A stretch of 64,000 nucleotides of DNA from Natrinema sp. CBA1119 (lineage in GTDB: Archaea > Halobacteriota > Halobacteria > Halobacteriales > Natrialbaceae), in contig NZ_PDBS01000008.1 in the NCBI RefSeq assembly GCF_002572525.1, positions 1 to 64,000 of the forward strand, written 5' to 3'. Shown here in pieces: positions 1 through 64,000 of the stretch (positions are counted from its first letter, which is position 1; each line of letters opens with the position of its first letter). The notes under the pieces were generated by a model, which saw only the letters and a list, made by a program, of their open reading frames with translations, was not told the origin of the DNA and searched no databases. Both the position numbers and the translations under genes were made by a program.

Positions 1-732
1 ATGGGAACTGATTTCGACCTATCTGAGTTCATTAAAGACACCTCAGAATTATTCCTTGTTTTGGGCGTGTTCGCTGCAACTGCGGTCTACACTCATGATC
101 TTCAGGGTAGCGATGCGGGCCTTACAGAGAAGTATTTAGGATATGGACATGGTGGCTCGTTATTAATCGTGGCTCTTCTAACATTTTTGATATACAAGGA
201 GATGACACAGAGACTTGGAGGGAAGTTTGAGCTCATGCGAGCACACTTACGTGTTAAGAATGTTGAATTAATACTGTTCTCGTTATCCTATTATCTCCTA
301 TTTTGGTCAATTGGATGGCTTATCCTCGATCAAAGTTCAATACTTCAAATAGTCCCGCTCACGATTATTGGGTTTTTCGTTCTAGGGGCAATTATGTATT
401 TATTTGAGTTTTTAGATGGGAATATTAAGTCTGACATTAAACTCGCGAGTATCCTCCTATTATTGTCGGTCGTTTCTATTGTTATTTCATCGAATGGACT
501 GATATGGTTACCTGATAATTATGAATTGGTGACTGTAGGGACATTATCTCTTAACAATGCAGTAATGATGTTACCTACCAGTGCATTTGTTACATCTATG
601 ATTGTATTTGTGATGTCTATTATAATCGGGATTATTTCATCTGTTGCCCTGTTTTCTGGATTTATTGTATATGCAAAAGAGAACATATCCGCTTGGTTGA
701 GGGAAAAAAGGGCAAAGTCTGAGACGGAGTAA
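1..732 (+). CDS. Multi-pass membrane protein of unknown function
   Basis: The 243-residue product has about six hydrophobic stretches that look like membrane helices, near residues 17-31, 52-66, 88-110, 115-136, 147-165 and 192-225. It ends in a short, charged cytoplasmic-type tail. I do not recognise the family and see no catalytic motif. The DNA is clearly more AT-rich than the catabolic genes further right, which suggests acquisition by transfer. The ATG is the first base of the window, so the true start could lie upstream. Confidence 0.65.
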   Translation: MGTDFDLSEFIKDTSELFLVLGVFAATAVYTHDLQGSDAGLTEKYLGYGHGGSLLIVALLTFLIYKEMTQRLGGKFELMRAHLRVKNVELILFSLSYYLLFWSIGWLILDQSSILQIVPLTIIGFFVLGAIMYLFEFLDGNIKSDIKLASILLLLSVVSIVISSNGLIWLPDNYELVTVGTLSLNNAVMMLPTSAFVTSMIVFVMSIIIGIISSVALFSGFIVYAKENISAWLREKRAKSETE

Positions 733-954
733 CTCTACCAACTTCTATCCTCACCCTCTCTGATTGCACGTCGACAAATCCCATTTCCCGAATATGCACA
801 CGAGACACGAACCCTCGTGTACATATCTCGAGTCGTTCAGTCGCTCGAGACCGTGTTCGTCTCTGGATGACCGACACGTTCCGCCTGTTTTGGGCCGAAA
901 TGGGCCATCCAGTGAGCCGAAAAAACGAGGATTTCGGGGCTCGTGTGTACGAGT

Positions 955-1209
955 ATGCGAATCAGAACCGACGGCGACTATGTGTACCGACGGGACGCGA
1001 TCGAACGCGCAGCCGTCTTCTACGACTGGAACAAGACGGAAGCAGTGGTGAGCGCTTGCGATGACATACCGAAGTTCGTCCAGGCGTCCCGCCAGGTCCT
1101 CGAGCGTGACGACCTCACGCTCGAGCAGCGCCGGGAGATCGCCAAGACGCTCTCAACGGGAGCGGTAACGTTCGAAGTCAAATCCGAGATCGTCGTCGAC
1201 ACCGATTAA
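955..1209 (+). CDS. Small haloarchaeal protein, DUF7692-like
   Basis: This 84-residue acidic protein begins MRIRTDGDYVYRRDA and ends in a run resembling FEVKSEIVVDTD. It looks like the small haloarchaeal family DUF7692, judged from memory of family members and not from a search. An ATG at 955 is preferred over the in-frame GTG at 943 because the family usually starts with MRIRT. The central part is predicted helical. Function is unknown; such proteins are often found beside mobile elements. Confidence 0.55.
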   Translation: MRIRTDGDYVYRRDAIERAAVFYDWNKTEAVVSACDDIPKFVQASRQVLERDDLTLEQRREIAKTLSTGAVTFEVKSEIVVDTD

Positions 1210-1910
1210 CAGTAGTTGGTAATACGACCTCTTTACTCAGAAACAGGTGAGAATCTGAACACTCGGTCCGGTAAGTACAGGCAAACGATGCACCACGGTG
1301 GATTGGATGTATCCAACTCCTGGCAAGGATCCATGCAGAATCCAGAGGTTGTGTGTGTTTCAGACAGCTGGCCGTTTAAATTCACCAGACTCATGCTGTT
1401 CAAGACGCTTGGCCGAGCGTTTCATCGCCTTTCGGACACGCCGGTAGATCTTCTCCGTGTCAGTCACCAACACTAATTTGAGTCTGGGTGGCTTTTGAGA
1501 TCTCGGGCCTATGGCGTGACACTTTCTTCGGGAGGGGCCTCCGGCTGAGAGGGGCAGTATCCCACAGGACACCTCCTTTAGAACACTCCTCTTCACACTG
1601 CAGAATGATGTCAACAGCTCCCAGCCTGCTGGCTCGTCCTGTCCCCCTTGAAAAGCTCTTGCACGAAAAATGGTAGCTCACGAAAATATTTTTCTTGGCC
1701 ATTGAATTGGAAAAGCACGCTCGAGATGGCCAGAGCATTAATCAACCTGTAGAACCTGTCTACTTATAGTACAATTATCCACATTTTTGAGAAAATATTC
1801 GGGAACCGAACCAGCCACGAGACGCCATCCGGTAGTCGAGACCGAATTAATCGGTCTCAAACATAGTGAGTTTGTCACCGAATCGTCATCCCTTGATCCC
1901 CGCTCAATAA
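1210..1910. other. 701-bp stretch without a confident gene
   Basis: Reading frames here are short and have no family resemblance. A minus-strand frame near 1360-1480 encodes a basic helical tail (IYRRVRKAMKRSAKRLEQHE) that could be the end of a lost gene, but it has no credible start. No terminal repeats were found. Confidence 0.4.
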
Positions 1911-3518
1911 ATGGATCACGCACAACAATTGGACGCGCTCCACGAGCGAACACGGATGTTCATGCGGGCTGACTCTACCTACGATGTCGCACAGATTGCG
2001 ACCGACGCGGCGCGCGACCTCCTTGGGCTTGAAGTGAACAGTGTGCTCGTATACGACGACAATCTGGATGCACTCGTGCCGCTGACGGAGACACGGGAAG
2101 GACGAGCCTTGTTCGGCGAATACCCAATATTCTATGCAGGCGAAGGATTCGTCTGGGAGGTCTTCGAAACAATGGAGCCACAACTCTACGAGGATGTGAG
2201 CGCTGAACCGGGTGTGTACAATCCGGAGACACCGATTCGGAGTGAACTGATCTTCCCACTCGGCGAGCACGGCGTCTTCATCGCTGGGTCGACGACCGCC
2301 CGTGACTTCGACGAGCAAACCAAATCGGTGGCGAGCGTGTTGACAGCCAATGTTGAAGCCGCGCTCGATCGCGTGACACGGGAAGAGACCATCAAACAGC
2401 TATATCTCCAGCTCGAGGCGCTTATCCGGGCTAACACCCGCGAGGAGGTGGCGACTCTCGCAGTCGAAACAGTTCGAGATACCCTTGACCTTCCGTTAAG
2501 CGGGATTTACCTTGCCAATCGAGCACGAACAGCCCTCGAGTCTGTTGCCGTCACTGACCAGTTCCAAGAGCAATTCGGGACAGCGCCCTCATACGATCGG
2601 ACTGCCCCGTCACGATCCATCGACTCCGTCATCTGGGACGTGTACGAACGCGGCGATACGGTTGTGATCAACGATGTCTGTGAGAACGATGCGATCGAGG
2701 CTACGGAGACGCCCGCTCGGAGTGGCATCATTCATGCCCTGGACGAGCATGGTGTCTTTATCACGTCGTCGCCCGATACGCACGCGTTCGACGACACCGA
2801 TAAAGCACTGACGGACATCCTGGCAACAACCATCACCGCTGCGCTCGACCGGGTCGAACACGAAGTGTATCTCCGTGGGCAGAAAACCACCTTGGAAACG
2901 GAGAACGAACGGCTCGAAGAGTTTGCGCATGTCGTTTCACACGATCTGCGCAATCCGCTGACGCTCGCAACCGGACGGCTTGACCAGGTGCAAGACGAGT
3001 ACGAGAGTGAGTCTCTCGAGGAGATCGACGCGGCGCTTGAGCGCATGGAGACGCTCATCGAGGATCTACTGACGCTCGCCCGCGAAGGCCGGACCGTCGC
3101 CGATTTCGAGGCGTTGTCCCTTGAAGATGTAGTCCGTCAATGCTGGCATCATCTCGACACAGATAACGCTACTCTGACTATCACCGACGATTGTACCGTG
3201 CGGTCCAACCAGAGTCGATTTTCTCAACTCTTCGAGAACCTCTTTCGAAACGCGATCGAACACAACGAGGGACCAGTAACGCTGACTGTTGGGCCACTCC
3301 GCGATGGGTTCTTCGTCGAAGATGATGGAGTGGGGATTCCACCGGCCGATCGCGACCAGGTGTTTGCTGCCGGCTACTCGACGAACGATAATGGAACTGG
3401 GTTCGGGCTGAGGATTGTTCAGGAAATCGTCGACGCGCACGGCTGGGAGATTACGGTGACGGAGGGGTCGAACGGCGGCGCGCGCTTCGAGATAACGAAT
3501 GTTCCACTCCCATCATAG
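1911..3518 (+). CDS. GAF-GAF sensor histidine kinase
   Basis: The 535-residue soluble kinase has two tandem GAF-type sensor modules (about residues 10-150 and 165-310), a short coiled coil (about 315-335), a HisKA dimerisation domain and a C-terminal HATPase_c domain. The H-box is VVSHDLRNPL with phospho-accepting His344. The N-box Asn is N447 in FENLFRNAIEHN, the G1 box is DDGVGI at 471-476 and the G2 box is GTGFGL at 495-500, so all ATP-binding elements are present. No membrane segment is seen, so the signal is probably cytoplasmic (redox, light or a small ligand). No response regulator lies next to it, which is common for haloarchaeal orphan kinases. The transposon-like unit at 3629 begins about 110 bp after its stop. 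Confidence 0.93.
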   Translation: MDHAQQLDALHERTRMFMRADSTYDVAQIATDAARDLLGLEVNSVLVYDDNLDALVPLTETREGRALFGEYPIFYAGEGFVWEVFETMEPQLYEDVSAEPGVYNPETPIRSELIFPLGEHGVFIAGSTTARDFDEQTKSVASVLTANVEAALDRVTREETIKQLYLQLEALIRANTREEVATLAVETVRDTLDLPLSGIYLANRARTALESVAVTDQFQEQFGTAPSYDRTAPSRSIDSVIWDVYERGDTVVINDVCENDAIEATETPARSGIIHALDEHGVFITSSPDTHAFDDTDKALTDILATTITAALDRVEHEVYLRGQKTTLETENERLEEFAHVVSHDLRNPLTLATGRLDQVQDEYESESLEEIDAALERMETLIEDLLTLAREGRTVADFEALSLEDVVRQCWHHLDTDNATLTITDDCTVRSNQSRFSQLFENLFRNAIEHNEGPVTLTVGPLRDGFFVEDDGVGIPPADRDQVFAAGYSTNDNGTGFGLRIVQEIVDAHGWEITVTEGSNGGARFEITNVPLPS

Positions 3519-3620
3519 CGAGATCAGCAAAGCAGACGATGCCAAGATCACTGACCAACATAGCCCGCTTACGGCAGAGGGAGGACAAAATCGGATTTTG
3601 AGGGGAAGTTTATGAATTTG

Positions 3621-3628
3621 GAACCACC
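3621..3628. repeat. Left 8-bp target-site duplication, GAACCACC
   Basis: This octamer directly abuts the left inverted repeat at 3629. It is repeated exactly at 6708-6715, directly after the outer right inverted repeat. Eight-bp duplications are known for ISH1-group IS5 elements, and the second IS5 copy in this window also has one. Confidence 0.8.
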
Positions 3629-3680
3629 GGCTCTGTTGAAATCCTCAAAGAGTTACAGGTTCGCCCTGTAATTCCACGAG

Positions 3681-4502
3681 ATGAAGGCCCTCCCGAAGTC
3701 GCAGATTCTCCGCTTTACTGAGAAGGCGATCCATCTGGCACGCCGAGCGGTCTCTCAATACTCCTCGAAGTTCTCCAAACACCGCTATACACTCCCGCAG
3801 CACGTTGTTCTGTTGTGTCTCAAAGTTCGAAAGAACACAACCTACCGTGGTCTACTTGACGAACTGATCGAGATGACACGCATCCGACGAGTTCTTGGAT
3901 TAGCCGAACTTCCTACGCCATCAACGCTCTGTAAGGCATTTAACCGGCTTGATATGGCCGTATGGCGTATTATGCTGACTCTCTCAACGACGCTACTTCC
4001 GACGAGCGGAGTTGTTGGAGTTGATGCGTCAGGGTTTGACCGCAGTCACGCTTCGAAACACTACACGAAACGCGCCGAGCTCACGATTCAGCAGCTCAAA
4101 GTGACGCTGTTGGTCGATACAAAGGTGAACGCAATTCTCGATCTCCACGTGACGACGACACGAAAACACGATAGCCAGATCGCTCCGTCGTTGATCAAAC
4201 GCAATCCCGAGAGCATCGATATTCTGCTCGGTGACAAAGGGTACGATGATCAGAAAATCAGGAGACTTGCCCGTCAATACGAGGTTCGTCCACTGATTAA
4301 GCATCGTGAGTTCACGTCACTTCACCGGGCATGGAACGCACGCTTGGACGCTGATCTCTACGGACAACGGAGTCAATCAGAGACTGTCAACTCAACGCTC
4401 AAGCGGAAGTTCGGTGCGTTCGTCCGCTCACGACGGTGGTGGAAGCAGTTCCGTGAACTCACTATCACCTGTCTCAGTCACAACATCGACCGATCACTCT
4501 GA
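3681..4502 (+). CDS. IS5-family DDE transposase
   Basis: The 273-residue protein has the usual order of an IS5/ISH1-type transposase: a basic N-terminal DNA-binding part, then a DDE catalytic core. The first Asp is in GVDASGFDRS (about residue 115), the second in LLGDKGYDDQ (about 182), and the Glu in SQSETVNSTLKRK (about 237). Length is normal and no frame defect is seen, so the enzyme may be active. It is about one-third to one-half similar by eye to the transposase at 7871, so the two elements are related but distinct. Confidence 0.92.
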   Translation: MKALPKSQILRFTEKAIHLARRAVSQYSSKFSKHRYTLPQHVVLLCLKVRKNTTYRGLLDELIEMTRIRRVLGLAELPTPSTLCKAFNRLDMAVWRIMLTLSTTLLPTSGVVGVDASGFDRSHASKHYTKRAELTIQQLKVTLLVDTKVNAILDLHVTTTRKHDSQIAPSLIKRNPESIDILLGDKGYDDQKIRRLARQYEVRPLIKHREFTSLHRAWNARLDADLYGQRSQSETVNSTLKRKFGAFVRSRRWWKQFRELTITCLSHNIDRSL

Positions 4503-4585
4503 GTAATCAAAAGAGGGGACTTACAGATCGCTTAGCACAGTGACCACTCCCAACAGATATTTCAGCGATCAAGATGTCGAACAAA

Positions 4586-4603
4586 GATGATTCCAACATA
4601 GCC
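4586..4603. repeat. Inner right inverted repeat of IS5-type element
   Basis: Reverse complement GGCTATGTTGGAATCATC matches the left end at 15 of 18 positions. It lies 84 bp after the transposase stop. Confidence 0.7.
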
Positions 4604-4680
4604 TTAGACTCCACCTTAATGGTGCCAACATTGCTTTCCTGTTAATTATCCGTGCGCACAGAAAGTTGGAGGGGCGTTCT

Positions 4681-4863
4681 TCAATAGCCGCCTGCATCCG
4701 AAAAGCACCGTCCGCATTTGCTAATCCCATTACTGGCAATTGCCTGTTCTACGGAGGTGTTGTGTAACTGCTCTTGCCTAAGGTGGCGGGTCACACCACA
4801 ATCTGTATGGAACCCGGAGGTACCCCGCTTTCGTTTGTGTAGCGTGTCCGTATTTACGTTCAC
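4681..4863 (-). CDS. Small Cys-rich putative metal-binding protein (cargo gene)
   Basis: The C-terminal 40 residues contain FHTDCGVTRHL and, about 25 residues later, SKCGRCFSDAGGY. These give three cysteines and two histidines in a spacing suited to binding one zinc ion. I believe similar short haloarchaeal proteins exist but cannot name a family. A GTG at 4863 gives 60 residues; an ATG at 4902 gives 73 and is a real alternative. The gene lies inside the transposon-like unit, on the strand opposite to the transposase. Confidence 0.5.
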   Translation of the reverse strand: MNVNTDTLHKRKRGTSGFHTDCGVTRHLRQEQLHNTSVEQAIASNGISKCGRCFSDAGGY

Positions 4864-5130
4864 AATCCCATCCTGGGGAGGTTCGTCGAGGGTGTTGCCC
4901 ATAGCTACCGTTCCCCACCACCTCAAATAGTTATCTTCCCTGACTGTCAAGGTGGTTTTGATCGTCAATCGGCGGCTACCGGTTTCTCTTGCTATTTGCA
5001 GAGCCGTCACAATTAGTGACACTCTGTCTTGACCAGAGCCCAGCAATTAGGTCGATAATCCCGGAGTACATTGTGTCATGATAATGCATACCACAAGATA
5101 TTTCTCCCATCCCTGAGTACGGGTACACCA

Positions 5131-5832
5131 ATGTCTCTGCAAGAACCATCAGCCAGACCTGTGTGTGAAGTCGAGTTTGGCTTTCAGGACTCTCGGTATC
5201 CGTTCGTGGGTGTCACTAAGAAGGAATCGTGCCGGTTCGAACTCGCCGAAATGCTCCCTCGTCCCGATGGGCGGTACGCCGAATACTTCCACGTTAGCGG
5301 AGTCGAACCGGAGCGAGTAGCAGGCTACGCAACCGAGATGGAGACCGTCGACGTCACGATCCTTGCCGAGTATGAGGATGGAGGCAGTTTGGAATTTCTT
5401 GTATCTGGCGATTGTCCTGCATTTCGACTAACCGAACTCGGAGCGCTCCCGCGCGAAGTCTGCGGGAGAGAAGGCGTTGGTCGTCTCGTCGCCGAAATCC
5501 CTGCTGAAGAAAATCCATCGGAAGTCGTCGAGACATTTTTGCAAGAGTATCCGGATGTATCGCTGCTCTCGAAGCGGGAAAAAGACGGTATTGCGCCCCG
5601 ATTTCCAGACTCCGGGTTCCAACGAGTCCTCCAGAATCATCTCACGGATCGCCAACGCGAAGTACTCAAAGCGGCGTTTGAAGAAGGATATTACGAGTGG
5701 CCTCGCGAATGCACCGGCGAAGACATCGCTACGGAACTCGGTATTACATCAGCCACCTTTTCCGAGCATATTCAAGCCGCTGAGCGGAAACTACTCACAA
5801 TTATGTTTAACGGTCCCGATGCCGGAAACTAA
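5131..5832 (+). CDS. Bacterio-opsin activator-like HTH_10 regulator (cargo gene)
   Basis: The 233-residue protein has an N-terminal ligand-sensing region like those of haloarchaeal BAT-type regulators and a C-terminal HTH_10 domain. The latter shows the typical run LTDRQREVLKAAFEEGYY, then ELGITSATFSEHIQAAERK. Such proteins usually act as transcriptional activators. The ATG at 5131 (MSLQEP) is chosen because the preceding 20 codons are not family-like. It is carried inside the 3.08-kb unit and could regulate the neighbouring cargo or host genes. An in-frame upstream ATG-like start at 5071 is less likely. Confidence 0.85.
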   Translation: MSLQEPSARPVCEVEFGFQDSRYPFVGVTKKESCRFELAEMLPRPDGRYAEYFHVSGVEPERVAGYATEMETVDVTILAEYEDGGSLEFLVSGDCPAFRLTELGALPREVCGREGVGRLVAEIPAEENPSEVVETFLQEYPDVSLLSKREKDGIAPRFPDSGFQRVLQNHLTDRQREVLKAAFEEGYYEWPRECTGEDIATELGITSATFSEHIQAAERKLLTIMFNGPDAGN

Positions 5833-5882
5833 TTCCGCGCACAGTTTGGTTGATTACGGCCCACCGAATCCGCCTTCTGCTA

Positions 5883-6122
5883 TTACTCGGGTCCTTTCAC
5901 GACTACCTCCCCATCTGCGAAGACTGTGACATCGCAACCCTCGTACTGGAAGTTGACAGTATCCGATGGGAAATGATGTGAATCAGTAGATTGTGGTCCA
6001 AAGAGATCTGCAAGGGCATCGACATCGATGCTGTTGTAGAGCGGGGGGATTTCGGTGGGATTCTTTCCAGTCGCTTTTGAGACAGAAGTAACGATTGTGT
6101 GGATTACGGATTCACAGTCCAT
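5883..6122 (-). CDS. HalOD1 output-domain protein (cargo gene)
   Basis: The 79-residue protein is a single HalOD1 domain. It has a helical N-terminal half and the signature IPPLYNSIDVDALADLF (about residues 26-42), followed by a beta-rich tail ending VTVFADGEVVVKGPE. HalOD1 is known only as a haloarchaeal domain found alone or on signal-transduction proteins; its action is not established. It is transcribed divergently from the amphi-Trp gene at 6348 with 225 bp between, and a frameshifted paralogue lies at 10199-10466. Confidence 0.82.
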   Translation of the reverse strand: MDCESVIHTIVTSVSKATGKNPTEIPPLYNSIDVDALADLFGPQSTDSHHFPSDTVNFQYEGCDVTVFADGEVVVKGPE

Positions 6123-6347
6123 TTTGTTACATTTCGATGTGACGCCGATTTGTTGTACGTCTGTGCTAGATCCGTGCTCGGGAGTGGGGTATCTCGTTCA
6201 CTCATGGTGTCCAACCTCACAAGAGGTCCGGATGAGATACTGCAGGCTCACTCCATAATCGATGTCCCTACATCGCAAGGGCTTCTGAGTCATGATCGCT
6301 TTATTATTAGGGATTCACTTATCGGTGCAGGAAGCGTACCGTTCATT

Positions 6348-6635
6348 ATGCCTGAAGAAGTCCTGTTCAAATCAGAGAGTGACCAGACCCGAGAAGAAAT
6401 CGCATCGTATCTCCGCAATGTCGCTGATAAGCTCGAACAAGGGGATGCAATCACACTCAAATCCGGTTCCGAGTCTGTGACAATGGAACCACCAGCACGC
6501 CCGACGTTTGAGGTCAAAGCCGAACGCGAGGGGCCAACGGACGGGCCCGGTGAATTGAGTATCGAGTTCGAACTCGAATGGGAGGAAAACGGCAATGAGG
6601 GGGATGGCGGGAGCGACCAGTTAGAAATTGAGTGA
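6348..6635 (+). CDS. Amphi-Trp domain protein (cargo gene)
   Basis: The 95-residue protein begins MPEEVLFKSES and continues with a helix (REEIASYLRNVADKLEQGD) and beta strands ending IEFELEWEE. This matches the amphi-Trp family of small haloarchaeal and bacterial proteins of unknown function. The tail after residue 85 is glycine- and acid-rich. The ATG at 6348 is preferred because upstream in-frame codons are not family-like. It is the last gene inside the transposon-like unit; the outer right repeat begins 54 bp after its stop. Confidence 0.82.
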   Translation: MPEEVLFKSESDQTREEIASYLRNVADKLEQGDAITLKSGSESVTMEPPARPTFEVKAEREGPTDGPGELSIEFELEWEENGNEGDGGSDQLEIE

Positions 6636-6689
6636 TCAATTTGCATCTTTTATTGACTAGCTGTTTCGGACGAGAATCTGTCTGAATAA

Positions 6690-6707
6690 GAGAATTTCAA
6701 CAAAGCC
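6690..6707. repeat. Outer right inverted repeat of the 3.08-kb unit
   Basis: Reverse complement GGCTTTGTTGAAATTCTC matches the left end at 16 of 18 positions, better than the inner end does. It is followed at once by the GAACCACC duplication. Confidence 0.75.
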
Positions 6708-6715
6708 GAACCACC
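6708..6715. repeat. Right 8-bp target-site duplication, GAACCACC
   Basis: Exact partner of 3621-3628. Immediately downstream lies the TATA-like box of the gene at 6748, so the insertion landed just upstream of that promoter. Confidence 0.8.
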
Positions 6716-6724
6716 GTATTTTTA
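6716..6724 (+). promoter_or_regulatory. TATA-like box for the gene at 6748
   Basis: GTATTTTTA lies about 28 nt upstream of the ATG at 6748, the spacing expected for a leaderless haloarchaeal mRNA. It touches the right target duplication, so the transposon unit separated this promoter from its former upstream DNA. Confidence 0.45.
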
Positions 6725-6747
6725 GAATGGTGAAGAGAATTGTCAGT

Positions 6748-7506
6748 ATGGATTCTCCGCCGCCTGGATGGACGACGCATCGGTTCGATGAGCGATCAGT
6801 GCGATTCAGCAACAATGCAAAACGGATAGAAGTAGGCATTAAACCGGCACCCCGTGCGGGTAGGAAGGGGCAGTCTGACACAAATTCAACAGGGTTTGTT
6901 GTCCATGTCCATCAGGACCGAGCTGGTAAAGGAACCCTCGGGGATCGGAACATGGCGACGACTGTTGAGACGTGGGACAAGGCATTGACAACCATCTACA
7001 CGTTCATGGAAAAGTTCAATGCAGAGCAGGCAGCGCTGCCACGGGACGATGTAGAATCGGTCCATCGAAGTCTTGACGACGTCAATACGGCCGAAGCCGT
7101 TCTCTCGACAACAACAGCTGCGGAAGCGCTCACTGATGCCGCAGGGTACACAGACGAGTTATTGCTGGATGTCTTAGCGACAGAGACGAATAGCCAGTTT
7201 CGGTTGGTGGCCCATCGGAAGGGGAGCGAGGTTAACACTATTTATCGGAATCGGGCCTCGGACCTTGGTAATATCTCCATTGCAACGATACACACTACGT
7301 TCCCGGTGGACACATTAGGGGTTGAAACGATACTGGATGCTGAGATGCCGATTGCGATAACGGTCCATGTTGGCAACCATACGATCTATCGGTTCATTTT
7401 CGGCGACAGGAAAGAAACGGACGTCGTCCTTCCTCGCGGGATTCAGCTTGTAACACCAGAGTTTGAGCGAACAGTCATGAACGTCTTAGACGAAAAATGG
7501 ACGTAG
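6748..7506 (+). CDS. Haloarchaeal hypothetical protein
   Basis: The 252-residue soluble, mixed alpha/beta protein is of no family I recognise. It has no signal peptide or membrane helix. The ATG at 6748 (MDSPPPGW) is preferred to the one at 6727 because of the TATA-like box at 6716-6724. The N-terminal 80 residues contain several lysines and arginines and FVVHVHQDRAGKG; the rest includes a Thr/Ala-rich helix and a beta-rich C-terminus. Its neighbours are only mobile elements and the broken peroxiredoxin gene. Confidence 0.65.
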   Translation: MDSPPPGWTTHRFDERSVRFSNNAKRIEVGIKPAPRAGRKGQSDTNSTGFVVHVHQDRAGKGTLGDRNMATTVETWDKALTTIYTFMEKFNAEQAALPRDDVESVHRSLDDVNTAEAVLSTTTAAEALTDAAGYTDELLLDVLATETNSQFRLVAHRKGSEVNTIYRNRASDLGNISIATIHTTFPVDTLGVETILDAEMPIAITVHVGNHTIYRFIFGDRKETDVVLPRGIQLVTPEFERTVMNVLDEKWT

Positions 7507-7784
7507 TATCGCTCTGGTTTGATTACTACGAGTCGAAAACATCGACTGACTTCATTGCATCTTGAACCTCCGACAGGTCCGGCTTCACGAGAGCATCCTC
7601 TGTCATCCATGCATACTGGACGGTTTGTGTGTCGTCGATAACGAAGAGTGCCCGCTGTGAGACGTTTTGATGCTGTTCCCAGATATCGTATCGGACGCCG
7701 TACTCCTCACAGACTTCAGCGAGGCTGTCGCTCAAGAGTGGGAATGTCAAATCGTGCTCGTTGATGAACGCGCGGTGGGAATAG

Positions 7785-7792
7785 GCACTATC
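7785..7792. repeat. Left target duplication GCACTATC
   Basis: Exact match to 8731-8738 on the other side of the IS5 element at 7793-8730. Confidence 0.92.
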
Positions 7793-8730
7793 GGCTCTGG
7801 TGAATCGTTGGACGGCGTCGGTTTCGACCGTCAGAACTAGGAGTATGAAGCGGGAAACCGCCGATGCTCTATGTCGAAAATCTCCCGCTTCACGAGCAAA
7901 GTCGTTCAGTTAGCTAAAAATGCTGTTGGTGAGCGAGGCGAAGTCGCCGCCCCCGAAGGGGGTGGCGGCTTCGCCGAGTATGCGGTAGTGTCGCTGCACT
8001 GTCTGCGGGTTTACCTGGAAAAATCCTACCGAGAAGCACTCGATTTGCTGAGCGAGATGCCACAAATACTCGGGGAGATCGGCCTTGAACCGACCGATCT
8101 CCCCGATCACTCGACGCTAGTCAAGTGGTTTGATAGGATTAAGACCGCACTCTGGCGAGTGCTGCTGCGCCTCTCGGCGCAGCTGCACGGCCAGAGCGGT
8201 CACGCCGCCATTGACGCGACGTTTTTCGACCGCGAAAACGCTAGCAAACACTACTGCCGTCGGACGAATTACCGGGTTCAGACGCTCAAAGCGACAGCTC
8301 TCGTCGACACAGAAAGCCAAGCAATTCTGGACGTTCACTGTACGACCGAGAAACGCCACGACACACAGCTCGGCTGGCAGGTCGCCCGCCGCAACGCGGG
8401 CGACCTCGCCAGCCTCGCTGCCGACAAAGGCTACGACTGGATGGATTTACGCGAAAAACTCCGCGAAGACGGCGTGAGACCGCTGATCAAACATCGTGAG
8501 TTTCGGCCCATCGATCACGCGCATAACGCGCGGATCGATGGGCCTCGATACCGCCAACGAGCGATGTGTGAGACCGTCTTTTCAACGATCAAGCGCACGC
8601 TCGGCGACGCCGTGCGTGCGCGAACTTGGTACGGTGAATTTCGTGAACTCGTTTTGATGTGTGTGGTTCACAACACCAAGCGATCTCTAAAACAGTGAAA
8701 TCAAGCTACGTCTGGCGATTCACCACGTCC
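7793..8730 (+). mobile_element. IS5/ISH1-type element inside the peroxiredoxin gene, 938 bp
   Basis: The left end GGCTCTGGTGAATCG (7793-7807) pairs with CGATTCACCACGTCC (8716-8730) at 12 of 15 positions. A perfect 8-bp duplication, GCACTATC, flanks the element at 7785-7792 and 8731-8738. The single transposase gene fills most of it. Confidence 0.93.
7871..8698 (+). CDS. IS5-family DDE transposase
   Basis: The 275-residue transposase has the DDE core: first Asp in AAIDATFFDRENASKHY (about residue 114), second Asp in LAADKGYDWMDL (about 184), and Glu in RAMCETVFSTIKRT (about 236). Glycine-rich APEGGGGFAEY near residue 30 is a linker between the N-terminal helix and the HTH-like part. The frame is intact and the element has perfect target repeats, so it is likely still mobile or was until recently. 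Confidence 0.93.
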   Translation: MSKISRFTSKVVQLAKNAVGERGEVAAPEGGGGFAEYAVVSLHCLRVYLEKSYREALDLLSEMPQILGEIGLEPTDLPDHSTLVKWFDRIKTALWRVLLRLSAQLHGQSGHAAIDATFFDRENASKHYCRRTNYRVQTLKATALVDTESQAILDVHCTTEKRHDTQLGWQVARRNAGDLASLAADKGYDWMDLREKLREDGVRPLIKHREFRPIDHAHNARIDGPRYRQRAMCETVFSTIKRTLGDAVRARTWYGEFRELVLMCVVHNTKRSLKQ

Positions 8731-8738
8731 GCACTATC
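8731..8738. repeat. Right target duplication GCACTATC
   Basis: Exact match to 7785-7792. It encodes part of the peroxiredoxin motif DSA on the minus strand. Confidence 0.92.
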
Positions 8739-9133
8739 AGTAGAGATGCCGAAGAGATTGACACCCTCGGTGAACGTTAGCCACTCGACATCGCGGAAGT
8801 CACAGAGCTCTTCCGTGCAAATCGGGCTGAAATCGAATGGGTAAAAGGCTAACACAGCAGCGCCTTCATTGGTGTACTCTTTGAGGCTATACTCGTCGAT
8901 TGTCTCACCGTCCGTTCCTGGAAGAGTGAATGAAGGCGCTGTCTCACCGAGTTCAAGCATGTCTCGTATGAGTTTTGACTAATCCAACATAAAATGATAT
9001 GAAGTATGTGTGCTTTGTTCAGTTCGCATATGTAGTTGCCATTCAATACAGACAGAATTCAGCACAGCTATTTCACCAGAATTAATAGAGAAATAATAGG
9101 AAGGTTTACCCGTATAAGAGTTCGAGGTGAAAT

Positions 9134-9256
9134 ATGACGTTCACTGTTGAGTGCTCTCGTTGCAGTGAACCAATGGAATATCAGCCAACTACATTTGTTA
9201 CCGAAATACGTTTCCGGTGCAACAATAATGATTGTATCCGTGTGTTAGCATCCTGA
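9134..9256 (+). CDS. 40-residue zinc-ribbon-like protein
   Basis: A very short gene encodes MTFTVECSRCSEPMEYQP and ends after FRCNNNDCIRVLAS. Four cysteines (C7, C10, C29, C34) make a CxxC and a CxxxxC pair that could hold one zinc ion, like the many tiny haloarchaeal zinc-finger proteins. A strong Shine-Dalgarno-like GAGGTGA lies 3 nt before the ATG, which is unusual for this replicon and supports translation. The gene stands alone; function unknown. Confidence 0.5.
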   Translation: MTFTVECSRCSEPMEYQPTTFVTEIRFRCNNNDCIRVLAS

Positions 9257-9486
9257 GATTCCTTCTATCCCCCAAGAGAAGAAGTAGAATGATCTATTCG
9301 CACATGCAGTGTTCATATATTTCACGATAAAATGTGCCTGGATAAAGGGCCTTGAGAGGCGCCCTGATATGGTCAGGCGCCGGGGTAGTTTTAGAAGCTA
9401 AAACAGGTCTCTGACGAACTACTCGAGGACGAGTAATACTATTTGTCGCCTGTTGCTTTATTGCAGTTTCTCTCGAAGGGAAAAGC

Positions 9487-9529
9487 GTCCGTGGGGACAG
9501 GTAGGTGGTGGCTTCGAAACCCCACGGAC
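9487..9529. repeat. Perfect 10-bp inverted repeat, possible stem-loop
   Basis: GTCCGTGGGG at 9487-9496 and CCCCACGGAC at 9520-9529 can form a 10-bp GC-rich stem with a 23-nt loop. It could be the end of a decayed IS200/IS605-type element or a structured RNA; no gene lies beside it to decide. Confidence 0.45.
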
Positions 9530-9744
9530 TGCTAAAAACAGGGTGGTGGACGCTATAAACGTAACCAAACGTAAAAATCGTTCATTCCGTTATTTGATAG
9601 CAGACCTCAGTATATTTGAGATAGATAACAGTGATGACGATATCCGGAGAGTAGCGAACTTCCCTTGCGATAATCTGTTCGTAACATCGTTGTTACCAAC
9701 TTATACGGCCAACAGAGTTATTTCGGAAACGGACACAATATGAT

Positions 9745-9847
9745 GATGACGAGGGGGAATGGGTTCAGTCATTGTCTGACAGAATCCGTCCGACACGAGA
9801 CATACGGTCCCTCGTCTTCCGAGATCAAATCACGTTCCGACGTGAAG
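9745..9847. repeat. Copy A of a 103-bp dispersed repeat
   Basis: Similar over its whole length to 11601-11703, with best agreement in the right half, for example ACATACGGTCCCTCG and CACGTTCCGACGTGAAG in both. A reading frame shared by both copies reads ETYGPSPSEI-like, so the repeat may be the remains of a short coding sequence. Sequence on either side is unrelated. Confidence 0.6.
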
Positions 9848-10198
9848 CCAAACTGTCAAGATCATCGATCTCGGACCCACCCAAGTCGATACCCATTGAC
9901 ATTGGATGGGGGCTCTAACACTGGCCTCTGGCCGGCGTTTTCTCGAGATACCAAAGCATATTGGAACTATTGTTTTGTAGATAACTCAGGTATACAAATA
10001 TGCGGCAGGTGGCCATCCCCCAGATGACCCTGCCGCTATATCTTCCTTTCGACGAACTACGGACTATCTCACCACGGAGCTCAAGGAGTCTTTGGCCGAG
10101 TTCGTATCGAAGGACCCGCTGTTTCTGACGTAGTCATACATATCCAAAGAAAGATGAGGACCGTCTTAGCGCTATCCTAGCTGGTTCCAATACTTCCG

Positions 10199-10466
10199 TT
10201 ATTTCGTTGGTGGGCTCTCTTCGACTTTGACCGTTGGCTCTTCATCAAATTCAACGAGGACCCAATACCCAGCATATCGGAATTTAATCCAACCAGATCG
10301 CTTTTCCCCGTCTTGAGTCGTCGAAAACAGATTTCCAAGGGCGTCAGGATCGATACTGTCGTACAATGGAGGAAGATCTAACGAGCCTACGCCCTCTTTT
10401 TTTTTTTGAAATAATATCAATAATAGCATTAGATATGATCTTTGTTTTGGCTGGTTTCCCTCCCAT
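10199..10466 (-). pseudogene. HalOD1 gene with a frameshift in an A11 tract
   Basis: The C-terminal frame encodes LDLPPLYDSIDPDALGNLF and a beta-rich tail, a clear HalOD1 domain. The matching N-terminal helix (KIISNAIIDII, start ATG at 10466) is in another frame. The two meet in a run of eleven A residues on the coding strand (T11 at 10397-10407). With ten A residues the frame would run through as ISKKKEGVGSLDLPPLY, aligning residue by residue with the intact HalOD1 gene at 5883-6122. This may be a true frameshift, a phase-variable tract or a sequencing error in the homopolymer. Confidence 0.75.
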
Positions 10467-10590
10467 AGCAGGATTAAAACGTAATGGCATTAATAAATGG
10501 CGAAAATTGTATTTCTGACGGCTATATTGCTTGGGGATGTTTTCCGCAAGGACCATCACGGTTTTACATCCACGGTTGTTTATATCACAC

Positions 10591-10926
10591 ATGGTTTCCG
10601 TTGATGAAGTGTTAGGGCTCTTGAATGATGAGCGTCGGCGGTACACATTGTACTATCTCAAGGAGCAGAATGGGGCGGTTCACATAGACGATGTCGTGGA
10701 AGCAGTCGCAGAGATGGAAGCAGATACGGCAGCGGGAACACAGTCTGTCGACGATCTCGAGGACATCAAACTAACGCTGTACCACCAACACCTCCCAAAA
10801 ACGCGGCCACTGGAGTTTGTTCACTTCAATAGAGACAATCAGACGATCGAACTCACCGATGATCCGGCCAAATTCGATACGCTGCTTACGGTCGCAAAGG
10901 TCTTAGAACAGTCATATGACCTGTGA
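10591..10926 (+). CDS. DUF7344-type winged-helix-like regulator
   Basis: The 111-residue protein starts MVSVDEVLGLLNDERRRYTL and has the haloarchaeal DUF7344 pattern: a LNDERRRYTLYYL helix, a central acidic helix, and LYHQHLPKTRPLEFVHF near residue 75, followed by a short C-terminal helix. Members are thought to be DNA-binding, winged-helix-like proteins, usually without a known target. The ATG at 10591 is preferred because a TATA-like GTTTTACAT lies about 27 nt upstream and the codons before it do not fit the family. Confidence 0.8.
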   Translation: MVSVDEVLGLLNDERRRYTLYYLKEQNGAVHIDDVVEAVAEMEADTAAGTQSVDDLEDIKLTLYHQHLPKTRPLEFVHFNRDNQTIELTDDPAKFDTLLTVAKVLEQSYDL

Positions 10927-11013
10927 TTCAGGTGGCTACATAATTCGGTTTCAAGGAAAAATGGCCAAATGAGGGGTTCTAAAAAGGACAGTCTTTTTTG
11001 TCAATATGAAAGC

Positions 11014-11235
11014 ATGATGACTGAGACATATGAGGCGATCGTAGATGAGATCCAATCACAGAATGACCGAAAGGTGGTCTTGGTTACTGTCAAAGGGCCG
11101 GATCACCTCCCAAAACGATTCATGGAAATAACGACGAATAGAAGAGTAAAACACCTGAAGAATTTGACCGAATCGCAGGGTGACGTCCCAGGTCACAAGA
11201 TTGGACGGGTTCCGGCCCAGTACGATGAAGGCTGA
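11014..11235 (+). CDS. Small hypothetical protein
   Basis: A 73-residue protein beginning MMTETYEAIVDEIQSQ, predicted helix then strands (KVVLVTVKG). It has a basic middle and no recognised family. The ATG at 11014 lies about 30 nt after a weak AT-rich box (GTTCTAAAAAGG). It follows the DUF7344 gene on the same strand by about 90 bp. Confidence 0.45.
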   Translation: MMTETYEAIVDEIQSQNDRKVVLVTVKGPDHLPKRFMEITTNRRVKHLKNLTESQGDVPGHKIGRVPAQYDEG

Positions 11236-11730
11236 AAGATTGTATGGAACGATATCGGGGAGTAGCGCCGCACTTTTACTGTCCACCTCCGTTCAGGTCT
11301 CCCGACTGAGTGCCTCATCCCGCAGCCAGAACTGCTCGACTATATCCTAAACTTGCGCTTCGTCGCTAAAGCGAGCCTCGAAACCATTGGAGAACAGATC
11401 CACCTCCTCTCCACCGCGGGAGGGCAGGTTCCGATACTTTCGATATTGTACTGAAAACGGAATGGGGAGATACGGGGGTGCCTCCATATGTGTGGGGGAA
11501 GGGGGTCGGAGGCGTTCTATTGCCTGTGGTGATGGCCATTAACTGTTTTTGTTAGTTTCAACTATCCAATAAGTTGATGGTAGTATGGTCACAAGCAGCA
11601 GATGGCGAGGGGAGAGGATTTAGTCGTTGCCCGACAAAATCCGCCCGACTCTGAGACATACGGTCCCTCGCCTTCCGAGATCGAACCACGTTCCGACGTG
11701 AAGCTCTTCTCTCACGTAGACACTGACCTA
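11236..11730. other. 495-bp stretch of relic sequence before IS630
   Basis: A plus-strand frame without a start (11266-11463) encodes a helical fragment with PQPELLDYILNLRFVAKAS that looks protein-like but is not recognised. The 103-bp repeat copy B occupies 11601-11703. No intact gene is seen. Confidence 0.4.
11601..11703. repeat. Copy B of a 103-bp dispersed repeat
   Basis: Partner of 9745-9847, with two small compensating indels and scattered substitutions. It ends 27 bp before the IS630 element that begins at 11731. Confidence 0.6.
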
Positions 11731-12785
11731 TAGTAGACGTTAGAAATAATTGCTCAATTTAGGGATAGAGAGTTGATCAAGAGCGGTATCGATCGCTGTT
11801 GTCAGCTCAGAAAGCGAGTCGAAGAATCGGTTGCTAAGTGCTGATTGCAGCTGTCTCCAGCACTCTTCGACTGGGTTGAGTTCCGGGGAATATGCTGGTA
11901 ACGTGACGAAGGCGAGGTCGTCACGGGCCGCCAGGTCCGTGACGGCCGATGCCTGGAAATACGGTGCTCCATCGAGCACGACGATTAAATCCTCTTCGAA
12001 TTCTTTGCATAACGCGAGAATGAAATGCTTCGCGTGATCGGCGGTGACGTACTCGGTGAACCGTGAGAAGAAGCACTCGCCGTCTTCGGTAATCGCGCCA
12101 AGCAGACACGTCCAGTCGCGTTGGCCAGAAAGTTCGACGCTCGGCCGCGTGCCGCGCGGAAACCACGCGGCACGCGGCTCAACCTGGACGGATTTCTTGG
12201 TCTGATCGATGCAGACTACTGTGGCGTCCATCTCCCGCCGCTTTTTTTGAGTTCCTCGCGGAACTCTTCTGTGTCTGACTCCTCGGCTTCGGCGGCTGTA
12301 CGGCGCGGTTTGTGGTAGCTTAATCCAGCTTCTTTGAGTAACCGGCGGCAACTCGGATAGGAGTACTCGACGCCGTAGGTTTCTTCAAGAAACTCCTGGA
12401 CGAGCGCCGGCGTCCACGCCGGCGCGTCGATACCGACTTCCTCGGGAGGTTCGTGAACGGTTTGTTCAAACTCTTCTTGCTGTGTTCCTGAGAGCTTTCG
12501 TTTTCTCCCGGATCGATGAGCATCAGAGACGGCTTGCTCAAGCGGTTTGTCCGTATCGAGTCGCATGAGCCAGCTGTAGATCGTTCTTCGACCAGTGTCG
12601 TGCCACTCTGCAAGTTCGGTCTGCGTCAGGCCGTTCTTGTATGCAATCGCCGCTAACAACCGTTGTGTCGGCTTGTTTCCCTCAACCTTGCCAAGGGCGT
12701 CTTGGAGTTCTTCGACGGAGATTTCGTCGAGATGGTCCATTGTCTACAGTGACAATCTACGGGCGGAAAATTCTAACGGTTACTA
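11731..12785 (-). mobile_element. IS630-family element, copy 1
   Basis: The ends TAGTAGACGTTAGAAAT (from 11731) and, inverted, TAGTAACCGTTAGAATT (to 12785) are imperfect inverted repeats. TA dinucleotides lie outside both ends (11729-11730 and 12786-12787), as expected for the TA-targeting IS630/Tc1 group. A second, truncated copy starts at 63322. Confidence 0.85.
11740..12740 (-). CDS. IS630 transposase in two frames (A7 slippery site)
   Basis: The upstream frame (12740 down to about 12235) encodes HTH domains with LTQTELAEWHDTGRRTIYSW and stops soon after EELKKSGGRWTPQ. The downstream frame encodes the DDE core: VCIDQTKKS, VVLDGAPYF and SPELNPVEECW. They overlap at a run of seven A residues followed by G (T7 at 12242-12248). 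A -1 slip there gives LKKKRREMDATVV, the sequence read in one frame by copy 2 at 63331, which has eight A residues. The full product would be about 330 residues. Programmed frameshifting is known for some IS families; a simple indel mutation is the alternative. Confidence 0.85.
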
Positions 12786-12841
12786 TAATGTAGGCCTCGG
12801 TCGTTTTCTTGTCATCATAACTCAAGGGTTTCACTCCCATC

Positions 12842-12863
12842 GGCTCTGGTGAATCACCAGAGG
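12842..12863. repeat. Fused or collapsed IS5 terminal repeats
   Basis: GGCTCTGGTGAATC is identical to the first 14 bases of the IS5 element at 7793. It runs straight into CACCAGAGGG, close to the inverse of the same end, forming the palindrome CTCTGGTG-AAT-CACCAGAG. This looks like two IS5 ends joined after loss of the element between them. Confidence 0.5.
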
Positions 12864-12910
12864 GCGTTGGTTTAGACTATGTTAGTAGTAGTGTGAATAA
12901 GTACAATCAC

Positions 12911-14313
12911 CATTCGTCTTTAGCTAAGACTCACACCTCGGTTGCGTAGCGGTAGCGAGCGTCTCTTGTAAGATCGGTCGTTGCTGGTGGATCTTCTGTG
13001 CATCCTCAATCAACCGCTCCAGCAACGGCGGTGGCGAGTAGCCGAGGTACTCACCGAGTTCGTGGAGGATGAGCTGGGCGTGCGACCGGAAGGTCGCCGC
13101 CCAGCGTTCTGGCGGAAACACGATCTCATCATCGGCTTGCTCGGTGACCAGACCCAACAGATCACGACTCACCAGCAGTGACAGCAACGCCGCATACAGC
13201 AGAATCTCCACAACAGCCGGGTTGCTTGTGTCGAACTCATCCAGTTCGTACTGCGTCTTCAGTTCACGAAACAACGTCTCTACCTCCCACCGACACCGAT
13301 ACAGCGTTGCTAGATCAGCCGGGAGGAACTCCTCTCTCGGTAGATTCGTGATGTAGAGATGGTAGTCGTCGGCGTCCGCAACGAGGACGCCGACGACGCG
13401 GAACCGCTTCGTGTCCAGCGACCGTGTTCCGTTGTACGGCCCACGTTTGAACTCCGCTTCGACCTCAACGTCGATGTACTTCCGCGAGAGATCATCGACC
13501 ACTTCGTGGAGCTGCTTGCCCTCCAAGGGAATGGCGCGGCCGCGCCATTCCCGTAATTCTGCCGTTATCACCGGATTCGAGTTCGCTTTCAGCCGACTCA
13601 CGAAGTAGCCGTCGTTCTCATCGATCAACGCGAAGCGGCGGTACTTGAAGTACGCCAGATCGAGTAGAACCAGCCGTCCGTCCAGCCACGAACCTGTCTT
13701 GAACAGAGTGCTGTCGTGTGTTTTCTCGTCCGTCACGTCGATCCGTTCAATCGTCTTGTCGGTGGCATTGTGGAGCAGGTGGAGCTTCGCTCCAGCCTGC
13801 TCCTCGTGACGGGCTTGGAACTCATCAGAGAGGAACTCGTGCAACCGCAACACCGTTCCATCAGCGATCATTACGTCTCTGAATCGGTCGATATCAGCGT
13901 CAACAGCGTCGGGTACAGCGACCTCGTCGAGCGCGGCCTCGACGAGGTCGCGGAGATACTCCGCGAGTGTCGGCGTCAGCCGGTGATAGAACCCGCCAGA
14001 AGAGATTGGTTCGTCAGCTGTGGCGTTGTAGCAGCGTCTGAACCCAGCGAGTGTTCGGCTTTCGCCTGCGGCGAAGCCGAACACGAGCGCCCACACGAGG
14101 ACAGGAATCTGGAGCTTACCCTCTCGCTCGACCACGCCGAGTTCCTCGGCGTGCTCTTCGAGGAACTCGGAGGGAAACAGTGTAGTGAGCCGACGCATAA
14201 TTCTCGATGAGGAGGTGTCGTTGTACATACTCGTCGCCTCCTCATTCCTCTCGAAAAGTAGCCTCGATAAGCCGTCGCTGTCACGTGGTTCTCCCCTTAG
14301 CTAAAGACGGATG
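12911..14313 (-). mobile_element. ISH8-like IS4-family element, 1,403 bp
   Basis: The left end CATTCGTCTTTAGCTAAG (from 12911) matches the inverted right end, CATCCGTCTTTAGCTAAG (to 14313), at 17 of 18 positions. The length agrees with the ISH8 group of Halobacteria. The flanks (AAGTACAATCAC on the left, GGTGGTTATGTA on the right) do not repeat, so there is no target duplication. A deletion or recombination next to the element is likely. Confidence 0.9.
12924..14228 (-). CDS. IS4-family (ISH8-like) transposase
   Basis: The 434-residue transposase has the DDE residues of the IS4 family: first Asp in MIADGTVLRLHEF (about residue 120), second Asp in VLLDLAYFKYRRF (about 190), and the YREK signature YRCRWEVETLFRELK (about residues 310-324) with correct Y-x2-R-x3-E-x6-K spacing. 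It is full length and in frame. Confidence 0.95.
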   Translation of the reverse strand: MYNDTSSSRIMRRLTTLFPSEFLEEHAEELGVVEREGKLQIPVLVWALVFGFAAGESRTLAGFRRCYNATADEPISSGGFYHRLTPTLAEYLRDLVEAALDEVAVPDAVDADIDRFRDVMIADGTVLRLHEFLSDEFQARHEEQAGAKLHLLHNATDKTIERIDVTDEKTHDSTLFKTGSWLDGRLVLLDLAYFKYRRFALIDENDGYFVSRLKANSNPVITAELREWRGRAIPLEGKQLHEVVDDLSRKYIDVEVEAEFKRGPYNGTRSLDTKRFRVVGVLVADADDYHLYITNLPREEFLPADLATLYRCRWEVETLFRELKTQYELDEFDTSNPAVVEILLYAALLSLLVSRDLLGLVTEQADDEIVFPPERWAATFRSHAQLILHELGEYLGYSPPPLLERLIEDAQKIHQQRPILQETLATATQPRCES

Positions 14314-14460
14314 GGTGGTTATGTAACGTGCTCTTCGGTAGATCAATTTCCTCAGCGATATCGGTGAGCGTCCCTCCGTTTATTTGGCGAATTACGTCGA
14401 GGATACGTAACGTCCGGACCGCTCGAACCGGAGAGTCGTGCTCGTCTTTTGGTATCATAT
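14314..14460 (-). pseudogene. IclR-family regulator, 5' remnant cut by ISH8
   Basis: Only the first 49 codons remain: MIPKDEHDSPVRAVRTLRIL, then the start of the winged helix with INGGTLTDIAEEIDLPKSTLHNH. They align closely with the N-terminus of the intact IclR protein at 52837-53622. The coding sequence breaks exactly at the end of the ISH8-like element, and the rest of the gene is not found on the other side. The upstream DNA also resembles that of the intact gene. Confidence 0.88.
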
Positions 14461-15366
14461 GCCAACTAATGAGGTAGAGTCACTAAAGTCTTATCTAGCT
14501 GAATTTTCCACCTTGCCCTCTATGGATAGAACACAAGGGTAAATGGGGTCGAGACGCGTTTGTTTACTGTTTGAGTCCGATTCAGCAGAGCAGAAACTGA
14601 GTCCGTTCTTCTAACAGAAATCGACGTGTATCGGCCCAGTTAATTACAATCATATGCTTGTAAATGACCTGACTTCGACAGTGGACGACGGTCGGCCGGT
14701 CGAGATGGTTTTGCAACCCGTCGGACCCTCTACACGAGCCTGATAACCGTTTAGATCAGCATCCTTACTAAGAGAGATTTGGAAATCACACATATATACG
14801 CCATAGTTTTAAATCAATTAATGGAGAGATTTTCTAGTGCATTCACATTTGAGTCAATTCAGCGTAGATGAAACGGTGGAGAGGCCGATTTAGCGCGATT
14901 CGATACCTAGACTGCGTAATTAGCACGCACTCTCCGAAGATGCTGATTCAACGTGGTGGGATCATGATACTCACTGCTACCGTCGGCATCGTCGTCTATC
15001 ACAACTCAGTCGGCCGTCTGCATATCTCAACGCCCGGGCGCCGCAAGTTGTGTGTAGTCCGGCTACGCGAACGAGATCAAGTAGGCCGAACAGGATTGAC
15101 TGCCAGTCGACAATGAGGAAGTCAGACTCAGTACTTCACAAAGCCGGTAGTTAAGAAATCCGCTAGCTTAGTTGTGACCAACAAACAGAGACAGTGGGAA
15201 GTGAAATCCATGAGGACCAGTTCCTTAACTTTCTCGTCAACGTTCTCCCCGGCGCATTTACCCTAAACTTCAGATATAAATAATTACCCCAGTCATTATC
15301 AACCGTAGTGATTGGTGACAGGGCTTTTATTGGTATCCCATCTGGCCACCTCTGATTCCTTTTTGG
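14461..15366. other. 906-bp stretch, mostly old IclR control region
   Basis: The left part is the former upstream region of the truncated IclR gene. It shares with the 53.6-kb IclR region a promoter-like block (CTAAAGTCTTATCTAGCTGA), an element ATTCAGCAGAGCAGAAAC and a 20-bp palindrome at 14644-14663. The right part has no recognisable gene; an 82-codon plus-strand frame at 14868-15116 lacks family features and is not called. Confidence 0.5.
14644..14663. promoter_or_regulatory. Candidate IclR operator palindrome
   Basis: TTACAATCATATGCTTGTAA is a near-perfect dyad (TTACA-N2-CATATG-N2-TGTAA). It lies about 185 bp upstream of the truncated IclR start. Two similar sites lie upstream of the intact IclR gene at 53851 and 53930. 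Position and repetition suggest a binding site of these IclR regulators (inference). Confidence 0.5.
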
Positions 15367-16740
15367 ATGACTTCTCCTACCCTACATATTAAACAAGAGG
15401 ACGTTCATCTGTGGGCCATGGATCGTCACCACTGGTTACTTGCCGCGCTGATGGGAGGGATCCACTCCATTTTCCACGTCTTTATGCGGCTTATCCCAGC
15501 TTTCATTCCTGTCTTGACAGGGGCCTTGGGATATCCGCTCTGGAAGCTAGGCATGCTCGTCAGTGCCTACTTCGTCGGTTCCTCGGTCGGCTTGCTCCCG
15601 ATGGGCGAACTATCAGACCGGTACGACCGACGGATCACACTCTCGGGCGCCCTTGCGATCGTGGGACTCGGCTACCTCCTGTTTTCTGTGGCGCCTCTCG
15701 TTGGCACAGCCTTGCCCGAGACGGCAATCGCCGGCCTCGCCTTCGACGGGCCATTCGTGGTGATGGCGACCAGTATGGTCATCTCAGGTTTTGGGACCAG
15801 TGCCCATGTTCCCGTCGGCGTTCCCCTACTCACTGCCAACGCGACGGCCGACGACCGCGGAAAACTCCTTGGCATCTGGGGGGGCAGTTCGAAGATTGGC
15901 GACGCTGTTGGTCCGGCGGCCGTTGGCGTACTCATCCTCGTACTCGGCTGGCAGGCGATCCTGTTCAGTTTCGGCCTGCTTGGCCTCGTCTGCGCTGCTG
16001 GACTCTACGTGATCCTCGGCGCCTCGGGCTTCGAGACGCGACCTGTGGGAGATCAGGCTGAGAGGGACGATAATGCCGAGACCTGGGAGAGTCTGCTAGC
16101 TGACCGACGGCGATACCTCTATCCCATGCTCGTTCTCGTGGGCTACTTTGCGGCCTACAGCATCGTCGTCCAAGGTACTATCACGTTTGTCCCCGCGTTC
16201 ATCACAGATGTTTACGGATACTCGTTTAGCCTCGGCTCGATATCGTTCGGCCCGGAGTCATTCGCCGACTTTGCGCTGTCCGTGCTGCTTGTCGGCGCGG
16301 CTATCAGCCGCTTCGTCGGTGGCTATCTCGTCGACCGCTACGAGCACCGCTTAGTCCTCGTTGCAACCCTAATCATGGCTGCGGCCGCGATGTTCGTATT
16401 CTCGCTGGCTTCGCTCGGTCCGGTCGCACTTATCGTCGTATTGATTGTCTTCGGTGCCGGCCTTTGGGGCAATAGTCCTGCCCGCGACTCGTTAGTGAGC
16501 GATCTAGGTCCCGACGAGCGTGAGGGTCGGACGTTCAGCTACCTCTGGACCGCGTCGCGGGTCTTCGGCGCCCTCTCACCGACAGCGATCGGCTTTCTTG
16601 CCGGCTCAGCCGGTATCCGAAAAGGCTTCACCTATCTCTCCATCGCCACGCTCATCGCTGCATTGTTCGTCGCGTTGCTGTTCAGTAATAGGATCTACCG
16701 CGACAACGCTATCGATCCGGATGTCGCTCTTGACGACTGA
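15367..16740 (+). CDS. MFS transporter
   Basis: The 457-residue integral membrane protein has the usual twelve hydrophobic helices in two halves separated by a hydrophilic loop near residues 228-245 (DQAERDDNAETWES). The loop after helix 2 carries the MFS signature as GELSDRYDRR (about residues 80-89), and GGYLVDRYEHR repeats it in the second half. No close relative can be named. Substrate might be a carboxylate or an aromatic acid given the neighbouring catabolic genes, but export of a toxic compound is equally possible. A TATA-like TTTTATTGG lies about 35 nt upstream. Confidence 0.88.
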   Translation: MTSPTLHIKQEDVHLWAMDRHHWLLAALMGGIHSIFHVFMRLIPAFIPVLTGALGYPLWKLGMLVSAYFVGSSVGLLPMGELSDRYDRRITLSGALAIVGLGYLLFSVAPLVGTALPETAIAGLAFDGPFVVMATSMVISGFGTSAHVPVGVPLLTANATADDRGKLLGIWGGSSKIGDAVGPAAVGVLILVLGWQAILFSFGLLGLVCAAGLYVILGASGFETRPVGDQAERDDNAETWESLLADRRRYLYPMLVLVGYFAAYSIVVQGTITFVPAFITDVYGYSFSLGSISFGPESFADFALSVLLVGAAISRFVGGYLVDRYEHRLVLVATLIMAAAAMFVFSLASLGPVALIVVLIVFGAGLWGNSPARDSLVSDLGPDEREGRTFSYLWTASRVFGALSPTAIGFLAGSAGIRKGFTYLSIATLIAALFVALLFSNRIYRDNAIDPDVALDD

Positions 16741-16939
16741 CGTAGTGGCTGTGGTGTTAATTTCCCCTCGGCGGTGTCTGCTTCGCTGACCGAGTGCCGT
16801 GTATTCCCGACGGTATCTGTAGACGCCGATTCAACGGATGGTGGATTGCGTCTATATAGGTGCCTCGCTTCGTTTCTTTACCTTAAACCCATTCCGCAGT
16901 TGCAAAACCGGTATTGTAGGATAGTTCTCTTTGACAGCC

Positions 16940-18520
16940 TCATTCGACCAGTCTCTCCTCCCACGTTAAGTATTGCTTCATTTCCTGTTCTCCCTGTGCG
17001 TAGGGTTCTCGGACCGCTTTACGTGATTCTCGAAGAGCACGCTCTTCCCCCTCGTCTGTCTCCAGATCGGCCTCTTCCCACGCTTTGAGTCCGCCTTCGA
17101 GGATAGCGAGATTTTCAATTTGCCCCATATGAATAAGCTGTGCGCCAGCGCATTCGGAGATAGTTCCGTCCTCGCAGGTCAAGACGACGGTCCCAGTGGG
17201 ATCGAGGTCATAAGCGAGCACGTTCGCTACCTCGTATCGCGGAGCCCACCAAGCACCTGGGATGTGACTAGCAGTGTAGACATCAAGTTCATCGATGTTT
17301 ACTATCGTTATCTCGCGGTTCGTACTTGCTAGCTCAGTAGCAGAGATGCGCTCGACTGTCTCATCAACGATATCAGCTCCGAGCGGTTTCCGAGGCTCAT
17401 AGTTTTTCTCTAGGCGGCGATCGCTCTCATCCCATGCAGTCGTTCCTCCGTCCAGAACACTCACGTTCGAGAAACCCATATTCTCGAGCCAATAGGCTGT
17501 AATTGCAGACCGAATATGCGTCTCTGAAACTAGAACAATTTCCGCATCACGAACAGCGATGTGGCGGCCGGCGGTCTGGATAAGTTGTCCGCCAGGAACC
17601 GAGAGCGAATCGGGCAGGTGGCCTTCCACGAACTCTTCCTCCGTTCGTACGTCAAATATGTACGTCGTTTGCCTGTCGTCTACTGTATCGTCGAGTCGAT
17701 CTAGTTCTGCAGGGGAGAGAAACGAGACATCGGTGTCCTGAAGGAGTCGTTCTGTTACTTCTTGGAGTTGAGCGTACTGTTGTGGGTCCGTCTCTAGTTC
17801 TTGTGGTCGACCGGGACCGTCTGTTAGGTCGTATCCAGAAAGTTGCCACCCCATCGTACCATTTTCTAGTTCATAGATATTGTTTATGCCTAGTTCCCGG
17901 AGCGTTGCTGTTCCGATGATACTCCGGGTTCGTCCGGCGCAATGGACTACCACCGGTTCATCGTTGTCCCGGAGTGCCTCGGCGTACAGCGGTAGGTCGA
18001 AACCCTCAATGTTGACTGAATCGGGGATCGTGCCCGATTTCTCGTATTCAGAAGGAGTACGTACGTCAACAATGGTGGCCTCGTCCCGTTTCGCCGCCAA
18101 TTCGTCGGGTTCAATCATCGGGAGGTCCCGCGTCGCTGCTACCTGTTCGCCGAACTTCTTGCTCTCATAATTGAAGGCGGTAGCATGGACATCACCTTCC
18201 GCCTGTATGAGGTCGAAACCCCCCTCCCGCCACGCCGCTATTCCTCCATCTAGATAGCTAACGTCTTCATATCCCAGCGTTTCAAGCCACCGAGCATCAC
18301 GAATCGACCGCTCACCACTGCCATCACATAGTACAACAGGCGTTGATTGGTTTGGCACCAAATTAGGAAGACGCTGCTCAAGTTTACGTCTCGGTACCCA
18401 CGTACTTTCCCGAATGTGCCCCGCCACGTAGTCGAGTGAGGGTCGGATATCTAAGAGTGCAATCGGATCACTTGATGCAAGTGCGTTTTGTACTGCCGCA
18501 GGTGAATGCGAACTAGGCAT
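16940..18520 (-). CDS. Four-domain rhodanese-like sulfurtransferase
   Basis: The 526-residue protein is four rhodanese domains in tandem, roughly residues 5-110, 130-235, 265-370 and 395-495. Active-loop sequences differ. Domain 1 has VVLCDGSGERSIR and domain 2 VVHCAGRTRSIIG, both with the catalytic Cys. Domain 3 has IVLVSETHIRSAI and lacks Cys. Domain 4 has VVLTCEDGTISE with Cys. Each has the DxR and GG-x-x-AW elements. Rhodaneses move sulfane sulfur between thiols; tandem forms may pass it along or use inactive domains for structure. It is cytosolic and monocistronic. Confidence 0.9.
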   Translation of the reverse strand: MPSSHSPAAVQNALASSDPIALLDIRPSLDYVAGHIRESTWVPRRKLEQRLPNLVPNQSTPVVLCDGSGERSIRDARWLETLGYEDVSYLDGGIAAWREGGFDLIQAEGDVHATAFNYESKKFGEQVAATRDLPMIEPDELAAKRDEATIVDVRTPSEYEKSGTIPDSVNIEGFDLPLYAEALRDNDEPVVVHCAGRTRSIIGTATLRELGINNIYELENGTMGWQLSGYDLTDGPGRPQELETDPQQYAQLQEVTERLLQDTDVSFLSPAELDRLDDTVDDRQTTYIFDVRTEEEFVEGHLPDSLSVPGGQLIQTAGRHIAVRDAEIVLVSETHIRSAITAYWLENMGFSNVSVLDGGTTAWDESDRRLEKNYEPRKPLGADIVDETVERISATELASTNREITIVNIDELDVYTASHIPGAWWAPRYEVANVLAYDLDPTGTVVLTCEDGTISECAGAQLIHMGQIENLAILEGGLKAWEEADLETDEGEERALRESRKAVREPYAQGEQEMKQYLTWEERLVE

Positions 18521-18601
18521 CGTATGATATGTTAGTATCTGGTAATAGTACTAATAACCTTTTGATGGGGTGGTTGCTCGGTGAGACCGTTGTAGACCTG
18601 T

Positions 18602-19341
18602 TCAAGCCGTTGTGGGATACACGCAATCAATTTTGCAATCACGAAAGGTTGGTAAGTAAATCACGTGGTAACCTTTTGCCCGGGTGGGCGCGTGGGTCAT
18701 GCTTACATTCGGTGATGAGCAGTGGTAGTGAATAAGGTACTCAACGTCAAGTACGGAGAAATCGTACTCAGTGTGCCAGTCTTGAGACCCGTTGTCGGCA
18801 GCCGCGGACTGCAGGTCGTTCACGTTTCGGCGGACGACCTGCGGTCCGGTCTTCGTATCGTGTTTCCACCGTGCTGTGAAATGGACGTCAAGAACAGCGA
18901 GCGACTCTATATCAGTTAATGTCGTCACTTTCAGCGTTTGCACGGTGTTCCCTGATTGCTGGCGGAAGTACGACGAAAACGGCGGCAGTCAAAGAACGTG
19001 CTGTCGAGAGCGGCTGACCAGATTGCGGGTGTTGCTGCGCTGAAACGCGCAGCAACGGCCGCCACACCTGCATTTCCAGCCGATCGAATGACTTGTAGAT
19101 CGTGCTGTAGTCGGGGAACTTCTCTCTATCGAGACCGAGTGTATCACGAACTTCGGACATCTACTTCAACGGATTCGGCGTTCCACGGCAACTGTAGTCT
19201 TCTTCGAGACGGAAACAGTGTAAGATGACATAGACCCAAGCGGGCGAACCCGCTGCTGGCGAGCTCGCTCGCGTGCTTCCTCAACGCTTGTTTGGCTAGG
19301 TCATGACACTGCTCAACGAAGTCGAGGACATCGATTTTCAT
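18602..19341 (-). pseudogene. Decayed IS5-family transposase
   Basis: Three frames together recall an ISH1-like IS5 transposase: MKIDVLDFVEQCHDLAKQAL (from 19341), then MSEVRDTLGLDREKFPDYST with FDRLEMQVWRPLLR, then QTLKVTTLTDIESLAVLDVH and WKHDTKTGPQVVRRN. At least two frameshifts separate them and the C-terminal Glu region is missing. It is inactive and different from the two IS5 elements further left. Confidence 0.85.
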
Positions 19342-19640
19342 AGGACGGAATCGAATTCCTCGGTTTCATCCTTCTAAGCCAGTGATCTCGGCTGATGAGA
19401 TCGCTATTTCACAAATCAGAGGGAATAAATGCTGGAATGAGCGATGGATTGACCCCTTCGTGTCGGCTTCATCCTCTCGCCTAAAGGCAGAGGCATCGCC
19501 TCACAGTCGTTATAAGCCACGGGAAGTATATCCTCTGATTCAGCCAAATTTTTATTATAATGAATCCCGATGACGATATTGATGATCGATCAAGACAAAT
19601 CAATCAGTTACCCACTGAACGTGGAGGGGTTTCGTCACCG

Positions 19641-20009
19641 ATGAGCGAACACGTAGTCGCAGACGCCGACGATCTTCCGGCAGGTGACCGTCTTATAACC
19701 GAGATAGAGGGCAGCGAAATCGGCGTTTTCAACTTAGATGGAGAGTACCGTGCCTACCTCAACTGGTGCCCCCATCAGGGCGCACCGTGTTGCGAGGGGA
19801 CTGTAACCGGAAAGTACACCGCAGACTTTGACCCTGAAACATTAGAGACGACCGACGAATGGATTCGGGAGGGAGAGTTCCTGTACTGCCCGTGGCATGC
19901 CTGGGAATTCGATCTTGAAACCGGCGAATGTACGACGAACCGATCGTATTCGCTTCCCACGTATTCAGTATATGAAAAGGATGGAAAAGTAGTCGTCTCT
20001 GTCCCTTAG
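19641..20009 (+). CDS. Rieske [2Fe-2S] ferredoxin-like protein
   Basis: The 122-residue protein is one Rieske domain. The cluster ligands are in CPHQGAPCCEG and CPWHAWEF (two Cys and two His). It resembles small Rieske ferredoxins that feed electrons to oxygenases or sit beside dioxygenase genes. An ATG at 19560 would lengthen it by 27 residues but lies only a few bases from a TATA-like box (TTTTTATTATAA), so the start at MSEHVVAD is preferred. It precedes the amidohydrolase on the same strand by 65 bp. Confidence 0.88.
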   Translation: MSEHVVADADDLPAGDRLITEIEGSEIGVFNLDGEYRAYLNWCPHQGAPCCEGTVTGKYTADFDPETLETTDEWIREGEFLYCPWHAWEFDLETGECTTNRSYSLPTYSVYEKDGKVVVSVP

Positions 20010-20074
20010 TGGGAGAGTGTTAAGAAATTATATATGTGGAAAAGATAAAGTCATTACGCCACCTGTGGTGAGGT

Positions 20075-21175
20075 ATGGCATCCCAGCGAGGGTCATCCCC
20101 AACAGGGCCGATGGAGAAATCGACAGTCATCGACGTTGATGTCCACCTTGGCGGGGCAATCGACTACGAAGATGTCACAGCGTACATGAACGAACCACAC
20201 CAGAGTCGCCTAGTGAACCATTCAGGACCGTCACCGCTTCCGTGGAGCGGCTGGGATCGTAACTCCGGTGGAAAGATAGATAGCGACCCACACACGATTG
20301 CAGACGCTGATGAACTGGACCAGCGACTATGTGGTGAATTCGGCGTTGACTATCCCATCTTGAATCCGATGTCGTGGGTTCCACGGCTCCCGGAAACCGA
20401 CTTTGCGGTCGAGTTAGCGCGTGGGTACAACCAGGTGCTTCTAGATGACTACCTCGACAGACACGATCATTTCTACGGGACCGTCACCGTTCCAACGCAG
20501 GATCCACAGCGGGCAGCCGAAGAGATTGACCGTATTGGCGGTGAGGATCAGATCGTCGGCATCTATATCGCGACTGGTGGGCCTGACCGCCCGCTCGGCG
20601 ACCCGGACTACGACGTCATATATCAGGCAGCGCAGGACAACGACTTGGCAGTCGTCTACCACGGTCACGTCGATGCGTTCCTCACTGACTTCCCCCGCCA
20701 GAATCAGGGGCTCGAGGAATACGTTTCAGTTAATGCACTGGGTCATCCGTGGACCCAGATGCTCACGATGACTAGCCTCATGGAGCAGGGAACGCCAGAA
20801 AAATTCCCCGACCTGGACTTCGTCTTCTTGGAGGCAGGATTACTATGGGTGCCGTATATGGCTTACCGGTTAAACAAGGAACACAATATGCAGCCCAATG
20901 CATCGCCACTTCTCGAGAAATCGCCAGAAGAGTACGTGCGCGATCGATTCTATTTCGGTACGCAGCCGCTCGAGGAACCACTCGATGCAAGCCACATGAA
21001 ACAAATTTTCGATCTGGTTGGCCGTGACTCTATATTGTTTGCCAGCGACTTCCCCCACTGGGACTTCGACAATCCATCGACGCTCGGAAAAACCCTGACG
21101 AAGAACCTTGACGACAAGGGAGTCGAGACAGTATTGAACAAAAACGCTCGGCAAGTCTTCGGGATCGGGTCCTGA
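20075..21175 (+). CDS. Amidohydrolase-2 family metal hydrolase or decarboxylase
   Basis: The 366-residue protein belongs to the Amidohydro_2 (ACMSD/LigW-like) branch. It has DVDVHLGG near residue 21, VVYHGH in the middle (about 190), FLEAGLLWVPYM (about 250) and a late FASDFPHWD motif (about 327) with the metal-binding or catalytic Asp. Relatives hydrolyse or decarboxylate aromatic-derived acids with a divalent metal. The usual HxH at the N-terminus reads DVH here. It lies directly after the Rieske gene, hinting at an aromatic or hydroxy-acid pathway. Confidence 0.85.
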   Translation: MASQRGSSPTGPMEKSTVIDVDVHLGGAIDYEDVTAYMNEPHQSRLVNHSGPSPLPWSGWDRNSGGKIDSDPHTIADADELDQRLCGEFGVDYPILNPMSWVPRLPETDFAVELARGYNQVLLDDYLDRHDHFYGTVTVPTQDPQRAAEEIDRIGGEDQIVGIYIATGGPDRPLGDPDYDVIYQAAQDNDLAVVYHGHVDAFLTDFPRQNQGLEEYVSVNALGHPWTQMLTMTSLMEQGTPEKFPDLDFVFLEAGLLWVPYMAYRLNKEHNMQPNASPLLEKSPEEYVRDRFYFGTQPLEEPLDASHMKQIFDLVGRDSILFASDFPHWDFDNPSTLGKTLTKNLDDKGVETVLNKNARQVFGIGS

Positions 21176-21309
21176 TTACTTGCGTGTCAGAAGGATCATA
21201 GGAGACACTCTCCGCAACTACCTCGCCGAATACCCGTATCAGTTCGACAAACGTCCGCAGACCCGATCACTCCCTCCGTAGTACTGACTTAGCGTCCCGT
21301 GCTTCGTAA

Positions 21310-21857
21310 TTGGAAGTTACTTTCAGGGTCACGAACTGACCGATTCGACGGTCACGATCATCGGACTGGGCTCTATTGGGAAAGCCTTCGTCCAGCGGCT
21401 GGATGGAATGGAAGTGGAGACGATCGGCGTCCGATATACACCAGCAAAGGGCGGGCCGACTGACGAAGTTATCGGGTTTGACGAGAGGGAGTTTCACGAC
21501 GCACTCGCCCAGACGGACTACCCCGTCGTTTCGTGTCCGTTGACGGAGACAACGAGCGGACTCATCGACGCGGAAGCGTTCGCGACGTTGCCGCCCCACG
21601 ACGTCCTCGTGAACGTGGCCAGAGGTGAGATCGTCGACACTGAGGACCTCACGGCTGCCCTCCGTAACGGTTCCATACGCGGCGTAGCCCTCAACGTCAC
21701 GGATCCCGAACCGCTTCCGCAGGATCATCCACTCTGATCTCTCGATAACTGCCTCATAACTCCCCATATTGGGAGATACACGCCTAAGCACTGGTCACGT
21801 CTCGCCGACATCGTCGCCGAGAGCGCCGATCGGCTCGATTCGGATGCGGACTTGTAA
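21310..21857 (+). pseudogene. D-2-hydroxyacid dehydrogenase remnant
   Basis: A frame running from HELTDSTVTIIGLGSIGKA encodes the Rossmann GxGxxG, then VNVARGEIVDTEDL and ALNVTDPEPLPQDHPL, typical of NAD-dependent 2-hydroxyacid dehydrogenases. It stops at 21737. The C-terminal piece ITPHIGRYTPKHWSRLADI continues in another frame to a TAA at 21857. The N-terminal substrate domain is missing, and a further frameshift lies just before HELTD. The gene is dead. Confidence 0.85.
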
Positions 21858-22031
21858 AACCTCGTCCTGCAACCGTAGATCTACTTCAGTCAGGCAGATA
21901 CCCGCTTGTAACGCGCTGGCATCCATGGTCCGATCTGGACGGCGAACGGCGAAATACTGTAGCACCTCGTCCAGAACGAAGCGCTCTCCGTGCAACTGAG
22001 CCGATGATACGTGGCACACGTGGCAGAAACC

Positions 22032-22040
22032 TTTTATAAC
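22032..22040 (+). promoter_or_regulatory. TATA-like box of the FAH-family gene
   Basis: TTTTATAAC lies about 25 nt before the ATG at 22061, the spacing of a leaderless archaeal promoter. Confidence 0.55.
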
Positions 22041-22060
22041 TGTTTGAAGTAAGGAAGGTC

Positions 22061-22792
22061 ATGCATCGCGTTCGATTTCGAGACCCGGCAGGAGCTGTTC
22101 GAATGGGCGAATGGAACGACGAGAGCGTCCACTTCGGGAGGGGGTCGTACACCCTCGACGAGGTCGATATTTTGCCACCGTCAGCGCCGAGCAAAATCGT
22201 GTGTATCGGCCTCAATTACACGGCTCACGCCGAAGAATCCGGAGAGGAGATACCGGATCGTCCGCTCCTGTTTCTTAAAGGGCCGAACGCAGTAGCCGGT
22301 CACGGCGATACGATCCCGCTCTTGGCCGGCAAGGACCGCATCGACTACGAGGCTGAACTCGGCGTCGTCATCGGCGAACAGTGCCGCAACGTCAGCCGCG
22401 AACGAGCGATGGACGTGGTCGAGGGGTTCACCTGTGTCAACGACGTCTCGAACCGAGACGATCAGTTCGACGAACGAAACTGGATCCGTGGCAAAGCGTT
22501 CGACGGTGCAGCACCGATAGGTCCGGTCGTTGCGGGACCAGATGAAGTACCAGCAGACGCCTCAGTCCGGGCGCGAGTCAACGGCGAACTCCGTCAAGAG
22601 GGAACGCGTGACGATCTCATTTTTCCGGTTCCAGAACTCATCGAGGAGATTACGACGTATCTGACGCTCGAGTCCGGCGACGTTATCGCTACGGGGACGC
22701 CAGCGGGTGTCGGGCCACTCTCCGACGGGGATACCGTCGAGATCGAGGTCGAAGGCATAGGTAAGTTGACTAATACCGTTGCGACCGAGTAG
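22061..22792 (+). CDS. Fumarylacetoacetate hydrolase (FAH) family protein
   Basis: The 243-residue protein has the FAH catalytic domain: KIVCIGLNYTAHAEE, then the metal-binding YEAELGVVIG (about residues 105-114), NDVSNRDDQ, and GDVIATGTPAGVGPL near the C-terminus. Relatives include acylpyruvate hydrolases and 2-hydroxyhepta-2,4-diene-1,7-dioate isomerases of aromatic catabolism, using a divalent metal. The substrate cannot be chosen from sequence alone. It is intact although the hydroxyacid dehydrogenase just upstream is broken. Confidence 0.92.
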   Translation: MHRVRFRDPAGAVRMGEWNDESVHFGRGSYTLDEVDILPPSAPSKIVCIGLNYTAHAEESGEEIPDRPLLFLKGPNAVAGHGDTIPLLAGKDRIDYEAELGVVIGEQCRNVSRERAMDVVEGFTCVNDVSNRDDQFDERNWIRGKAFDGAAPIGPVVAGPDEVPADASVRARVNGELRQEGTRDDLIFPVPELIEEITTYLTLESGDVIATGTPAGVGPLSDGDTVEIEVEGIGKLTNTVATE

Positions 22793-22860
22793 GAGTTTCT
22801 AACCACTCGACGCGTTTCCCGGGATGATCGATACACACGGTCTGGTCGCACAGACAGTTG

Positions 22861-23230
22861 GTCGACCACACTGAACTCACACTTGGCGATCTCGGCATCA
22901 CCGTTGAACAGGTGAATGAGTTCGATTCAAGTAGCGAGTGTCCCAAGTATGGGAGCGAGGACGTGACGCGCGAAGGCGACGCTTTCCGGTGCTATAACTG
23001 CGAGTGGGACGCGCACAGTGACATTGCAGGGGCGTGAAATCTGCTGCAAGACGAGGTTGAGACAATAGCGCGGCCCGCCGCCCTGTCCGCTGGCCGCGGC
23101 AGGGACGCCCCCTAACGGGACATACTGGGAGTGGAACGGTTATGGCTGGACACCCAGTAGTTGTGGGGAACAGTCGCGTTCGTTCGACCAAACCAGCGTC
23201 GGCGAACCCGCAAGTCCACAGTCGGGGTGA
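22861..23230 (+). pseudogene. TnpB (IS200/IS605 OrfB) C-terminal fragment
   Basis: The fragment encodes GITVEQVNEFDSSSECP, then SEDVTREGDAFRCYNCEWDA, AGA-stop-NLL, and ARPAALSAGRGRDAP, the C-terminal zinc ribbon and tail of haloarchaeal TnpB. One zinc cysteine is Tyr (CPKY in place of CPxC), a TGA sits before NLL, and the tail NGTYWEWNGYGWTP is in another frame. The RuvC-like N-terminal domain is absent. Confidence 0.85.
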
Positions 23231-23385
23231 TCTGCTGGCCGGATTGCCCACGGAGGAATCCTACGACGTCAGTCGTGCGGAGGACGTCAATATCCGCCGG
23301 ATACGTCATCGGTAGGAGAGATATTTTCCGATAGCTACGACAGTTTCGGAAACCATTAACTGTGTTGGCGTCAGTGTCCACATAC

Positions 23386-23526
23386 ATGTCGATCAGAGAG
23401 TGTCTGCCGGTAGTCGAGACCGCGACCGCTCACTGGTCGAAACTAGAACGCGATTGGAAGAGCACAATCGTTGCCGGAACGGTCGTCGCACTGGTCGGCA
23501 TGGTCGAAATCAAAATCCCCTGGTAA
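23386..23526 (+). CDS. 46-residue single-helix membrane peptide before yeiH-like gene
   Basis: The small frame reads MSIRECLPVVETATAHWSKL, then a basic-acidic stretch and one hydrophobic helix (TIVAGTVVALVGMVEI), ending KIPW. It stops 4 nt before the ATG of the YeiH-like transporter, so the two are likely co-transcribed and translationally coupled. A weak TATA-like ATTAAC lies about 30 nt upstream. It may be a small partner of the transporter, or its former N-terminus split off. Its length makes the call uncertain. Confidence 0.5.
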   Translation: MSIRECLPVVETATAHWSKLERDWKSTIVAGTVVALVGMVEIKIPW

Positions 23527-23530
23527 CGAG

Positions 23531-24514
23531 ATGGCCGTTCGTCGTCTCTTGCCGGGAATGCTTGCCCTCTGCCTCGGCGCAGTGCTGGCGCGGGCGCTCG
23601 CACTGTCGCTTGGCGTCAACAATCTCTTCCTCGCTATCGCGCTCGGCGTCATCACGGCGAACGTCGTCGGCGTTCCGGTGCGATTCGCGCCCGGGCTTGA
23701 AACTCACAAGTTGTGGCTCGGAGCCGGGATCGTGCTCATGGGCGCGTCGATATCGCTCAGAACTGTCCTCAAGGTCGGCGGTCGCGTCTTCCTCGTCGTG
23801 ATCGCCGTCGCCGCGCTCACGCTCGTTGTGGTAGAATTCCTTGCGCGGACTGTCTTCGGGCTATCCAAACGGCTCAGTTCGCTGCTCGCAGCCGGTGCGA
23901 GTATCTGTGGCGTCTCGGCGGTCGTCGCGGTCGCCGGTGCCGTCAGCGCGCGCGAAGACCAGGTCGCTTACGCGGCGGCGACGGTTCTCCTGTTCGACGC
24001 GGTTACGATCGCCGTCTATCCGATCGTCGGCGACCTGCTGACCCTCTCGGGGACGGTCTTCGGTATCTGGGCTGGCGTCAGCATGTTCTCGACGGGACCA
24101 GTCGTCGCGGTCGGGTTCGCCCACTCGGAGGTGGCCGGCCAGTGGGCGACGATGACGAAGCTCTCGCGGAACGCGCTGATCGGCGTCGTCGCCCTCGCGT
24201 ACGCGAGTTACTACGCCCGATCGGGAGCCAGAAGCCGTCCGTCGGTACGGACGCTCTGGGACGAGTTCCCGAAATTTGTTCTCGGGATGCTTGCGCTGGC
24301 GCTCGTCGCAAGCGCCGGCGTTCTCTCCGCGACCCAGCGGGCGTCCCTCGAGCACGCTTCCAACTGGCTGTTCCTGCTCGCGTTCGTCGGCCTCGGAACC
24401 GAGATTCGCCTGGCCGATCTCCGGAACGCGGGGCCCGTGCCTGCCGTCGTCGTTCTACTGGCGTTGCTGGTCTGCAGCGCGGTCTCGCTCGCAGTGTTGC
24501 TACTGACATTTTGA
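23531..24514 (+). CDS. YeiH/UPF0324-family putative anion exporter
   Basis: The 327-residue protein has about ten membrane helices and the family's conserved segments: KLWLGAGIVLMGASISL (about residue 60), the AAGASICGVSAVVAVAGA block (about 115-135) and FVGLGTEIRL near the C-terminus. The YeiH family is annotated as putative sulfate or sulfite exporters; transport has been shown for few members. The ATG at 23531 fits the family start MxVRRLLPGMLAL. It follows the 46-residue peptide gene closely. Confidence 0.88.
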   Translation: MAVRRLLPGMLALCLGAVLARALALSLGVNNLFLAIALGVITANVVGVPVRFAPGLETHKLWLGAGIVLMGASISLRTVLKVGGRVFLVVIAVAALTLVVVEFLARTVFGLSKRLSSLLAAGASICGVSAVVAVAGAVSAREDQVAYAAATVLLFDAVTIAVYPIVGDLLTLSGTVFGIWAGVSMFSTGPVVAVGFAHSEVAGQWATMTKLSRNALIGVVALAYASYYARSGARSRPSVRTLWDEFPKFVLGMLALALVASAGVLSATQRASLEHASNWLFLLAFVGLGTEIRLADLRNAGPVPAVVVLLALLVCSAVSLAVLLLTF

Positions 24515-25015
24515 AGTACGCCCTCGTCGGTGGTCGATGCAATAATTGCTCGCCGTCGATACAGCGTCTTTGCCGCCGAACGAGATTTTATGATGTGAGA
24601 TAATATAACTATAATTGGCGGGACAAAATCACTGCCAATCCAGCCACACCCACATCCGTGTCTAACCGTCCCGCCTATCGGTTCCCCGAATATCTCGAGC
24701 GACCAGCGGTACAGACACGGGCGGATTGTCCGCTTTCCCACCCCGGATCCCTACCAGTGCGGTTTGAGGCGCAATTTTATCCTCCTGAGAAATGACAGAC
24801 TATTTGTGATGTTCAATCAGCGGTCGGAAGGAGTTCGATACATCCAGATTGCTATCCGTTTCGGATACGGTGCCGGTCTCAGGCGACCGAAGAGAGGAGA
24901 CAACCGACCGATTCCATCGTTGACGGACACACGTCGATACGGTTGAGTACACATTTCGTGCGTTTTGAGTCGGGGTCAGTGTCGTTATCTTCGATAATCG
25001 ATAGAGCGCTCTCGG
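24515..25015. other. 501-bp intergenic stretch
   Basis: No gene is supported. There is an AT-rich block (AGATAATATAACTATAATT) at about 24599-24617, followed by a short inverted pair TTGGCGGGA / TCACTGCCAA. I see no terminal repeats or RNA features. Confidence 0.4.
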
Positions 25016-26770
25016 TTACTGATCGCGCAGATCATCGACCCCGTCTTGCTCACGTAGCGCTCTGCGCTGAATCTAACCTGAGGAGGTCGTCGGCAGTTCA
25101 TTGACGAACTCGATACGTTTCGGATATTCATACTCTGCGAGACGTTCGCGGACGAGATCACGGATCTCCTCACGCAAGTTATCGGGGTCATAGTCTTCAC
25201 TCACGGGTTGAACAAAGGCCTTGATGGCTTCGCCGTGGGTCTCGTCGGGAACGCCGATGACACCGGCCTGTTCGGTCTTTGAATGTTGGAGAACGGCCTC
25301 TTCGACCTCCATCGGGCCAACGCGATACCCACTGGTGAGGATCACATCGTCGGTCCGGGAGACGAACCACAGATAGCCGTCCTCGTCGCGTTTCACGAGA
25401 TACCCTGTGAGGAACAATCCGTCCTCGATCTCCTTGTTAGCCGTCTTCTCCGGCAGATTGTGGTACTCGTTGAGGAAGACCCGGCGATCGCCAGGTTTAA
25501 GGGCGAGTTCGCCGACCTCGCCGCGCTTGAGTCGTTCGTGGGTCTCCGGGTCGAGCACGGCAATCTCGTAGCCGGGGAAGGGTTTTCCCATGCTGCCCGG
25601 CCGCGTGTCGAACCACGTCTCCGAGTTGCCGACGACGAGGTTGAGTTCAGTCTGACCGTAGAACTCGTTGATCGCCACGTCCTCGAACGTCGACTCGACC
25701 CAGTCGACGACCTCCGAAGTAAGGGGTTCGCCTGCGGAAGCGAACGTCTCGAGAGAGAGGTCGAACCGCTCTTCGGGATCGTCGACCGATGTCACTAGCC
25801 GGAGTGCAGTCGGCGGCATGAACGCTTTCGTCACGTCGTGGCGCTCCATGAGGTCATAGACTTCCTCGGCATCGAACCCGCACGGGGCCAGCCAACGACG
25901 GTGCAGCCGTGATGCCACGCAGCGAACATGGTGCCCCCGAGTGCAGCACCCCAAGCCCAGTCGGCTGGTGTCCATACCGTGGTAGTGCCGGGCATGAGAC
26001 CCTGATCAAAGTAGTTGTACGCAGCGGCGGCTCGACCGAGCCAGAGCGCGTGGCTGTGGCGAACGCCTTTCGGCGGCCCTGTCGACCCGCTCGTGTACAT
26101 GATCGCGGTTGGCGTCGCGGGCGTCGAGTCATAGACCTCGATACCGGGCTGGTGGGCGGCGACGAGGTCGTCGAAGGCGCGGGCCTCGCCCTCGACCGAA
26201 TCGCAGTCGCCGAGTTCGATCACGTGCTCGAGTGCGGGGCACTCGTCGCGAATCTCGTCGACCGTCTCGCGAACACTCGGATCGACGACCACCGCTTTCG
26301 CCTCACTGTCCGCGAGCCGGTACTGCAACGCGTCACGACCGAAGAGGACGGTCAGCGGGACGGAGACGGCACCCAGCTTCCAGTTCGAGAGATGAGTCAG
26401 CGGGTTCTGTGGTTTCTGCGGGACGACGACGACGCCGACACGATCCCCAGCTTCGACGCCAAGGGTGGCCAGTGCGGCTGCAAGTCGATCAGAGCGGTCG
26501 TCGAGGTCATCGAACGAGTACGTCGTGAGTCCTTCGTCTGGATCCTCGTACCGGAGTGCGGTCCGACTCGTGTCATCGTGTTTTCGGAGGAAATCCACTG
26601 CCGGGTTGAACTCTTCAGGGAGGCCCCACGAGAACGACTCGCGTGCTATAGTAGCCACTGCAAGTCACTGCACACCTGATCGCACGACTGCGTTACGATC
26701 AGCGTGTAAATCGTTTCAGTGGCTACTATAGCTCATACGTCTCGAACGATGGCATCACTGTCCACGTCAT
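25016..26770 (-). pseudogene. Acyl-CoA synthetase gene with three lesions
   Basis: The AMP-forming ligase shows the P-loop-like YTSGSTGPPKGVRHSH, then NEFYGQTELN and the hinge FVSRTDDVILTSGYRVGP. Lesions are: a MITE inserted near the 5' end (26649-26728); a one-base deletion near 25880 that shifts the frame between GCTVVGWPR and GFDAEEVYDL; and an in-frame TAG at the position of the catalytic lysine (LPTTSSG-stop-IQRRALRE in place of SGKIQRR). Without the MITE the N-terminus would read MPSFETYELARESFSWG in frame. The enzyme would have activated a carboxylate as its CoA thioester. Confidence 0.92.
26649..26728. mobile_element. 80-bp MITE with IS630-like ends
   Basis: Perfect terminal inverted repeats TAGTAGCCACTG (26649-26660) and CAGTGGCTACTA (26717-26728) enclose 56 bp without coding capacity. 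TA dinucleotides flank both sides (26647-26648 and 26729-26730). The first bases, TATAGTAG, equal those of both IS630 copies (11729 and 63320), so an IS630-type transposase may have moved it. Excision down to one TA restores the acyl-CoA synthetase frame. Confidence 0.85.
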
Positions 26771-27131
26771 ACGGTTACATATTTCAGTAACGACTAACGT
26801 CTTTTGGTCATCGGATTTCTTCGCTGCTTGAGACGTGAGAACGTTCTCGTCGGAACGGTTCGGGTAGTCATGGGTTATGATGGGCACTGTTTAGATAAGG
26901 AAAACCGCAGGACAGAGAGATGGTAAAGTTGCGGCATCAGCTGTAAAATCACTATCTATATCCTGATACAACGACACACTGTTCCATGAGCGGCGGAAAT
27001 TCAGCTGCTTCAGTATACTTCTCGCAAAGGGTGACTATCTCCGCTTTCACTATGATGCCGAATCAGACGCTAAAACGGCGATAAACCCCGGAATCGCTTA
27101 ACTAGACAGTTCCTATTTGGCCGAATTATAA
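26771..27131. other. 361-bp intergenic stretch with decayed IS sequence
   Basis: Nothing intact is seen. The right part probably belongs to the degraded 5' portion of the IS6-type transposase that becomes readable at 27132. Confidence 0.35.
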
Positions 27132-27644
27132 TTTTTAAATACTATTTCTGTTCTTGAGGTATTCGGTGTCGAACGCGCTCGAGCCACTGTTCATAATTGG
27201 GTTCACAAGGCTAATTTACAGCCTGAAGATGGGCAGTCGCCGGATCACGTTGCGGTCGATGAGACCGTGATCCTGCTCAATGATGAGCAGTATTGGCTGT
27301 ACGCCGCTGTCGATCCACAAACCAACGAACTACTGCATACAAAGTTGAGACCGACCATAACGAAGGTTCTCGCTCATTCATTTCTCACCGAACTCAGCGA
27401 GAAACACGATGTCGACGACGCCGTGTTTCTCGTCGATGGCTCGCACTCATTACAAGATGCGTGTCATCGATATGGATTCGATTTCAGATACGAAAAACAT
27501 GGAAATCGGAATGCTTTTGAACATGTTTTTAGAGAAGTAAAACAACGGACTATCTGTTTCCCAAACTGTTTCAGCAACACCGAAACCGAAACAGCCGACG
27601 ACTGGCTCAAATCGTTTAACTTCGCATGGAATCAGCTTATCTGA
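27132..27644 (+). pseudogene. IS6-family (ISH15-like) transposase, N-terminally truncated
   Basis: The open frame enters at FLNTISVLEVFGVERARATV and carries the DDE core: HVAVDETVILLNDEQYWLYA with the first Asp, AVFLVDGSHSLQDA with the second, and NAFEHVFREVKQRT with the Glu, ending SFNFAWNQLI as in full-length haloarchaeal IS6 transposases. The first 50 or so residues, with the zinc-finger/HTH part, are missing or scrambled and a stop lies just upstream. Confidence 0.85.
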
Positions 27645-27666
27645 ACACGATGTGGTAGAGAGACGC

Positions 27667-27678
27667 AATAATTATACC
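27667..27678 (+). promoter_or_regulatory. TATA-like box of the CapA-family gene
   Basis: AATAATTATACC is centred about 27 nt before the ATG at 27700, suggesting a leaderless transcript. Confidence 0.5.
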
Positions 27679-27699
27679 CGGCCGTAATGATACGAGACT

Positions 27700-29028
27700 A
27701 TGTCTGGGACCGGGAATACACTCACGGTTGCCGCCGCCGGTGACGCAATGGTGACGCGGCGACTGACACGGATTAGGCATGGAAGATTCCGAGAACTTCG
27801 GCGCGTCATCACCGACGCCGATGCCTCGGTGATCAATCTCGAGGGGCCGCTTTACGAGGATGAGGACGCGCCCACTGCAGGACCGCTGGCTCACTTTCGA
27901 TCGCCGCCGCGGGTCATCAACGAACTGACGTCAACGGGGTTTGACCTCTTCTCAGCGGCAAATAATCACATCGGTGATTACGGACAGTCGGGGGTGAGTA
28001 GGACGATCAAAATTCTAGAGCGACGTGACCTTCCGTACGCGGGTATCGGACAGAATCGAGCAGCGGCGCGAGCGCCGACCTATCTCGAGACGCGGGCGGG
28101 ACGCGTCGCTTTATTGGCTGTGACGACGACATTCGTTCCCGGAACCGAAGCAGCCCATCGGCGTCGAGATGCCCCCGGTCGTCCCGGGGTTGCGTCCCTT
28201 CGCATGCGCCCTCGCTACACGGTCACTGACAACCATCTCGAAGGGCTCCGGAAACTACGCGATGCGCTGGGAATGGACGATTTGATCAACGATCGAGGTA
28301 GATACGTAGATGAATCCGACGATACTGAGGCAGTTTCACTCCTGAGCTTGGACGACGGACCCGCCGGCGATACGATCGAGTTCCAGCGGGGCGAAAAGAA
28401 CCGAATCTCCTTCGAACTCCATTCCGACGACCTCGCAGAGATCCAGACGGAAATTGAGACCGCGAATCGAAATGCGGATGTGGTGATCATGAGCGTCCAC
28501 AGCCACGAGGGGGAAAGCGGCCGATATAACGACGAATCGGTTCCATCGGAGCTCGAGACGTTCGCGCGAGACTGTATCGACACGGGGGTCGATATGGTCT
28601 GCTGTCACGGTCCGCACCGAGTGCGAGGAATCGAACTATACGGCGGTGCCCCGATCTTCTATAGCCTCGGAAATTTCGCGCTGCAGTACCACATGGTTCC
28701 GTTCTTCCCAGCGGAGACTTACGAGGCGCTCAGCCTCGAGCGGGACGCCTCCCCCCTCGACGTCCAGGAAGCACTCGGGAGCCCCGTTGCCGAAGACGTC
28801 GAAAAGCAGGGCATCGTTCCGGTCTGTTCTTTCGACGACAGCGGCCTGCGCGAGATCCGTCTCCATCCGATCGAACTGGGGGTTGATCGCGACGTATCCC
28901 ACCATGGAACACCAGCGCTGGCTGAAGGTGCGGTCGCTGCTACCGTCCTTGAGCGCCTGTCGACGCTATCTGATGCGTACGGAACCGATATCCAGACGCG
29001 TGAGGGAATCGGAACCGTCGAACTGTAG
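27700..29028 (+). CDS. CapA-family metallophosphatase-like protein
   Basis: The 442-residue protein matches the PGA_cap/CapA family, a calcineurin-like fold. Motifs are AAAGDAMVTRRL at the start, INLEGPLYED (about 46), FDLFSAANNHIGDYG (about 85), VHSHEGE (about 267), and CCHGPHRVRGIELYGGAPIFYSLGNF (about 306-330, only partly quoted). The Asp/Asn/His metal ligands appear present. CapA proteins are linked to poly-gamma-glutamate, but in catabolic clusters CapA-like proteins of unknown substrate occur. No signal peptide is seen, so it is probably cytosolic here. Confidence 0.88.
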   Translation: MSGTGNTLTVAAAGDAMVTRRLTRIRHGRFRELRRVITDADASVINLEGPLYEDEDAPTAGPLAHFRSPPRVINELTSTGFDLFSAANNHIGDYGQSGVSRTIKILERRDLPYAGIGQNRAAARAPTYLETRAGRVALLAVTTTFVPGTEAAHRRRDAPGRPGVASLRMRPRYTVTDNHLEGLRKLRDALGMDDLINDRGRYVDESDDTEAVSLLSLDDGPAGDTIEFQRGEKNRISFELHSDDLAEIQTEIETANRNADVVIMSVHSHEGESGRYNDESVPSELETFARDCIDTGVDMVCCHGPHRVRGIELYGGAPIFYSLGNFALQYHMVPFFPAETYEALSLERDASPLDVQEALGSPVAEDVEKQGIVPVCSFDDSGLREIRLHPIELGVDRDVSHHGTPALAEGAVAATVLERLSTLSDAYGTDIQTREGIGTVEL

Positions 29029-29147
29029 TGAAACGGACCATTCGATGAACTGTGGAGTCGTACCACTCCTTCGAGAGGGGCGCCAGTCAAGAACGACGCC
29101 GTCGAAGATACTAACAGATAACACTTATTTGGTCGCTGATCGTTAAT

Positions 29148-29930
29148 ATGAACGTGACTAGCACTATCGACACCGAGATCGACGGTGGCGTTTGTACGAT
29201 CACGATCCGAAACCCGGAGAAGCGAAACGCGATCGGATACTCGATGATCCGAGAGATATCGGCCGTCCTAGATGAACTGAGTGCGGACGACGACTACTAC
29301 GTGTTGGTACTCACGGGGGCGGGCTCGGAGGCGTTCAGTGCGGGGTTCGATCTCACGCAGGACCGGACCGAACGGACGGACGAACAGAAGGAGCTCTGGC
29401 CGGAGATGATCTCAAAACTCGAGACCTACGAGTACCCGACGATCGCGATGATCAACGGCGACACTTATGGCGGCGCCGTCGAACTCGTCGCGAACTGCGA
29501 TCTCAGGATCGCCGCTGAGGACGCGCGATTCGGGATTACGCCCGCGAAACTGGGTCTGGTCTACCGAGGCTCAGCGATCCATAAGGTCGTGGAGATCGCC
29601 AATATGCCGACGGCGAAGGAACTATTGTTCACCGCGGATCCCATTGCGGCGGACCGGGCCAACGAGGAAGGGATGGTCAATCAAGTGGTATCGAACGACG
29701 AACTCGAGGAGACGACCTACGAGATGGCGGACTCGATCGCCGAGAACGCGCCGTTGTCGCTGATACACATGAAAGAGATTACCCACAGTATCGAACAGAA
29801 GGGCGCGATGACCGAAGGCGAGCAAAAGTGGGTCGCGGAGATTCGCGATCGGATGTTCCGTTCCGACGACCATCAGGAAGGCGTTGAGGCATTCTCGGAA
29901 GGTCGAGCACCCGAATTTATCGGCCAGTAG
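29148..29930 (+). CDS. Enoyl-CoA hydratase/isomerase family protein
   Basis: The 260-residue crotonase-fold protein has the oxyanion-hole elements FSAGFDL (about residue 66) and INGDTYGGAVELVANCDLRI (about 103-122), then FGITPAKLGLVYRG. One usual catalytic Glu position falls in the YGGAVELV segment. The protein likely hydrates, isomerises or cleaves a CoA ester. Its paralogue at 29962 lies tail-to-tail, and the two share most motifs, suggesting a local duplication followed by inversion. Confidence 0.93.
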   Translation: MNVTSTIDTEIDGGVCTITIRNPEKRNAIGYSMIREISAVLDELSADDDYYVLVLTGAGSEAFSAGFDLTQDRTERTDEQKELWPEMISKLETYEYPTIAMINGDTYGGAVELVANCDLRIAAEDARFGITPAKLGLVYRGSAIHKVVEIANMPTAKELLFTADPIAADRANEEGMVNQVVSNDELEETTYEMADSIAENAPLSLIHMKEITHSIEQKGAMTEGEQKWVAEIRDRMFRSDDHQEGVEAFSEGRAPEFIGQ

Positions 29931-29961
29931 ATTCCGGGCGTCACACCACTTCGTCTCACAG

Positions 29962-30738
29962 TCATTCGTCGTTGAACGTCGGCTCCCGCCCTTCGGAGAA
30001 CGCTTGAACGCCTTCTTGGTGATCCTTACTCTCTCGGGCTTCGTCTCGGATGTGCTGGACGAACTCCTTTTCCGTCTCGTTCAGCGACCGCTTGTCAAGG
30101 AGGGACCGGACGATTCGCTTCATCCCCCGAAGCGACTTCGGTGCGTTGGTGCTGATGTCTTCGGCGATATCGTACGTAGTGTCCTCGAGTGCCGATTGAT
30201 CGACGACGCGGTTCAACAGCCCCATTTCGGCGGCACGATCGGCGTCGATCGACCGGGCAGTGAACAGGAGCTCTTGGACGTTCGCTGGACCGATGTGGTG
30301 CATGAGCTGGTTGATGCCGCGGTCTCCGTACACAAGACCGAGTTTGGCGGGGGTGACGGCGAACGACGCCTCGTCGACGGCGATCCTGAGATCGCAGACG
30401 GCGATTAGTTCCATCGCACCGCCGTAGGTGTCGCCGTTGATCATCGCGATCGTTGGATATGGGAACTCGTAGATGCTCGTCACAGCTTTTTCGAAGGCCC
30501 GACTTCCCTCCCCCTCGTCCGCCGCTTCGAACTCCGAGATGTCGTAGCCGGAACTGAACGCGCGGTCCCCGCTTCCAGTGATGACGAGAGCGCGGATGTC
30601 GTCTCGCTGTTCGGCCGTTGATATCTCCTTTTCAATCGAGCGAAGGATCGACGGCGAGAGAGCGTTTCGCTTCTCGCTATTTTCAATTGTGAGCGTACAG
30701 ATACCGTCGTCTATCGTTGCGTGGAGTGTGCCACTCAT
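29962..30738 (-). CDS. Enoyl-CoA hydratase/isomerase family protein
   Basis: The 258-residue crotonase is closely similar to the product of 29148-29930: FSSGYDISEF, INGDTYGGAMELIAVCDLRI and FAVTPAKLGLVYGDRG. The ATG at 30738 (MSGTLHATIDDG) is preferred; the longer frame upstream is basic and not family-like. The two genes converge with 31 bp between stops. They may act on related CoA esters of the same pathway. Confidence 0.93.
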   Translation of the reverse strand: MSGTLHATIDDGICTLTIENSEKRNALSPSILRSIEKEISTAEQRDDIRALVITGSGDRAFSSGYDISEFEAADEGEGSRAFEKAVTSIYEFPYPTIAMINGDTYGGAMELIAVCDLRIAVDEASFAVTPAKLGLVYGDRGINQLMHHIGPANVQELLFTARSIDADRAAEMGLLNRVVDQSALEDTTYDIAEDISTNAPKSLRGMKRIVRSLLDKRSLNETEKEFVQHIRDEARESKDHQEGVQAFSEGREPTFNDE

Positions 30739-30862
30739 TGTCCTCCTCTTGACTATCTCTCCTCGGATACAAATAGATTGGTGTCGAAATTTGATTCTGT
30801 CGGGGACGATACGCAGCGGTCCAGACGTCGGACGGCTTCTCAGTAGACGTAGATGACGAGTC

Positions 30863-31858
30863 TCAGGACTCAAACGACGGAATAACTTCCTCGCTGAAGA
30901 GTTCGAGCGAGGAGCGGACATCCTCGAAATCGAGCCCCTGATACTGCATTCTGACGCCGATGCGGTCGGGGTCGACCGTCTCCTGATATCGTTCGATCTC
31001 TCGAATTACGTCCTCGGGACTTCCGACGAGGAAACGGTCCTCTTTTAGCTGCTCCCACTGCGATCTGAAGTCGTCGGATTCGAACACCTCGTCCTGCCCC
31101 CAGTCGATATACCGCTCGTATTTCCGCATGAGGGTCTCGCGAACGATCTCCTCCGCCTCCTCCGTGGTCTCTGCGACAAATGCCTCTCGACCAATCGAAA
31201 CGTATCCGTCGTTGTGGTCGGTTGACGCCCGTTCGTCCCGGAACGCGGAGGCGTACTCGTCGATGACGTCAAGGGGGACGTGGGCGCCCAGCCAGCCGTC
31301 GGCGATGCGCGCCGCTCGCTGGACGCTAGACGTGTTGCTCGCGCCGATGTATATCGGTGGGCGCGGGTCCTGGTGCGGTTTCGGGTTGATAGAGACGTCG
31401 TCCAGTTCATAGTGGCGGCCGTCGTAGCTGACGGAGTCTTCCGTCCAGAGTTTCTTGATGATCTGGATCCCTTCAACGAACCGACCGAGCGCATCCTCCT
31501 TGTCGATTCCGAACGCATCGAACTCCTCGTCTCGATACCCCTGTCCGACTCCCAATGAGAAATTCCCGCCAGTCAAGACGTCGACCGTTGCTCCCCACTC
31601 CGCGACGCGAACCGGGTGATGGTAGGGTAACAGGCAGATTCCGGTTCCGATACCCATGCCCCCAACGTGGTTCGCGAGGTACGGGAGCAACGCCTCGTTG
31701 TTCAGGTACTGGTCGTCGGTCACGTGGTGCTCCGAGACGGAGACCATGTCAAACCCGCCCTCTCTCGCGAGTTCTACCTGATGAGTCAGTTCACTCCCGA
31801 TTCTAGTGATGTCTCGATCCTGCTTGTACTGTGAGACGAGGGTATACCCGAACTCCAT
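30863..31858 (-). CDS. LLM-class (luciferase-like) flavin-dependent oxidoreductase
   Basis: The 331-residue TIM-barrel protein begins MEFGYTLVSQYKQDRDITRI. It has VSEHHVTDDQYLNN (about 40-54), GTGICLLPYHHPVRVAEWGA, NFSLGVGQGYRDEEF (about 105) and PPIYIGASNTSSVQRAARI, typical of bacterial luciferase-like monooxygenases and F420-dependent reductases. Haloarchaea make F420, so either FMN or F420 is possible. It is one of three in the window (32887 and 39124). The group is often found in catabolic islands, where the exact substrate is rarely known. Confidence 0.92.
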   Translation of the reverse strand: MEFGYTLVSQYKQDRDITRIGSELTHQVELAREGGFDMVSVSEHHVTDDQYLNNEALLPYLANHVGGMGIGTGICLLPYHHPVRVAEWGATVDVLTGGNFSLGVGQGYRDEEFDAFGIDKEDALGRFVEGIQIIKKLWTEDSVSYDGRHYELDDVSINPKPHQDPRPPIYIGASNTSSVQRAARIADGWLGAHVPLDVIDEYASAFRDERASTDHNDGYVSIGREAFVAETTEEAEEIVRETLMRKYERYIDWGQDEVFESDDFRSQWEQLKEDRFLVGSPEDVIREIERYQETVDPDRIGVRMQYQGLDFEDVRSSLELFSEEVIPSFES

Positions 31859-31920
31859 ACGGTATCATGGATCAAGACACATATTAACGTTACCCAATGA
31901 ATGAGGCGATCCGTTCTCGT

Positions 31921-32718
31921 TTAGTCACCGTGAGGTAGTCGGTCCCCCATGTGCGTGACTGCGACGAACCGGAGCCGGCGGTAATCGGCGATCCAACCTC
32001 CGTCCCGGAAGAGTTCGTCCCGAAGGTCGTCTTCGACCGCGGCGATCACCGCCGCTTGTTCGTCCGGTGACAGCGGCTCGAAGAAGTGATCGCCGAACAT
32101 CCGGAGCCACGACTCGAGCCCGTCCGCTCCCTCGAGCGTCGTCGGTCGATCAAACAGCGTCGCGTACTGCACTTCGAACCCGTGGTCCTCTAGGCGCGAT
32201 GCGTATTCACCGATGCTTGGGAAGTACCACGGGTGGTCAACGTCGTACCCCCGGTTGCGGAGTTCGCTCCGAACGGAGTCGGTGATGCGCTCGACGTTTC
32301 CGGCCCCACCAAGTTCCGCGACGAATCGCCCGTTCGGTTTGAGCGCGTCCGCGACCGACTTGAGGGCCGCGTCCTGATCGTCGATCCAGTGTAGCGCCGC
32401 GTTCGAAAACACAGCGTCGAACGAGTCGTCAACGGCGGACATCTGCGCGTCGGCACAGACGAACTCACATTCGGGATACGTCGATCTCGCTTCTGCGATC
32501 ATTTCCATTGACTGATCCAGTCCGACGACCGTCGCGCCGCTGGTCTGAATCTCGCCTGTGAGATGACCCGTACCACACCCCAGATCGAGGATCCGTTCGT
32601 CCTCGGTCGGATCGAGCAGTTCGAGCAGGTCTTCACCGTACTCGTAGACGAAGGAGTGTGAGCCGTCGTATCGGCTTGTATCCCACATGTTCGAGGACTG
32701 CCTGTCGGATCTAGTCAT
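31921..32718 (-). CDS. Class I SAM-dependent methyltransferase
   Basis: The 265-residue protein has methyltransferase motif I as ILDLGCGTGHL (about residues 43-53), then VVGLDQS (motif II), FVCADAQMSAVDDSFDAVFS (motif III and IV) and ALHWIDDQ. It resembles trans-aconitate methyltransferase/UbiE-like enzymes; the AaNAALHWI pattern is common in the former, but that is only a likeness. An ATG at 32718 is used; 32688 (MWDTSRYD) is possible. The link with tricarboxylate genes nearby is interesting but unproven. Confidence 0.88.
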   Translation of the reverse strand: MTRSDRQSSNMWDTSRYDGSHSFVYEYGEDLLELLDPTEDERILDLGCGTGHLTGEIQTSGATVVGLDQSMEMIAEARSTYPECEFVCADAQMSAVDDSFDAVFSNAALHWIDDQDAALKSVADALKPNGRFVAELGGAGNVERITDSVRSELRNRGYDVDHPWYFPSIGEYASRLEDHGFEVQYATLFDRPTTLEGADGLESWLRMFGDHFFEPLSPDEQAAVIAAVEDDLRDELFRDGGWIADYRRLRFVAVTHMGDRLPHGD

Positions 32719-32886
32719 ACTGAGACGTAGTACTCGAAGCCAGACCGTGAAGGTTACGCCCAGTGTGCGGTCGGACACTCGCGGAAGTAGACCGATTTCC
32801 GGGTACCAGCACGGAGATATCGATCGTGGCGTCTCCCGTGAGTACCAGTCGTGAGTTTGATAATGACTGGCAGAGTCACGGACGAT

Positions 32887-33873
32887 ATGAAGCTCGGTTT
32901 CCGATGCAGCGAGGGGAGCGACAACTTTCAGAACGCACTCCGAGAGGTCACTTATGCAGAGGAACAGAGCCTCGATTCGGCGTGGGTTGCGGAACACCAC
33001 GGCTGGGACATCATTTGGCCTTCTTCGCATATGGCCCTAGCGGGGCTGGCGACTCGTACCGAGTCGATCGAACTGGGGACCAGCGTAACGCTCCTGCCAC
33101 AGGCGAATCCCGTTCGGTTAGCCGGCGAAGTGAACCTCCTTGACCAGATCTCGGAGGGACGATTTAATCTCGGCGTCGGTGTCGGTTGGCGCAAGTCCGA
33201 GATGGAAAATCTTGGCTACGACTTCGACAAGCGCGGGGCGCGGATGACGGACAACCTGAAGGCGATGAACGCGCTCTGGGAGGACGACATCGCGACGTAC
33301 GACGGCGAATACGTCTCGTTCGAGGAGTTCGAACTGACGCCTGAGCCGGTTCAACGTCCGCGCCCGCCGGTCTGGGTCGGTGGCGGAGTCGAACAGGCAC
33401 TCAAGCGAGCTGCCTATCTCGGTGATTCGTGGTTCCCGGTATGGCTCGACACAATCGAGGAACTGGAACCGATGTACGAGAAGTTCGACGAGTACGTTCG
33501 CGAGGCGGGCGATGACCCGTCGGAACGCGACCGTCCGATACTCCGCGTCGCCTGGGTCGACGAGGATCCCGACGTCGCTCGCGAAAGGCTCCAGGAATTC
33601 TTCGACCGACTCGTCCAGAACTATCGCGACCGGAACGCCACGATTCCAGCGGCGATGCAGGAGGCGGTCAACGGTAACTTCGAAGAATTCGCGGACGGAC
33701 GACTCATCTATGGCGACCCCGAGGAGTGCGTTGACCGAATCGAGGAGTTCGAAGACCGATTGGGGATCGACCACATGGTGTTGAAACTCTACAACCCGGG
33801 CGTTGACCATGAACAGATGATGGAGTTCATTGAACTCCTCGGCGAGGGTGTCGTTCCCCACCTCGGGGAGTGA
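32887..33873 (+). CDS. LLM-class flavin-dependent oxidoreductase
   Basis: The 328-residue TIM-barrel protein begins MKLGFRCSEGSDNF and has WVAEHHGWDIIWPS, GTSVTLLPQANPVRLAGEV, FNLGVGVGWRKSEMENLG and PPVWVGGGVEQALKRAAYL. It belongs to the luciferase-like superfamily but is only moderately similar to the neighbours at 30863 and 39124. Two in-frame ATG or GTG codons lie just upstream (32851 and 32863); the start at MKLGF fits the family best. Confidence 0.92.
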   Translation: MKLGFRCSEGSDNFQNALREVTYAEEQSLDSAWVAEHHGWDIIWPSSHMALAGLATRTESIELGTSVTLLPQANPVRLAGEVNLLDQISEGRFNLGVGVGWRKSEMENLGYDFDKRGARMTDNLKAMNALWEDDIATYDGEYVSFEEFELTPEPVQRPRPPVWVGGGVEQALKRAAYLGDSWFPVWLDTIEELEPMYEKFDEYVREAGDDPSERDRPILRVAWVDEDPDVARERLQEFFDRLVQNYRDRNATIPAAMQEAVNGNFEEFADGRLIYGDPEECVDRIEEFEDRLGIDHMVLKLYNPGVDHEQMMEFIELLGEGVVPHLGE

Positions 33874-33960
33874 ACCCGTCAAAAATCGCCTCTACTCTCC
33901 CTCAGTGCGTCCGCGGGAGTAAGCATGAGTGCGGACCACGCCGTCTCGTGTCGAACGTAC

Positions 33961-34389
33961 CTACTCGATCCTGATCGCCACGACCGGCTGTCGGCTGTTG
34001 AGGAGGATTGACTGGGTGACGCTCCCGAATATCGCTTTACCGACCGGTGAGCGCTTTCGCCCTCCGACGACGATGTATCTGGCGTCGTTTTCGTCCGCGT
34101 ACCGAATGATTTCGTCGGACGCATCACCGACGAGTCCGACTGCGTCAGCGCTGGCGTTCACGTCCTCAATCGCCTCCTCGGCGACCGCTGCCGCGATCTC
34201 TCGGACGCGATCGAGATCGATCGCGTCACCAGTCTCGCTTACGTTCTCCCCTTCCATTTCGACGAACTCAGACCGACTCAACACGTGAACGGCATGAATC
34301 GAGTCGTTGAATGCGTTCGCGAGTGAGACCGCTTCTTCGACTACCTGATGTGCGTGAGAGGACCGATCTATCGCCGCTACAATGGCCAT
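33961..34389 (-). CDS. UspA-family universal stress protein
   Basis: The 142-residue protein is a single Usp domain: AIVAAIDRSSHAHQVVEEA at the start, IHAVHVL, and the ATP-binding G-2x-G-9x-G-S/T signature read as GGRKRSPVGKAIFGSVTQS (about residues 108-126). It is cytosolic and probably forms dimers. It stands between the LLM gene and the TctABC operon, transcribed on the minus strand. Many haloarchaeal transporter operons have a Usp gene beside them. Confidence 0.92.
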   Translation of the reverse strand: MAIVAAIDRSSHAHQVVEEAVSLANAFNDSIHAVHVLSRSEFVEMEGENVSETGDAIDLDRVREIAAAVAEEAIEDVNASADAVGLVGDASDEIIRYADENDARYIVVGGRKRSPVGKAIFGSVTQSILLNSRQPVVAIRIE

Positions 34390-34542
34390 AGTTAGTTATT
34401 CTCACGCAAACTCATTACTGTTTCCCTCTTCCGGAAGCGAAATCGACGGTACGTATTACACATCGACGTAGAATCCCCTAGCGTTACGTCGTCGAGGACA
34501 ACTCACGAAGGAGCAAAATGAGAACGATATGACGGGAGAGTG

Positions 34543-36045
34543 TCAGGCCGTATCTGCTCCGCGGAATTTCTGATACTGTACTTTCGCAAGCGGACCGACA
34601 ATTATCACGACAGTTGCGATTACCATAAGTAATGATATTGGATTCCGAATGAAAATCAGGTACGAACCGTCCGCGATCTGTAGCGATCGGTGCAAGTTCG
34701 TTTCAGCAACCGGCCCCAGAACGACGCCGAGAACGAGCGCGATGATAGAGAAGTCGTGTTTCACCATGTAGTATCCTAGGATTCCGAATAGGACTACGGT
34801 GATGACGTCGAGCATCGTCTCTCGCATCGCAAACCCACCGAATATCGCAAGCGGAATGATAACCGGAACAATGTAGTCAGTGCTAATCTTCGTCACGTAC
34901 CCGGCGTACGCGATTACCGCGAGACCTAGTATCGCGATGATGATGTTACCGATAACAAGCGAGACGAAAAAGCTGTAGGTCGTCACAGCTTCCTCGGTGA
35001 ACAGGGTCGGTCCAGGCCGGAATCCGTGCATCAACAATGCACCGAGGAGGACGGCAGTCGTCCCGCTACCGGGAATTCCGAAGGAGAGTGTCGGAATTAG
35101 CGACCCGGCAACCGTGGCGCTGTTCGCGGCCTCCGCCGCGATGACGCCGCGCTCGTTCCCCTCACCGAACGAATCCGGGTCGTCGTCGGCGCGCATCGCT
35201 TCGCCGTAGGCCACAAAATTCGAGACCGACGCTCCTGCACCGGGTATCGCACCGATTCCAAGCCCGATTACCGCGGATTTGAGGACGGTCACCGGTCGCG
35301 TCACTACCCCAATAATTCCGTCCCGACGACTCCCGGTCATCTCGGAATCTTCTTCCGAAATCCCCCCTTCCCTGCTGGCCAATTTGATCATCTCTGTAAC
35401 CGCGAACAGCCCGATCAGGACGGCGACGAAGTGGATCCCGTCGAAGAGCAACCTGAGTCCCATATCGTACCTGACCGCACCCCCGACGTTGGAAAGACCG
35501 ACGGTGGAAATGAGGAGACCGAACGCACCCATCATCAGTCCCTTCGCCATCGACCCGCGAGCGATGACCGTGATCATCGAGAGGCCCAGTACCGCCACCA
35601 TGAAGTACTCGGGCGAACCGAATCTCAACAAAATGGTCGTCAAGAACGGCGATATCGCGATGAGGATAGTGATCGCGATCATCCCGCCGATTGCTGACGC
35701 CAACGCCGATAGCGTGAGCGCGTTCACCGCGAGACCCTGCTTCGAAAGCGGATAGCCGTCGAGCGTCGTCGCTGCTGCGGCTGCCGTCCCGGGCGTATTA
35801 ATCAGAACCGCCGAGATACTGCCGCCGTACATGCCGCCAAGATACATGCACACGAAGAAGATAATGGCGAGACTGCCGTCCATCGCTATACTCAACGGAA
35901 GCAGAATCGCGATACCGATCGCTGCACCGATACCCGGGATGGCTCCCAGAATCATTCCCAGAGCGATGCCTAGGAAGATCCAAATGATCGTCGGAAAGCC
36001 GATCACTATCGACGCCGCCTCAAGCAGAGATCCAATCGCACTCAT
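34543..36045 (-). CDS. tctA: TctA-type tripartite tricarboxylate transporter, large permease
   Basis: The 500-residue protein has about eleven or twelve membrane helices and the TctA signature twice: GAIPGIGAAIGIAILLP (about residues 33-49) and IGLGIGAIPGAGASVSNFVA (about 260). It forms the permease with TctB and takes substrate delivered by the TctC binding protein, driven by an ion gradient. The start overlaps the tctB stop by 4 nt (ATGA at 36042-36045). Known substrates of the family include citrate, tartrate, terephthalate and other carboxylates, so specificity is open. Confidence 0.95.
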   Translation of the reverse strand: MSAIGSLLEAASIVIGFPTIIWIFLGIALGMILGAIPGIGAAIGIAILLPLSIAMDGSLAIIFFVCMYLGGMYGGSISAVLINTPGTAAAAATTLDGYPLSKQGLAVNALTLSALASAIGGMIAITILIAISPFLTTILLRFGSPEYFMVAVLGLSMITVIARGSMAKGLMMGAFGLLISTVGLSNVGGAVRYDMGLRLLFDGIHFVAVLIGLFAVTEMIKLASREGGISEEDSEMTGSRRDGIIGVVTRPVTVLKSAVIGLGIGAIPGAGASVSNFVAYGEAMRADDDPDSFGEGNERGVIAAEAANSATVAGSLIPTLSFGIPGSGTTAVLLGALLMHGFRPGPTLFTEEAVTTYSFFVSLVIGNIIIAILGLAVIAYAGYVTKISTDYIVPVIIPLAIFGGFAMRETMLDVITVVLFGILGYYMVKHDFSIIALVLGVVLGPVAETNLHRSLQIADGSYLIFIRNPISLLMVIATVVIIVGPLAKVQYQKFRGADTA

Positions 36046-36605
36046 ATCATGGCCCCTCCGGTCATGGCCCCGACTATTCCTTCATTTAACGGAATTCTGA
36101 AGGTCGTTACGAACACGTACGTGATGATCAGTCCGAGGAGACCCATTCCGATTACGGAATACCACGGGTAATCGAACCAGTACATGTATATCGCGATGAA
36201 CAGCGGAGTGACAAACAGGAAGCCAAAGGCTATTCCGAGAGCGGCGTAAACGACCGTCAAGACCCCTGTAAAGAGTCCCCCATGAATGCCGAATTTCCCT
36301 GTTTTCGATTCGGTCTCCGTGGTGTCCTCTTCATCCCGATCAACTCCCATCACGCCGCCACTGTCCGACTCGTCTTCAGGAAAGAGTTTCTCCTCGATCC
36401 TCGACGGCAAGAAGTTCCGGAATAGCACTATAAATGCTAGGATAGCAGTCGCTGCCGACGTTAGTTCCGGCAAGCGCTGTGAAGCGGAACCGAACGACTG
36501 CGCCTCGTACAGCATGAGACTTGAGAGCACGAAAATAATTCCCAATAGTACTGTTTCCTCATCTATACTACCTAGCTTAACACTATTTCTTATCCTTTCT
36601 ATCAT
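36042..36605 (-). CDS. tctB: TctB-type small permease subunit
   Basis: The 187-residue protein has four predicted helices (about residues 20-36, 42-62, 110-135 and 145-175) with an acidic loop DRDEEDTTETES between the second and third. The topology and its place between tctC and tctA identify it as TctB, although sequence conservation is low in this family. It overlaps tctA by 4 nt. Confidence 0.9.
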   Translation of the reverse strand: MIERIRNSVKLGSIDEETVLLGIIFVLSSLMLYEAQSFGSASQRLPELTSAATAILAFIVLFRNFLPSRIEEKLFPEDESDSGGVMGVDRDEEDTTETESKTGKFGIHGGLFTGVLTVVYAALGIAFGFLFVTPLFIAIYMYWFDYPWYSVIGMGLLGLIITYVFVTTFRIPLNEGIVGAMTGGAMI

Positions 36606-36662
36606 TATTAATTCATCTTCAGGAAGAAAACTCTGTGGCGGTTCTGTCTACTGGTCTTTTGT

Positions 36663-37673
36663 CTACCCTTGAATTTCCTCCCGGTAGCTCTCGACGGACG
36701 CGACCTCATTGATCGCCTCCTCGATTCTCGCTGGCCCTTCACTCCACTGCTCCGTCCAATAGTCTCGATCCATGAATTCGATAAAGTTCCCGGTCTCGTC
36801 GGACCATTCTTGGAGTTCGTCGCTCTCGAGGACCGTTTCGAGCGCCCCCGTCCACTCATTGATGATGTCTTCGTCCGTGTCTGGCGGGAATAGCAGTCCG
36901 CGAGTGAAATCACCGTACGGAGTTTCGTATCCCTCCTCCTCCATCGTCGGCAGGTCAGGGAAGTTGGGACTTCCTTGGGGAGACGACGCGACGACGGGTG
37001 TGAGCAGGTCGTCTTCGACGAACCCAACCATCGTCGTCTCTGTCGGGTTTCCGGACGGGATCTCCTCCGAGGCGTTCGCCTGGGCCAGTTCCCCAGAACT
37101 GGAATACGAGACGTACGATTCCCACTCTAGACCGTGCAGGTCCTTCATAAGCATCGCGAGTAGCCACTGTCCTTCACCGACGGCTAACCCGCCGAAGTCG
37201 GTGAGCTCGCCCTCCTGATACCTGCTGATGAGGTCCTCGTAATCTTCGACCTCGTCATCCGGATGCGCTGAGATGACAAATCCGGTTCTGGCGAACGCAC
37301 CGCCTTCCTTGAGTTCCGTGTGATCGAACCCGAGGAGATCCGGTCGCAAGAACGCCATGGACGGGGGGCCGTTCATGAAACAGACGGTCGATCCGTCCCC
37401 TTCAGCATCGTAGACCTCGTTTAACCCGTTCACGACCCCCGATCCGGTGACGTTGTCCACTTCGATGTTCACGTCGAGCTCGTCACCGATCTCTGGTGCG
37501 ATTGCTCTCGTGTATATGTCGGTTCCGCCGCCTTCTCCGTACGGAACGACAGCTCGGACGTTGTCTCCGTCTCCGGTTCCGAGCAGGCTTGAACATCCAG
37601 CCAGTCCGACCATGCTTCCTGCACCTGCGTACTGTAACACCCTGCGACGGCTATGCCTGTAATTGGCTGCCAT
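36663..37673 (-). CDS. tctC: TctC-type substrate-binding lipoprotein
   Basis: The 336-residue protein starts with a Tat signal (SRRRVLQYAGAGSMVGLAG) ending in the lipobox LAGC at about residue 27. It would therefore be exported folded and anchored by a lipid on the outer face, as usual for haloarchaeal binding proteins. The mature part is a two-lobed Bug/TctC-type domain with VVPYGEGGGTDIYTRAIAPE and a C-terminal SVESYREEIQ-type helix. It is the first gene of the tctCBA operon; a TATA-like box lies at 37696-37704. Confidence 0.94.
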   Translation of the reverse strand: MAANYRHSRRRVLQYAGAGSMVGLAGCSSLLGTGDGDNVRAVVPYGEGGGTDIYTRAIAPEIGDELDVNIEVDNVTGSGVVNGLNEVYDAEGDGSTVCFMNGPPSMAFLRPDLLGFDHTELKEGGAFARTGFVISAHPDDEVEDYEDLISRYQEGELTDFGGLAVGEGQWLLAMLMKDLHGLEWESYVSYSSSGELAQANASEEIPSGNPTETTMVGFVEDDLLTPVVASSPQGSPNFPDLPTMEEEGYETPYGDFTRGLLFPPDTDEDIINEWTGALETVLESDELQEWSDETGNFIEFMDRDYWTEQWSEGPARIEEAINEVASVESYREEIQG

Positions 37674-37695
37674 GGTATGAGCATAACCAAGGAAT

Positions 37696-37704
37696 GTTAT
37701 AAAT
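37696..37704 (-). promoter_or_regulatory. TATA-like box of the tctCBA operon
   Basis: On the minus strand ATTTATAAC lies about 27 nt upstream of the tctC ATG at 37673, the spacing expected for a leaderless message. Confidence 0.55.
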
Positions 37705-37854
37705 GTTTTGGAGATGTAGTTTTGGGACCAACCGTTACCCTCGCCTCGGGATGACCGTGAACCGAGCGAGGAATCGTGGTAACGCTGCCGAGAGGCCCCA
37801 CGGCTATCTTGCGTTGTGGACTGGGGATGGGTATGGCCCGGTCGAACGACTGAA

Positions 37855-39048
37855 TCACTCGTCGTCGATCACGTTCGACGCTCGGAGCCGCTGGATCTCC
37901 TCCCGAGAGAGTCCAAGCATCTCGGCGAGAACTTTCTCCGTATGTTCTCCGAGCTTCGGCGGTCCGGAGCGCAGCTCTCGTTCCGTCTCCGAGAGGTGGA
38001 TCGGGTGTCCGTGGAGGAGGACCTCCCCGACCGTCTCGTCTTCGTACTCCATGACGTAGTCTCGAGCCTCTGCCTGAGGGTGCTCGACCACGTCGCTCAC
38101 GTTGTTGAGGGGACCACACGGGAAGCCGTAGTGTTTGCAGATTTCCATCACTTCCTCGACGGTCAGCTGCTTCAGCTTCGGTCGGATGACGGCCATGAGT
38201 TCGTCGTAGTTCTCTTGACGAAGCTGCTGCGTATCGTACTCGAGGATCGATTCGTCCTCGATGACTTCGGTAACGAAGGTTTCCCAGCCGCCGCCCAAGA
38301 TACTCAGCACGACCTGTCCGTCTTTCACATCGAACAGTTCGTAGGGAACGCCGGTCTGATGGCGAGTCCCGAGCGGTTCCGGATCCTGACCGGTGATCCC
38401 ATACATCGTGATGTACTCCTCCATGAACGAGACGATCGTCCCGAAGAGATTGGACTCGACGTGTTGGCCGTCGCCGGTCCGGTCCCGCTGATGGAGCGCC
38501 GCGAGGATCGCGATCGTCAGGTAGAGTCCCGCACCGATATCACCGATCGCCTGTCCGACTTTCACCGGTTCACCGCCCTCGGGACCGGTGACGCTCATGA
38601 TCCCACCCTCCGCCTGCATCACCAGATCCACGCCCTTTTCGTTCTTCTTCGGTCCCTTCTCCCCGTATCCCTTAATCGATCCGTAGATCAGTTCCGGATT
38701 GACCTCCGTCAGCAGGTACTCGTGGCCAAGTCCGAACCGCTCCATCACCCCGGTACTGTAGTTCTCGACGAGGACGTCGGCGTCGGCGATCAGTTCCTCT
38801 GCAATCTGTCGACCCTCTTCGTCCTTCAGATTGAGCGTGATACTCTTCTTGTTGCGGTTCCTGGCGATGAAATTCACGCCCATCCCGTTCTGCTCGGGAT
38901 GGCTTCCACGGGACGTGTCACCCACACCCGGCCGTTCGACCTTGATTATTTCTGCCCCCAGTTCGCCGAGAATCTGGGTACACCACGGACCGGCTCTCAC
39001 GCGGCTGAAATCGATGACGGTCAGATCGTCTAGTGCGGCAGTTGCCAT
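37855..39048 (-). CDS. CaiB/BaiF family CoA-transferase
   Basis: The 397-residue class III CoA-transferase has VIDFSRVRAGPWCTQILGEL at the N-terminus, NRNKKSITLNLK, ENYSTGVMERFGLG, and the catalytic Asp in GVDLVMQAEGGIMSVTG (about residue 165). It moves CoA between carboxylates, for example from succinyl-CoA. The ATG at 39048 (MATAALDDL) is chosen because a TATA-like CCTTTAATC lies about 28 nt upstream. It follows the tctCBA operon on the same strand but has its own promoter. It could activate the acid that TctABC brings in. Confidence 0.94.
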   Translation of the reverse strand: MATAALDDLTVIDFSRVRAGPWCTQILGELGAEIIKVERPGVGDTSRGSHPEQNGMGVNFIARNRNKKSITLNLKDEEGRQIAEELIADADVLVENYSTGVMERFGLGHEYLLTEVNPELIYGSIKGYGEKGPKKNEKGVDLVMQAEGGIMSVTGPEGGEPVKVGQAIGDIGAGLYLTIAILAALHQRDRTGDGQHVESNLFGTIVSFMEEYITMYGITGQDPEPLGTRHQTGVPYELFDVKDGQVVLSILGGGWETFVTEVIEDESILEYDTQQLRQENYDELMAVIRPKLKQLTVEEVMEICKHYGFPCGPLNNVSDVVEHPQAEARDYVMEYEDETVGEVLLHGHPIHLSETERELRSGPPKLGEHTEKVLAEMLGLSREEIQRLRASNVIDDE

Positions 39049-39071
39049 GGAGTAACACACTTCTCGAGAAA

Positions 39072-39080
39072 CCTTTAATC
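39072..39080 (-). promoter_or_regulatory. TATA-like box of the CoA-transferase gene
   Basis: Minus-strand GATTAAAGG is centred about 28 nt before the ATG at 39048. Confidence 0.5.
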
Positions 39081-39123
39081 CACCGGATAGGTGACCTGTC
39101 GTCCAGATAGACGAGGCGTCTCC

Positions 39124-40005
39124 CTACAACAGCTTTCGTGCCGCAGCGCACTCCCGGAGCGTCTCTAGGGCGTGATCGCCGCTCATCGGTCGAACGACGA
39201 CCTCCGACGCGCCCGCTTCGGCGAGGTCCGCAAGATCGCTCGCGACGGTTTCAGCGTCTCCGACGAGCGGGTACTCCGACTCGGCATCCCAGCCGCGGTA
39301 ACCCGATCGGAGGAGATCGCTCGCGACGTCGCGTGCGTAATCGCCGTCTTTCAGCACCAATGCGTCCCGGCGGACGATGACCTCATCACCGCCCTCGCTT
39401 TCGAACCATTTGCGCTTCGTTTCGATCGCGTCGATCGTTTCCGTCGGAACCGCCACCCACGCATCGCCGAGACGGCCCGCCCGGCGGACCGCAGGTTCGG
39501 CGCTCCCACCGATGCAGACGCGCTCGGGCGTCGCGCTCGGATTGATCGAGACGTCATCCAGTGAGTAGTAGTCGCCGTCGACCGATACCGAGTCTTCGCT
39601 CAGCAGGGCCTCGACGATTCGGAGCGACTCGACGAATCGGGGGACACGTTCCGCCATTGGGACGTCGAACGCTTCGAACGCGGCGTCGTTGTAGCCGATC
39701 GCACACCACAGATCGAACCGGTCAGCGAACGCCGCGAGCGTTCCGCACCGTTCAGCCAGGTGGATCGGATGGTGAAGCGGGAGCAAGAAGAGAGGCGCGA
39801 CCCTATCGACCGCCTCTGTGAGGCGAGCAAGGGCGGGAACGTTCTGCAGGTACGCGTGATCCGCCACTGCGTGGTGGTCGCCGGCCTGAACGTAGTCGAA
39901 TCCGGCCGCGGACGCGGTCCGGGAGCGTTCGAGGAGATCGCTCGCGTGCGAATCGACGGAACGGTTGGCGGGCACCGCCGAGTTGATGGAGTATCCGAGG
40001 CGCAT
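39124..40005 (-). CDS. LLM-class flavin-dependent oxidoreductase
   Basis: The 293-residue luciferase-like protein has YVQAGDHHAVADHAYLQN, APLFLLPLHHPIHLAERCG, FDLWCAIGYNDAAFEAFD and RVCIGGSAEPAVRRAGRL. It is shorter than the copy at 30863 but shares its order of motifs. MRLGYSIN at 40005 is taken as the start; an ATG ten codons upstream (40035) also exists. The stop is 75 bp from the CoA-transferase start on the same strand. Confidence 0.9.
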   Translation of the reverse strand: MRLGYSINSAVPANRSVDSHASDLLERSRTASAAGFDYVQAGDHHAVADHAYLQNVPALARLTEAVDRVAPLFLLPLHHPIHLAERCGTLAAFADRFDLWCAIGYNDAAFEAFDVPMAERVPRFVESLRIVEALLSEDSVSVDGDYYSLDDVSINPSATPERVCIGGSAEPAVRRAGRLGDAWVAVPTETIDAIETKRKWFESEGGDEVIVRRDALVLKDGDYARDVASDLLRSGYRGWDAESEYPLVGDAETVASDLADLAEAGASEVVVRPMSGDHALETLRECAAARKLL

Positions 40006-40197
40006 ACTCGGCAATTGAGAGCTACTGGCTTCCATCTTTCGGCACCAAAAGCGGGCGTTCGCGCCGTCGCTCGAGTGAATCGGCGGCCGAAGAGGTCCGA
40101 GTCGGTGGCCGTTCGCCGCCGTGGCCGGAGGCCGTTCAAATCGTCGAACGGACCGACCACCGCAAGCTAGTTAGTAGCACACGAGGAATCGGTGGGC

Positions 40198-41169
40198 ATG
40201 CGAGTACTCGTAACGGGAGGTCACGGATTCATCGGCGCGCACGTCCTGCGGAAATTGATCGCCGACGGCCACGACGTGGGCTGTCTCGACGTCTCGGAAC
40301 CGTCGCCGGTCGTTGCACCGGTCGCAGACGACGTCACGTTCGTCGAGGGTGACGTCACCGACCCGGTGGACGTCTACGATGCCGTCGCGAGCCTCGACCC
40401 CGATCGAATCGTCCACCTCGCCGGACTACTCGGGCACGCCTCGCAGTCGTCTCCCCGAGCTGCCGTCGAGGTCAACGTCGGGGGGACCTTCAACGTCCTC
40501 GAGGCCGCAGACACTCTGGGAGTCGATCGCGTCGTCGCCGCCTCGAGTGCGGCGGTCTACGGTGAAGTCGGTGACGACATCGACCGGCTCGACGAGACCG
40601 TCCCCCGGCGACCGACGACGATGTACGGACTGACGAAACTGGTCGTCGAACACGTTGGTCCGATCTACCGCGAGCAACGCGGCGTTCAGTTCGCGGCCCT
40701 CGAGCCAGTTCACGGGCTCGGACCCGGACGACGGCGCGGCAATCTCCAAGACGACTGTATCGTGAAGGCCGCCGTCGCGGGTGAACGGATCCCGGTTCCC
40801 GCCCGGTCGAGACCGTTTGAGATCGTCTACGTCGAAGACGAGGCACGGGCGTTTGTCGACGCGACCCTCGCCGACGACCTGCCCAGCGATCGATACCTCG
40901 TCGGCAGTGGCGAACGGACAAGCCTCGAGTCGTTCGTCGAGGTCGTCCGAGACCACGTCCCTGACGCAGCGTTCGAGTTCGAGGCCGTGGAGAGCGGAGA
41001 TCAGTTGTCCGGGTTGCCCCCGAGCGAGACGACGCGAATCCGCGACGACCTCGGCTGGACTCCCGAGTATACGATCTCGGAGGCCATCGGCACGTACGTC
41101 TCGTGGTTGCGCGAGAACCCGGACGCGTGGTCTTTCGATCGCGACGCGGTTCCGTGGGCCACCGAGTAG
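40198..41169 (+). CDS. NAD-dependent epimerase/dehydratase (extended SDR)
   Basis: The 323-residue extended SDR starts MRVLVTGGHGFIGAHVL with the GxxGxxG dinucleotide motif. It has VVAASSAAVYGEVG and the catalytic YxxxK as MYGLTKLVVEHVG (about residues 142-154). Members act on nucleotide sugars or as NAD-dependent dehydrogenases of other substrates. It is divergent from the LLM gene and may serve the same pathway or the cell surface. Confidence 0.92.
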   Translation: MRVLVTGGHGFIGAHVLRKLIADGHDVGCLDVSEPSPVVAPVADDVTFVEGDVTDPVDVYDAVASLDPDRIVHLAGLLGHASQSSPRAAVEVNVGGTFNVLEAADTLGVDRVVAASSAAVYGEVGDDIDRLDETVPRRPTTMYGLTKLVVEHVGPIYREQRGVQFAALEPVHGLGPGRRRGNLQDDCIVKAAVAGERIPVPARSRPFEIVYVEDEARAFVDATLADDLPSDRYLVGSGERTSLESFVEVVRDHVPDAAFEFEAVESGDQLSGLPPSETTRIRDDLGWTPEYTISEAIGTYVSWLRENPDAWSFDRDAVPWATE

Positions 41170-41272
41170 ACCGATAACGCTCATTCCTCACCAGTCATCG
41201 TCGAGACGCTGTTTGGAGACTTCACATGCCGAGTCGGTTAGAGAGGAAAACCGCTTGCAGACCATGAAAGAG

Positions 41273-41279
41273 TTTATCA
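41273..41279 (+). promoter_or_regulatory. TATA-like box of the CMD-like gene
   Basis: TTTATCA lies about 27 nt before the ATG at 41303 and decides that start over the in-frame ATG at 41264, which lies upstream of it. Confidence 0.5.
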
Positions 41280-41302
41280 CACACTCGGTGAAACTGGTGG
41301 AT

Positions 41303-41878
41303 ATGGTTCGAGTGCCATACGTAACCCGGGAGAACCTCCCGGAAGAGGACCGTGACCTGTTACGCTCGTTTCGAGCGGACACGCCCGAAGAGTATCGTCA
41401 CTTGTTATCGACCGAAGAGCGGAATGTGTATCGGACGCTCGCACACCTCCCGGAGTCACTGGAGCAGTTCCGGGCATTCGGAGGAACGCTCAGAGAGGAG
41501 CTCGATCTGGATCCGAACGAGCGGGAACTGGTGATCCTGACCGCCGCGAGCGCGCTGCGGTCGGCCTACGAGTGGCACCAACACGTCCGGATTGGTCTCA
41601 CCGAGGGGCTCTCCCGGGAGGAGATCCTCGCGATCAGCGACCGGGACTACGAGTCGTTCGAAGATGATGATCGTGCACTCGCTGAGTACGTCGATAGCTA
41701 CGTCACCGGAACCGTCGACGACGAGACATACGACGCGCTCGCAGCATGCGTTGACGAGTCGAAGGTCGTCGGTATCGGTCTCCTCGTGGGGTTATACCTC
41801 GTCATTGGTCGGCAGATGGACGCGCTCGAGGTCGAGACCGAGGAACCGTTTGTCGGCTGGGATCTGGAGAACCTGTAA
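41303..41878 (+). CDS. Carboxymuconolactone decarboxylase (CMD) family protein
   Basis: The 191-residue helical protein begins MVRVPYVTRENLPEEDRDLL and has the CMD/AhpD-like core LDPNERELVILTAASALRSA and YEWHQHVRIGLTEGLSREEI. The catalytic His is in WHQH; the AhpD CxxC pair is absent, so it is not a disulfide reductase. Members include 4-carboxymuconolactone decarboxylase of protocatechuate breakdown and many of unknown activity. It is followed 2 nt after its stop by an SDR gene, so the two form an operon. Confidence 0.88.
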   Translation: MVRVPYVTRENLPEEDRDLLRSFRADTPEEYRHLLSTEERNVYRTLAHLPESLEQFRAFGGTLREELDLDPNERELVILTAASALRSAYEWHQHVRIGLTEGLSREEILAISDRDYESFEDDDRALAEYVDSYVTGTVDDETYDALAACVDESKVVGIGLLVGLYLVIGRQMDALEVETEEPFVGWDLENL

Positions 41879-41880
41879 CC

Positions 41881-42651
41881 ATGCAGGACGATTTCAGCGA
41901 TAAGACGGTCATCGTCACCGGCGCGGCGAGGGGAATCGGACGCGGGATCGCCGAAAAACTCGGTGGGGAGGGAGCGTCCGTCGTGATTGCAGACGTTAGA
42001 GAGACGGAAATGCGTGAGACGGCCTCCGAACTGCGCGAGGAGGGTGTGACCGTCGAAACGGTCAGCTGTGACGTCACGTCGAAAGCAGACGTAGAGCGAC
42101 TTGCCGAGCGGACGGTCGATCGCTTCGGCGGGATCGACGCCCTCGTGAACAACGCCGGCATCGGCTCGCGCGGATCGTTCGAGGAACTGGATCACGAGGC
42201 GTGGCACCAAGTACTTGGCGTCAACCTCACCGGCGTATTCAACTGCTCGAAGGCCGTCGTCACCGAGATGATCGAGGGCGACGGCGGCTCGATCGTGAAC
42301 ATCTCCTCGATGGCCGGTCGCAACATCAGCTATCACGGCGCGGCCAACTACACGGCCTCAAAGTGGGGCGTGATCGGGCTGACGAAACACATGGCGTGGG
42401 ACCTCGGCGAATACGATATCCGAGTCACAGCGGTCTGTCCGGGGTCGACGCTCACGCCGCTCACGGAATCAGGAACGAGCGAGGAGGAACGAGCCGCGAC
42501 GACGGAAAAGATCGCGATGGATCGATGGGCGTCTCCCGAGGACCACGCGGAGGCGGTCGCGTACCTCGTCTCGGACGCGAGTTCGTACGTCACCGGTACG
42601 GTCCTCGAGGTCGACGGCGGGAAACAGCTGAGCGTTCGAAACGAGATTTGA
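41881..42651 (+). CDS. Short-chain dehydrogenase/reductase
   Basis: The 256-residue classical SDR has TGAARGIGRGIAEKL for cofactor binding, LVNNAGIGS, the catalytic Ser in IVNISSMAG, and YTASK (about residues 158-162), so Ser-Tyr-Lys is complete. An acidic residue after the second strand (IADVRE) favours NAD over NADP. The ATG lies 2 nt after the CMD-like gene's stop, consistent with translational coupling and one pathway. Confidence 0.94.
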   Translation: MQDDFSDKTVIVTGAARGIGRGIAEKLGGEGASVVIADVRETEMRETASELREEGVTVETVSCDVTSKADVERLAERTVDRFGGIDALVNNAGIGSRGSFEELDHEAWHQVLGVNLTGVFNCSKAVVTEMIEGDGGSIVNISSMAGRNISYHGAANYTASKWGVIGLTKHMAWDLGEYDIRVTAVCPGSTLTPLTESGTSEEERAATTEKIAMDRWASPEDHAEAVAYLVSDASSYVTGTVLEVDGGKQLSVRNEI

Positions 42652-42747
42652 CTGCTCGAGTGCCGATTCCGTCGAGTTGGTCGCGGAAGCGGCGATAGTG
42701 AGCAGATCAGGAGAGTTAATGTTCTGTATGATAGATAAACACAAACG

Positions 42748-43968
42748 ATGCTACCGTCCGCCGTTCGCCGACTCGGTCCGCTCACGCAGCGGGCGAAACA
42801 CGCTCTGAACGACAGCCGGAGTCGAATCGTCCTCGCTGTCGCCGCCGGTTGGTTCATCTCGCTGGGCGTCCGAATGGTCTACCCCGTGTTGTTGCCACAC
42901 ATTCGGACCGCCTATGGGCTCGATCTCACTAGCGCGGGGTTCCTGCTGACCGTTCTATGGGCCGCATACGCGCTCGGCCAACTTCCCGGTGGAATAGTCT
43001 CCGATCGAATGGGGGAACGGATCACACTCGTGGTCAGCACGCTCATCGCGGGTCTCATGCTCCTACTGGTCGTCGGTGCCGGCTCCGCCATCGTCGTGTT
43101 TGCGGCGACCGCGCTGTTCGGCTTCGGGACCGCCCTCTACGGCGTCGCCCGGTTCACAATTATCTCGAAGACGTATCCGGACAACGGTGGTGCCGCAATC
43201 GGCGTCACACTCGCGGCCGGGGACCTCGGAAACGCAATCCTACCGGTAGTGGCGAGCGTCATCGCGACCGCGTTCGTCTGGCAGCTCGGATTCGGCTTCG
43301 TCGTTCCGCTGTTCGCGCTCGTTTCGATCGGTCTTTGGTTCGTCGTCCCGAAACAGGCCGCGGATGCGGACGAGTCCGAGATGGTGCTCTCCCGCGAGAC
43401 GGCGCGATACGTCGTCTCCGAACTCCGCCGACCCCCCATCGTCGTTGTGACGCTCATACTGGTTCTCGGGTTTAGCCTCGCACTGACGCTCACGGGCTTC
43501 TATCCGACGTACCTGATCGAAGAGAAGGGACTCTCGCCGGCGGTCGCCGCGACCCTGTTCAGCCTTTACTTCGCACTCGGGGTCTTCGTTAAACCGCTAG
43601 CAGGGTCGGCCTACGACCAGTTTGGAATCCGGCGGACGCTCCCGGTGATTTTCGTCCTGGCGATCGTGGCACTCCTGTCGCTGTCCGTCGTCGAGTCGCT
43701 GTGGTCGCTCGTCCTGGTCACAGTTCTGCTGAGCAGTCTGCTCGGTAACATCGCTATTACGATGCCGTATCTGACGGACCTGCTACCCGAAGAGATCCAG
43801 GGAACCAGCCTCGGCCTCTTGCGGACCACGTACATGCTCTTCGCCGCCGCCAGTCCGCCTCTCTTCGGGATACTCGCAGATCACGGCTACTTCGACGAGG
43901 GGTTCGTCCTGCTGGCCGCGGTCGCCGGAACGATGGCACTGCTCGTGCTCTTCCTCCCGCGTCAGTGA
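42748..43968 (+). CDS. MFS transporter
   Basis: The 406-residue protein has twelve hydrophobic helices and the loop motif GGIVSDRMGERI (about residues 82-93). It resembles MFS carboxylate or nitrate-type permeases but no subfamily can be given. It lies between the CMD/SDR operon and the MmgE/PrpD gene on the same strand, so uptake of an organic acid is plausible. Confidence 0.9.
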   Translation: MLPSAVRRLGPLTQRAKHALNDSRSRIVLAVAAGWFISLGVRMVYPVLLPHIRTAYGLDLTSAGFLLTVLWAAYALGQLPGGIVSDRMGERITLVVSTLIAGLMLLLVVGAGSAIVVFAATALFGFGTALYGVARFTIISKTYPDNGGAAIGVTLAAGDLGNAILPVVASVIATAFVWQLGFGFVVPLFALVSIGLWFVVPKQAADADESEMVLSRETARYVVSELRRPPIVVVTLILVLGFSLALTLTGFYPTYLIEEKGLSPAVAATLFSLYFALGVFVKPLAGSAYDQFGIRRTLPVIFVLAIVALLSLSVVESLWSLVLVTVLLSSLLGNIAITMPYLTDLLPEEIQGTSLGLLRTTYMLFAAASPPLFGILADHGYFDEGFVLLAAVAGTMALLVLFLPRQ

Positions 43969-44011
43969 TCCCGACGGGAAGCCCACCGGACGACAGTGCC
44001 GGAGTCGGAGC

Positions 44012-44019
44012 TTCTATTA
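44012..44019 (+). promoter_or_regulatory. TATA-like box of the MmgE/PrpD gene
   Basis: TTCTATTA is centred about 28 nt before the ATG at 44044, supporting that start and a leaderless message. Confidence 0.5.
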
Positions 44020-44043
44020 GACCGACAGTTGTTGCATAGTAGC

Positions 44044-45411
44044 ATGGCAACACAACCATCCAACCATCGATCGTCCGAGACCGAACTGGCGTCGTTCGTT
44101 TCGGAACTATCGTTCGACGACTGTCCGACGGAGGGGATCCGCCTCGCGGAGCGGTGTTTCGTGGATACGGTCGGCGTGACGCTCGCGGGCGCCGCAGACG
44201 ACGCCGGAACGGCGGTCGCCGCTAGTGTCGGTCGAATGGCGGCATCGGACGGCGTTCGGCTCATCGGCCACGGCGAGAACTCATCGGAGACGGACGCGGC
44301 CCTCGTTAATGGGACGGCCGGCCACGGACTCGACTTCGACGACGTCTCGAGCGGCATGCAGGGCCACCCGAGCGTAACGATGGTTCCGGCACTACTCGCC
44401 GTCGGCCAGACCGAATCCATCACCGGCCGGGATCTGCTGACGGCGTTTATCGCGGGGTTCGAAACACAGTGTTACCTATCAGGACCGATCAACCCGGATC
44501 ACTACGAGGAGGGGTGGCACGCGACGGCGACCCTCGGAACGTTCGGCGCGACGGCGGCGGTGGCGAACCTGCTCGGACTGGACGAGCGGAAGACCCGCCA
44601 CGGGCTGAGTATCGCCGCCTCGCTCCCAGCCGGACTCAAACGGAACTTCGGAACGACGACGAAACCGATCCACGCCGGCGCCGCCGCCCGGTCGGGCGTG
44701 ACCGCCGCGCGAGCGGCCGCAGAGGGAGCGACCGGGGACGACGATGCGATCGACGGCGAGAAGGGGTTCTTTGACCTCTACAGCGGTCCCGACGGGGCCG
44801 AGTACGGTGAGCGATACGCTCTCGGTGAGCGGTGGGCGATCGTCGAGGAGGGCGTCGGCGTCAAGAAGTACCCGTGCTGTTACTTCACCCACACGGGGAT
44901 CGCGTCCGCCGAGAAACTCGCGGACGAACACGACATCAATCCCGAAGACGTCGAATCCGTCGAGATCGTCCTCTCCCAGGGAGCCGCCGACGCCTTGCAC
45001 CACGCCGATCCCGACACCGGACTGGAAGGGAAGTTCTCGATCCAGTACACGGTCGCCAGCGCAATCGCCCGGGATCGGGTCGGCCTCGCCGCCTTCGACG
45101 ACGAGAACGTCGACGACGAGCCGGTGCAGGCGGTCAGGGAGCAAGTCACGGCCGCGGTCGATTCCGACCTACGGTACGGTTCTCACCGTTCTACCGTTAC
45201 TATCGAGACGACCGACGGGAACACGTACGCAAACACACTCAAGGAGCCACCGGGGACCCACAAGAGTCCCCTTTCCGACGAGGAACTGCGGGAGAAGTTC
45301 CACATGTGCGCCGAGAGAGCGTTTGACCGAGATCGAGGTGAGGAGATCTACGCGCGACTCGACGGTCTCCGTACCGAATCAGACGTCGCAGAGCTTGTCC
45401 GCACGATGTGA
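44044..45411 (+). CDS. MmgE/PrpD family protein
   Basis: The 455-residue protein belongs to the MmgE/PrpD fold: CFVDTVGVTLAGAADDAG (about 40-55), VNGTAGHGLDFDDV (about 92-105), HPSVTMVPALLAVG, GWHATATLGTFGATAAVANL (about 158-177) and VKKYPCCYFTHTGIASAEKL (about 277-296). The family includes 2-methylcitrate dehydratase, cis-aconitate decarboxylase (which makes itaconate) and iminodisuccinate epimerase. No particular activity can be assigned. Beside a tricarboxylate transporter and a CoA-transferase/MaoC/CitE operon, an aconitate or methylcitrate-like substrate is attractive (inference). Confidence 0.93.
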   Translation: MATQPSNHRSSETELASFVSELSFDDCPTEGIRLAERCFVDTVGVTLAGAADDAGTAVAASVGRMAASDGVRLIGHGENSSETDAALVNGTAGHGLDFDDVSSGMQGHPSVTMVPALLAVGQTESITGRDLLTAFIAGFETQCYLSGPINPDHYEEGWHATATLGTFGATAAVANLLGLDERKTRHGLSIAASLPAGLKRNFGTTTKPIHAGAAARSGVTAARAAAEGATGDDDAIDGEKGFFDLYSGPDGAEYGERYALGERWAIVEEGVGVKKYPCCYFTHTGIASAEKLADEHDINPEDVESVEIVLSQGAADALHHADPDTGLEGKFSIQYTVASAIARDRVGLAAFDDENVDDEPVQAVREQVTAAVDSDLRYGSHRSTVTIETTDGNTYANTLKEPPGTHKSPLSDEELREKFHMCAERAFDRDRGEEIYARLDGLRTESDVAELVRTM

Positions 45412-45451
45412 TACCGTAATCGCGTGTCGGATTCCGCTGGTTGACCCCGCT

Positions 45452-46531
45452 TTAGAGCCGCTCGGCGACCGCGGCTACCATTTCTTCCGTCGAACTCGAG
45501 CCGCCCTGATCGGGCGTGAGAGCGTCCCCGCCCCTGTACACATCGTCGACCGCTGTTCTGAGTCGCCTCGCGGTCGACTCCCGTTCGAGGTAGTCCAACA
45601 GCATCGCTCCCGACAAAAGCGTCGCGGTCGGATTGATCGTCGATTCACCGACTAGATCGGGCGCCGTTCCGTGAACCGGTTCGAAGTAGGCGCTGGTCCG
45701 GCCGTAACAACCGCTGGGAGCGAGACCGAGTCCTCCAACGGTTCCGGCGGCGACGTCCGAGAGAATATCACCGGCGAGATTCGGGGTGACGATCACGTCG
45801 AACCGATCGGGATCGATGACCAGCGACTGACCGACCGCGTCGGCGTGAACGTGTTCGTACGGAACAGATGACTTCGTCGCGACGGCTTCGACCGTTTCCT
45901 CGAACAGCCCGTCGGTTTCGGGGAGGACGTTGGATTTCGTCGCACAGGTCACTCGCGGGGTGGTTCCGTTTTCGCTCTTGTTGGCCCGTCGTTCGGCCAG
46001 ATCGCAGACAAATCCCGCGAGCCATCGCACTTGCGAAGCTGTAATCGGGCGAATCGCGTACCGTCCGTGCTCCGTCGCCGGGTCGAAACCAACGGTGGAG
46101 GAATTCGCGATCGATTCGCGACCGTCCAGTTCCGCGAGGTCGCCCTCGATCCCGGCGTACAGCCCTTCGAGATTCTGCCTGACGATCACGTAGTCGATCG
46201 GCTCAGTTCGTTCGAGTGGTGCAGTCGCGCCCTCGAGCGAGCGCACTGGCCGAACGTTAGCCGGCAGTCCGCCATCGAGTTCGTAGCGGAGGTATCGCAG
46301 GATCGGAACGTGGGTGTCGGACGCCGCACCGAAGAGGATTGCATCGGCGTCGTCGACGCGGTCCCGAAGCGGGTTCGGGACGGTTCCGCTCTCGAGGTCG
46401 TCGACGAACCGATCGATCGACAGTGTCTCGAACGCCACGGACGGAGCAATCGACTCGAGCAGGTCGACCGTCGGCCGGACTACTTCGGGCGCGGCACCGT
46501 CGCCGTCGAATACGCAAACCGTGTCTGCCAT
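45452..46531 (-). CDS. Isocitrate/isopropylmalate dehydrogenase family enzyme
   Basis: The 359-residue beta-decarboxylating dehydrogenase has VCVFDGDGAAPEVVRP at the start, RQNLEGLYAGIE, CATKSNVLPETDGLF with the catalytic Lys, VIVTPNLAGDILSDVAAG and FEPVHGTAPDLVG. Active-site order fits oxidative decarboxylation of a 2-hydroxy-3-carboxy acid such as isocitrate, 3-isopropylmalate, tartrate or D-malate. The arginine-rich substrate loop VRPVRSLEGATAPL differs from both canonical IDH and LeuB, so tartrate- or malate-type substrates are possible. It converges with the MmgE/PrpD gene. Confidence 0.9.
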   Translation of the reverse strand: MADTVCVFDGDGAAPEVVRPTVDLLESIAPSVAFETLSIDRFVDDLESGTVPNPLRDRVDDADAILFGAASDTHVPILRYLRYELDGGLPANVRPVRSLEGATAPLERTEPIDYVIVRQNLEGLYAGIEGDLAELDGRESIANSSTVGFDPATEHGRYAIRPITASQVRWLAGFVCDLAERRANKSENGTTPRVTCATKSNVLPETDGLFEETVEAVATKSSVPYEHVHADAVGQSLVIDPDRFDVIVTPNLAGDILSDVAAGTVGGLGLAPSGCYGRTSAYFEPVHGTAPDLVGESTINPTATLLSGAMLLDYLERESTARRLRTAVDDVYRGGDALTPDQGGSSSTEEMVAAVAERL

Positions 46532-46602
46532 GGTTCACCCACATTATCCGGCCGAATTAACGTTCCGCCGACTCAAACGATGATCGGTCCGCCCCGCTCG
46601 GA

Positions 46603-47373
46603 TCACTCGTCGTCCGGTCGACGACGGATTCCCTCGGCAGTGTAGGTCTGCCCGCTCACGTAACTGGCGCCCGGCGAGACCAGAAAGCAAGCGAGATCAG
46701 CGATCTCGTCGGGGTGGCCGAGCGATCTGTCGACATCGTCGCGATCGATCCGGTCGGCAGTGACGCCCCGGTTCTCCTCGACACCAGGGGTCGCGACGAG
46801 GCCCGGCCGGAGGCAGTTGGCGCGAACGTTGTCTTCGGCCCACTCCAGCGCCAGCGAGCGCGTAAGCGCCTCGATACCCGCCTTCGATGCCGCGTAGTGG
46901 GCGCTCTCGGCGGCGCCATCGCGACCGATGACGCTGCTCATCGTTACCACGCGGCCAACGTCCGCGGCCGCGAGCGCCTCGGCGAACGCGTGGCAGCACC
47001 GATAGGTCCCATCAAGGTTAATGTCGACGATCGTTCGCCAAGCGTTTTCGCTCAGTTCCGTGACCGGGGCGTGGAAGTTCGCGCCGGCATTGGCAATCAG
47101 CATCTCGACGCTTCCGTCGCCAAACTCGGTCGCCCGTTGGACCAGCCGTTCGATGGCATCGGTGTCGCGCACGTCAACGGTCACGTCAAGTGCGTCGCTG
47201 GCCGTTTCGGTCTCGATTTCGTCGGCGACGGCGGCGAGGGCGTCACTCGATCGCGCCGCCACGACGACGTCGGCGCCGCACTCGGCTAATCTGCGGGCGA
47301 TCGCTCGTCCGAGACCGCGACTCGCGCCGGTGACGACTGCTGTCTCGTCTTCAAAGAGGTCATTCTGATACAT
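46603..47373 (-). CDS. Short-chain dehydrogenase/reductase
   Basis: The 256-residue SDR has TGASRGLGRAIARRL, MLIANAGANF (ANAG in place of NNAG), VVTMSSVIGRDG with the catalytic Ser, and YAASKAGIEALTR. VVAARS after the second strand suggests NADP. It ends in a family-like GQTYTAEGIRRRPDDE. It lies in the same orientation as the CoA-transferase operon upstream (63 bp gap) and the dehydrogenase downstream (71 bp), so all may be co-transcribed. Confidence 0.93.
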   Translation of the reverse strand: MYQNDLFEDETAVVTGASRGLGRAIARRLAECGADVVVAARSSDALAAVADEIETETASDALDVTVDVRDTDAIERLVQRATEFGDGSVEMLIANAGANFHAPVTELSENAWRTIVDINLDGTYRCCHAFAEALAAADVGRVVTMSSVIGRDGAAESAHYAASKAGIEALTRSLALEWAEDNVRANCLRPGLVATPGVEENRGVTADRIDRDDVDRSLGHPDEIADLACFLVSPGASYVSGQTYTAEGIRRRPDDE

Positions 47374-47436
47374 CGACAGCCAACGGTGTGCGGTCGAGCG
47401 TCGAAAAACTATGGGTTGGAGCCAGGTATCGGTGCG

Positions 47437-48678
47437 CTACTCGTTCGAGTTCTGTTCGCCTGCCCCGAGAATATCGTCGATTTCCTCGTCCGTGTATCCC
47501 TGCTCCCGCAGAACCTCTTCGGTGTGTTCGCCTAGGAAGGGGGCCCGCCGCTCGACTCCGCTGTTGCTCTCCGGGAACTTGATCGGTGTGCCGGCGATCG
47601 TAGCGGTCTCCCCAGTGTCGGCGTGGTCGACCTCGGCGAGCATCTCGCGTGCCGCGAAGTGTTCGTCGTCAAAGATATCCTCGGCGTTATTGACCGGTCC
47701 GCAGGGAACATCCTCGGCGAGCATCTCGAACAGTTCGTCCTTGGTGTGACGTTTCGTCCACTCCGTGACGACCTCGCGGAGTTCGTCAGCCGCCTCAATC
47801 CGATCGGGCTTCTCTGCGTACTCGTCGGCGAGGTCGGGCCGGTCCATGTGGTCACACAGTGCTTGCCATTGATGGGGCGAGGGCGCAGCGATGACGACGT
47901 AGCCGTCGCTGGTCTCGAAGCGGTCAAACGGGAACAGCAGGGGGTGGGTATTCCCCTGTGGACCGGGCACCTCGCCGGTGTACGAGTGCTGGTGGACGAT
48001 CCGCTCGGACAGCGAGAGGACTGCGTCGACCATCCCGACGTCGACGTACTGGCCCTCATCGGTCCGGTCGCGCTCGCGTAGCGCCGACAGCACGCCGACC
48101 ACAGCGAGTGCGGCGGGGAAGATATCCCCGACTCCGGGTCCGACCTTGGTCGGGCCGGCCTCTTCGGTCCCGGTGACGCTCATGACGCCGCCCATCGCCT
48201 GTGCGATGAGATCAAACGCCGGTCGATCTGCGTACGGGCTGTCACCGGACCGCGGGTCGCCAAACCCACGAATTGATGCATAAACAAGTCCGGGGTTACG
48301 ATCCGAGAGCGTCTCATAGGAGAGATCGAGGTTCTCCATCGTCCCGGTCCGGAAGTTCTCGACGACGACATCGGCGTCCGAGACGAGATCGAGGAAGGCC
48401 TCGCGACCCTCTGCGGACTTCAGATCGACGACGACACTTCGCTTGTTCCGATTGACGCTATGGAAGTACCCACCGTAGGCTTCGTCTTCCTCGAGATGGG
48501 GCTGATTGTCTCTAGTCATGTCTCCGCGGGGAGGTTCGACCTTGACGACGTCAGCTCCGAGATCGGCGAGCAGCATCGTCGCATACGGCCCGGCAAGCAT
48601 CTGCGTGAGGTCGACGACGCGAACATCGGCAAGTGGGCCGTCCGAGACGGGCTGATTTCGGGGGGGTTGATCGGTCAT
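47437..48678 (-). CDS. CaiB/BaiF family CoA-transferase (operon gene 5)
   Basis: The 413-residue class III CoA-transferase has VVDLTQMLAGPYATMLLADL, NRNKRSVVVDLK, the catalytic Asp in AFDLIAQAMGGVMSVTG (about residue 170) and CGPVNNAEDIFDD. It resembles succinyl-CoA:carboxylate transferases, including those for mesaconate and itaconate. It is last in the operon begun by the CitE-like gene (51763), 17 bp after the MaoC gene. It would activate the free acid for the preceding enzymes. Confidence 0.95.
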   Translation of the reverse strand: MTDQPPRNQPVSDGPLADVRVVDLTQMLAGPYATMLLADLGADVVKVEPPRGDMTRDNQPHLEEDEAYGGYFHSVNRNKRSVVVDLKSAEGREAFLDLVSDADVVVENFRTGTMENLDLSYETLSDRNPGLVYASIRGFGDPRSGDSPYADRPAFDLIAQAMGGVMSVTGTEEAGPTKVGPGVGDIFPAALAVVGVLSALRERDRTDEGQYVDVGMVDAVLSLSERIVHQHSYTGEVPGPQGNTHPLLFPFDRFETSDGYVVIAAPSPHQWQALCDHMDRPDLADEYAEKPDRIEAADELREVVTEWTKRHTKDELFEMLAEDVPCGPVNNAEDIFDDEHFAAREMLAEVDHADTGETATIAGTPIKFPESNSGVERRAPFLGEHTEEVLREQGYTDEEIDDILGAGEQNSNE

Positions 48679-48695
48679 AGTCGGTTTAGTCGATG

Positions 48696-49169
48696 CTAGT
48701 CGTCCCCGTAATACTCCCGTTTCTTCAGAAGGACGCGCTTGGTCGCACCGACGACCTGCTCGTCGTCCTGGTTGTAGCCGCGGACCCGGAACTCGACGAC
48801 ACCGCCGTCAGACCGAGCGTCCGAGTCGCGCTTTGAGAGTACCTCGCTTTCTGCGTAGAGCGTGTCGCCGTGGAAGACGGGGTTACTGAACCGCACCTCG
48901 TCGTATCCGAGTTCCGTGATCGCGTTCTCGGAGATATCCTCCGAGGCCAGCCCACAGACCATCGAGAGGTTGATCCCCCCGTAAACGATCCGTTCGCCGA
49001 ACTCGCTGTCCTCCATCCGATCTTCGTTGAAGTGTCCTTGCGCAGTGTTCAATACGAGATTCGTGATAGCCACGTTGTCCATCTCTGTGACCGTCTTCCC
49101 GCGGGTGTGCTCGTAGATCTCGCCGACTGCGAAGTCCTCGTAGTAGTTGTGGTCGCTCGTTCGCCCCAT
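48696..49169 (-). CDS. MaoC-like hydratase (operon gene 4)
   Basis: The 157-residue hot-dog protein has YEDFAVGEIYEHTRGKTVTE, VLNTAQGHFNEDRM in the place of the hydratase D-x4-H region, IVYGGINLSMVCGLASEDI and VFHGDTLYAESEVLSKRDS. Family members add water to enoyl-CoA or mesaconyl/itaconyl-CoA. The stop is 17 bp from the CoA-transferase start and its own start is 2 bp after the acyl-CoA dehydrogenase stop. Confidence 0.92.
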   Translation of the reverse strand: MGRTSDHNYYEDFAVGEIYEHTRGKTVTEMDNVAITNLVLNTAQGHFNEDRMEDSEFGERIVYGGINLSMVCGLASEDISENAITELGYDEVRFSNPVFHGDTLYAESEVLSKRDSDARSDGGVVEFRVRGYNQDDEQVVGATKRVLLKKREYYGDD

Positions 49170-49171
49170 CG

Positions 49172-50338
49172 TTATGACCCCGATCCGGTCGCGTGGACGC
49201 CCCGTTCGAACAGGCGATCGGCAATGACCCGTTGCTGGATCTCACTCGTACCCTCGAAGATCTTCGTCAGTCGTGCGTCGCGCCAGTAGCGCTCGAGTGG
49301 GTAGTCGGTCGTGTAGCCGTTGCCGCCGTGAATCTGAATCCCCTCGCTGGTGACTTCTTCGGCCATCTCACTGGCGTGGTACTTCGCCATACAAGCTTCC
49401 ATGTCACAGCGGTCACCGCGCTCTTTCTGTTTCGCGACGTAATGGGTGAGTTGACGGGCCGACTCGATCTTCGTTGCCATCGTCGCCAGTTTGAACCGGA
49501 TGGACTGGAACTCGCCGATCGGCTGGTCGAACTGTTCGCGCTCCTGTGCGTAATCCAACGAGTCCTCTAGCGCACCACGGGCGAGACCGATCGCTCTGGC
49601 CGCAGTATGGATCCGAGCCGGTTCGAAGAACTCCATAATATTGTAGAACGCCTGACCTTCCTCGCCACCAATCAGTTTGTCTTCGGGGACGCGAACGTTA
49701 TCGAGGTGCAACTCCCACGTCTCCCAGCCCTTGTAGCCGATCTTGTCGATAGAGTTCGCCTCAAGGCCGTCGACGTCGAACTCCCCGGGGGTCTTGTCGA
49801 TGATGAACGAGGAGACGCCCTTATGGCGTTTCTCGGGATCGGTCTTCGCGTAGAGGACGATGAAGTCGGCTCCCTTGGCGAACGTACACCAGGTTTTGGT
49901 GCCATCGATCTCGTACTCGTCGCCGACCTTCTCCGCTGTCGTGGACATGCCGGCAACGTCACTGCCGGCACCGGGTTCGGAGATGCTCGTCGCTTGAAGA
50001 CGGTTGCCCCGGACCATGTCCGGAACATACTCTTCCTTCTGTTCCTCGGTCGCGCCGTGAAGGTTCTGTCCGCGGGCGATGATGCTCGCAACGCTCATCC
50101 AGCCGCGAGCGAGCTCCTCCGTGACGACCGCGTACGCTAGGGGTCCCATTCCGAGACCACCATACTCCTCAGGACCCACAAGTCCGAAGTAGCCCATTTC
50201 GCCGAGTTTTTTGATGAGGTCGTCGCTCATCGGTTCGTCATTGTGGTCCCGTTCGTTCGCTTCGGGCAGTACTTCGTTCTGGACGAACTCGCGCGTTTCG
50301 TCCCGGAGCATTCGCAGTTCGTCGTTTAGATATGTCAT
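49172..50338 (-). CDS. Acyl-CoA dehydrogenase (operon gene 3)
   Basis: The 388-residue flavoprotein has the full fold: LQATSISEPGAGSDVAGMST (FAD/substrate loop, about 120-139), TWCTFAKGADFIVLYAKT, IQIHGGNGYTTDYPLERYWR and the catalytic Glu in KIFEGTSEIQQRVIADRL. It introduces an alpha-beta double bond into an acyl-CoA and passes electrons to ETF. A dicarboxylic acyl-CoA such as methylsuccinyl- or glutaryl-CoA would suit the operon, but specificity cannot be read. It overlaps the upstream MaoC gene by 4 nt. Confidence 0.95.
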   Translation of the reverse strand: MTYLNDELRMLRDETREFVQNEVLPEANERDHNDEPMSDDLIKKLGEMGYFGLVGPEEYGGLGMGPLAYAVVTEELARGWMSVASIIARGQNLHGATEEQKEEYVPDMVRGNRLQATSISEPGAGSDVAGMSTTAEKVGDEYEIDGTKTWCTFAKGADFIVLYAKTDPEKRHKGVSSFIIDKTPGEFDVDGLEANSIDKIGYKGWETWELHLDNVRVPEDKLIGGEEGQAFYNIMEFFEPARIHTAARAIGLARGALEDSLDYAQEREQFDQPIGEFQSIRFKLATMATKIESARQLTHYVAKQKERGDRCDMEACMAKYHASEMAEEVTSEGIQIHGGNGYTTDYPLERYWRDARLTKIFEGTSEIQQRVIADRLFERGVHATGSGS

Positions 50339-50850
50339 TGTTCGGATTCCTCCTGGTGAGATCGCTTATTGATCAGGTTCTTTCGTTCGAACTCGACGAC
50401 TAAATCGCCGTTCGGTCGCGTTCCTTCCGTCTTCCAGTGGACGATTCCCTGGTGGGGTCTGGAGTCACTCTGGCGTTTCGAGACGACTTCGCTGTCGGCG
50501 TACAGCGTGTCACCGGGATAAACCTCGTCGTGGAACCGGAGATTATCGATGCCGAGGAAGGCACCGCCGGCCTCGCTCAGGTCCTGAACACTCATCCCAA
50601 AGACGACGTTGAACGCGAGTAAGTGATTGGCGACGACGCCGTCGTGACCGAGGTCCTTGGCATAGTCCGCGTTGAAGTACATCGGATTTGCGTTGATCGT
50701 CAGGGTCGAGAACAGGCTGTTGTCGCCCTCGGTGATCGTCCGACCCCAATGGTGTTCGAACTCCTGGCCGGGCTTGAAGTCCTCAAAGTAGTTGATCTTC
50801 TCAACTCGCTTGCGCGTCGTCTCTGACGCTCGTTCATTTGTCTCCGTCAT
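50335..50850 (-). CDS. MaoC-like hydratase (operon gene 2)
   Basis: The 171-residue hot-dog protein has YFEDFKPGQEFEHHWGRTIT, LTINANPMYFNADYAKDLG, LLAFNVVFGMSVQDLSEAGG and VYPGDTLYADSEVVSKRQSD. It is a paralogue of gene 4; together they may form a heteromeric two-subunit hydratase or act on two successive intermediates. It starts 1 nt after the CitE-like stop and overlaps the dehydrogenase by 4 nt. Confidence 0.93.
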   Translation of the reverse strand: MTETNERASETTRKRVEKINYFEDFKPGQEFEHHWGRTITEGDNSLFSTLTINANPMYFNADYAKDLGHDGVVANHLLAFNVVFGMSVQDLSEAGGAFLGIDNLRFHDEVYPGDTLYADSEVVSKRQSDSRPHQGIVHWKTEGTRPNGDLVVEFERKNLINKRSHQEESEQ

Positions 50851-50851
50851 A

Positions 50852-51763
50852 TCAGTCGATCATTCCAATCTGGCGGGCTCGTTCGAGGGTGTGGCGGGCA
50901 CTCCGGACCGACGCTTCGTCGATCATCTCGCCGTCGAGACGGACGGCGCCCTGGCCTTCACCCGCGCCTTCTTCCATCGCCTCGACGACCTTCTGGGCGT
51001 GTCCGACCTGTTCCTCCTCGGGTTTGTAGACCTCGTTGGCGATTTCGATCTGACTCGGATGAATCGCCCACTTGCCGACGAATCCGAGCGTGAACGAGCG
51101 AACACACTCTTCGCGATATCCTTCCGGATCCGAGAAGTCGCCGTAGGGGCCATCGATCGCGTCGAGCCCGTTCGACCGGGCCGCGACGACGATCTGATTT
51201 CGAACGTAGTGCCAGATATCACCGGGATAGTTCCCCTCGTCACCGTGTGCGCCGATGCTCTTGAGTTGGACACCCTGCGAGGCCGAGTAGTCGCCCGGTC
51301 CGAAGATCAATGCTTCGAGTCGGTCGCCGGTGGCGGCAATTTCGTCGACGTTCTGGAGGGCTTCGGTCTCTTCGATCAGCGTCTCGATACCGATCGTGTT
51401 CTCGATCCCCTCGTTCTCCTCGATCTGGTCGAGCAGTTTCTCGACCATGTAGATATCGTCGGATCGCTTGATTTTCGGAACGATGATCGTGTCGATGTGT
51501 TCGCCGGCCCCCTCGACGACCGTTACGAGGTCACCGTAGGCATTGGGTGTATCGAGGTCGTTGATTCGGATCGCGACGACTTTGCCGCTCCAGTCGAATT
51601 CGTGGATCGCGTCGACGATCTTCTCTCGAGCGGCTTTCTTTTCGGACGGGGCGACGGCGTCCTCGAGGTCGAGCATGACCTCATCGGCGTCGGACTCGGC
51701 CGCCTTTTCCATCATTTTCATACTGCTTCCTGGGGTAGTCAGTTCGCTTCGCCTAGTCCGCAT
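50852..51763 (-). CDS. CitE-like HpcH/HpaI-family CoA-ester lyase (operon gene 1)
   Basis: The 303-residue TIM-barrel protein has LTTPGSSMKMMEKAAESDAD, VMLDLEDAVAPSEKKAAR (about 29-46, metal-binding Asp/Glu), VVAIRINDLDTP, LIEETEALQNVDEIA with the metal Glu, and LIFGPGDYSASQG. This set is shared by malyl-CoA, citramalyl-CoA and beta-methylmalyl-CoA lyases. It likely splits a 3-hydroxyacyl-CoA into an acyl-CoA and an alpha-keto acid. It heads the operon, with its own TATA-like box 27 nt upstream. Confidence 0.93.
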   Translation of the reverse strand: MRTRRSELTTPGSSMKMMEKAAESDADEVMLDLEDAVAPSEKKAAREKIVDAIHEFDWSGKVVAIRINDLDTPNAYGDLVTVVEGAGEHIDTIIVPKIKRSDDIYMVEKLLDQIEENEGIENTIGIETLIEETEALQNVDEIAATGDRLEALIFGPGDYSASQGVQLKSIGAHGDEGNYPGDIWHYVRNQIVVAARSNGLDAIDGPYGDFSDPEGYREECVRSFTLGFVGKWAIHPSQIEIANEVYKPEEEQVGHAQKVVEAMEEGAGEGQGAVRLDGEMIDEASVRSARHTLERARQIGMID

Positions 51764-51785
51764 ACTTCTGAGAACTAAGTGGAGT

Positions 51786-51795
51786 ACCTTATATC
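51786..51795 (-). promoter_or_regulatory. TATA-like box of the five-gene CoA operon
   Basis: Minus-strand GATATAAGGT is centred about 27 nt before the ATG at 51763, so the citE-maoC-acd-maoC-caiB message is probably leaderless. Confidence 0.6.
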
Positions 51796-52029
51796 TTGCT
51801 CCACTTCCTCATGAGAACTGTTGGCACGAAGCGTCGAAGGGGCGAGTAACGGAGGGGTGCTAACCAGCGGACCCGGATCGAACGGCGGGACGCGCAGTCT
51901 ACGGAGACGGAAAGTCTGCAAAAGTCTATGCGACCAATATCATTAAGAGAGATCCTGTGTATCGGTAGAATGTAGCACACTGAGACCCCTGATCAACCTT
52001 ACCTGATCGGATGAGATCGGAGAGAACCA

Positions 52030-52758
52030 ATGACAACAGAGATACGACGGATCGAACGAGCAATTACATGCGTCGACGATGAACGTTCGGAACTACAGTC
52101 GGAACAGCAAGCGTTTCAAGAGCTACGGGAATTCCTTCGATCGAATCAACCCGTGAGTATGACCCATGAGGGTACTCCGGCCGCGCAAACGATCGTCCAG
52201 AGCCGCGGATCGACGGCGGAGTTTGTCGACGCGTACCGGAAGACGGTCATGGAGGTCGATCACTACGAATCGCACTACGGCGAATCTCTCGAAGAGAATA
52301 TCGCGATGGAACTCGGGTCGGAAATCGCGACCGCGATCCGAGCGAACGGCGAGCTGAACCCATTGCTCCACTGGCAGCTTCAGGTTGCCATCGATAGGAG
52401 CCTTCAGCGCCGATCGCAGTTACTGGAGGTACTCGAGGGTGAACGCAATTCTCTCCAGACGGCGATCAAGGACTGTCGAACCCTCGATCGGCGACTCGAG
52501 GGTGTTCCAGACTGTCGGATCAGTGCCATGATGTTCGACGATCTGGAGTGCCACTGGAATCGACTGTCCGATCTCAAGGACTGTTGCGAGCAACTGATAC
52601 GTTCTCGCCAGCAGTTTCTCGCGGAGCGTCGAACAAGCGGACTGGACATCGATAATCATGTCTCCTTCAACAACTACCTCTATGGGACACTCGAGTCAGA
52701 ATTCCCGGTCCTCGAGACGGGCCTCGAACTACTCGACCGAATCAGCCGTCGTCAGTAG
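52030..52758 (+). CDS. Haloarchaeal DUF7260-like helical protein
   Basis: The 242-residue protein is almost entirely helical, with long coiled-coil-like segments (about 5-35 and 105-165) and SRGSTAEFVDAYRKTVMEVD. It resembles haloarchaeal DUF7260 proteins of unknown role, by eye. Cys residues (C15, C150, C163) are not in a metal-binding pattern. It is divergent from the CitE-like operon (266 bp) and converges with the IclR gene. Confidence 0.65.
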   Translation: MTTEIRRIERAITCVDDERSELQSEQQAFQELREFLRSNQPVSMTHEGTPAAQTIVQSRGSTAEFVDAYRKTVMEVDHYESHYGESLEENIAMELGSEIATAIRANGELNPLLHWQLQVAIDRSLQRRSQLLEVLEGERNSLQTAIKDCRTLDRRLEGVPDCRISAMMFDDLECHWNRLSDLKDCCEQLIRSRQQFLAERRTSGLDIDNHVSFNNYLYGTLESEFPVLETGLELLDRISRRQ

Positions 52759-52836
52759 TCACCACATTCGAGTCATTAGAGTACAGGAACGAGTACTCGA
52801 AACGAGGGTCAAGTGTCGAATAAAGTATATCTATCG

Positions 52837-53622
52837 CTACTCCGACTCAGAGAAGTTGATATTAAGTTCGAGTTCGTTTGATGCCCCGAGGAGCAATTCC
52901 GGGAGTTCGGTAGTCAATCGCCTTCCCTGCATTCGATGGGTCGGTCCGGAGACACTGATAGCACCGATGACACTCTCGTCCGGTCCAATCACGGGCACAC
53001 CAACGGCGTAGAGCCCCTCGATGTGTTCCTCCCGGTTTAGCGCGTATCGACGCTCCCGAATCTCCTCGAGTTCGGCCAGTAACCGCTCGCGGTCCTGAAT
53101 CGTGTTCTCCGTGATCTTCGAGAGCCCCCAGTAATCGAGGACTGCCTTGCGGCGCTCCTCGGAGAGAAACGCGAGGATGGCTTTCCCCGCTGCCGTGGCA
53201 TGGAGTTGTGCACCGCCACGCTGACCGACAGCCGTGCGCGATTTGACCGCCCGATCCCCTTCCGCAATATGGACATACACCGTGTGGCCGTGTTCCTCGG
53301 CAACGAACTGTACTCGTTCGCCCGTCGATTCGGCAAGTTCTTCGACTACCGGTTTGGCCTCTTCGAAGCCGGGCCGTTGCTGCTTGACGAACTCACCGAA
53401 GTTGAGAAACCGCACTCCGAGGTGGTACTCGTTGTCCTTTTTAACGATGTAGTGGTTCCGCTCGAGGGTCACGAGATGATTGTGTAACGTACTCTTCGGC
53501 AAGTCCACGTGTTCGGAGATCTCGGTGAGCGTCCCTCCGTTTATCTCCCGAAGCACATTGAGGACCCCCAGTGCTCGATCGATTGCTCGAACCGGACCAT
53601 CTTGCGTGTGTTTTGGTATCAT
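52837..53622 (-). CDS. IclR-family transcriptional regulator
   Basis: The 262-residue protein has an N-terminal winged helix (VRAIDRALGVLNVL, then INGGTLTEISEHVDLPKSTL, about 12-60) and the IclR effector-binding domain with LHATAAGKAILAFLSEERR, REEHIEGLYAVGVPVIGPDE and SVIGAISVSGPTHRM. It likely senses a small carboxylate or aromatic ligand. The ATG at 53622 (MIPKHTQ) matches the start of the truncated paralogue at 14460. It is separated from the CitE operon by the DUF7260-like gene; it may regulate either that operon or the MBL genes. Confidence 0.94.
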   Translation of the reverse strand: MIPKHTQDGPVRAIDRALGVLNVLREINGGTLTEISEHVDLPKSTLHNHLVTLERNHYIVKKDNEYHLGVRFLNFGEFVKQQRPGFEEAKPVVEELAESTGERVQFVAEEHGHTVYVHIAEGDRAVKSRTAVGQRGGAQLHATAAGKAILAFLSEERRKAVLDYWGLSKITENTIQDRERLLAELEEIRERRYALNREEHIEGLYAVGVPVIGPDESVIGAISVSGPTHRMQGRRLTTELPELLLGASNELELNINFSESE

Positions 53623-53850
53623 ATCAAACGGTAACTTCAGACACCTACTAAAATCTTTCCTAGCTGAATGCATTAGAACGCCATTTTGTCCGTGCTTCAG
53701 TCAGAGAAGCCCCAAAAAGAGTATTTGAGAGCTATTTGGCGATTTCAGTAGAGCGGGAAAGAGTGTTTCCTCCCCCGATCTGGCAAATTATAACTAGTGG
53801 ACATATACATTCGTTTGATTACGTACAACGAAAACTAGAACTAAATGGAT

Positions 53851-53870
53851 TTACAGTACTATGGTTGTAA
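53851..53870. promoter_or_regulatory. Candidate IclR operator palindrome 1
   Basis: TTACAGTACTATGGTTGTAA keeps the TTACA/TGTAA arms with 10 bp between, as at 14644 and 53930. It lies about 229 bp upstream of the IclR start. Confidence 0.45.
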
Positions 53871-53929
53871 GTACCATGTCGGGTGGTGCGTAACGGCATC
53901 GATCGTTCCGCGTAACTCGGCGAGTTTAG

Positions 53930-53949
53930 TTACATTCATATGTTTGTAA
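53930..53949. promoter_or_regulatory. Candidate IclR operator palindrome 2
   Basis: TTACATTCATATGTTTGTAA shares the full TTACA-N2-CATATG-N2-TGTAA form with the site beside the truncated IclR gene (14644). The 79-bp centre-to-centre spacing to site 1 allows DNA looping or cooperative binding (inference). Confidence 0.5.
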
Positions 53950-54292
53950 AGCAGAGTTGGAGGTAGTGCAATCCAATTATAGTGTGTGATAACAAATACC
54001 ATATTAAATTCAGTAGAGCAGAAACAGCGTGTTCGGAAGGATCGAGGTATATTGGCTTATAACACGGAAAGTGTGAGACATACAATCCAAAACGTCTATT
54101 CAGATCTATTGAATACTATCGAGGCAGATTCCCCGAGCAGCGACAGTCCTCATGGGAACAAGCTAGTACCCACACGAAAACTGACGAATCAAAGCGAACG
54201 GAGAATATGAGACTTACAGTCCGTGGCCGAGGATCGAAAATCAGACGGACGATCGAGCATTAGAAATCGGATTCATCCCGATACTCGCCACG

Positions 54293-55054
54293 TTACGTCG
54301 TTCCGAGATCGCCGATATCGTATTCTGCGGTAATGCGTTCGGCCGAATCAATGAGACGCGAGAGGTAGGTATCGATTTCCTCTCCCGCGATCGGATTTCC
54401 GTGAATCGGCGCGATATACGACGGATCGTACTCCGCCACCATCGACTCAAGAACGGTTCGGAGTCGGTCCGGATCGACGTAACGAAGCCAGACCAGAGTT
54501 TCGTTGTGGAACGTGTAGATGTCCTCCATTTCGATGCTATCCTCGAATTCCGTAGATAGGAATCCACACTCCGACGGCGAGTGGTGATTTCCGAACCCAT
54601 CGGCCGTAAACAGGACTTCCGACTCGTGATCGTAAATCCAAGTCGTATGCGACCGGTCCGCTAGTGGTGGATCAATGAAACTGAACGTCTGGCCGCAGAT
54701 CGTCATACTCTCACCTATGTCGCACTTTGTCGCCTCAGGCAGCCCCTGTAGTGACGGTGCACCAGAGGATGCGATCAGTTCAACGTCATCCCACTGAGAC
54801 TTGAAGGTAGAGATGTTTGCCGAATGGGGGTAATCCGAGTGGGAGAGAACGAGCGCGTCAATCCCCTCGCCGTCAGTCGCTGTCTCGAGTCGCCGAGTGA
54901 TTTCCTCTCGGTGGTGGAATGACCCCGAATCTATGAGAAGGTACTCGCCGCCCGCTTCGATCAGATACACCGAGACGTGTTCGTGTTTTTCGCCAAGATC
55001 GTAGCACTCGTTGATCCACTGTACGTCCGACGTCAGGTTTTTTTCGATTGTCAT
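54293..55054 (-). CDS. Metallo-beta-lactamase-fold hydrolase
   Basis: The 253-residue MBL-fold protein has LLIDSGS, the metal motif HSDYPHSAN (His72, Asp74, His77), VLFTADGFGNHHS with a later Asp, and APIHGNPI with the last His. The layout recalls the MBL half of flavodiiron proteins (ODP-type), but the motif has Pro in place of Asp and no flavodoxin domain follows. Substrate is unknown. It starts 12 bp after the stop of the paralogue at 55067, so the two form an operon. Confidence 0.88.
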   Translation of the reverse strand: MTIEKNLTSDVQWINECYDLGEKHEHVSVYLIEAGGEYLLIDSGSFHHREEITRRLETATDGEGIDALVLSHSDYPHSANISTFKSQWDDVELIASSGAPSLQGLPEATKCDIGESMTICGQTFSFIDPPLADRSHTTWIYDHESEVLFTADGFGNHHSPSECGFLSTEFEDSIEMEDIYTFHNETLVWLRYVDPDRLRTVLESMVAEYDPSYIAPIHGNPIAGEEIDTYLSRLIDSAERITAEYDIGDLGTT

Positions 55055-55066
55055 TGGTAGTATAGA

Positions 55067-55867
55067 TCAGCCGAACGTTCCGATTCGACCGTTTGTTCGA
55101 ATCTGTCTCACGACGTCTTTCATCATGCTAAGCTGCTCAGTAGCGCCCTCTCGAATCACGTTCCCGTGCGAGGGTGCGACGATTTCCGGGTCGTGCTTCT
55201 CGATCACGAAATCGATCTCCCTGTTTAGTTTCTCGGCATCGACGTACTGCAACCAGAACATCACGCGGCCGTGGAACTGGAGGAGTTGCTCCCGCGTGAG
55301 GTCATGGTCGAACTCGTCGACGAAGTGCAGACATTTCGATCCGAGGTGCGGAAAGCCCTGCCAGTCGACGGTGAACAACGTCTCAGTCGTCTGTTCGGAC
55401 ATCCAGAGGTGAATCGCCGAGTCGAGAAACGGTGCCTCGTGAAACTCGACCGTGTACTTGCCCAGCTCGATCGTATCCCCTTCCTCAACTAACATCCCAT
55501 TTTCCAGATGATAGAGTTCGTGCGCCTGCCCGTACGCCGGGGCCACGAGCGTTACGTCGGGATACTCATTCATGATCGCCATTGTGTTCCCGGCATGAGG
55601 AACGTCCGGATGCGAGACGACGAGATAATCGAGCGTTCCGCCGTCGAGGATGTCGTCTATCGAGTCGAGAACTCGTTCAGTGCTGGCCGGCGAGAACGTA
55701 TCGAACAGCAGTGATCGTTCATCCTCGATCAGATAGACGCTCTGTGGGATGTGAACCTCCTCACCGGGTTCGTACCAATCCGGCGGTTCATCGTCATCCA
55801 TGTAATGACTGAGATCTGTAGCACACTCTTGAAGCCAGTGTATACCTGGCACTATCTGACGTGACAT
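55067..55867 (-). CDS. Metallo-beta-lactamase-fold hydrolase
   Basis: The 266-residue MBL-fold protein has LLFDTFS, HPDVPHAGN (His86, Asp88, His91), LFTVDWQGFPHLGSKC and VAPSHGNVI. It is a paralogue of the gene at 54293 with the same HxDxPH variant. The start at 55867 (MSRQIVPGIHWL) is chosen because a TATA-like CCTTATAAGT is centred about 28 nt upstream. The two proteins may act as a heteromer or on related substrates. Confidence 0.88.
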   Translation of the reverse strand: MSRQIVPGIHWLQECATDLSHYMDDDEPPDWYEPGEEVHIPQSVYLIEDERSLLFDTFSPASTERVLDSIDDILDGGTLDYLVVSHPDVPHAGNTMAIMNEYPDVTLVAPAYGQAHELYHLENGMLVEEGDTIELGKYTVEFHEAPFLDSAIHLWMSEQTTETLFTVDWQGFPHLGSKCLHFVDEFDHDLTREQLLQFHGRVMFWLQYVDAEKLNREIDFVIEKHDPEIVAPSHGNVIREGATEQLSMMKDVVRQIRTNGRIGTFG

Positions 55868-55890
55868 GTATCTCACAGACGGATTCCTGT

Positions 55891-55900
55891 CCTTATAAGT
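55891..55900 (-). promoter_or_regulatory. TATA-like box of the MBL-pair operon
   Basis: Minus-strand ACTTATAAGG lies about 28 nt before the ATG at 55867. Confidence 0.5.
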
Positions 55901-55973
55901 GTGAGTGTCATATATTAAACAGCATGGAGAAGCGATGATGATTCTGTCGGGAATCGGTCTGGCAGTTGGTGGT

Positions 55974-57638
55974 TCAGTCGCGGACCGATGGTCCCTCGCT
56001 TGAGAGTGCCTCTTCGATCGGGGGAGTCACCGCTGTCTGGTCGTCAACGCGTCGTGCGTCCGTACCGTGGCTCCTCGCGTTCGCGACGAGATCAATAGCG
56101 GATTCGAACTCCATCGGTTCAAAGTCATATTCGTCCTCCGTACCCCCAGTAGTTTGAGCGTGTTATCCTAGAGGGGCCGTAGTTGCTGTTATTGGAGACA
56201 AAACTGATGATATCGACGACGTACCGAGTAGCCGAGTAGAGCGTGTGTGGATAGCACTGGTACGACTCGTCTCCGACCTATCCCACTACCTGACGTGGTT
56301 CGTCCGACATATCTTCCGCGATCGCAGCACCCACTGCGGCCGGCAGGCCGTAACCGAGTTCGAATTGGAGATCAATTCCTCCGCTTCGAACGGATACTCC
56401 GCAAGAAACGGATACTTGGAGGTCACTCCCTCGTCAACGATAAACGCATCGTCCGTCGCCTTGCGGAGACACGCGACAAGTTTGGGCTTCTAGACGCCGC
56501 GATCAGACTTATCCGAAGAACCAGACGAGCGGGTCTCAAGTTCGCGCTTCGTTTCGCGGACCAACTTGAGTCGACGCTCGCGTCGATCCGTCCCGAGTCG
56601 CTTTGACACCCTCTCCGCCAGTTCGCCCAACACGTCACCGGGATCCCCGAGAATCGAGACGTCCGTTGGTTGATTCTTTCCGAGCTGCCACGAGTCCTAG
56701 CTGACGTGAACGCAGGTCGTTTCGGATCCGACGAGCGGCGAGTCGTGCCGAGTGAGCGTCGTATTCATGGAGCAACCGACCAATAGCAGCGTGTCCGTAT
56801 CCAGAAGCAGCGAAGCGACGTCCTCGTCCGGTGGCACATACGAGACCCACTGATCGTGCGTAGGTGGAAGTTGATTTCACAGGAGAGAATTTCTCCGTGG
56901 ACGTGAAGTCCGGCCCCTTCAGCCAATTCGACGGCCGCATCGACCGCATCGGTACCGGCACAAGCGACGTGGTCGCCCAGAACCATGACGGGATCGTCCG
57001 CGTCGACAAGGTGATCGGCTGCGGCCGAGATCTGTGACTGGGCGCCGCGTTCGGCCGTCGGTACCGCACCAAACCGCTTGGGTTTGCCGTCAGTCTCGGC
57101 CATCATAACGTCTAGGGGCAGTCCGAGGAAGACAGGACCAGTCGGCAGCGTCAGTGCAACTCTAAAGGCACGGCGCAGCATTGACGGCAACGCCGAAACG
57201 GCCAGTACCTCATCGCTCCATTTCGTGAACTGCTTGGTCATCTCCACCAGATCAGCGGCCATGATCGGCTCTTCGTGACGGAAGTCCGTACTGTGGTTTC
57301 CAGCCGTCACGACCAGCGGCGTACCAGTCATCTTGGCCGCATAAAGGTTCCCAAGTCCGTGTGCAAGACCGGCCGAGAGATGCAGATTCATGACCTCGAC
57401 GGGTATCATACTGTCGTCGTGGTATCCATGGTAGCTCCTAGTGCACACATAGCCGCCGGCCATTCCGACCGCAACGTCTTCGTGAAGCCCTAGTACGTAC
57501 ATCAGTTCATCACTCCCTCCGATCGCGTTAATGATCGGCAGTTCAGTCGTACCGGGGGTGCCAAAGACGTGTTCCACACGTATTCCTCGAGCGTTCGGAG
57601 GAACAGCTCTGCGCCAGTCGACACCGAGTCTCCCGTCA
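55974..57638 (-). pseudogene. Decayed ThDP-dependent enzyme (acetolactate synthase/benzoylformate decarboxylase-like)
   Basis: From the 5' end it reads MTGDSVSTGAELFLRTLEEY, then in another frame VEHVFGTPGTTELPIINAIG with the ThDP Glu in GLHEDVAVGMAGGY, AGNHSTDFRHEEP and VALTLPTGPVFLGLPLD. Another shift follows VHGEILSCEIN. The tail contains a degraded FIVDEGVTSKYPFL, GYGLPAAVG-like and YDFEPMEFESAIDLV in shifting frames, ending with TGA at 55974-55976. At least four frame breaks and several stops are present. It once was a roughly 550-residue enzyme. Confidence 0.88.
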
Positions 57639-57912
57639 TTGAAGTCGGACACCTCGGCGGTGGCGGGGATCAGTGTGGACGGTTCAGCAGCCGATGCGTA
57701 GCAGCCTCGATCGTACAGTTTGACTCGCATCCCAGTGCAACTCAGTCGCTCGAATACGGTACTCAATATGCATAGTGGTAACAGCACTTAGGATTATTTA
57801 TTAGTTTTATCTTATGAATATCGATTACTGTGGTTGATTAGCAGTGAGACCATCCGAACTGATAGCCACGCACATTACCGAACGGCATAGAAATACTCGT
57901 GAGAGGCGAACA

Positions 57913-57919
57913 TTTAATT
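57913..57919 (+). promoter_or_regulatory. TATA-like box of the SDR gene at 57942
   Basis: TTTAATT lies about 26 nt before the ATG at 57942 and favours that start over the ATG at 57921. Confidence 0.45.
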
Positions 57920-57941
57920 GATGTGTGAATGTATACCACCC

Positions 57942-58715
57942 ATGGAGATGGACGGACGAACGGCGCTCGTCACCGGTGCGAGCAGAAATATCGGACGAGC
58001 GATCGCAGTGAAACTAGCCGAACAGGGAGCAGACGTCGGCGTTGTCGCCTACACAAACCGGGAGGGGTGCAAAGAAACCGCCAGACGCGTTCAAGTGGCG
58101 GGTGGCGAAACGGCCATCGCACTTGGCGATTTAGGGTCGCCCGAAGCCGTCGAGGAGATGGTTAGCAAGATCCGTTCGGAACTCGGTCCGATCGACACGC
58201 TCGTGAATAACGCAACCTACAGACCGATAAAACCGCTCCTCGACCTGACCGTTGACGATATCGATCGGGCAATGAACGTGAACTTCCGCGGGAACCTTCT
58301 CACGGCCCAGCACGTCATTCCCGACATGCTGGATCGCGGTGGCGGTTCGATAGTCAACGTCATCGGTGCGATGGTGTATTTGGGTCGTCCCAATCATGCT
58401 CACTCGTACGGAACAAAGTTCGCCATTGAGGGCCTAACCAGACAGTTGGCGAGCGAGTTTGGACGCGACGGCGTCCGCGTCAATGCCGTCTCACCCGGGC
58501 TTATCGAGGTCGGTCGGGACCAAACTGATGAATGGGAACGGACGAAGGAAGCAATCCTCGAAGCGACTCCGCTAGGTCGAATAGGAACTGTCGATGAGAT
58601 CGCCAACGTCTGTTCATTTTTAGTGTCCGATCGAGCTTCGTTCATTACTGGTCAGGTAATTCACGCGAACGGTGGAACGTATCCAATTCCGAGGATATTA
58701 CCGGATCATTCGTAG
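57942..58715 (+). CDS. Short-chain dehydrogenase/reductase, variant active site
   Basis: The 257-residue SDR has TGASRNIGRAIAVKL, LVNNATYRPIKPLL, and YGTKFAIEGLTRQLA with YxxxK. The region that normally holds the catalytic Ser reads IVNVIGAMVYLG, with Gly/Ala at the expected positions about 13 residues before the Tyr. It may therefore have lost or altered dehydrogenase activity, or uses another residue. The end GQVIHANGGTYPIPR is family-like. It is the only intact gene between the ThDP pseudogene and the dprA-like fragment. Confidence 0.88.
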   Translation: MEMDGRTALVTGASRNIGRAIAVKLAEQGADVGVVAYTNREGCKETARRVQVAGGETAIALGDLGSPEAVEEMVSKIRSELGPIDTLVNNATYRPIKPLLDLTVDDIDRAMNVNFRGNLLTAQHVIPDMLDRGGGSIVNVIGAMVYLGRPNHAHSYGTKFAIEGLTRQLASEFGRDGVRVNAVSPGLIEVGRDQTDEWERTKEAILEATPLGRIGTVDEIANVCSFLVSDRASFITGQVIHANGGTYPIPRILPDHS

Positions 58716-58847
58716 AACACGGCAAGCGATTTAACCGTCAAAATCCCCAGACAACACCGTCTGGCTCGATTCATTCGCTCAAGCAGCAGGCAGATAGGTT
58801 CGAAGGTCGGTATATTGTATCCGAGGGTTGGTATTATATCCATTAGT

Positions 58848-59204
58848 GTCGGAACGCACGGCGCGGATACAGCAGTACATCGAGGTGGGCTTCAAGCGAG
58901 TAATTCAACTATCGTCGTCCTCGGGACAGGCGTCAACGTCGCATATCTACCAGAGAATCAATCTCTATTCGACCAGATCATCGACACAGGCTGACTACTC
59001 GTCTCGATGTGTCCACCGGATGCAGAACCAACTCGCCATGCATTCGTTGACCGGAACGAACTCATCGCTGCTCTCAGCGACGGTATTATCTTCGTCGCCA
59101 CTGATGGAAGCGGAGAAACCATGGCCCAATACGAAATGGCACTCGAACAAGCCCGTCCCTTGTTCGTCCCACCAGCCGACTTTGACATTGAACGGCTCTG
59201 GTGA
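58848..59204 (+). pseudogene. DprA/Smf-like (LOG-fold) fragment
   Basis: The frame reads VGTHGADTAVHRGGLQASNS, then TIVVLGTGVNVAYLPENQSL, a TGA, LLVSMCPPDAEP, RNELIAALSDGIIFVATDGS and MAQYEMALEQARPLFVPP. This is the Rossmann core of DNA-processing protein DprA or a relative. The N-terminal part is missing and the frame runs into an IS5-like end at 59194, where it stops. It seems to have been cut by an IS. Confidence 0.75.
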
Positions 59205-59208
59205 ATCA
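59194..59208. repeat. Solo IS5-type terminal repeat
   Basis: GGCTCTGGTGAATCA shares its first 14 bases with the left end of the IS5 element at 7793. No transposase or partner end is beside it. It marks the end of the dprA-like fragment. Confidence 0.5.
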
Positions 59209-59303
59209 CTAGACTGTATCGACTTCAGGGGTATAGACCCGACGACTTGAGGGGCTACTCTGGGGCAATTTGGTCACAATCCCAAGGAATCCGTGATAGC
59301 GGA

Positions 59304-60056
59304 GTGATTGGACTCTACCACAGGCACGCTAAAACCACTCAACCTAACGCCGTATGGCGATTCACCAAAGCCGTAGATTGGAGTGACGGCGGCCGAGAAG
59401 TCCGCTGTAGCCTTTCGGCTTCCCAGGTTAGCCTTTCCCAGGAGGAAGAAACAAAGGCCCGTCTCGCACTCTCGAGAGTACTCAACCGTCTGTATGAGCA
59501 AAATACGGAGGGTCTGACCGATGACATGTACGAGGACGCGCCTTACGACGTTCAACGCCACTACCGACGACTCGACAAACAGCTCAGTGACGCTATCGAC
59601 GACAAACCAGATTACCCCGAAGTAGACTCCAGCAGGGAAGCAGTCATCAACACGGTCTTCGATATCATCGATACCTTCCCGGTCGACGACTACCCGTGGC
59701 TGGAGCAGGACCTGGATCTCTGGTACTCGGTCGTAAGTGCTGAACTTGATGCCGAAGAGTACCGGCCGCAGAAGGCCCTGAAGGTCTCTGAATTGTTCTG
59801 GACCATCTTCTGCATTGACCTCGCCCAACGCGAAAACACCGGGTTGACCCCCGAAGAGATCGCCAAGGAACTAGACACGCAGGACCTCGAAGGCCGACAA
59901 GAGGATATCCGGAAGGAACTCGAACTGATAGAGCGAGAACGCTCCCGGCTACACACAGACCTGGAAGAGAACCAAGTAGTGTCTGAAGCCGCTGACGGAG
60001 TCGCAATCGCCCTCCTCGGTCTCTCACCCGCGCCCCCTAACCAACCCCCTCCATGA
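59304..60056 (+). CDS. Unknown protein paired with a PIN-like nuclease gene
   Basis: The product is about 250 residues, mostly helical and acidic, with a C-terminal coiled coil (EDIRKELELIERERSRLHTD) and TPEEIAKELDTQDLEG resembling a short HTH. I do not recognise the family. The start is uncertain: a GTG at 59304 or a TTG at 59247 are possible, and the first 60 codons may come from the neighbouring broken element. The stop overlaps the start of the PIN-like gene by 4 nt, so the two are made together, as in toxin-antitoxin or two-gene defence modules (inference). Confidence 0.6.
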   Translation: MIGLYHRHAKTTQPNAVWRFTKAVDWSDGGREVRCSLSASQVSLSQEEETKARLALSRVLNRLYEQNTEGLTDDMYEDAPYDVQRHYRRLDKQLSDAIDDKPDYPEVDSSREAVINTVFDIIDTFPVDDYPWLEQDLDLWYSVVSAELDAEEYRPQKALKVSELFWTIFCIDLAQRENTGLTPEEIAKELDTQDLEGRQEDIRKELELIERERSRLHTDLEENQVVSEAADGVAIALLGLSPAPPNQPPP

Positions 60057-60829
60057 CCCGGTACTTCGTAGACACCAACTGCCTGCTCGGACTCACCTTC
60101 ATCAATGACCGGTGGTACCCTGACGCCAAACGATTGTTCGACACCGACAACACGATCTACACCGGGAAGAACGCCGTCTACGAGTACTGCTCCAGCACCG
60201 GGGACAACAGTCGGTGTTCCGCCGACATCCGGTTAGACCGGGACGAAGGCCTGTACGGGGAGAAACGGGCGAAGCTCCGGTTGAAGCTGAGGCAGTTCGG
60301 GAAGATGCTGCAAACCTACAGTGACGACGAGCTCGATATTGAGACGGTGATGGACGTGTACGTCGACCGGTTCGACATGAAGGAGTCCGAGGAGAAGGAA
60401 GTGCGGCCTCGGCTCCAGAAGTACTTTGAGTGGTACTTCGAGAAGGAGGGCGAGCTCACTCGGCGGACAGCTCGGGAAGCTGCACGGAAGCTGAAGGACG
60501 TCTTGATGGAGCGGTCGATCAAGCACAAGGACCAGATCGAGGCCCGTGTCTATCTGGAACCGATGCGGGACCGCGAGTATCCCGACGTCGAGAAACGGTT
60601 GAAGGAGTGGCCAGTCCACATGAAGAACAACGCGGATATCGCGTTGATCTGTGACGCCGTGTTCCTGAAGGAGGAAATCGGTATCAGCCACTTCGTGACC
60701 GGCGACTTCACGGACATCTACTCGAATCAGGACTGGATCCATGAGAACCTCGGGTTCAGCGTGCTGTACTTGCTGGAGACGTTCGCGGGCGAAGAGAAGC
60801 CTACAGCAGGACTGGACCTGGACGACTAG
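60053..60829 (+). CDS. PIN-like domain nuclease with a helical insertion
   Basis: The 258-residue protein opens with YFVDTNCLLGLTF (Asp7, Asn9), followed by NAVYEYC with Glu44. After about 130 mainly helical, highly charged residues comes ADIALICDAV (Asp195) and HFVTGDFTDIY (Asp218, Asp221). This is the acidic set of a PIN nuclease split by an insertion. PIN domains cleave RNA and are common toxins or defence effectors. The gene is translationally coupled to 59304-60056. Confidence 0.75.
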   Translation: MTRYFVDTNCLLGLTFINDRWYPDAKRLFDTDNTIYTGKNAVYEYCSSTGDNSRCSADIRLDRDEGLYGEKRAKLRLKLRQFGKMLQTYSDDELDIETVMDVYVDRFDMKESEEKEVRPRLQKYFEWYFEKEGELTRRTAREAARKLKDVLMERSIKHKDQIEARVYLEPMRDREYPDVEKRLKEWPVHMKNNADIALICDAVFLKEEIGISHFVTGDFTDIYSNQDWIHENLGFSVLYLLETFAGEEKPTAGLDLDD

Positions 60830-60850
60830 TCTGTATAGGCTGAACAGGAC

Positions 60851-61432
60851 TCAAGCGAACGGGTCTGCTTCACAGTCTTCGGTGAGATGAGTCTGTACAT
60901 CCATCGTCACTTCGCCACAAAGCTCGCACTCGATGGGGCCGTGGCCAGCCTCTTCATCAATGACCTGGAGACGAAGGGAGTGCTCGGTATACCAGAATCC
61001 GGACTCCCCAATGGAGTAATTGACCAGGATGTCCGGTGGCTGGGTTCTGTCGTCCCTGATTGATAGAGCATCAATGAAGGGTTCGACGTCGTCTACATTC
61101 TCCTGCAATTCCTGAACTAGCTCGTCGAAGGATCCTGAATACCCTTCGAGACCGATGGTGAACTCGTCGCCTTCTTCACCCCACTCCTGTTCGAACTCTT
61201 CAGCCATCTCATCGCTCTCGAACTCGAACCCGAAATCGAACGCACCCCAGATACTCCCTACCAGCTCGAACTCTAACTTGTCTCCCGCTCGGGTGACACG
61301 GTCAACGTAGACTCCAGTGACGACGGCGTCCTCCCCGATTTCACGGAGATTTTCAACAGCTTCTATCGCATCATCCCGTTCGAGATCCGCCTCAATCGCT
61401 TCCTGGATAACTTCGGCGTGGGACTCAGCCAT
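60851..61432 (-). CDS. Acidic protein with C-terminal Cys/His motif, unknown function
   Basis: The 193-residue, very acidic protein has helical N- and middle parts (EEFEQEWGEEGDEF) and a terminal IECELCGEVTMDVQTHLTED, followed by a last Cys, giving a C-x2-C-x8-H-x5-C pattern that could bind zinc. I do not recognise the family. It converges with the PIN-like gene (21 bp between stops) and starts 32 bp after the 447-codon gene, so it is the second gene of that pair. Confidence 0.6.
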   Translation of the reverse strand: MAESHAEVIQEAIEADLERDDAIEAVENLREIGEDAVVTGVYVDRVTRAGDKLEFELVGSIWGAFDFGFEFESDEMAEEFEQEWGEEGDEFTIGLEGYSGSFDELVQELQENVDDVEPFIDALSIRDDRTQPPDILVNYSIGESGFWYTEHSLRLQVIDEEAGHGPIECELCGEVTMDVQTHLTEDCEADPFA

Positions 61433-61464
61433 TTCGAGAGGTACCGGGATTTTCGTGCCTGTGA

Positions 61465-62808
61465 TCAGCTGAAGGTAGTACAGCTGTTCAATGAGCTCCC
61501 GTTCAAACGGGTCATGGGGGGAATGTTGAACGAGGTTGGTGAGCCGACTTCGAATTCTTCCCCTCGATCCTTATCGTGAAGCTCTGTGTTGTCGACACCC
61601 TCCCCTTGCTGGAGATCCTCCAGTTCGAGAAGTTCGTAGTACTGCTGGACATCGATCTCGTTCAGAGTGAACGTGAAGTTGAGACCGAAGAGCGGCTGAG
61701 GACTCAGTCCCTGAACCCCCTGCTGTGCCAGCGTTACCATCACCGGATACTCTGGAGAGATAGAATCCTCGTTTTCAGTGATTATCTGGAGGGTCCTCCC
61801 GTCCAAACTGAGCCGACTGGCGACGGTACGTTCAGATGTGGATTCCGCCAGTAGCTCCGCGATCTCCTCTGTCCGCGGAAGAATTAGGACGCTGTGTGGA
61901 TTCCAGACTTTTACCCATCTCTGCGGTGATTCCTCACCGTCTGAGGGACCGTAGAACGGAACACTGAACTCGCGTTCCTCCTCTATCGCTGCCTTTGCTA
62001 TTCGCCGGAGATACGTGAAGAGGTCATGAACGCGTTCAGCTATGTCCAGCGAGTGCTCAAGGAGGTGGTCAACCGGGATTCCGGTCAAATAGGCCTTGCC
62101 CTCGTGCTTGCAAAGGAAGAGTGCGAAGTCGAGGTCAACCGCGACATCTACATCTTCTTCCCCATCTCTTGAGATTTGGAACTTGTTGTCTGTCTGGGGG
62201 ATTATCCGATTCCCGTGTTTGACTGCGTTATACGCGTTCTCGAACTCGAGATAGAAGTTCCCGATATCCTGTATCTGGCCGTCCAGTATTTCGGCTGACT
62301 GCTCAACGAGGTCTTCAATCGAGTCTGCCGATAACTCGTCGAGATCTATCTGTTCTAACTGCTCTTCGTCTGCGTCCTCTGTGATGAATCGGTAGCCAAA
62401 CAGCGATTCTAGGAGGTCTCGGTAATCGGCCTCGATATCATGGTCGCCCAAGTACTCCGCAACTTCTCCAGCGTTGAGTTTGGTGTAGAACGTCTTCACC
62501 TCGCTTGGGTAGGTGGATATGAGATACTTCACTAAGTCTTCTCGTCCCTTGATGTAGGCGAGATAGTAGATACTGAATGCTTCCACGTACTGCATCACAG
62601 ACTGGAAGATCTCGACCTTCGAGTGGACGAGGACCTCATCGTCTTTCCCGTCGGTATCTACCTCGACTCCCCGGTTGAGTTTCTGTTTGGAGTCCTGGAT
62701 ATGGTAATAGAGGATATCAGGATCGTGGGCTAGGTCGATGAATTCCTCGGGAGTTCGGTCGTCTGATTCTGACGAGAACTCTATACTCCCAAGAAAGTCC
62801 TCCGTCAT
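61465..62808 (-). CDS. Large helical protein with a KHG motif, unknown function
   Basis: The 447-residue acidic protein is mostly helical. Residues about 200-215 read YLEFENAYNAVKHGNRIIPQ, with the N-x3-KHG-x-R element seen in some HEPN-like and abortive-infection-type proteins (weak, by eye). The C-terminal half is beta-rich (FGLNFTFTLNEIDVQQYYEL). No signal or membrane helix is seen. With 60851-61432 it makes a two-gene unit facing the PIN pair; the location between mobile elements suggests a defence or addiction role, unproven. Confidence 0.6.
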   Translation of the reverse strand: MTEDFLGSIEFSSESDDRTPEEFIDLAHDPDILYYHIQDSKQKLNRGVEVDTDGKDDEVLVHSKVEIFQSVMQYVEAFSIYYLAYIKGREDLVKYLISTYPSEVKTFYTKLNAGEVAEYLGDHDIEADYRDLLESLFGYRFITEDADEEQLEQIDLDELSADSIEDLVEQSAEILDGQIQDIGNFYLEFENAYNAVKHGNRIIPQTDNKFQISRDGEEDVDVAVDLDFALFLCKHEGKAYLTGIPVDHLLEHSLDIAERVHDLFTYLRRIAKAAIEEEREFSVPFYGPSDGEESPQRWVKVWNPHSVLILPRTEEIAELLAESTSERTVASRLSLDGRTLQIITENEDSISPEYPVMVTLAQQGVQGLSPQPLFGLNFTFTLNEIDVQQYYELLELEDLQQGEGVDNTELHDKDRGEEFEVGSPTSFNIPPMTRLNGSSLNSCTTFS

Positions 62809-63005
62809 ATTTGACGAGACGAGGAGGGTTGTTTAAATAGTTCCGCAAGGATGGAGTGACGCGTTGTCGAGACCAGCTCGTTCGTGTGTTTCTGGTCGTC
62901 CCTTCCTTTCGAACATCCCTATTTCTGTAGACAAGCAAATTATTACCGTTTGGATTACACTAAATCCAAAGATAAATTTCATCGTGCCATAAAAACTAAG
63001 CTGAC

Positions 63006-63319
63006 CTATCGGTCCGGCCCACACCTGTGTTGCTGGATTCGTTCTGGCAATCCGACTTTCCCGCAGACTGGACATTCCTGTAACGGCGTCGGCGGCAGGT
63101 CGTTCCAGGCGTCCAGCGCGGCCTCTAACTGTGCTTCCACGATCGGCGAGTCGGTCGTGCGGCGGGCTTTGCGGAGGTGAATGCGAAGCCGTTCACGAAC
63201 GTCACCGAGTCACCGTACCCCTCGCTCGCGAGGACGGTTTCGGCTCCCTCGCCGGCCGCGATATCGGTCGTGTAGATGTACACATCGGTCGCCGTTCCCG
63301 CGCTGAGGTGTTGGGCAGC
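63006..63319 (-). pseudogene. Fragments of small haloarchaeal genes cut by IS630 copy 2
   Basis: One minus-strand frame next to the IS reads ATDVYIYTTDIAAGEGAETV and GYGDSVTFVNGF. A second, overlapping it, reads IVEAQLEAALDAWNDLPPTP, then a C2HC-type finger CPVCGKVGLPERIQQHRC. Neither has a start, since the IS630 copy begins at 63322. They are the 3' ends of one or two interrupted genes of unknown function. Confidence 0.5.
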
Positions 63320-63321
63320 TA

Positions 63322-64000
63322 TAGTAGTAGTTAGAAATAGTTGCTCGTTTTGGGAATGGAGAGTTGATCAAGAGCGGTATCGATCGCTGTTGTGACCTCA
63401 GTAAGCGAGTCGAAGAATCGGTTGCTAAGTGCTGATTGTAATTGTCTCCAGCACTCCTCAACGGGATTTAGTTCTGGCGAGTATGCCGGCAACGTGACGA
63501 AGGCGAGGTCGTCACGGGCCGCCAGGTCCGTGACGGCCGATGCCTGGAAATACGGTGCTCCATCGAGCACGACGAGTAAGTCATCTTCGAATTCTTTGCA
63601 TAACGCGAGAATGAAATGTTTCGCGTGATCGGCGGTGACGTACTCGGTGAACCGTGAGAAGAAGCACTCGCCGTCTTCGGTAATCGCGCCAAGCAGACAC
63701 GTCCAGTCGCGTTGGCCAGAAAGTTCGACGCTCGGCCGCGTGCCGCGCGGAAACCACGCGGCACGCGGCTCAACCTGGACGGATTTCTTGGTCTGATCGA
63801 TGCAGACTACTGTGGCGTCCATCTCCGCTCGCTTTTTTTTGAGTACGTCGCGGAATTCTTCTGTGTCTGATTCCTCGGCTTCGGCGGCTGTACGGCGCGG
63901 TTTGTGGTAGCTCAATCCAGCTTCTTTGAGTAACCGGCGGCAACTCGGATAGGAGTACTCGACGCCGTAGGTTTCTTCAAGAAACTCCTGGACGAGCGCC
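63322..64000 (-). mobile_element. IS630-family element, copy 2 (runs off the window)
   Basis: Starts with TAGTAGTAGTTAGAAATAG after a TA dinucleotide (63320-63321), like copy 1 at 11731. DNA and protein are nearly the same as copy 1. The other end lies beyond the window. Confidence 0.88.
63331..64000 (-). CDS. IS630 transposase, continuous frame, 5' end outside the window
   Basis: The readable part runs from the HTH region (LLKEAGLSYHKPRR) through the DDE core VCIDQTKKS, VVLDGAPYF and SPELNPVEECW to a stop at 63331. Unlike copy 1, it has eight A residues at the junction (T8 at 63833-63840), and reads VLKKKRAEMDATVV in one frame. It may be the active version. Confidence 0.9.
   Translation of the reverse strand, partial: ALVQEFLEETYGVEYSYPSCRRLLKEAGLSYHKPRRTAAEAEESDTEEFRDVLKKKRAEMDATVVCIDQTKKSVQVEPRAAWFPRGTRPSVELSGQRDWTCLLGAITEDGECFFSRFTEYVTADHAKHFILALCKEFEDDLLVVLDGAPYFQASAVTDLAARDDLAFVTLPAYSPELNPVEECWRQLQSALSNRFFDSLTEVTTAIDTALDQLSIPKTSNYF

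Follow-up and report, generated by a model that had tools for sequence, protein, structure and literature searches.

A 3.08-kb segment of the genome of Natrinema sp. CBA1119, in which an IS5-type transposase gene travels with a small set of signalling genes, is best explained, from its sequence, as having moved into its site in one piece through a transposase that makes an 8-bp duplication. Taking all the evidence together, we consider it very likely that this one-piece move involved the pairing of an insertion sequence (IS) left end with a foreign right end, as an extended case of a habit shared by a whole clade of haloarchaeal elements. The window (the whole stretch of DNA analysed) comprises 64,000 nucleotides, and the features of the unit within it are listed in Table 1.

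Table 1. Features of the mobile unit, in window coordinates.
Feature	Position	Strand	Basis
Left target duplication GAACCACC	3621..3628	.	Sequence; same in N. salinisoli
Left terminal inverted repeat (IRL)	3629..3646	+	Sequence
IS5-type DDE transposase, 273 aa, intact	3681..4502	+	Pfam PF01609 (DDE_Tnp_1); NF033579 214 bits, cutoff 140
Inner, decayed right-end domain of the putative ancestral 975-bp IS (terminal repeat 4586-4603)	4552..4603	-	81% over 52 nt to L149 right end
Small Cys-containing ORF, ~73 aa, start revised	4681..4902	-	N. salinisoli comparison; homologue in Haloarcula sp. JP-L23
BAT + HTH_10 regulator	5131..5832	+	PF15915 5.8e-32; PF04967 1.1e-22
HalOD1 protein, 79 aa	5883..6122	-	PF18545 2.1e-21
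Amphi-Trp protein, 95 aa	6348..6635	+	PF20068 5.5e-38; 81-91% nt to homologues at different loci of other Natrinema genomes
Outer right-end domain (terminal repeat 6690-6707), the end actually used	6640..6707	-	89% over 74 nt to inner right end of Haladaptatus unit
Right target duplication GAACCACC	6708..6715	.	Sequence

The unit measures 3079 bp, or 3095 bp with the copy of GAACCACC at each outer tip. Its left terminal repeat reads GGCTCTGTTGAAATCCTC and its right one (IRR), as the reverse complement, GGCTTTGTTGAAATTCTC. An earlier note, made from the letters of this DNA, had described matching 18-bp ends and a perfect 8-bp duplication; both are present, with 16 of 18 positions identical between IRL and IRR, and the curated HMM NF033579 agrees with its naming of the element as IS5-type. 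The 8-bp duplication (GAACCACC) is accompanied by terminal repeats that start with GG (GGCTCTGTTGAAA), a combination that marks the ISH1 subgroup and makes the unit a candidate member of it. When 2696 candidate end pairs from all loci were examined, 79 distinct pairs had identical 8-mers at their tips, while four displaced controls of the same test gave none.

The transposase, BAT/HTH_10, HalOD1 and amphi-Trp genes enclosed by these ends, as the earlier note had listed them, all encode complete domains by Pfam and NCBIfam. Its fifth gene, a Cys-rich small protein, was right as to the presence of a small Cys-containing ORF and wrong as to extent: the 121-aa reading (4681-5046) was rejected, since a stop interrupts the longer frame in Natrinema salinisoli upstream of codon 49, and a better start follows it, from which ~73 codons can be read without a break. 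This ORF has no Pfam or NCBIfam match and resembles an annotated 74-aa gene that lies beside a related regulator in Haloarcula sp. JP-L23. Homologues of the cargo also occur apart from the IS. The amphi-Trp gene has 81-91% identical homologues in Natrinema genomes that lack such ends, and the homology stops ~10 nt past the stop codon, which is the border of the right-end domain. BAT and HalOD1 genes are found together without a transposase in Haloprofundus (82% DNA identity) and near each other in Haloarcula. The earlier note had regarded cargo genes in the same place without the IS as evidence against a mobile unit; these IS-free homologues all sit elsewhere.

The whole unit with both flanks, including the duplication GAACCACC, is also present at 96-97% identity on the N. 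salinisoli plasmid NZ_CP084470; common descent or plasmid transfer may account for its presence in both species. In N. salinisoli the transposase copy carries a frameshift and a stop. The BAT, HalOD1 and amphi-Trp genes are open, with more silent than replacing changes per site (ratio ~0.3, from very few changes). Between the two species, the unit (3629-6707) is 97.2% identical and its flanks less so (92-94.5%). The exact unit was found at this one site only, in these two species, so its mobility is judged from the duplication and from a diverged empty site. The comparison that the earlier note had proposed, with a site free of the insert, yielded one homologous locus in another Natrinema genome (L068, genome G027; 79% identity overall), in which the right flank runs on past the insertion point into sequence like the left flank. 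It reads TTCTGGAACCCTCGTATTTTTG, where the window has TTTGGAACCACC and GTATTTTTAG on either side of the junction, and the alignment is continuous through the junction at the GAACCACC point. The left side is matched over ~14 nt only; a related kinase gene also lies upstream in this genome.

A conserved gene (6727-7506) lies directly downstream of the unit. Farther along, the window holds a second IS5 element at 7793-8730, which is ISH19/ISH28-like, 938 bp long and flanked by an 8-bp duplication. It splits a redoxin gene on the minus strand (pieces at 7526-7750 and 8706-8960) that is intact in N. salinisoli, where the locus (L072, ~12186-12193) forms a clean empty site.

The unit contains two right ends. 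Positions 3629-4603 make up a complete small IS of 975 bp, whose right end is complete in extent with a decayed terminal repeat. This inner end (4586-4603; reverse complement GGCTATGTTGGAATCATC) is followed by TTAGACTC, so that no duplication adjoins it, as the earlier note had also observed. It is closest to the right ends of L149, L112 and L151, while the outer end is nearest to those of L115 and L136 and to the inner end of a Haladaptatus unit. Judged by these sequence relationships, the two ends are of different right-end lineages, and the unit therefore most plausibly arose when the left end of an IS paired with a foreign right end.

One could suppose that two ordinary events are seen here, namely a 975-bp IS beside a resident regulatory cluster, with the outer end and the second GAACCACC present by coincidence. 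The occurrence of the cargo genes elsewhere without the IS would suit this account, which we nevertheless regard as very improbable: the 8-bp identity falls exactly at an 18-bp family end, with none in the displaced controls; the inner IS has no duplication; and the insert-free relative lacks the entire insert. Under the preferred reading, a 975-bp IS without cargo would at first have had a small cluster of signalling genes as its neighbour, and the far side of this cluster would have been formed by the right end of a second copy from the same group of elements. The IS's own right end would then have decayed, its left end would have paired with the foreign right end ~2 kb downstream, and the DNA between them would have been carried along. 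This order of events is inferred, as is the way in which genes first enter the units.

Similar use of ends is seen elsewhere. A Haladaptatus unit of 5124 bp uses its outer end and has a fossil inner right end, and in some units (e.g., L077) the left boundary is an end that lies upstream of the unit's own IRL. It therefore seems that any suitably oriented pair of family ends is usable. If the transposase of this clade does accept any such pair, nearly every copy would carry host genes and, over time, exchange them. Foreign-end use explains the window unit and the Haladaptatus unit. On the other hand, fossil inner right ends are seen in few units, so most cargo was probably not gained through simple outer-end use.

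Transposase matches occur in 159 of 292 Halobacteria genomes (E <= 1e-60). The transposase search gave 79 loci, and at 34 of these the left end and a right end farther downstream are both adjoined by a perfect 8-bp duplication. These 34 units range from 1071 to 5124 bp and are nearly all of different length; with further loci, 61 distinct units of 1071-6060 bp were validated by target-site duplications (TSDs). Controls from the same DNA, five units that belong to other IS5 groups, measured 929-940 bp. The premise of the earlier note that a normal IS5 element carries only a transposase thus holds for those groups but not for this clade. Of its two suggestions, an IS and a solo end acting as a composite fits the window unit, with its right ends of different lineage, while a transporter-type IS fits the family, in which TSD-validated cargo units are the norm.

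The left end, the transposase gene with the ~13 nt that follow its stop codon, and ~65 nt of right-end domain are common to the units. The DNA between transposase and right end, mostly with one complete gene, shows no relationship among units; even where transposases are 97-99% identical, homology is lost 5-17 nt past the stop codon. Other units have these ends and duplications but no transposase gene, and several of them are 350-700 bp long with a small ORF. Two more family units reside in the genome of the window itself (L152, G000:C2:50000-66000): one of 2917 bp carries a gene for a 260-aa Tat-type protein and one of 3695 bp a gene for an 802-aa sensor-type protein.

Smaller elements were noted as well. 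At one locus (L079, 13979-17933), three different transposase-less units of 647, 620 and 701 bp lie within 4 kb, each with its own ORF and duplication. A non-coding, MITE-like element of 125 bp, bounded by family ends and flanked by an 8-bp duplication, is present in the genome of the window (L056, 1501-1625; G000:C2:228553-228677), and L138 holds one of similar size. A candidate extended unit, L139, was rejected, since here a further IS5 element interrupts the right repeat of the L140 unit (948 = 940 + 8 bp).

In relatives of the window unit, cargo moves together with the IS. The 1193-bp ISHla2 unit, which carries a gene for a 57-aa two-helix membrane protein, occupies eight sites in two genomes (five and three) with identical cargo; in Halorubrum xinjiangense a 1319-bp unit is present three times within a single genome; and Halogranum rubrum and Halorubrum laminariae have one cargo unit in common, which is flanked by a different duplication in each. 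Cargo is also exchanged between IS lineages in these relatives. It is more similar than the transposases in L019/L115 (93% against 87%) and in L094/L126 (88% over 218 nt against 80%), and 475 nt of a transposase-less unit recur at 75% identity in an autonomous one.

Two or more membrane segments were predicted in 24 of 44 cargo ORFs as compared to 6 of 52 neighbouring annotated CDS, figures that are indicative only because the 44 ORFs were hand-chosen and one entry is a placeholder for IlvD. Many of the cargo products are small proteins with two to four membrane helices, which might suggest that the variable part is a single fast-evolving accessory gene of the IS and not captured host genes. 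This is improbable, as thioredoxin, acetyltransferase, O-methyltransferase, SnoaL, alpha/beta hydrolase, BAT/HTH_10 and MATE proteins are carried as well, the cargo is not always oriented in the same way, and similarity between units is confined to a few of them. At least four units (the window unit, L117, L162 and L163) contain a regulator of the BAT/HTH_10 type. In L218 (G135:C1:341400-347100; 391-2194), the family transposase is followed by a gene for a 233-aa PGF-CTERM protein with weak similarity to S-layer glycoprotein. A passenger gene of a Halorubrum lacusprofundi transposon, Hlac_3088, has been described as a candidate virus-exclusion factor (PMC10544981), and the PGF-CTERM protein, matched by description only, fits that account and is probably the same gene product.

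There are two candidate routes by which genes may first enter the units: foreign-end use, as above, and replacement of internal cargo between fixed ends. Internal replacement of this kind has been proposed for plant Pack elements, and in polyploid haloarchaeal cells it could proceed by interrupted gap repair or by recombination between copies. The inner right end of the window unit would then be copied filler and not an old IS end. Cargo in most units fills the space from ~13 nt past the stop codon of the transposase to ~65 nt short of the tip, as replacement would have it, and the same cargo occurs with different transposases. Within one transposase clade the right-end type is constant although every copy has a cargo of its own, and such retention in some clades points to internal replacement. 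As the explanation for the window unit it is nonetheless rather doubtful, for the inner right end is complete, and positioned and oriented like a genuine IS end. In addition, L087 and L092 have near-identical transposases with unrelated right ends; a Mantel test of transposase against right-end similarity gave a weak correlation (r = 0.13), the pairwise list holding both linkage and swaps. In the genome that holds L106, the other ilvD copy matches the L106 cargo at only 74% identity, so this cargo is not a recent self-copy. Searches for the donor of a recent capture found none for the window cargo or for the L106 ilvD. The pairing of an IS left end with a foreign right end remains our preferred reading of the window unit.

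It is possible, and we propose it tentatively, that the clade forms a shared gene-cassette system in which complete host genes sit in a sharply bordered slot and are swapped between autonomous and transposase-less units and between IS lineages, with a bias to membrane and surface proteins, some perhaps involved in virus-host conflict. The borders of the slot would be the post-transposase motif ..ATACAG on one side and, on the other, ..TTCGCA in the right end. The idea that the border motif is an intergenic repeat of general occurrence, or part of a cassette array, was set aside; the motif is enriched but rare. Several copies of a GCTGAATACAGAGCGCGAA-like motif, which resembles the cargo borders of some units, surround a cargo gene in L150 (~11000-16000) that is inverted relative to L019. 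Covariation of the cargo borders as an inverted repeat was rejected as only weak, with 135 of 5000 and 527 of 20000 permutations reaching the observed value.

Compared to known classes of element, the window unit is not a composite transposon with two IS copies around the cargo, as it has one transposase and, on its right side, only a 68-bp end. Nor is it an IS5 element of ~1 kb with a transposase only, a description that would suit the 975-bp inner IS: it has three to four extra genes in 3079 bp. Passengers unrelated to transposition do lie between the ends of one IS, as in a transporter IS, and the family as a whole, with its variable cargo and its transposase-less cassettes that have the same ends and TSDs, behaves as a modular IS.

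A literature search on ISHla2, ISHxa2, prokaryotic Pack-TIR elements and haloarchaeal transporter IS, with subscription journals and ISfinder outside its scope, found no paper on this family, and its novelty is therefore provisional. The closest public records are ISHla2 and ISHxa2, annotated as IS5-like, which have the same ends and a 92-95% identical transposase but different cargo; ISHxa2 (2490 bp, TSD CACCGTCT) carries two membrane-protein genes. Plant Pack-TIR and Pack-MULE elements similarly have conserved ends around varied host sequence. In contrast to them, the units described here carry complete genes, usually have the transposase aboard and bear no sign of copying from a retained donor.

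Passenger-bearing IS and mobile insertion cassettes are known concepts, and an IS with passenger genes unrelated to transposition is termed a transporter IS (tIS) (PMC3129680, PMC7986276). In this clade, carriage is the rule and the cargo differs per copy, and the window unit has, moreover, used a foreign right end. For IS231, extra DNA with passenger genes has been described, together with the statement that such modularity had not been observed in other IS families (PMC2266710). Like IS231/MIC231 of Bacillus cereus, an IS4-family system, the haloarchaeal units have IS ends around passengers, a large size range and transposase-less cassettes; unlike it, they have an IS5-type transposase and place the cargo mostly between transposase and right end, whereas that of IS231 lies between left end and transposase. 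The clade thus differs from known modular IS in family, domain of life, cargo position and regularity of cargo, and it extends modular behaviour, known from Bacillus IS231, to the IS5 family and to archaea. As a small IS clade with whole genes aboard it acts as a small gene shuttle, a concrete vehicle for haloarchaea, among which gene exchange between genera is frequent, and one that makes the capture step testable. Because annotation usually ends at the transposase, genes carried in this manner are easily missed as mobile.
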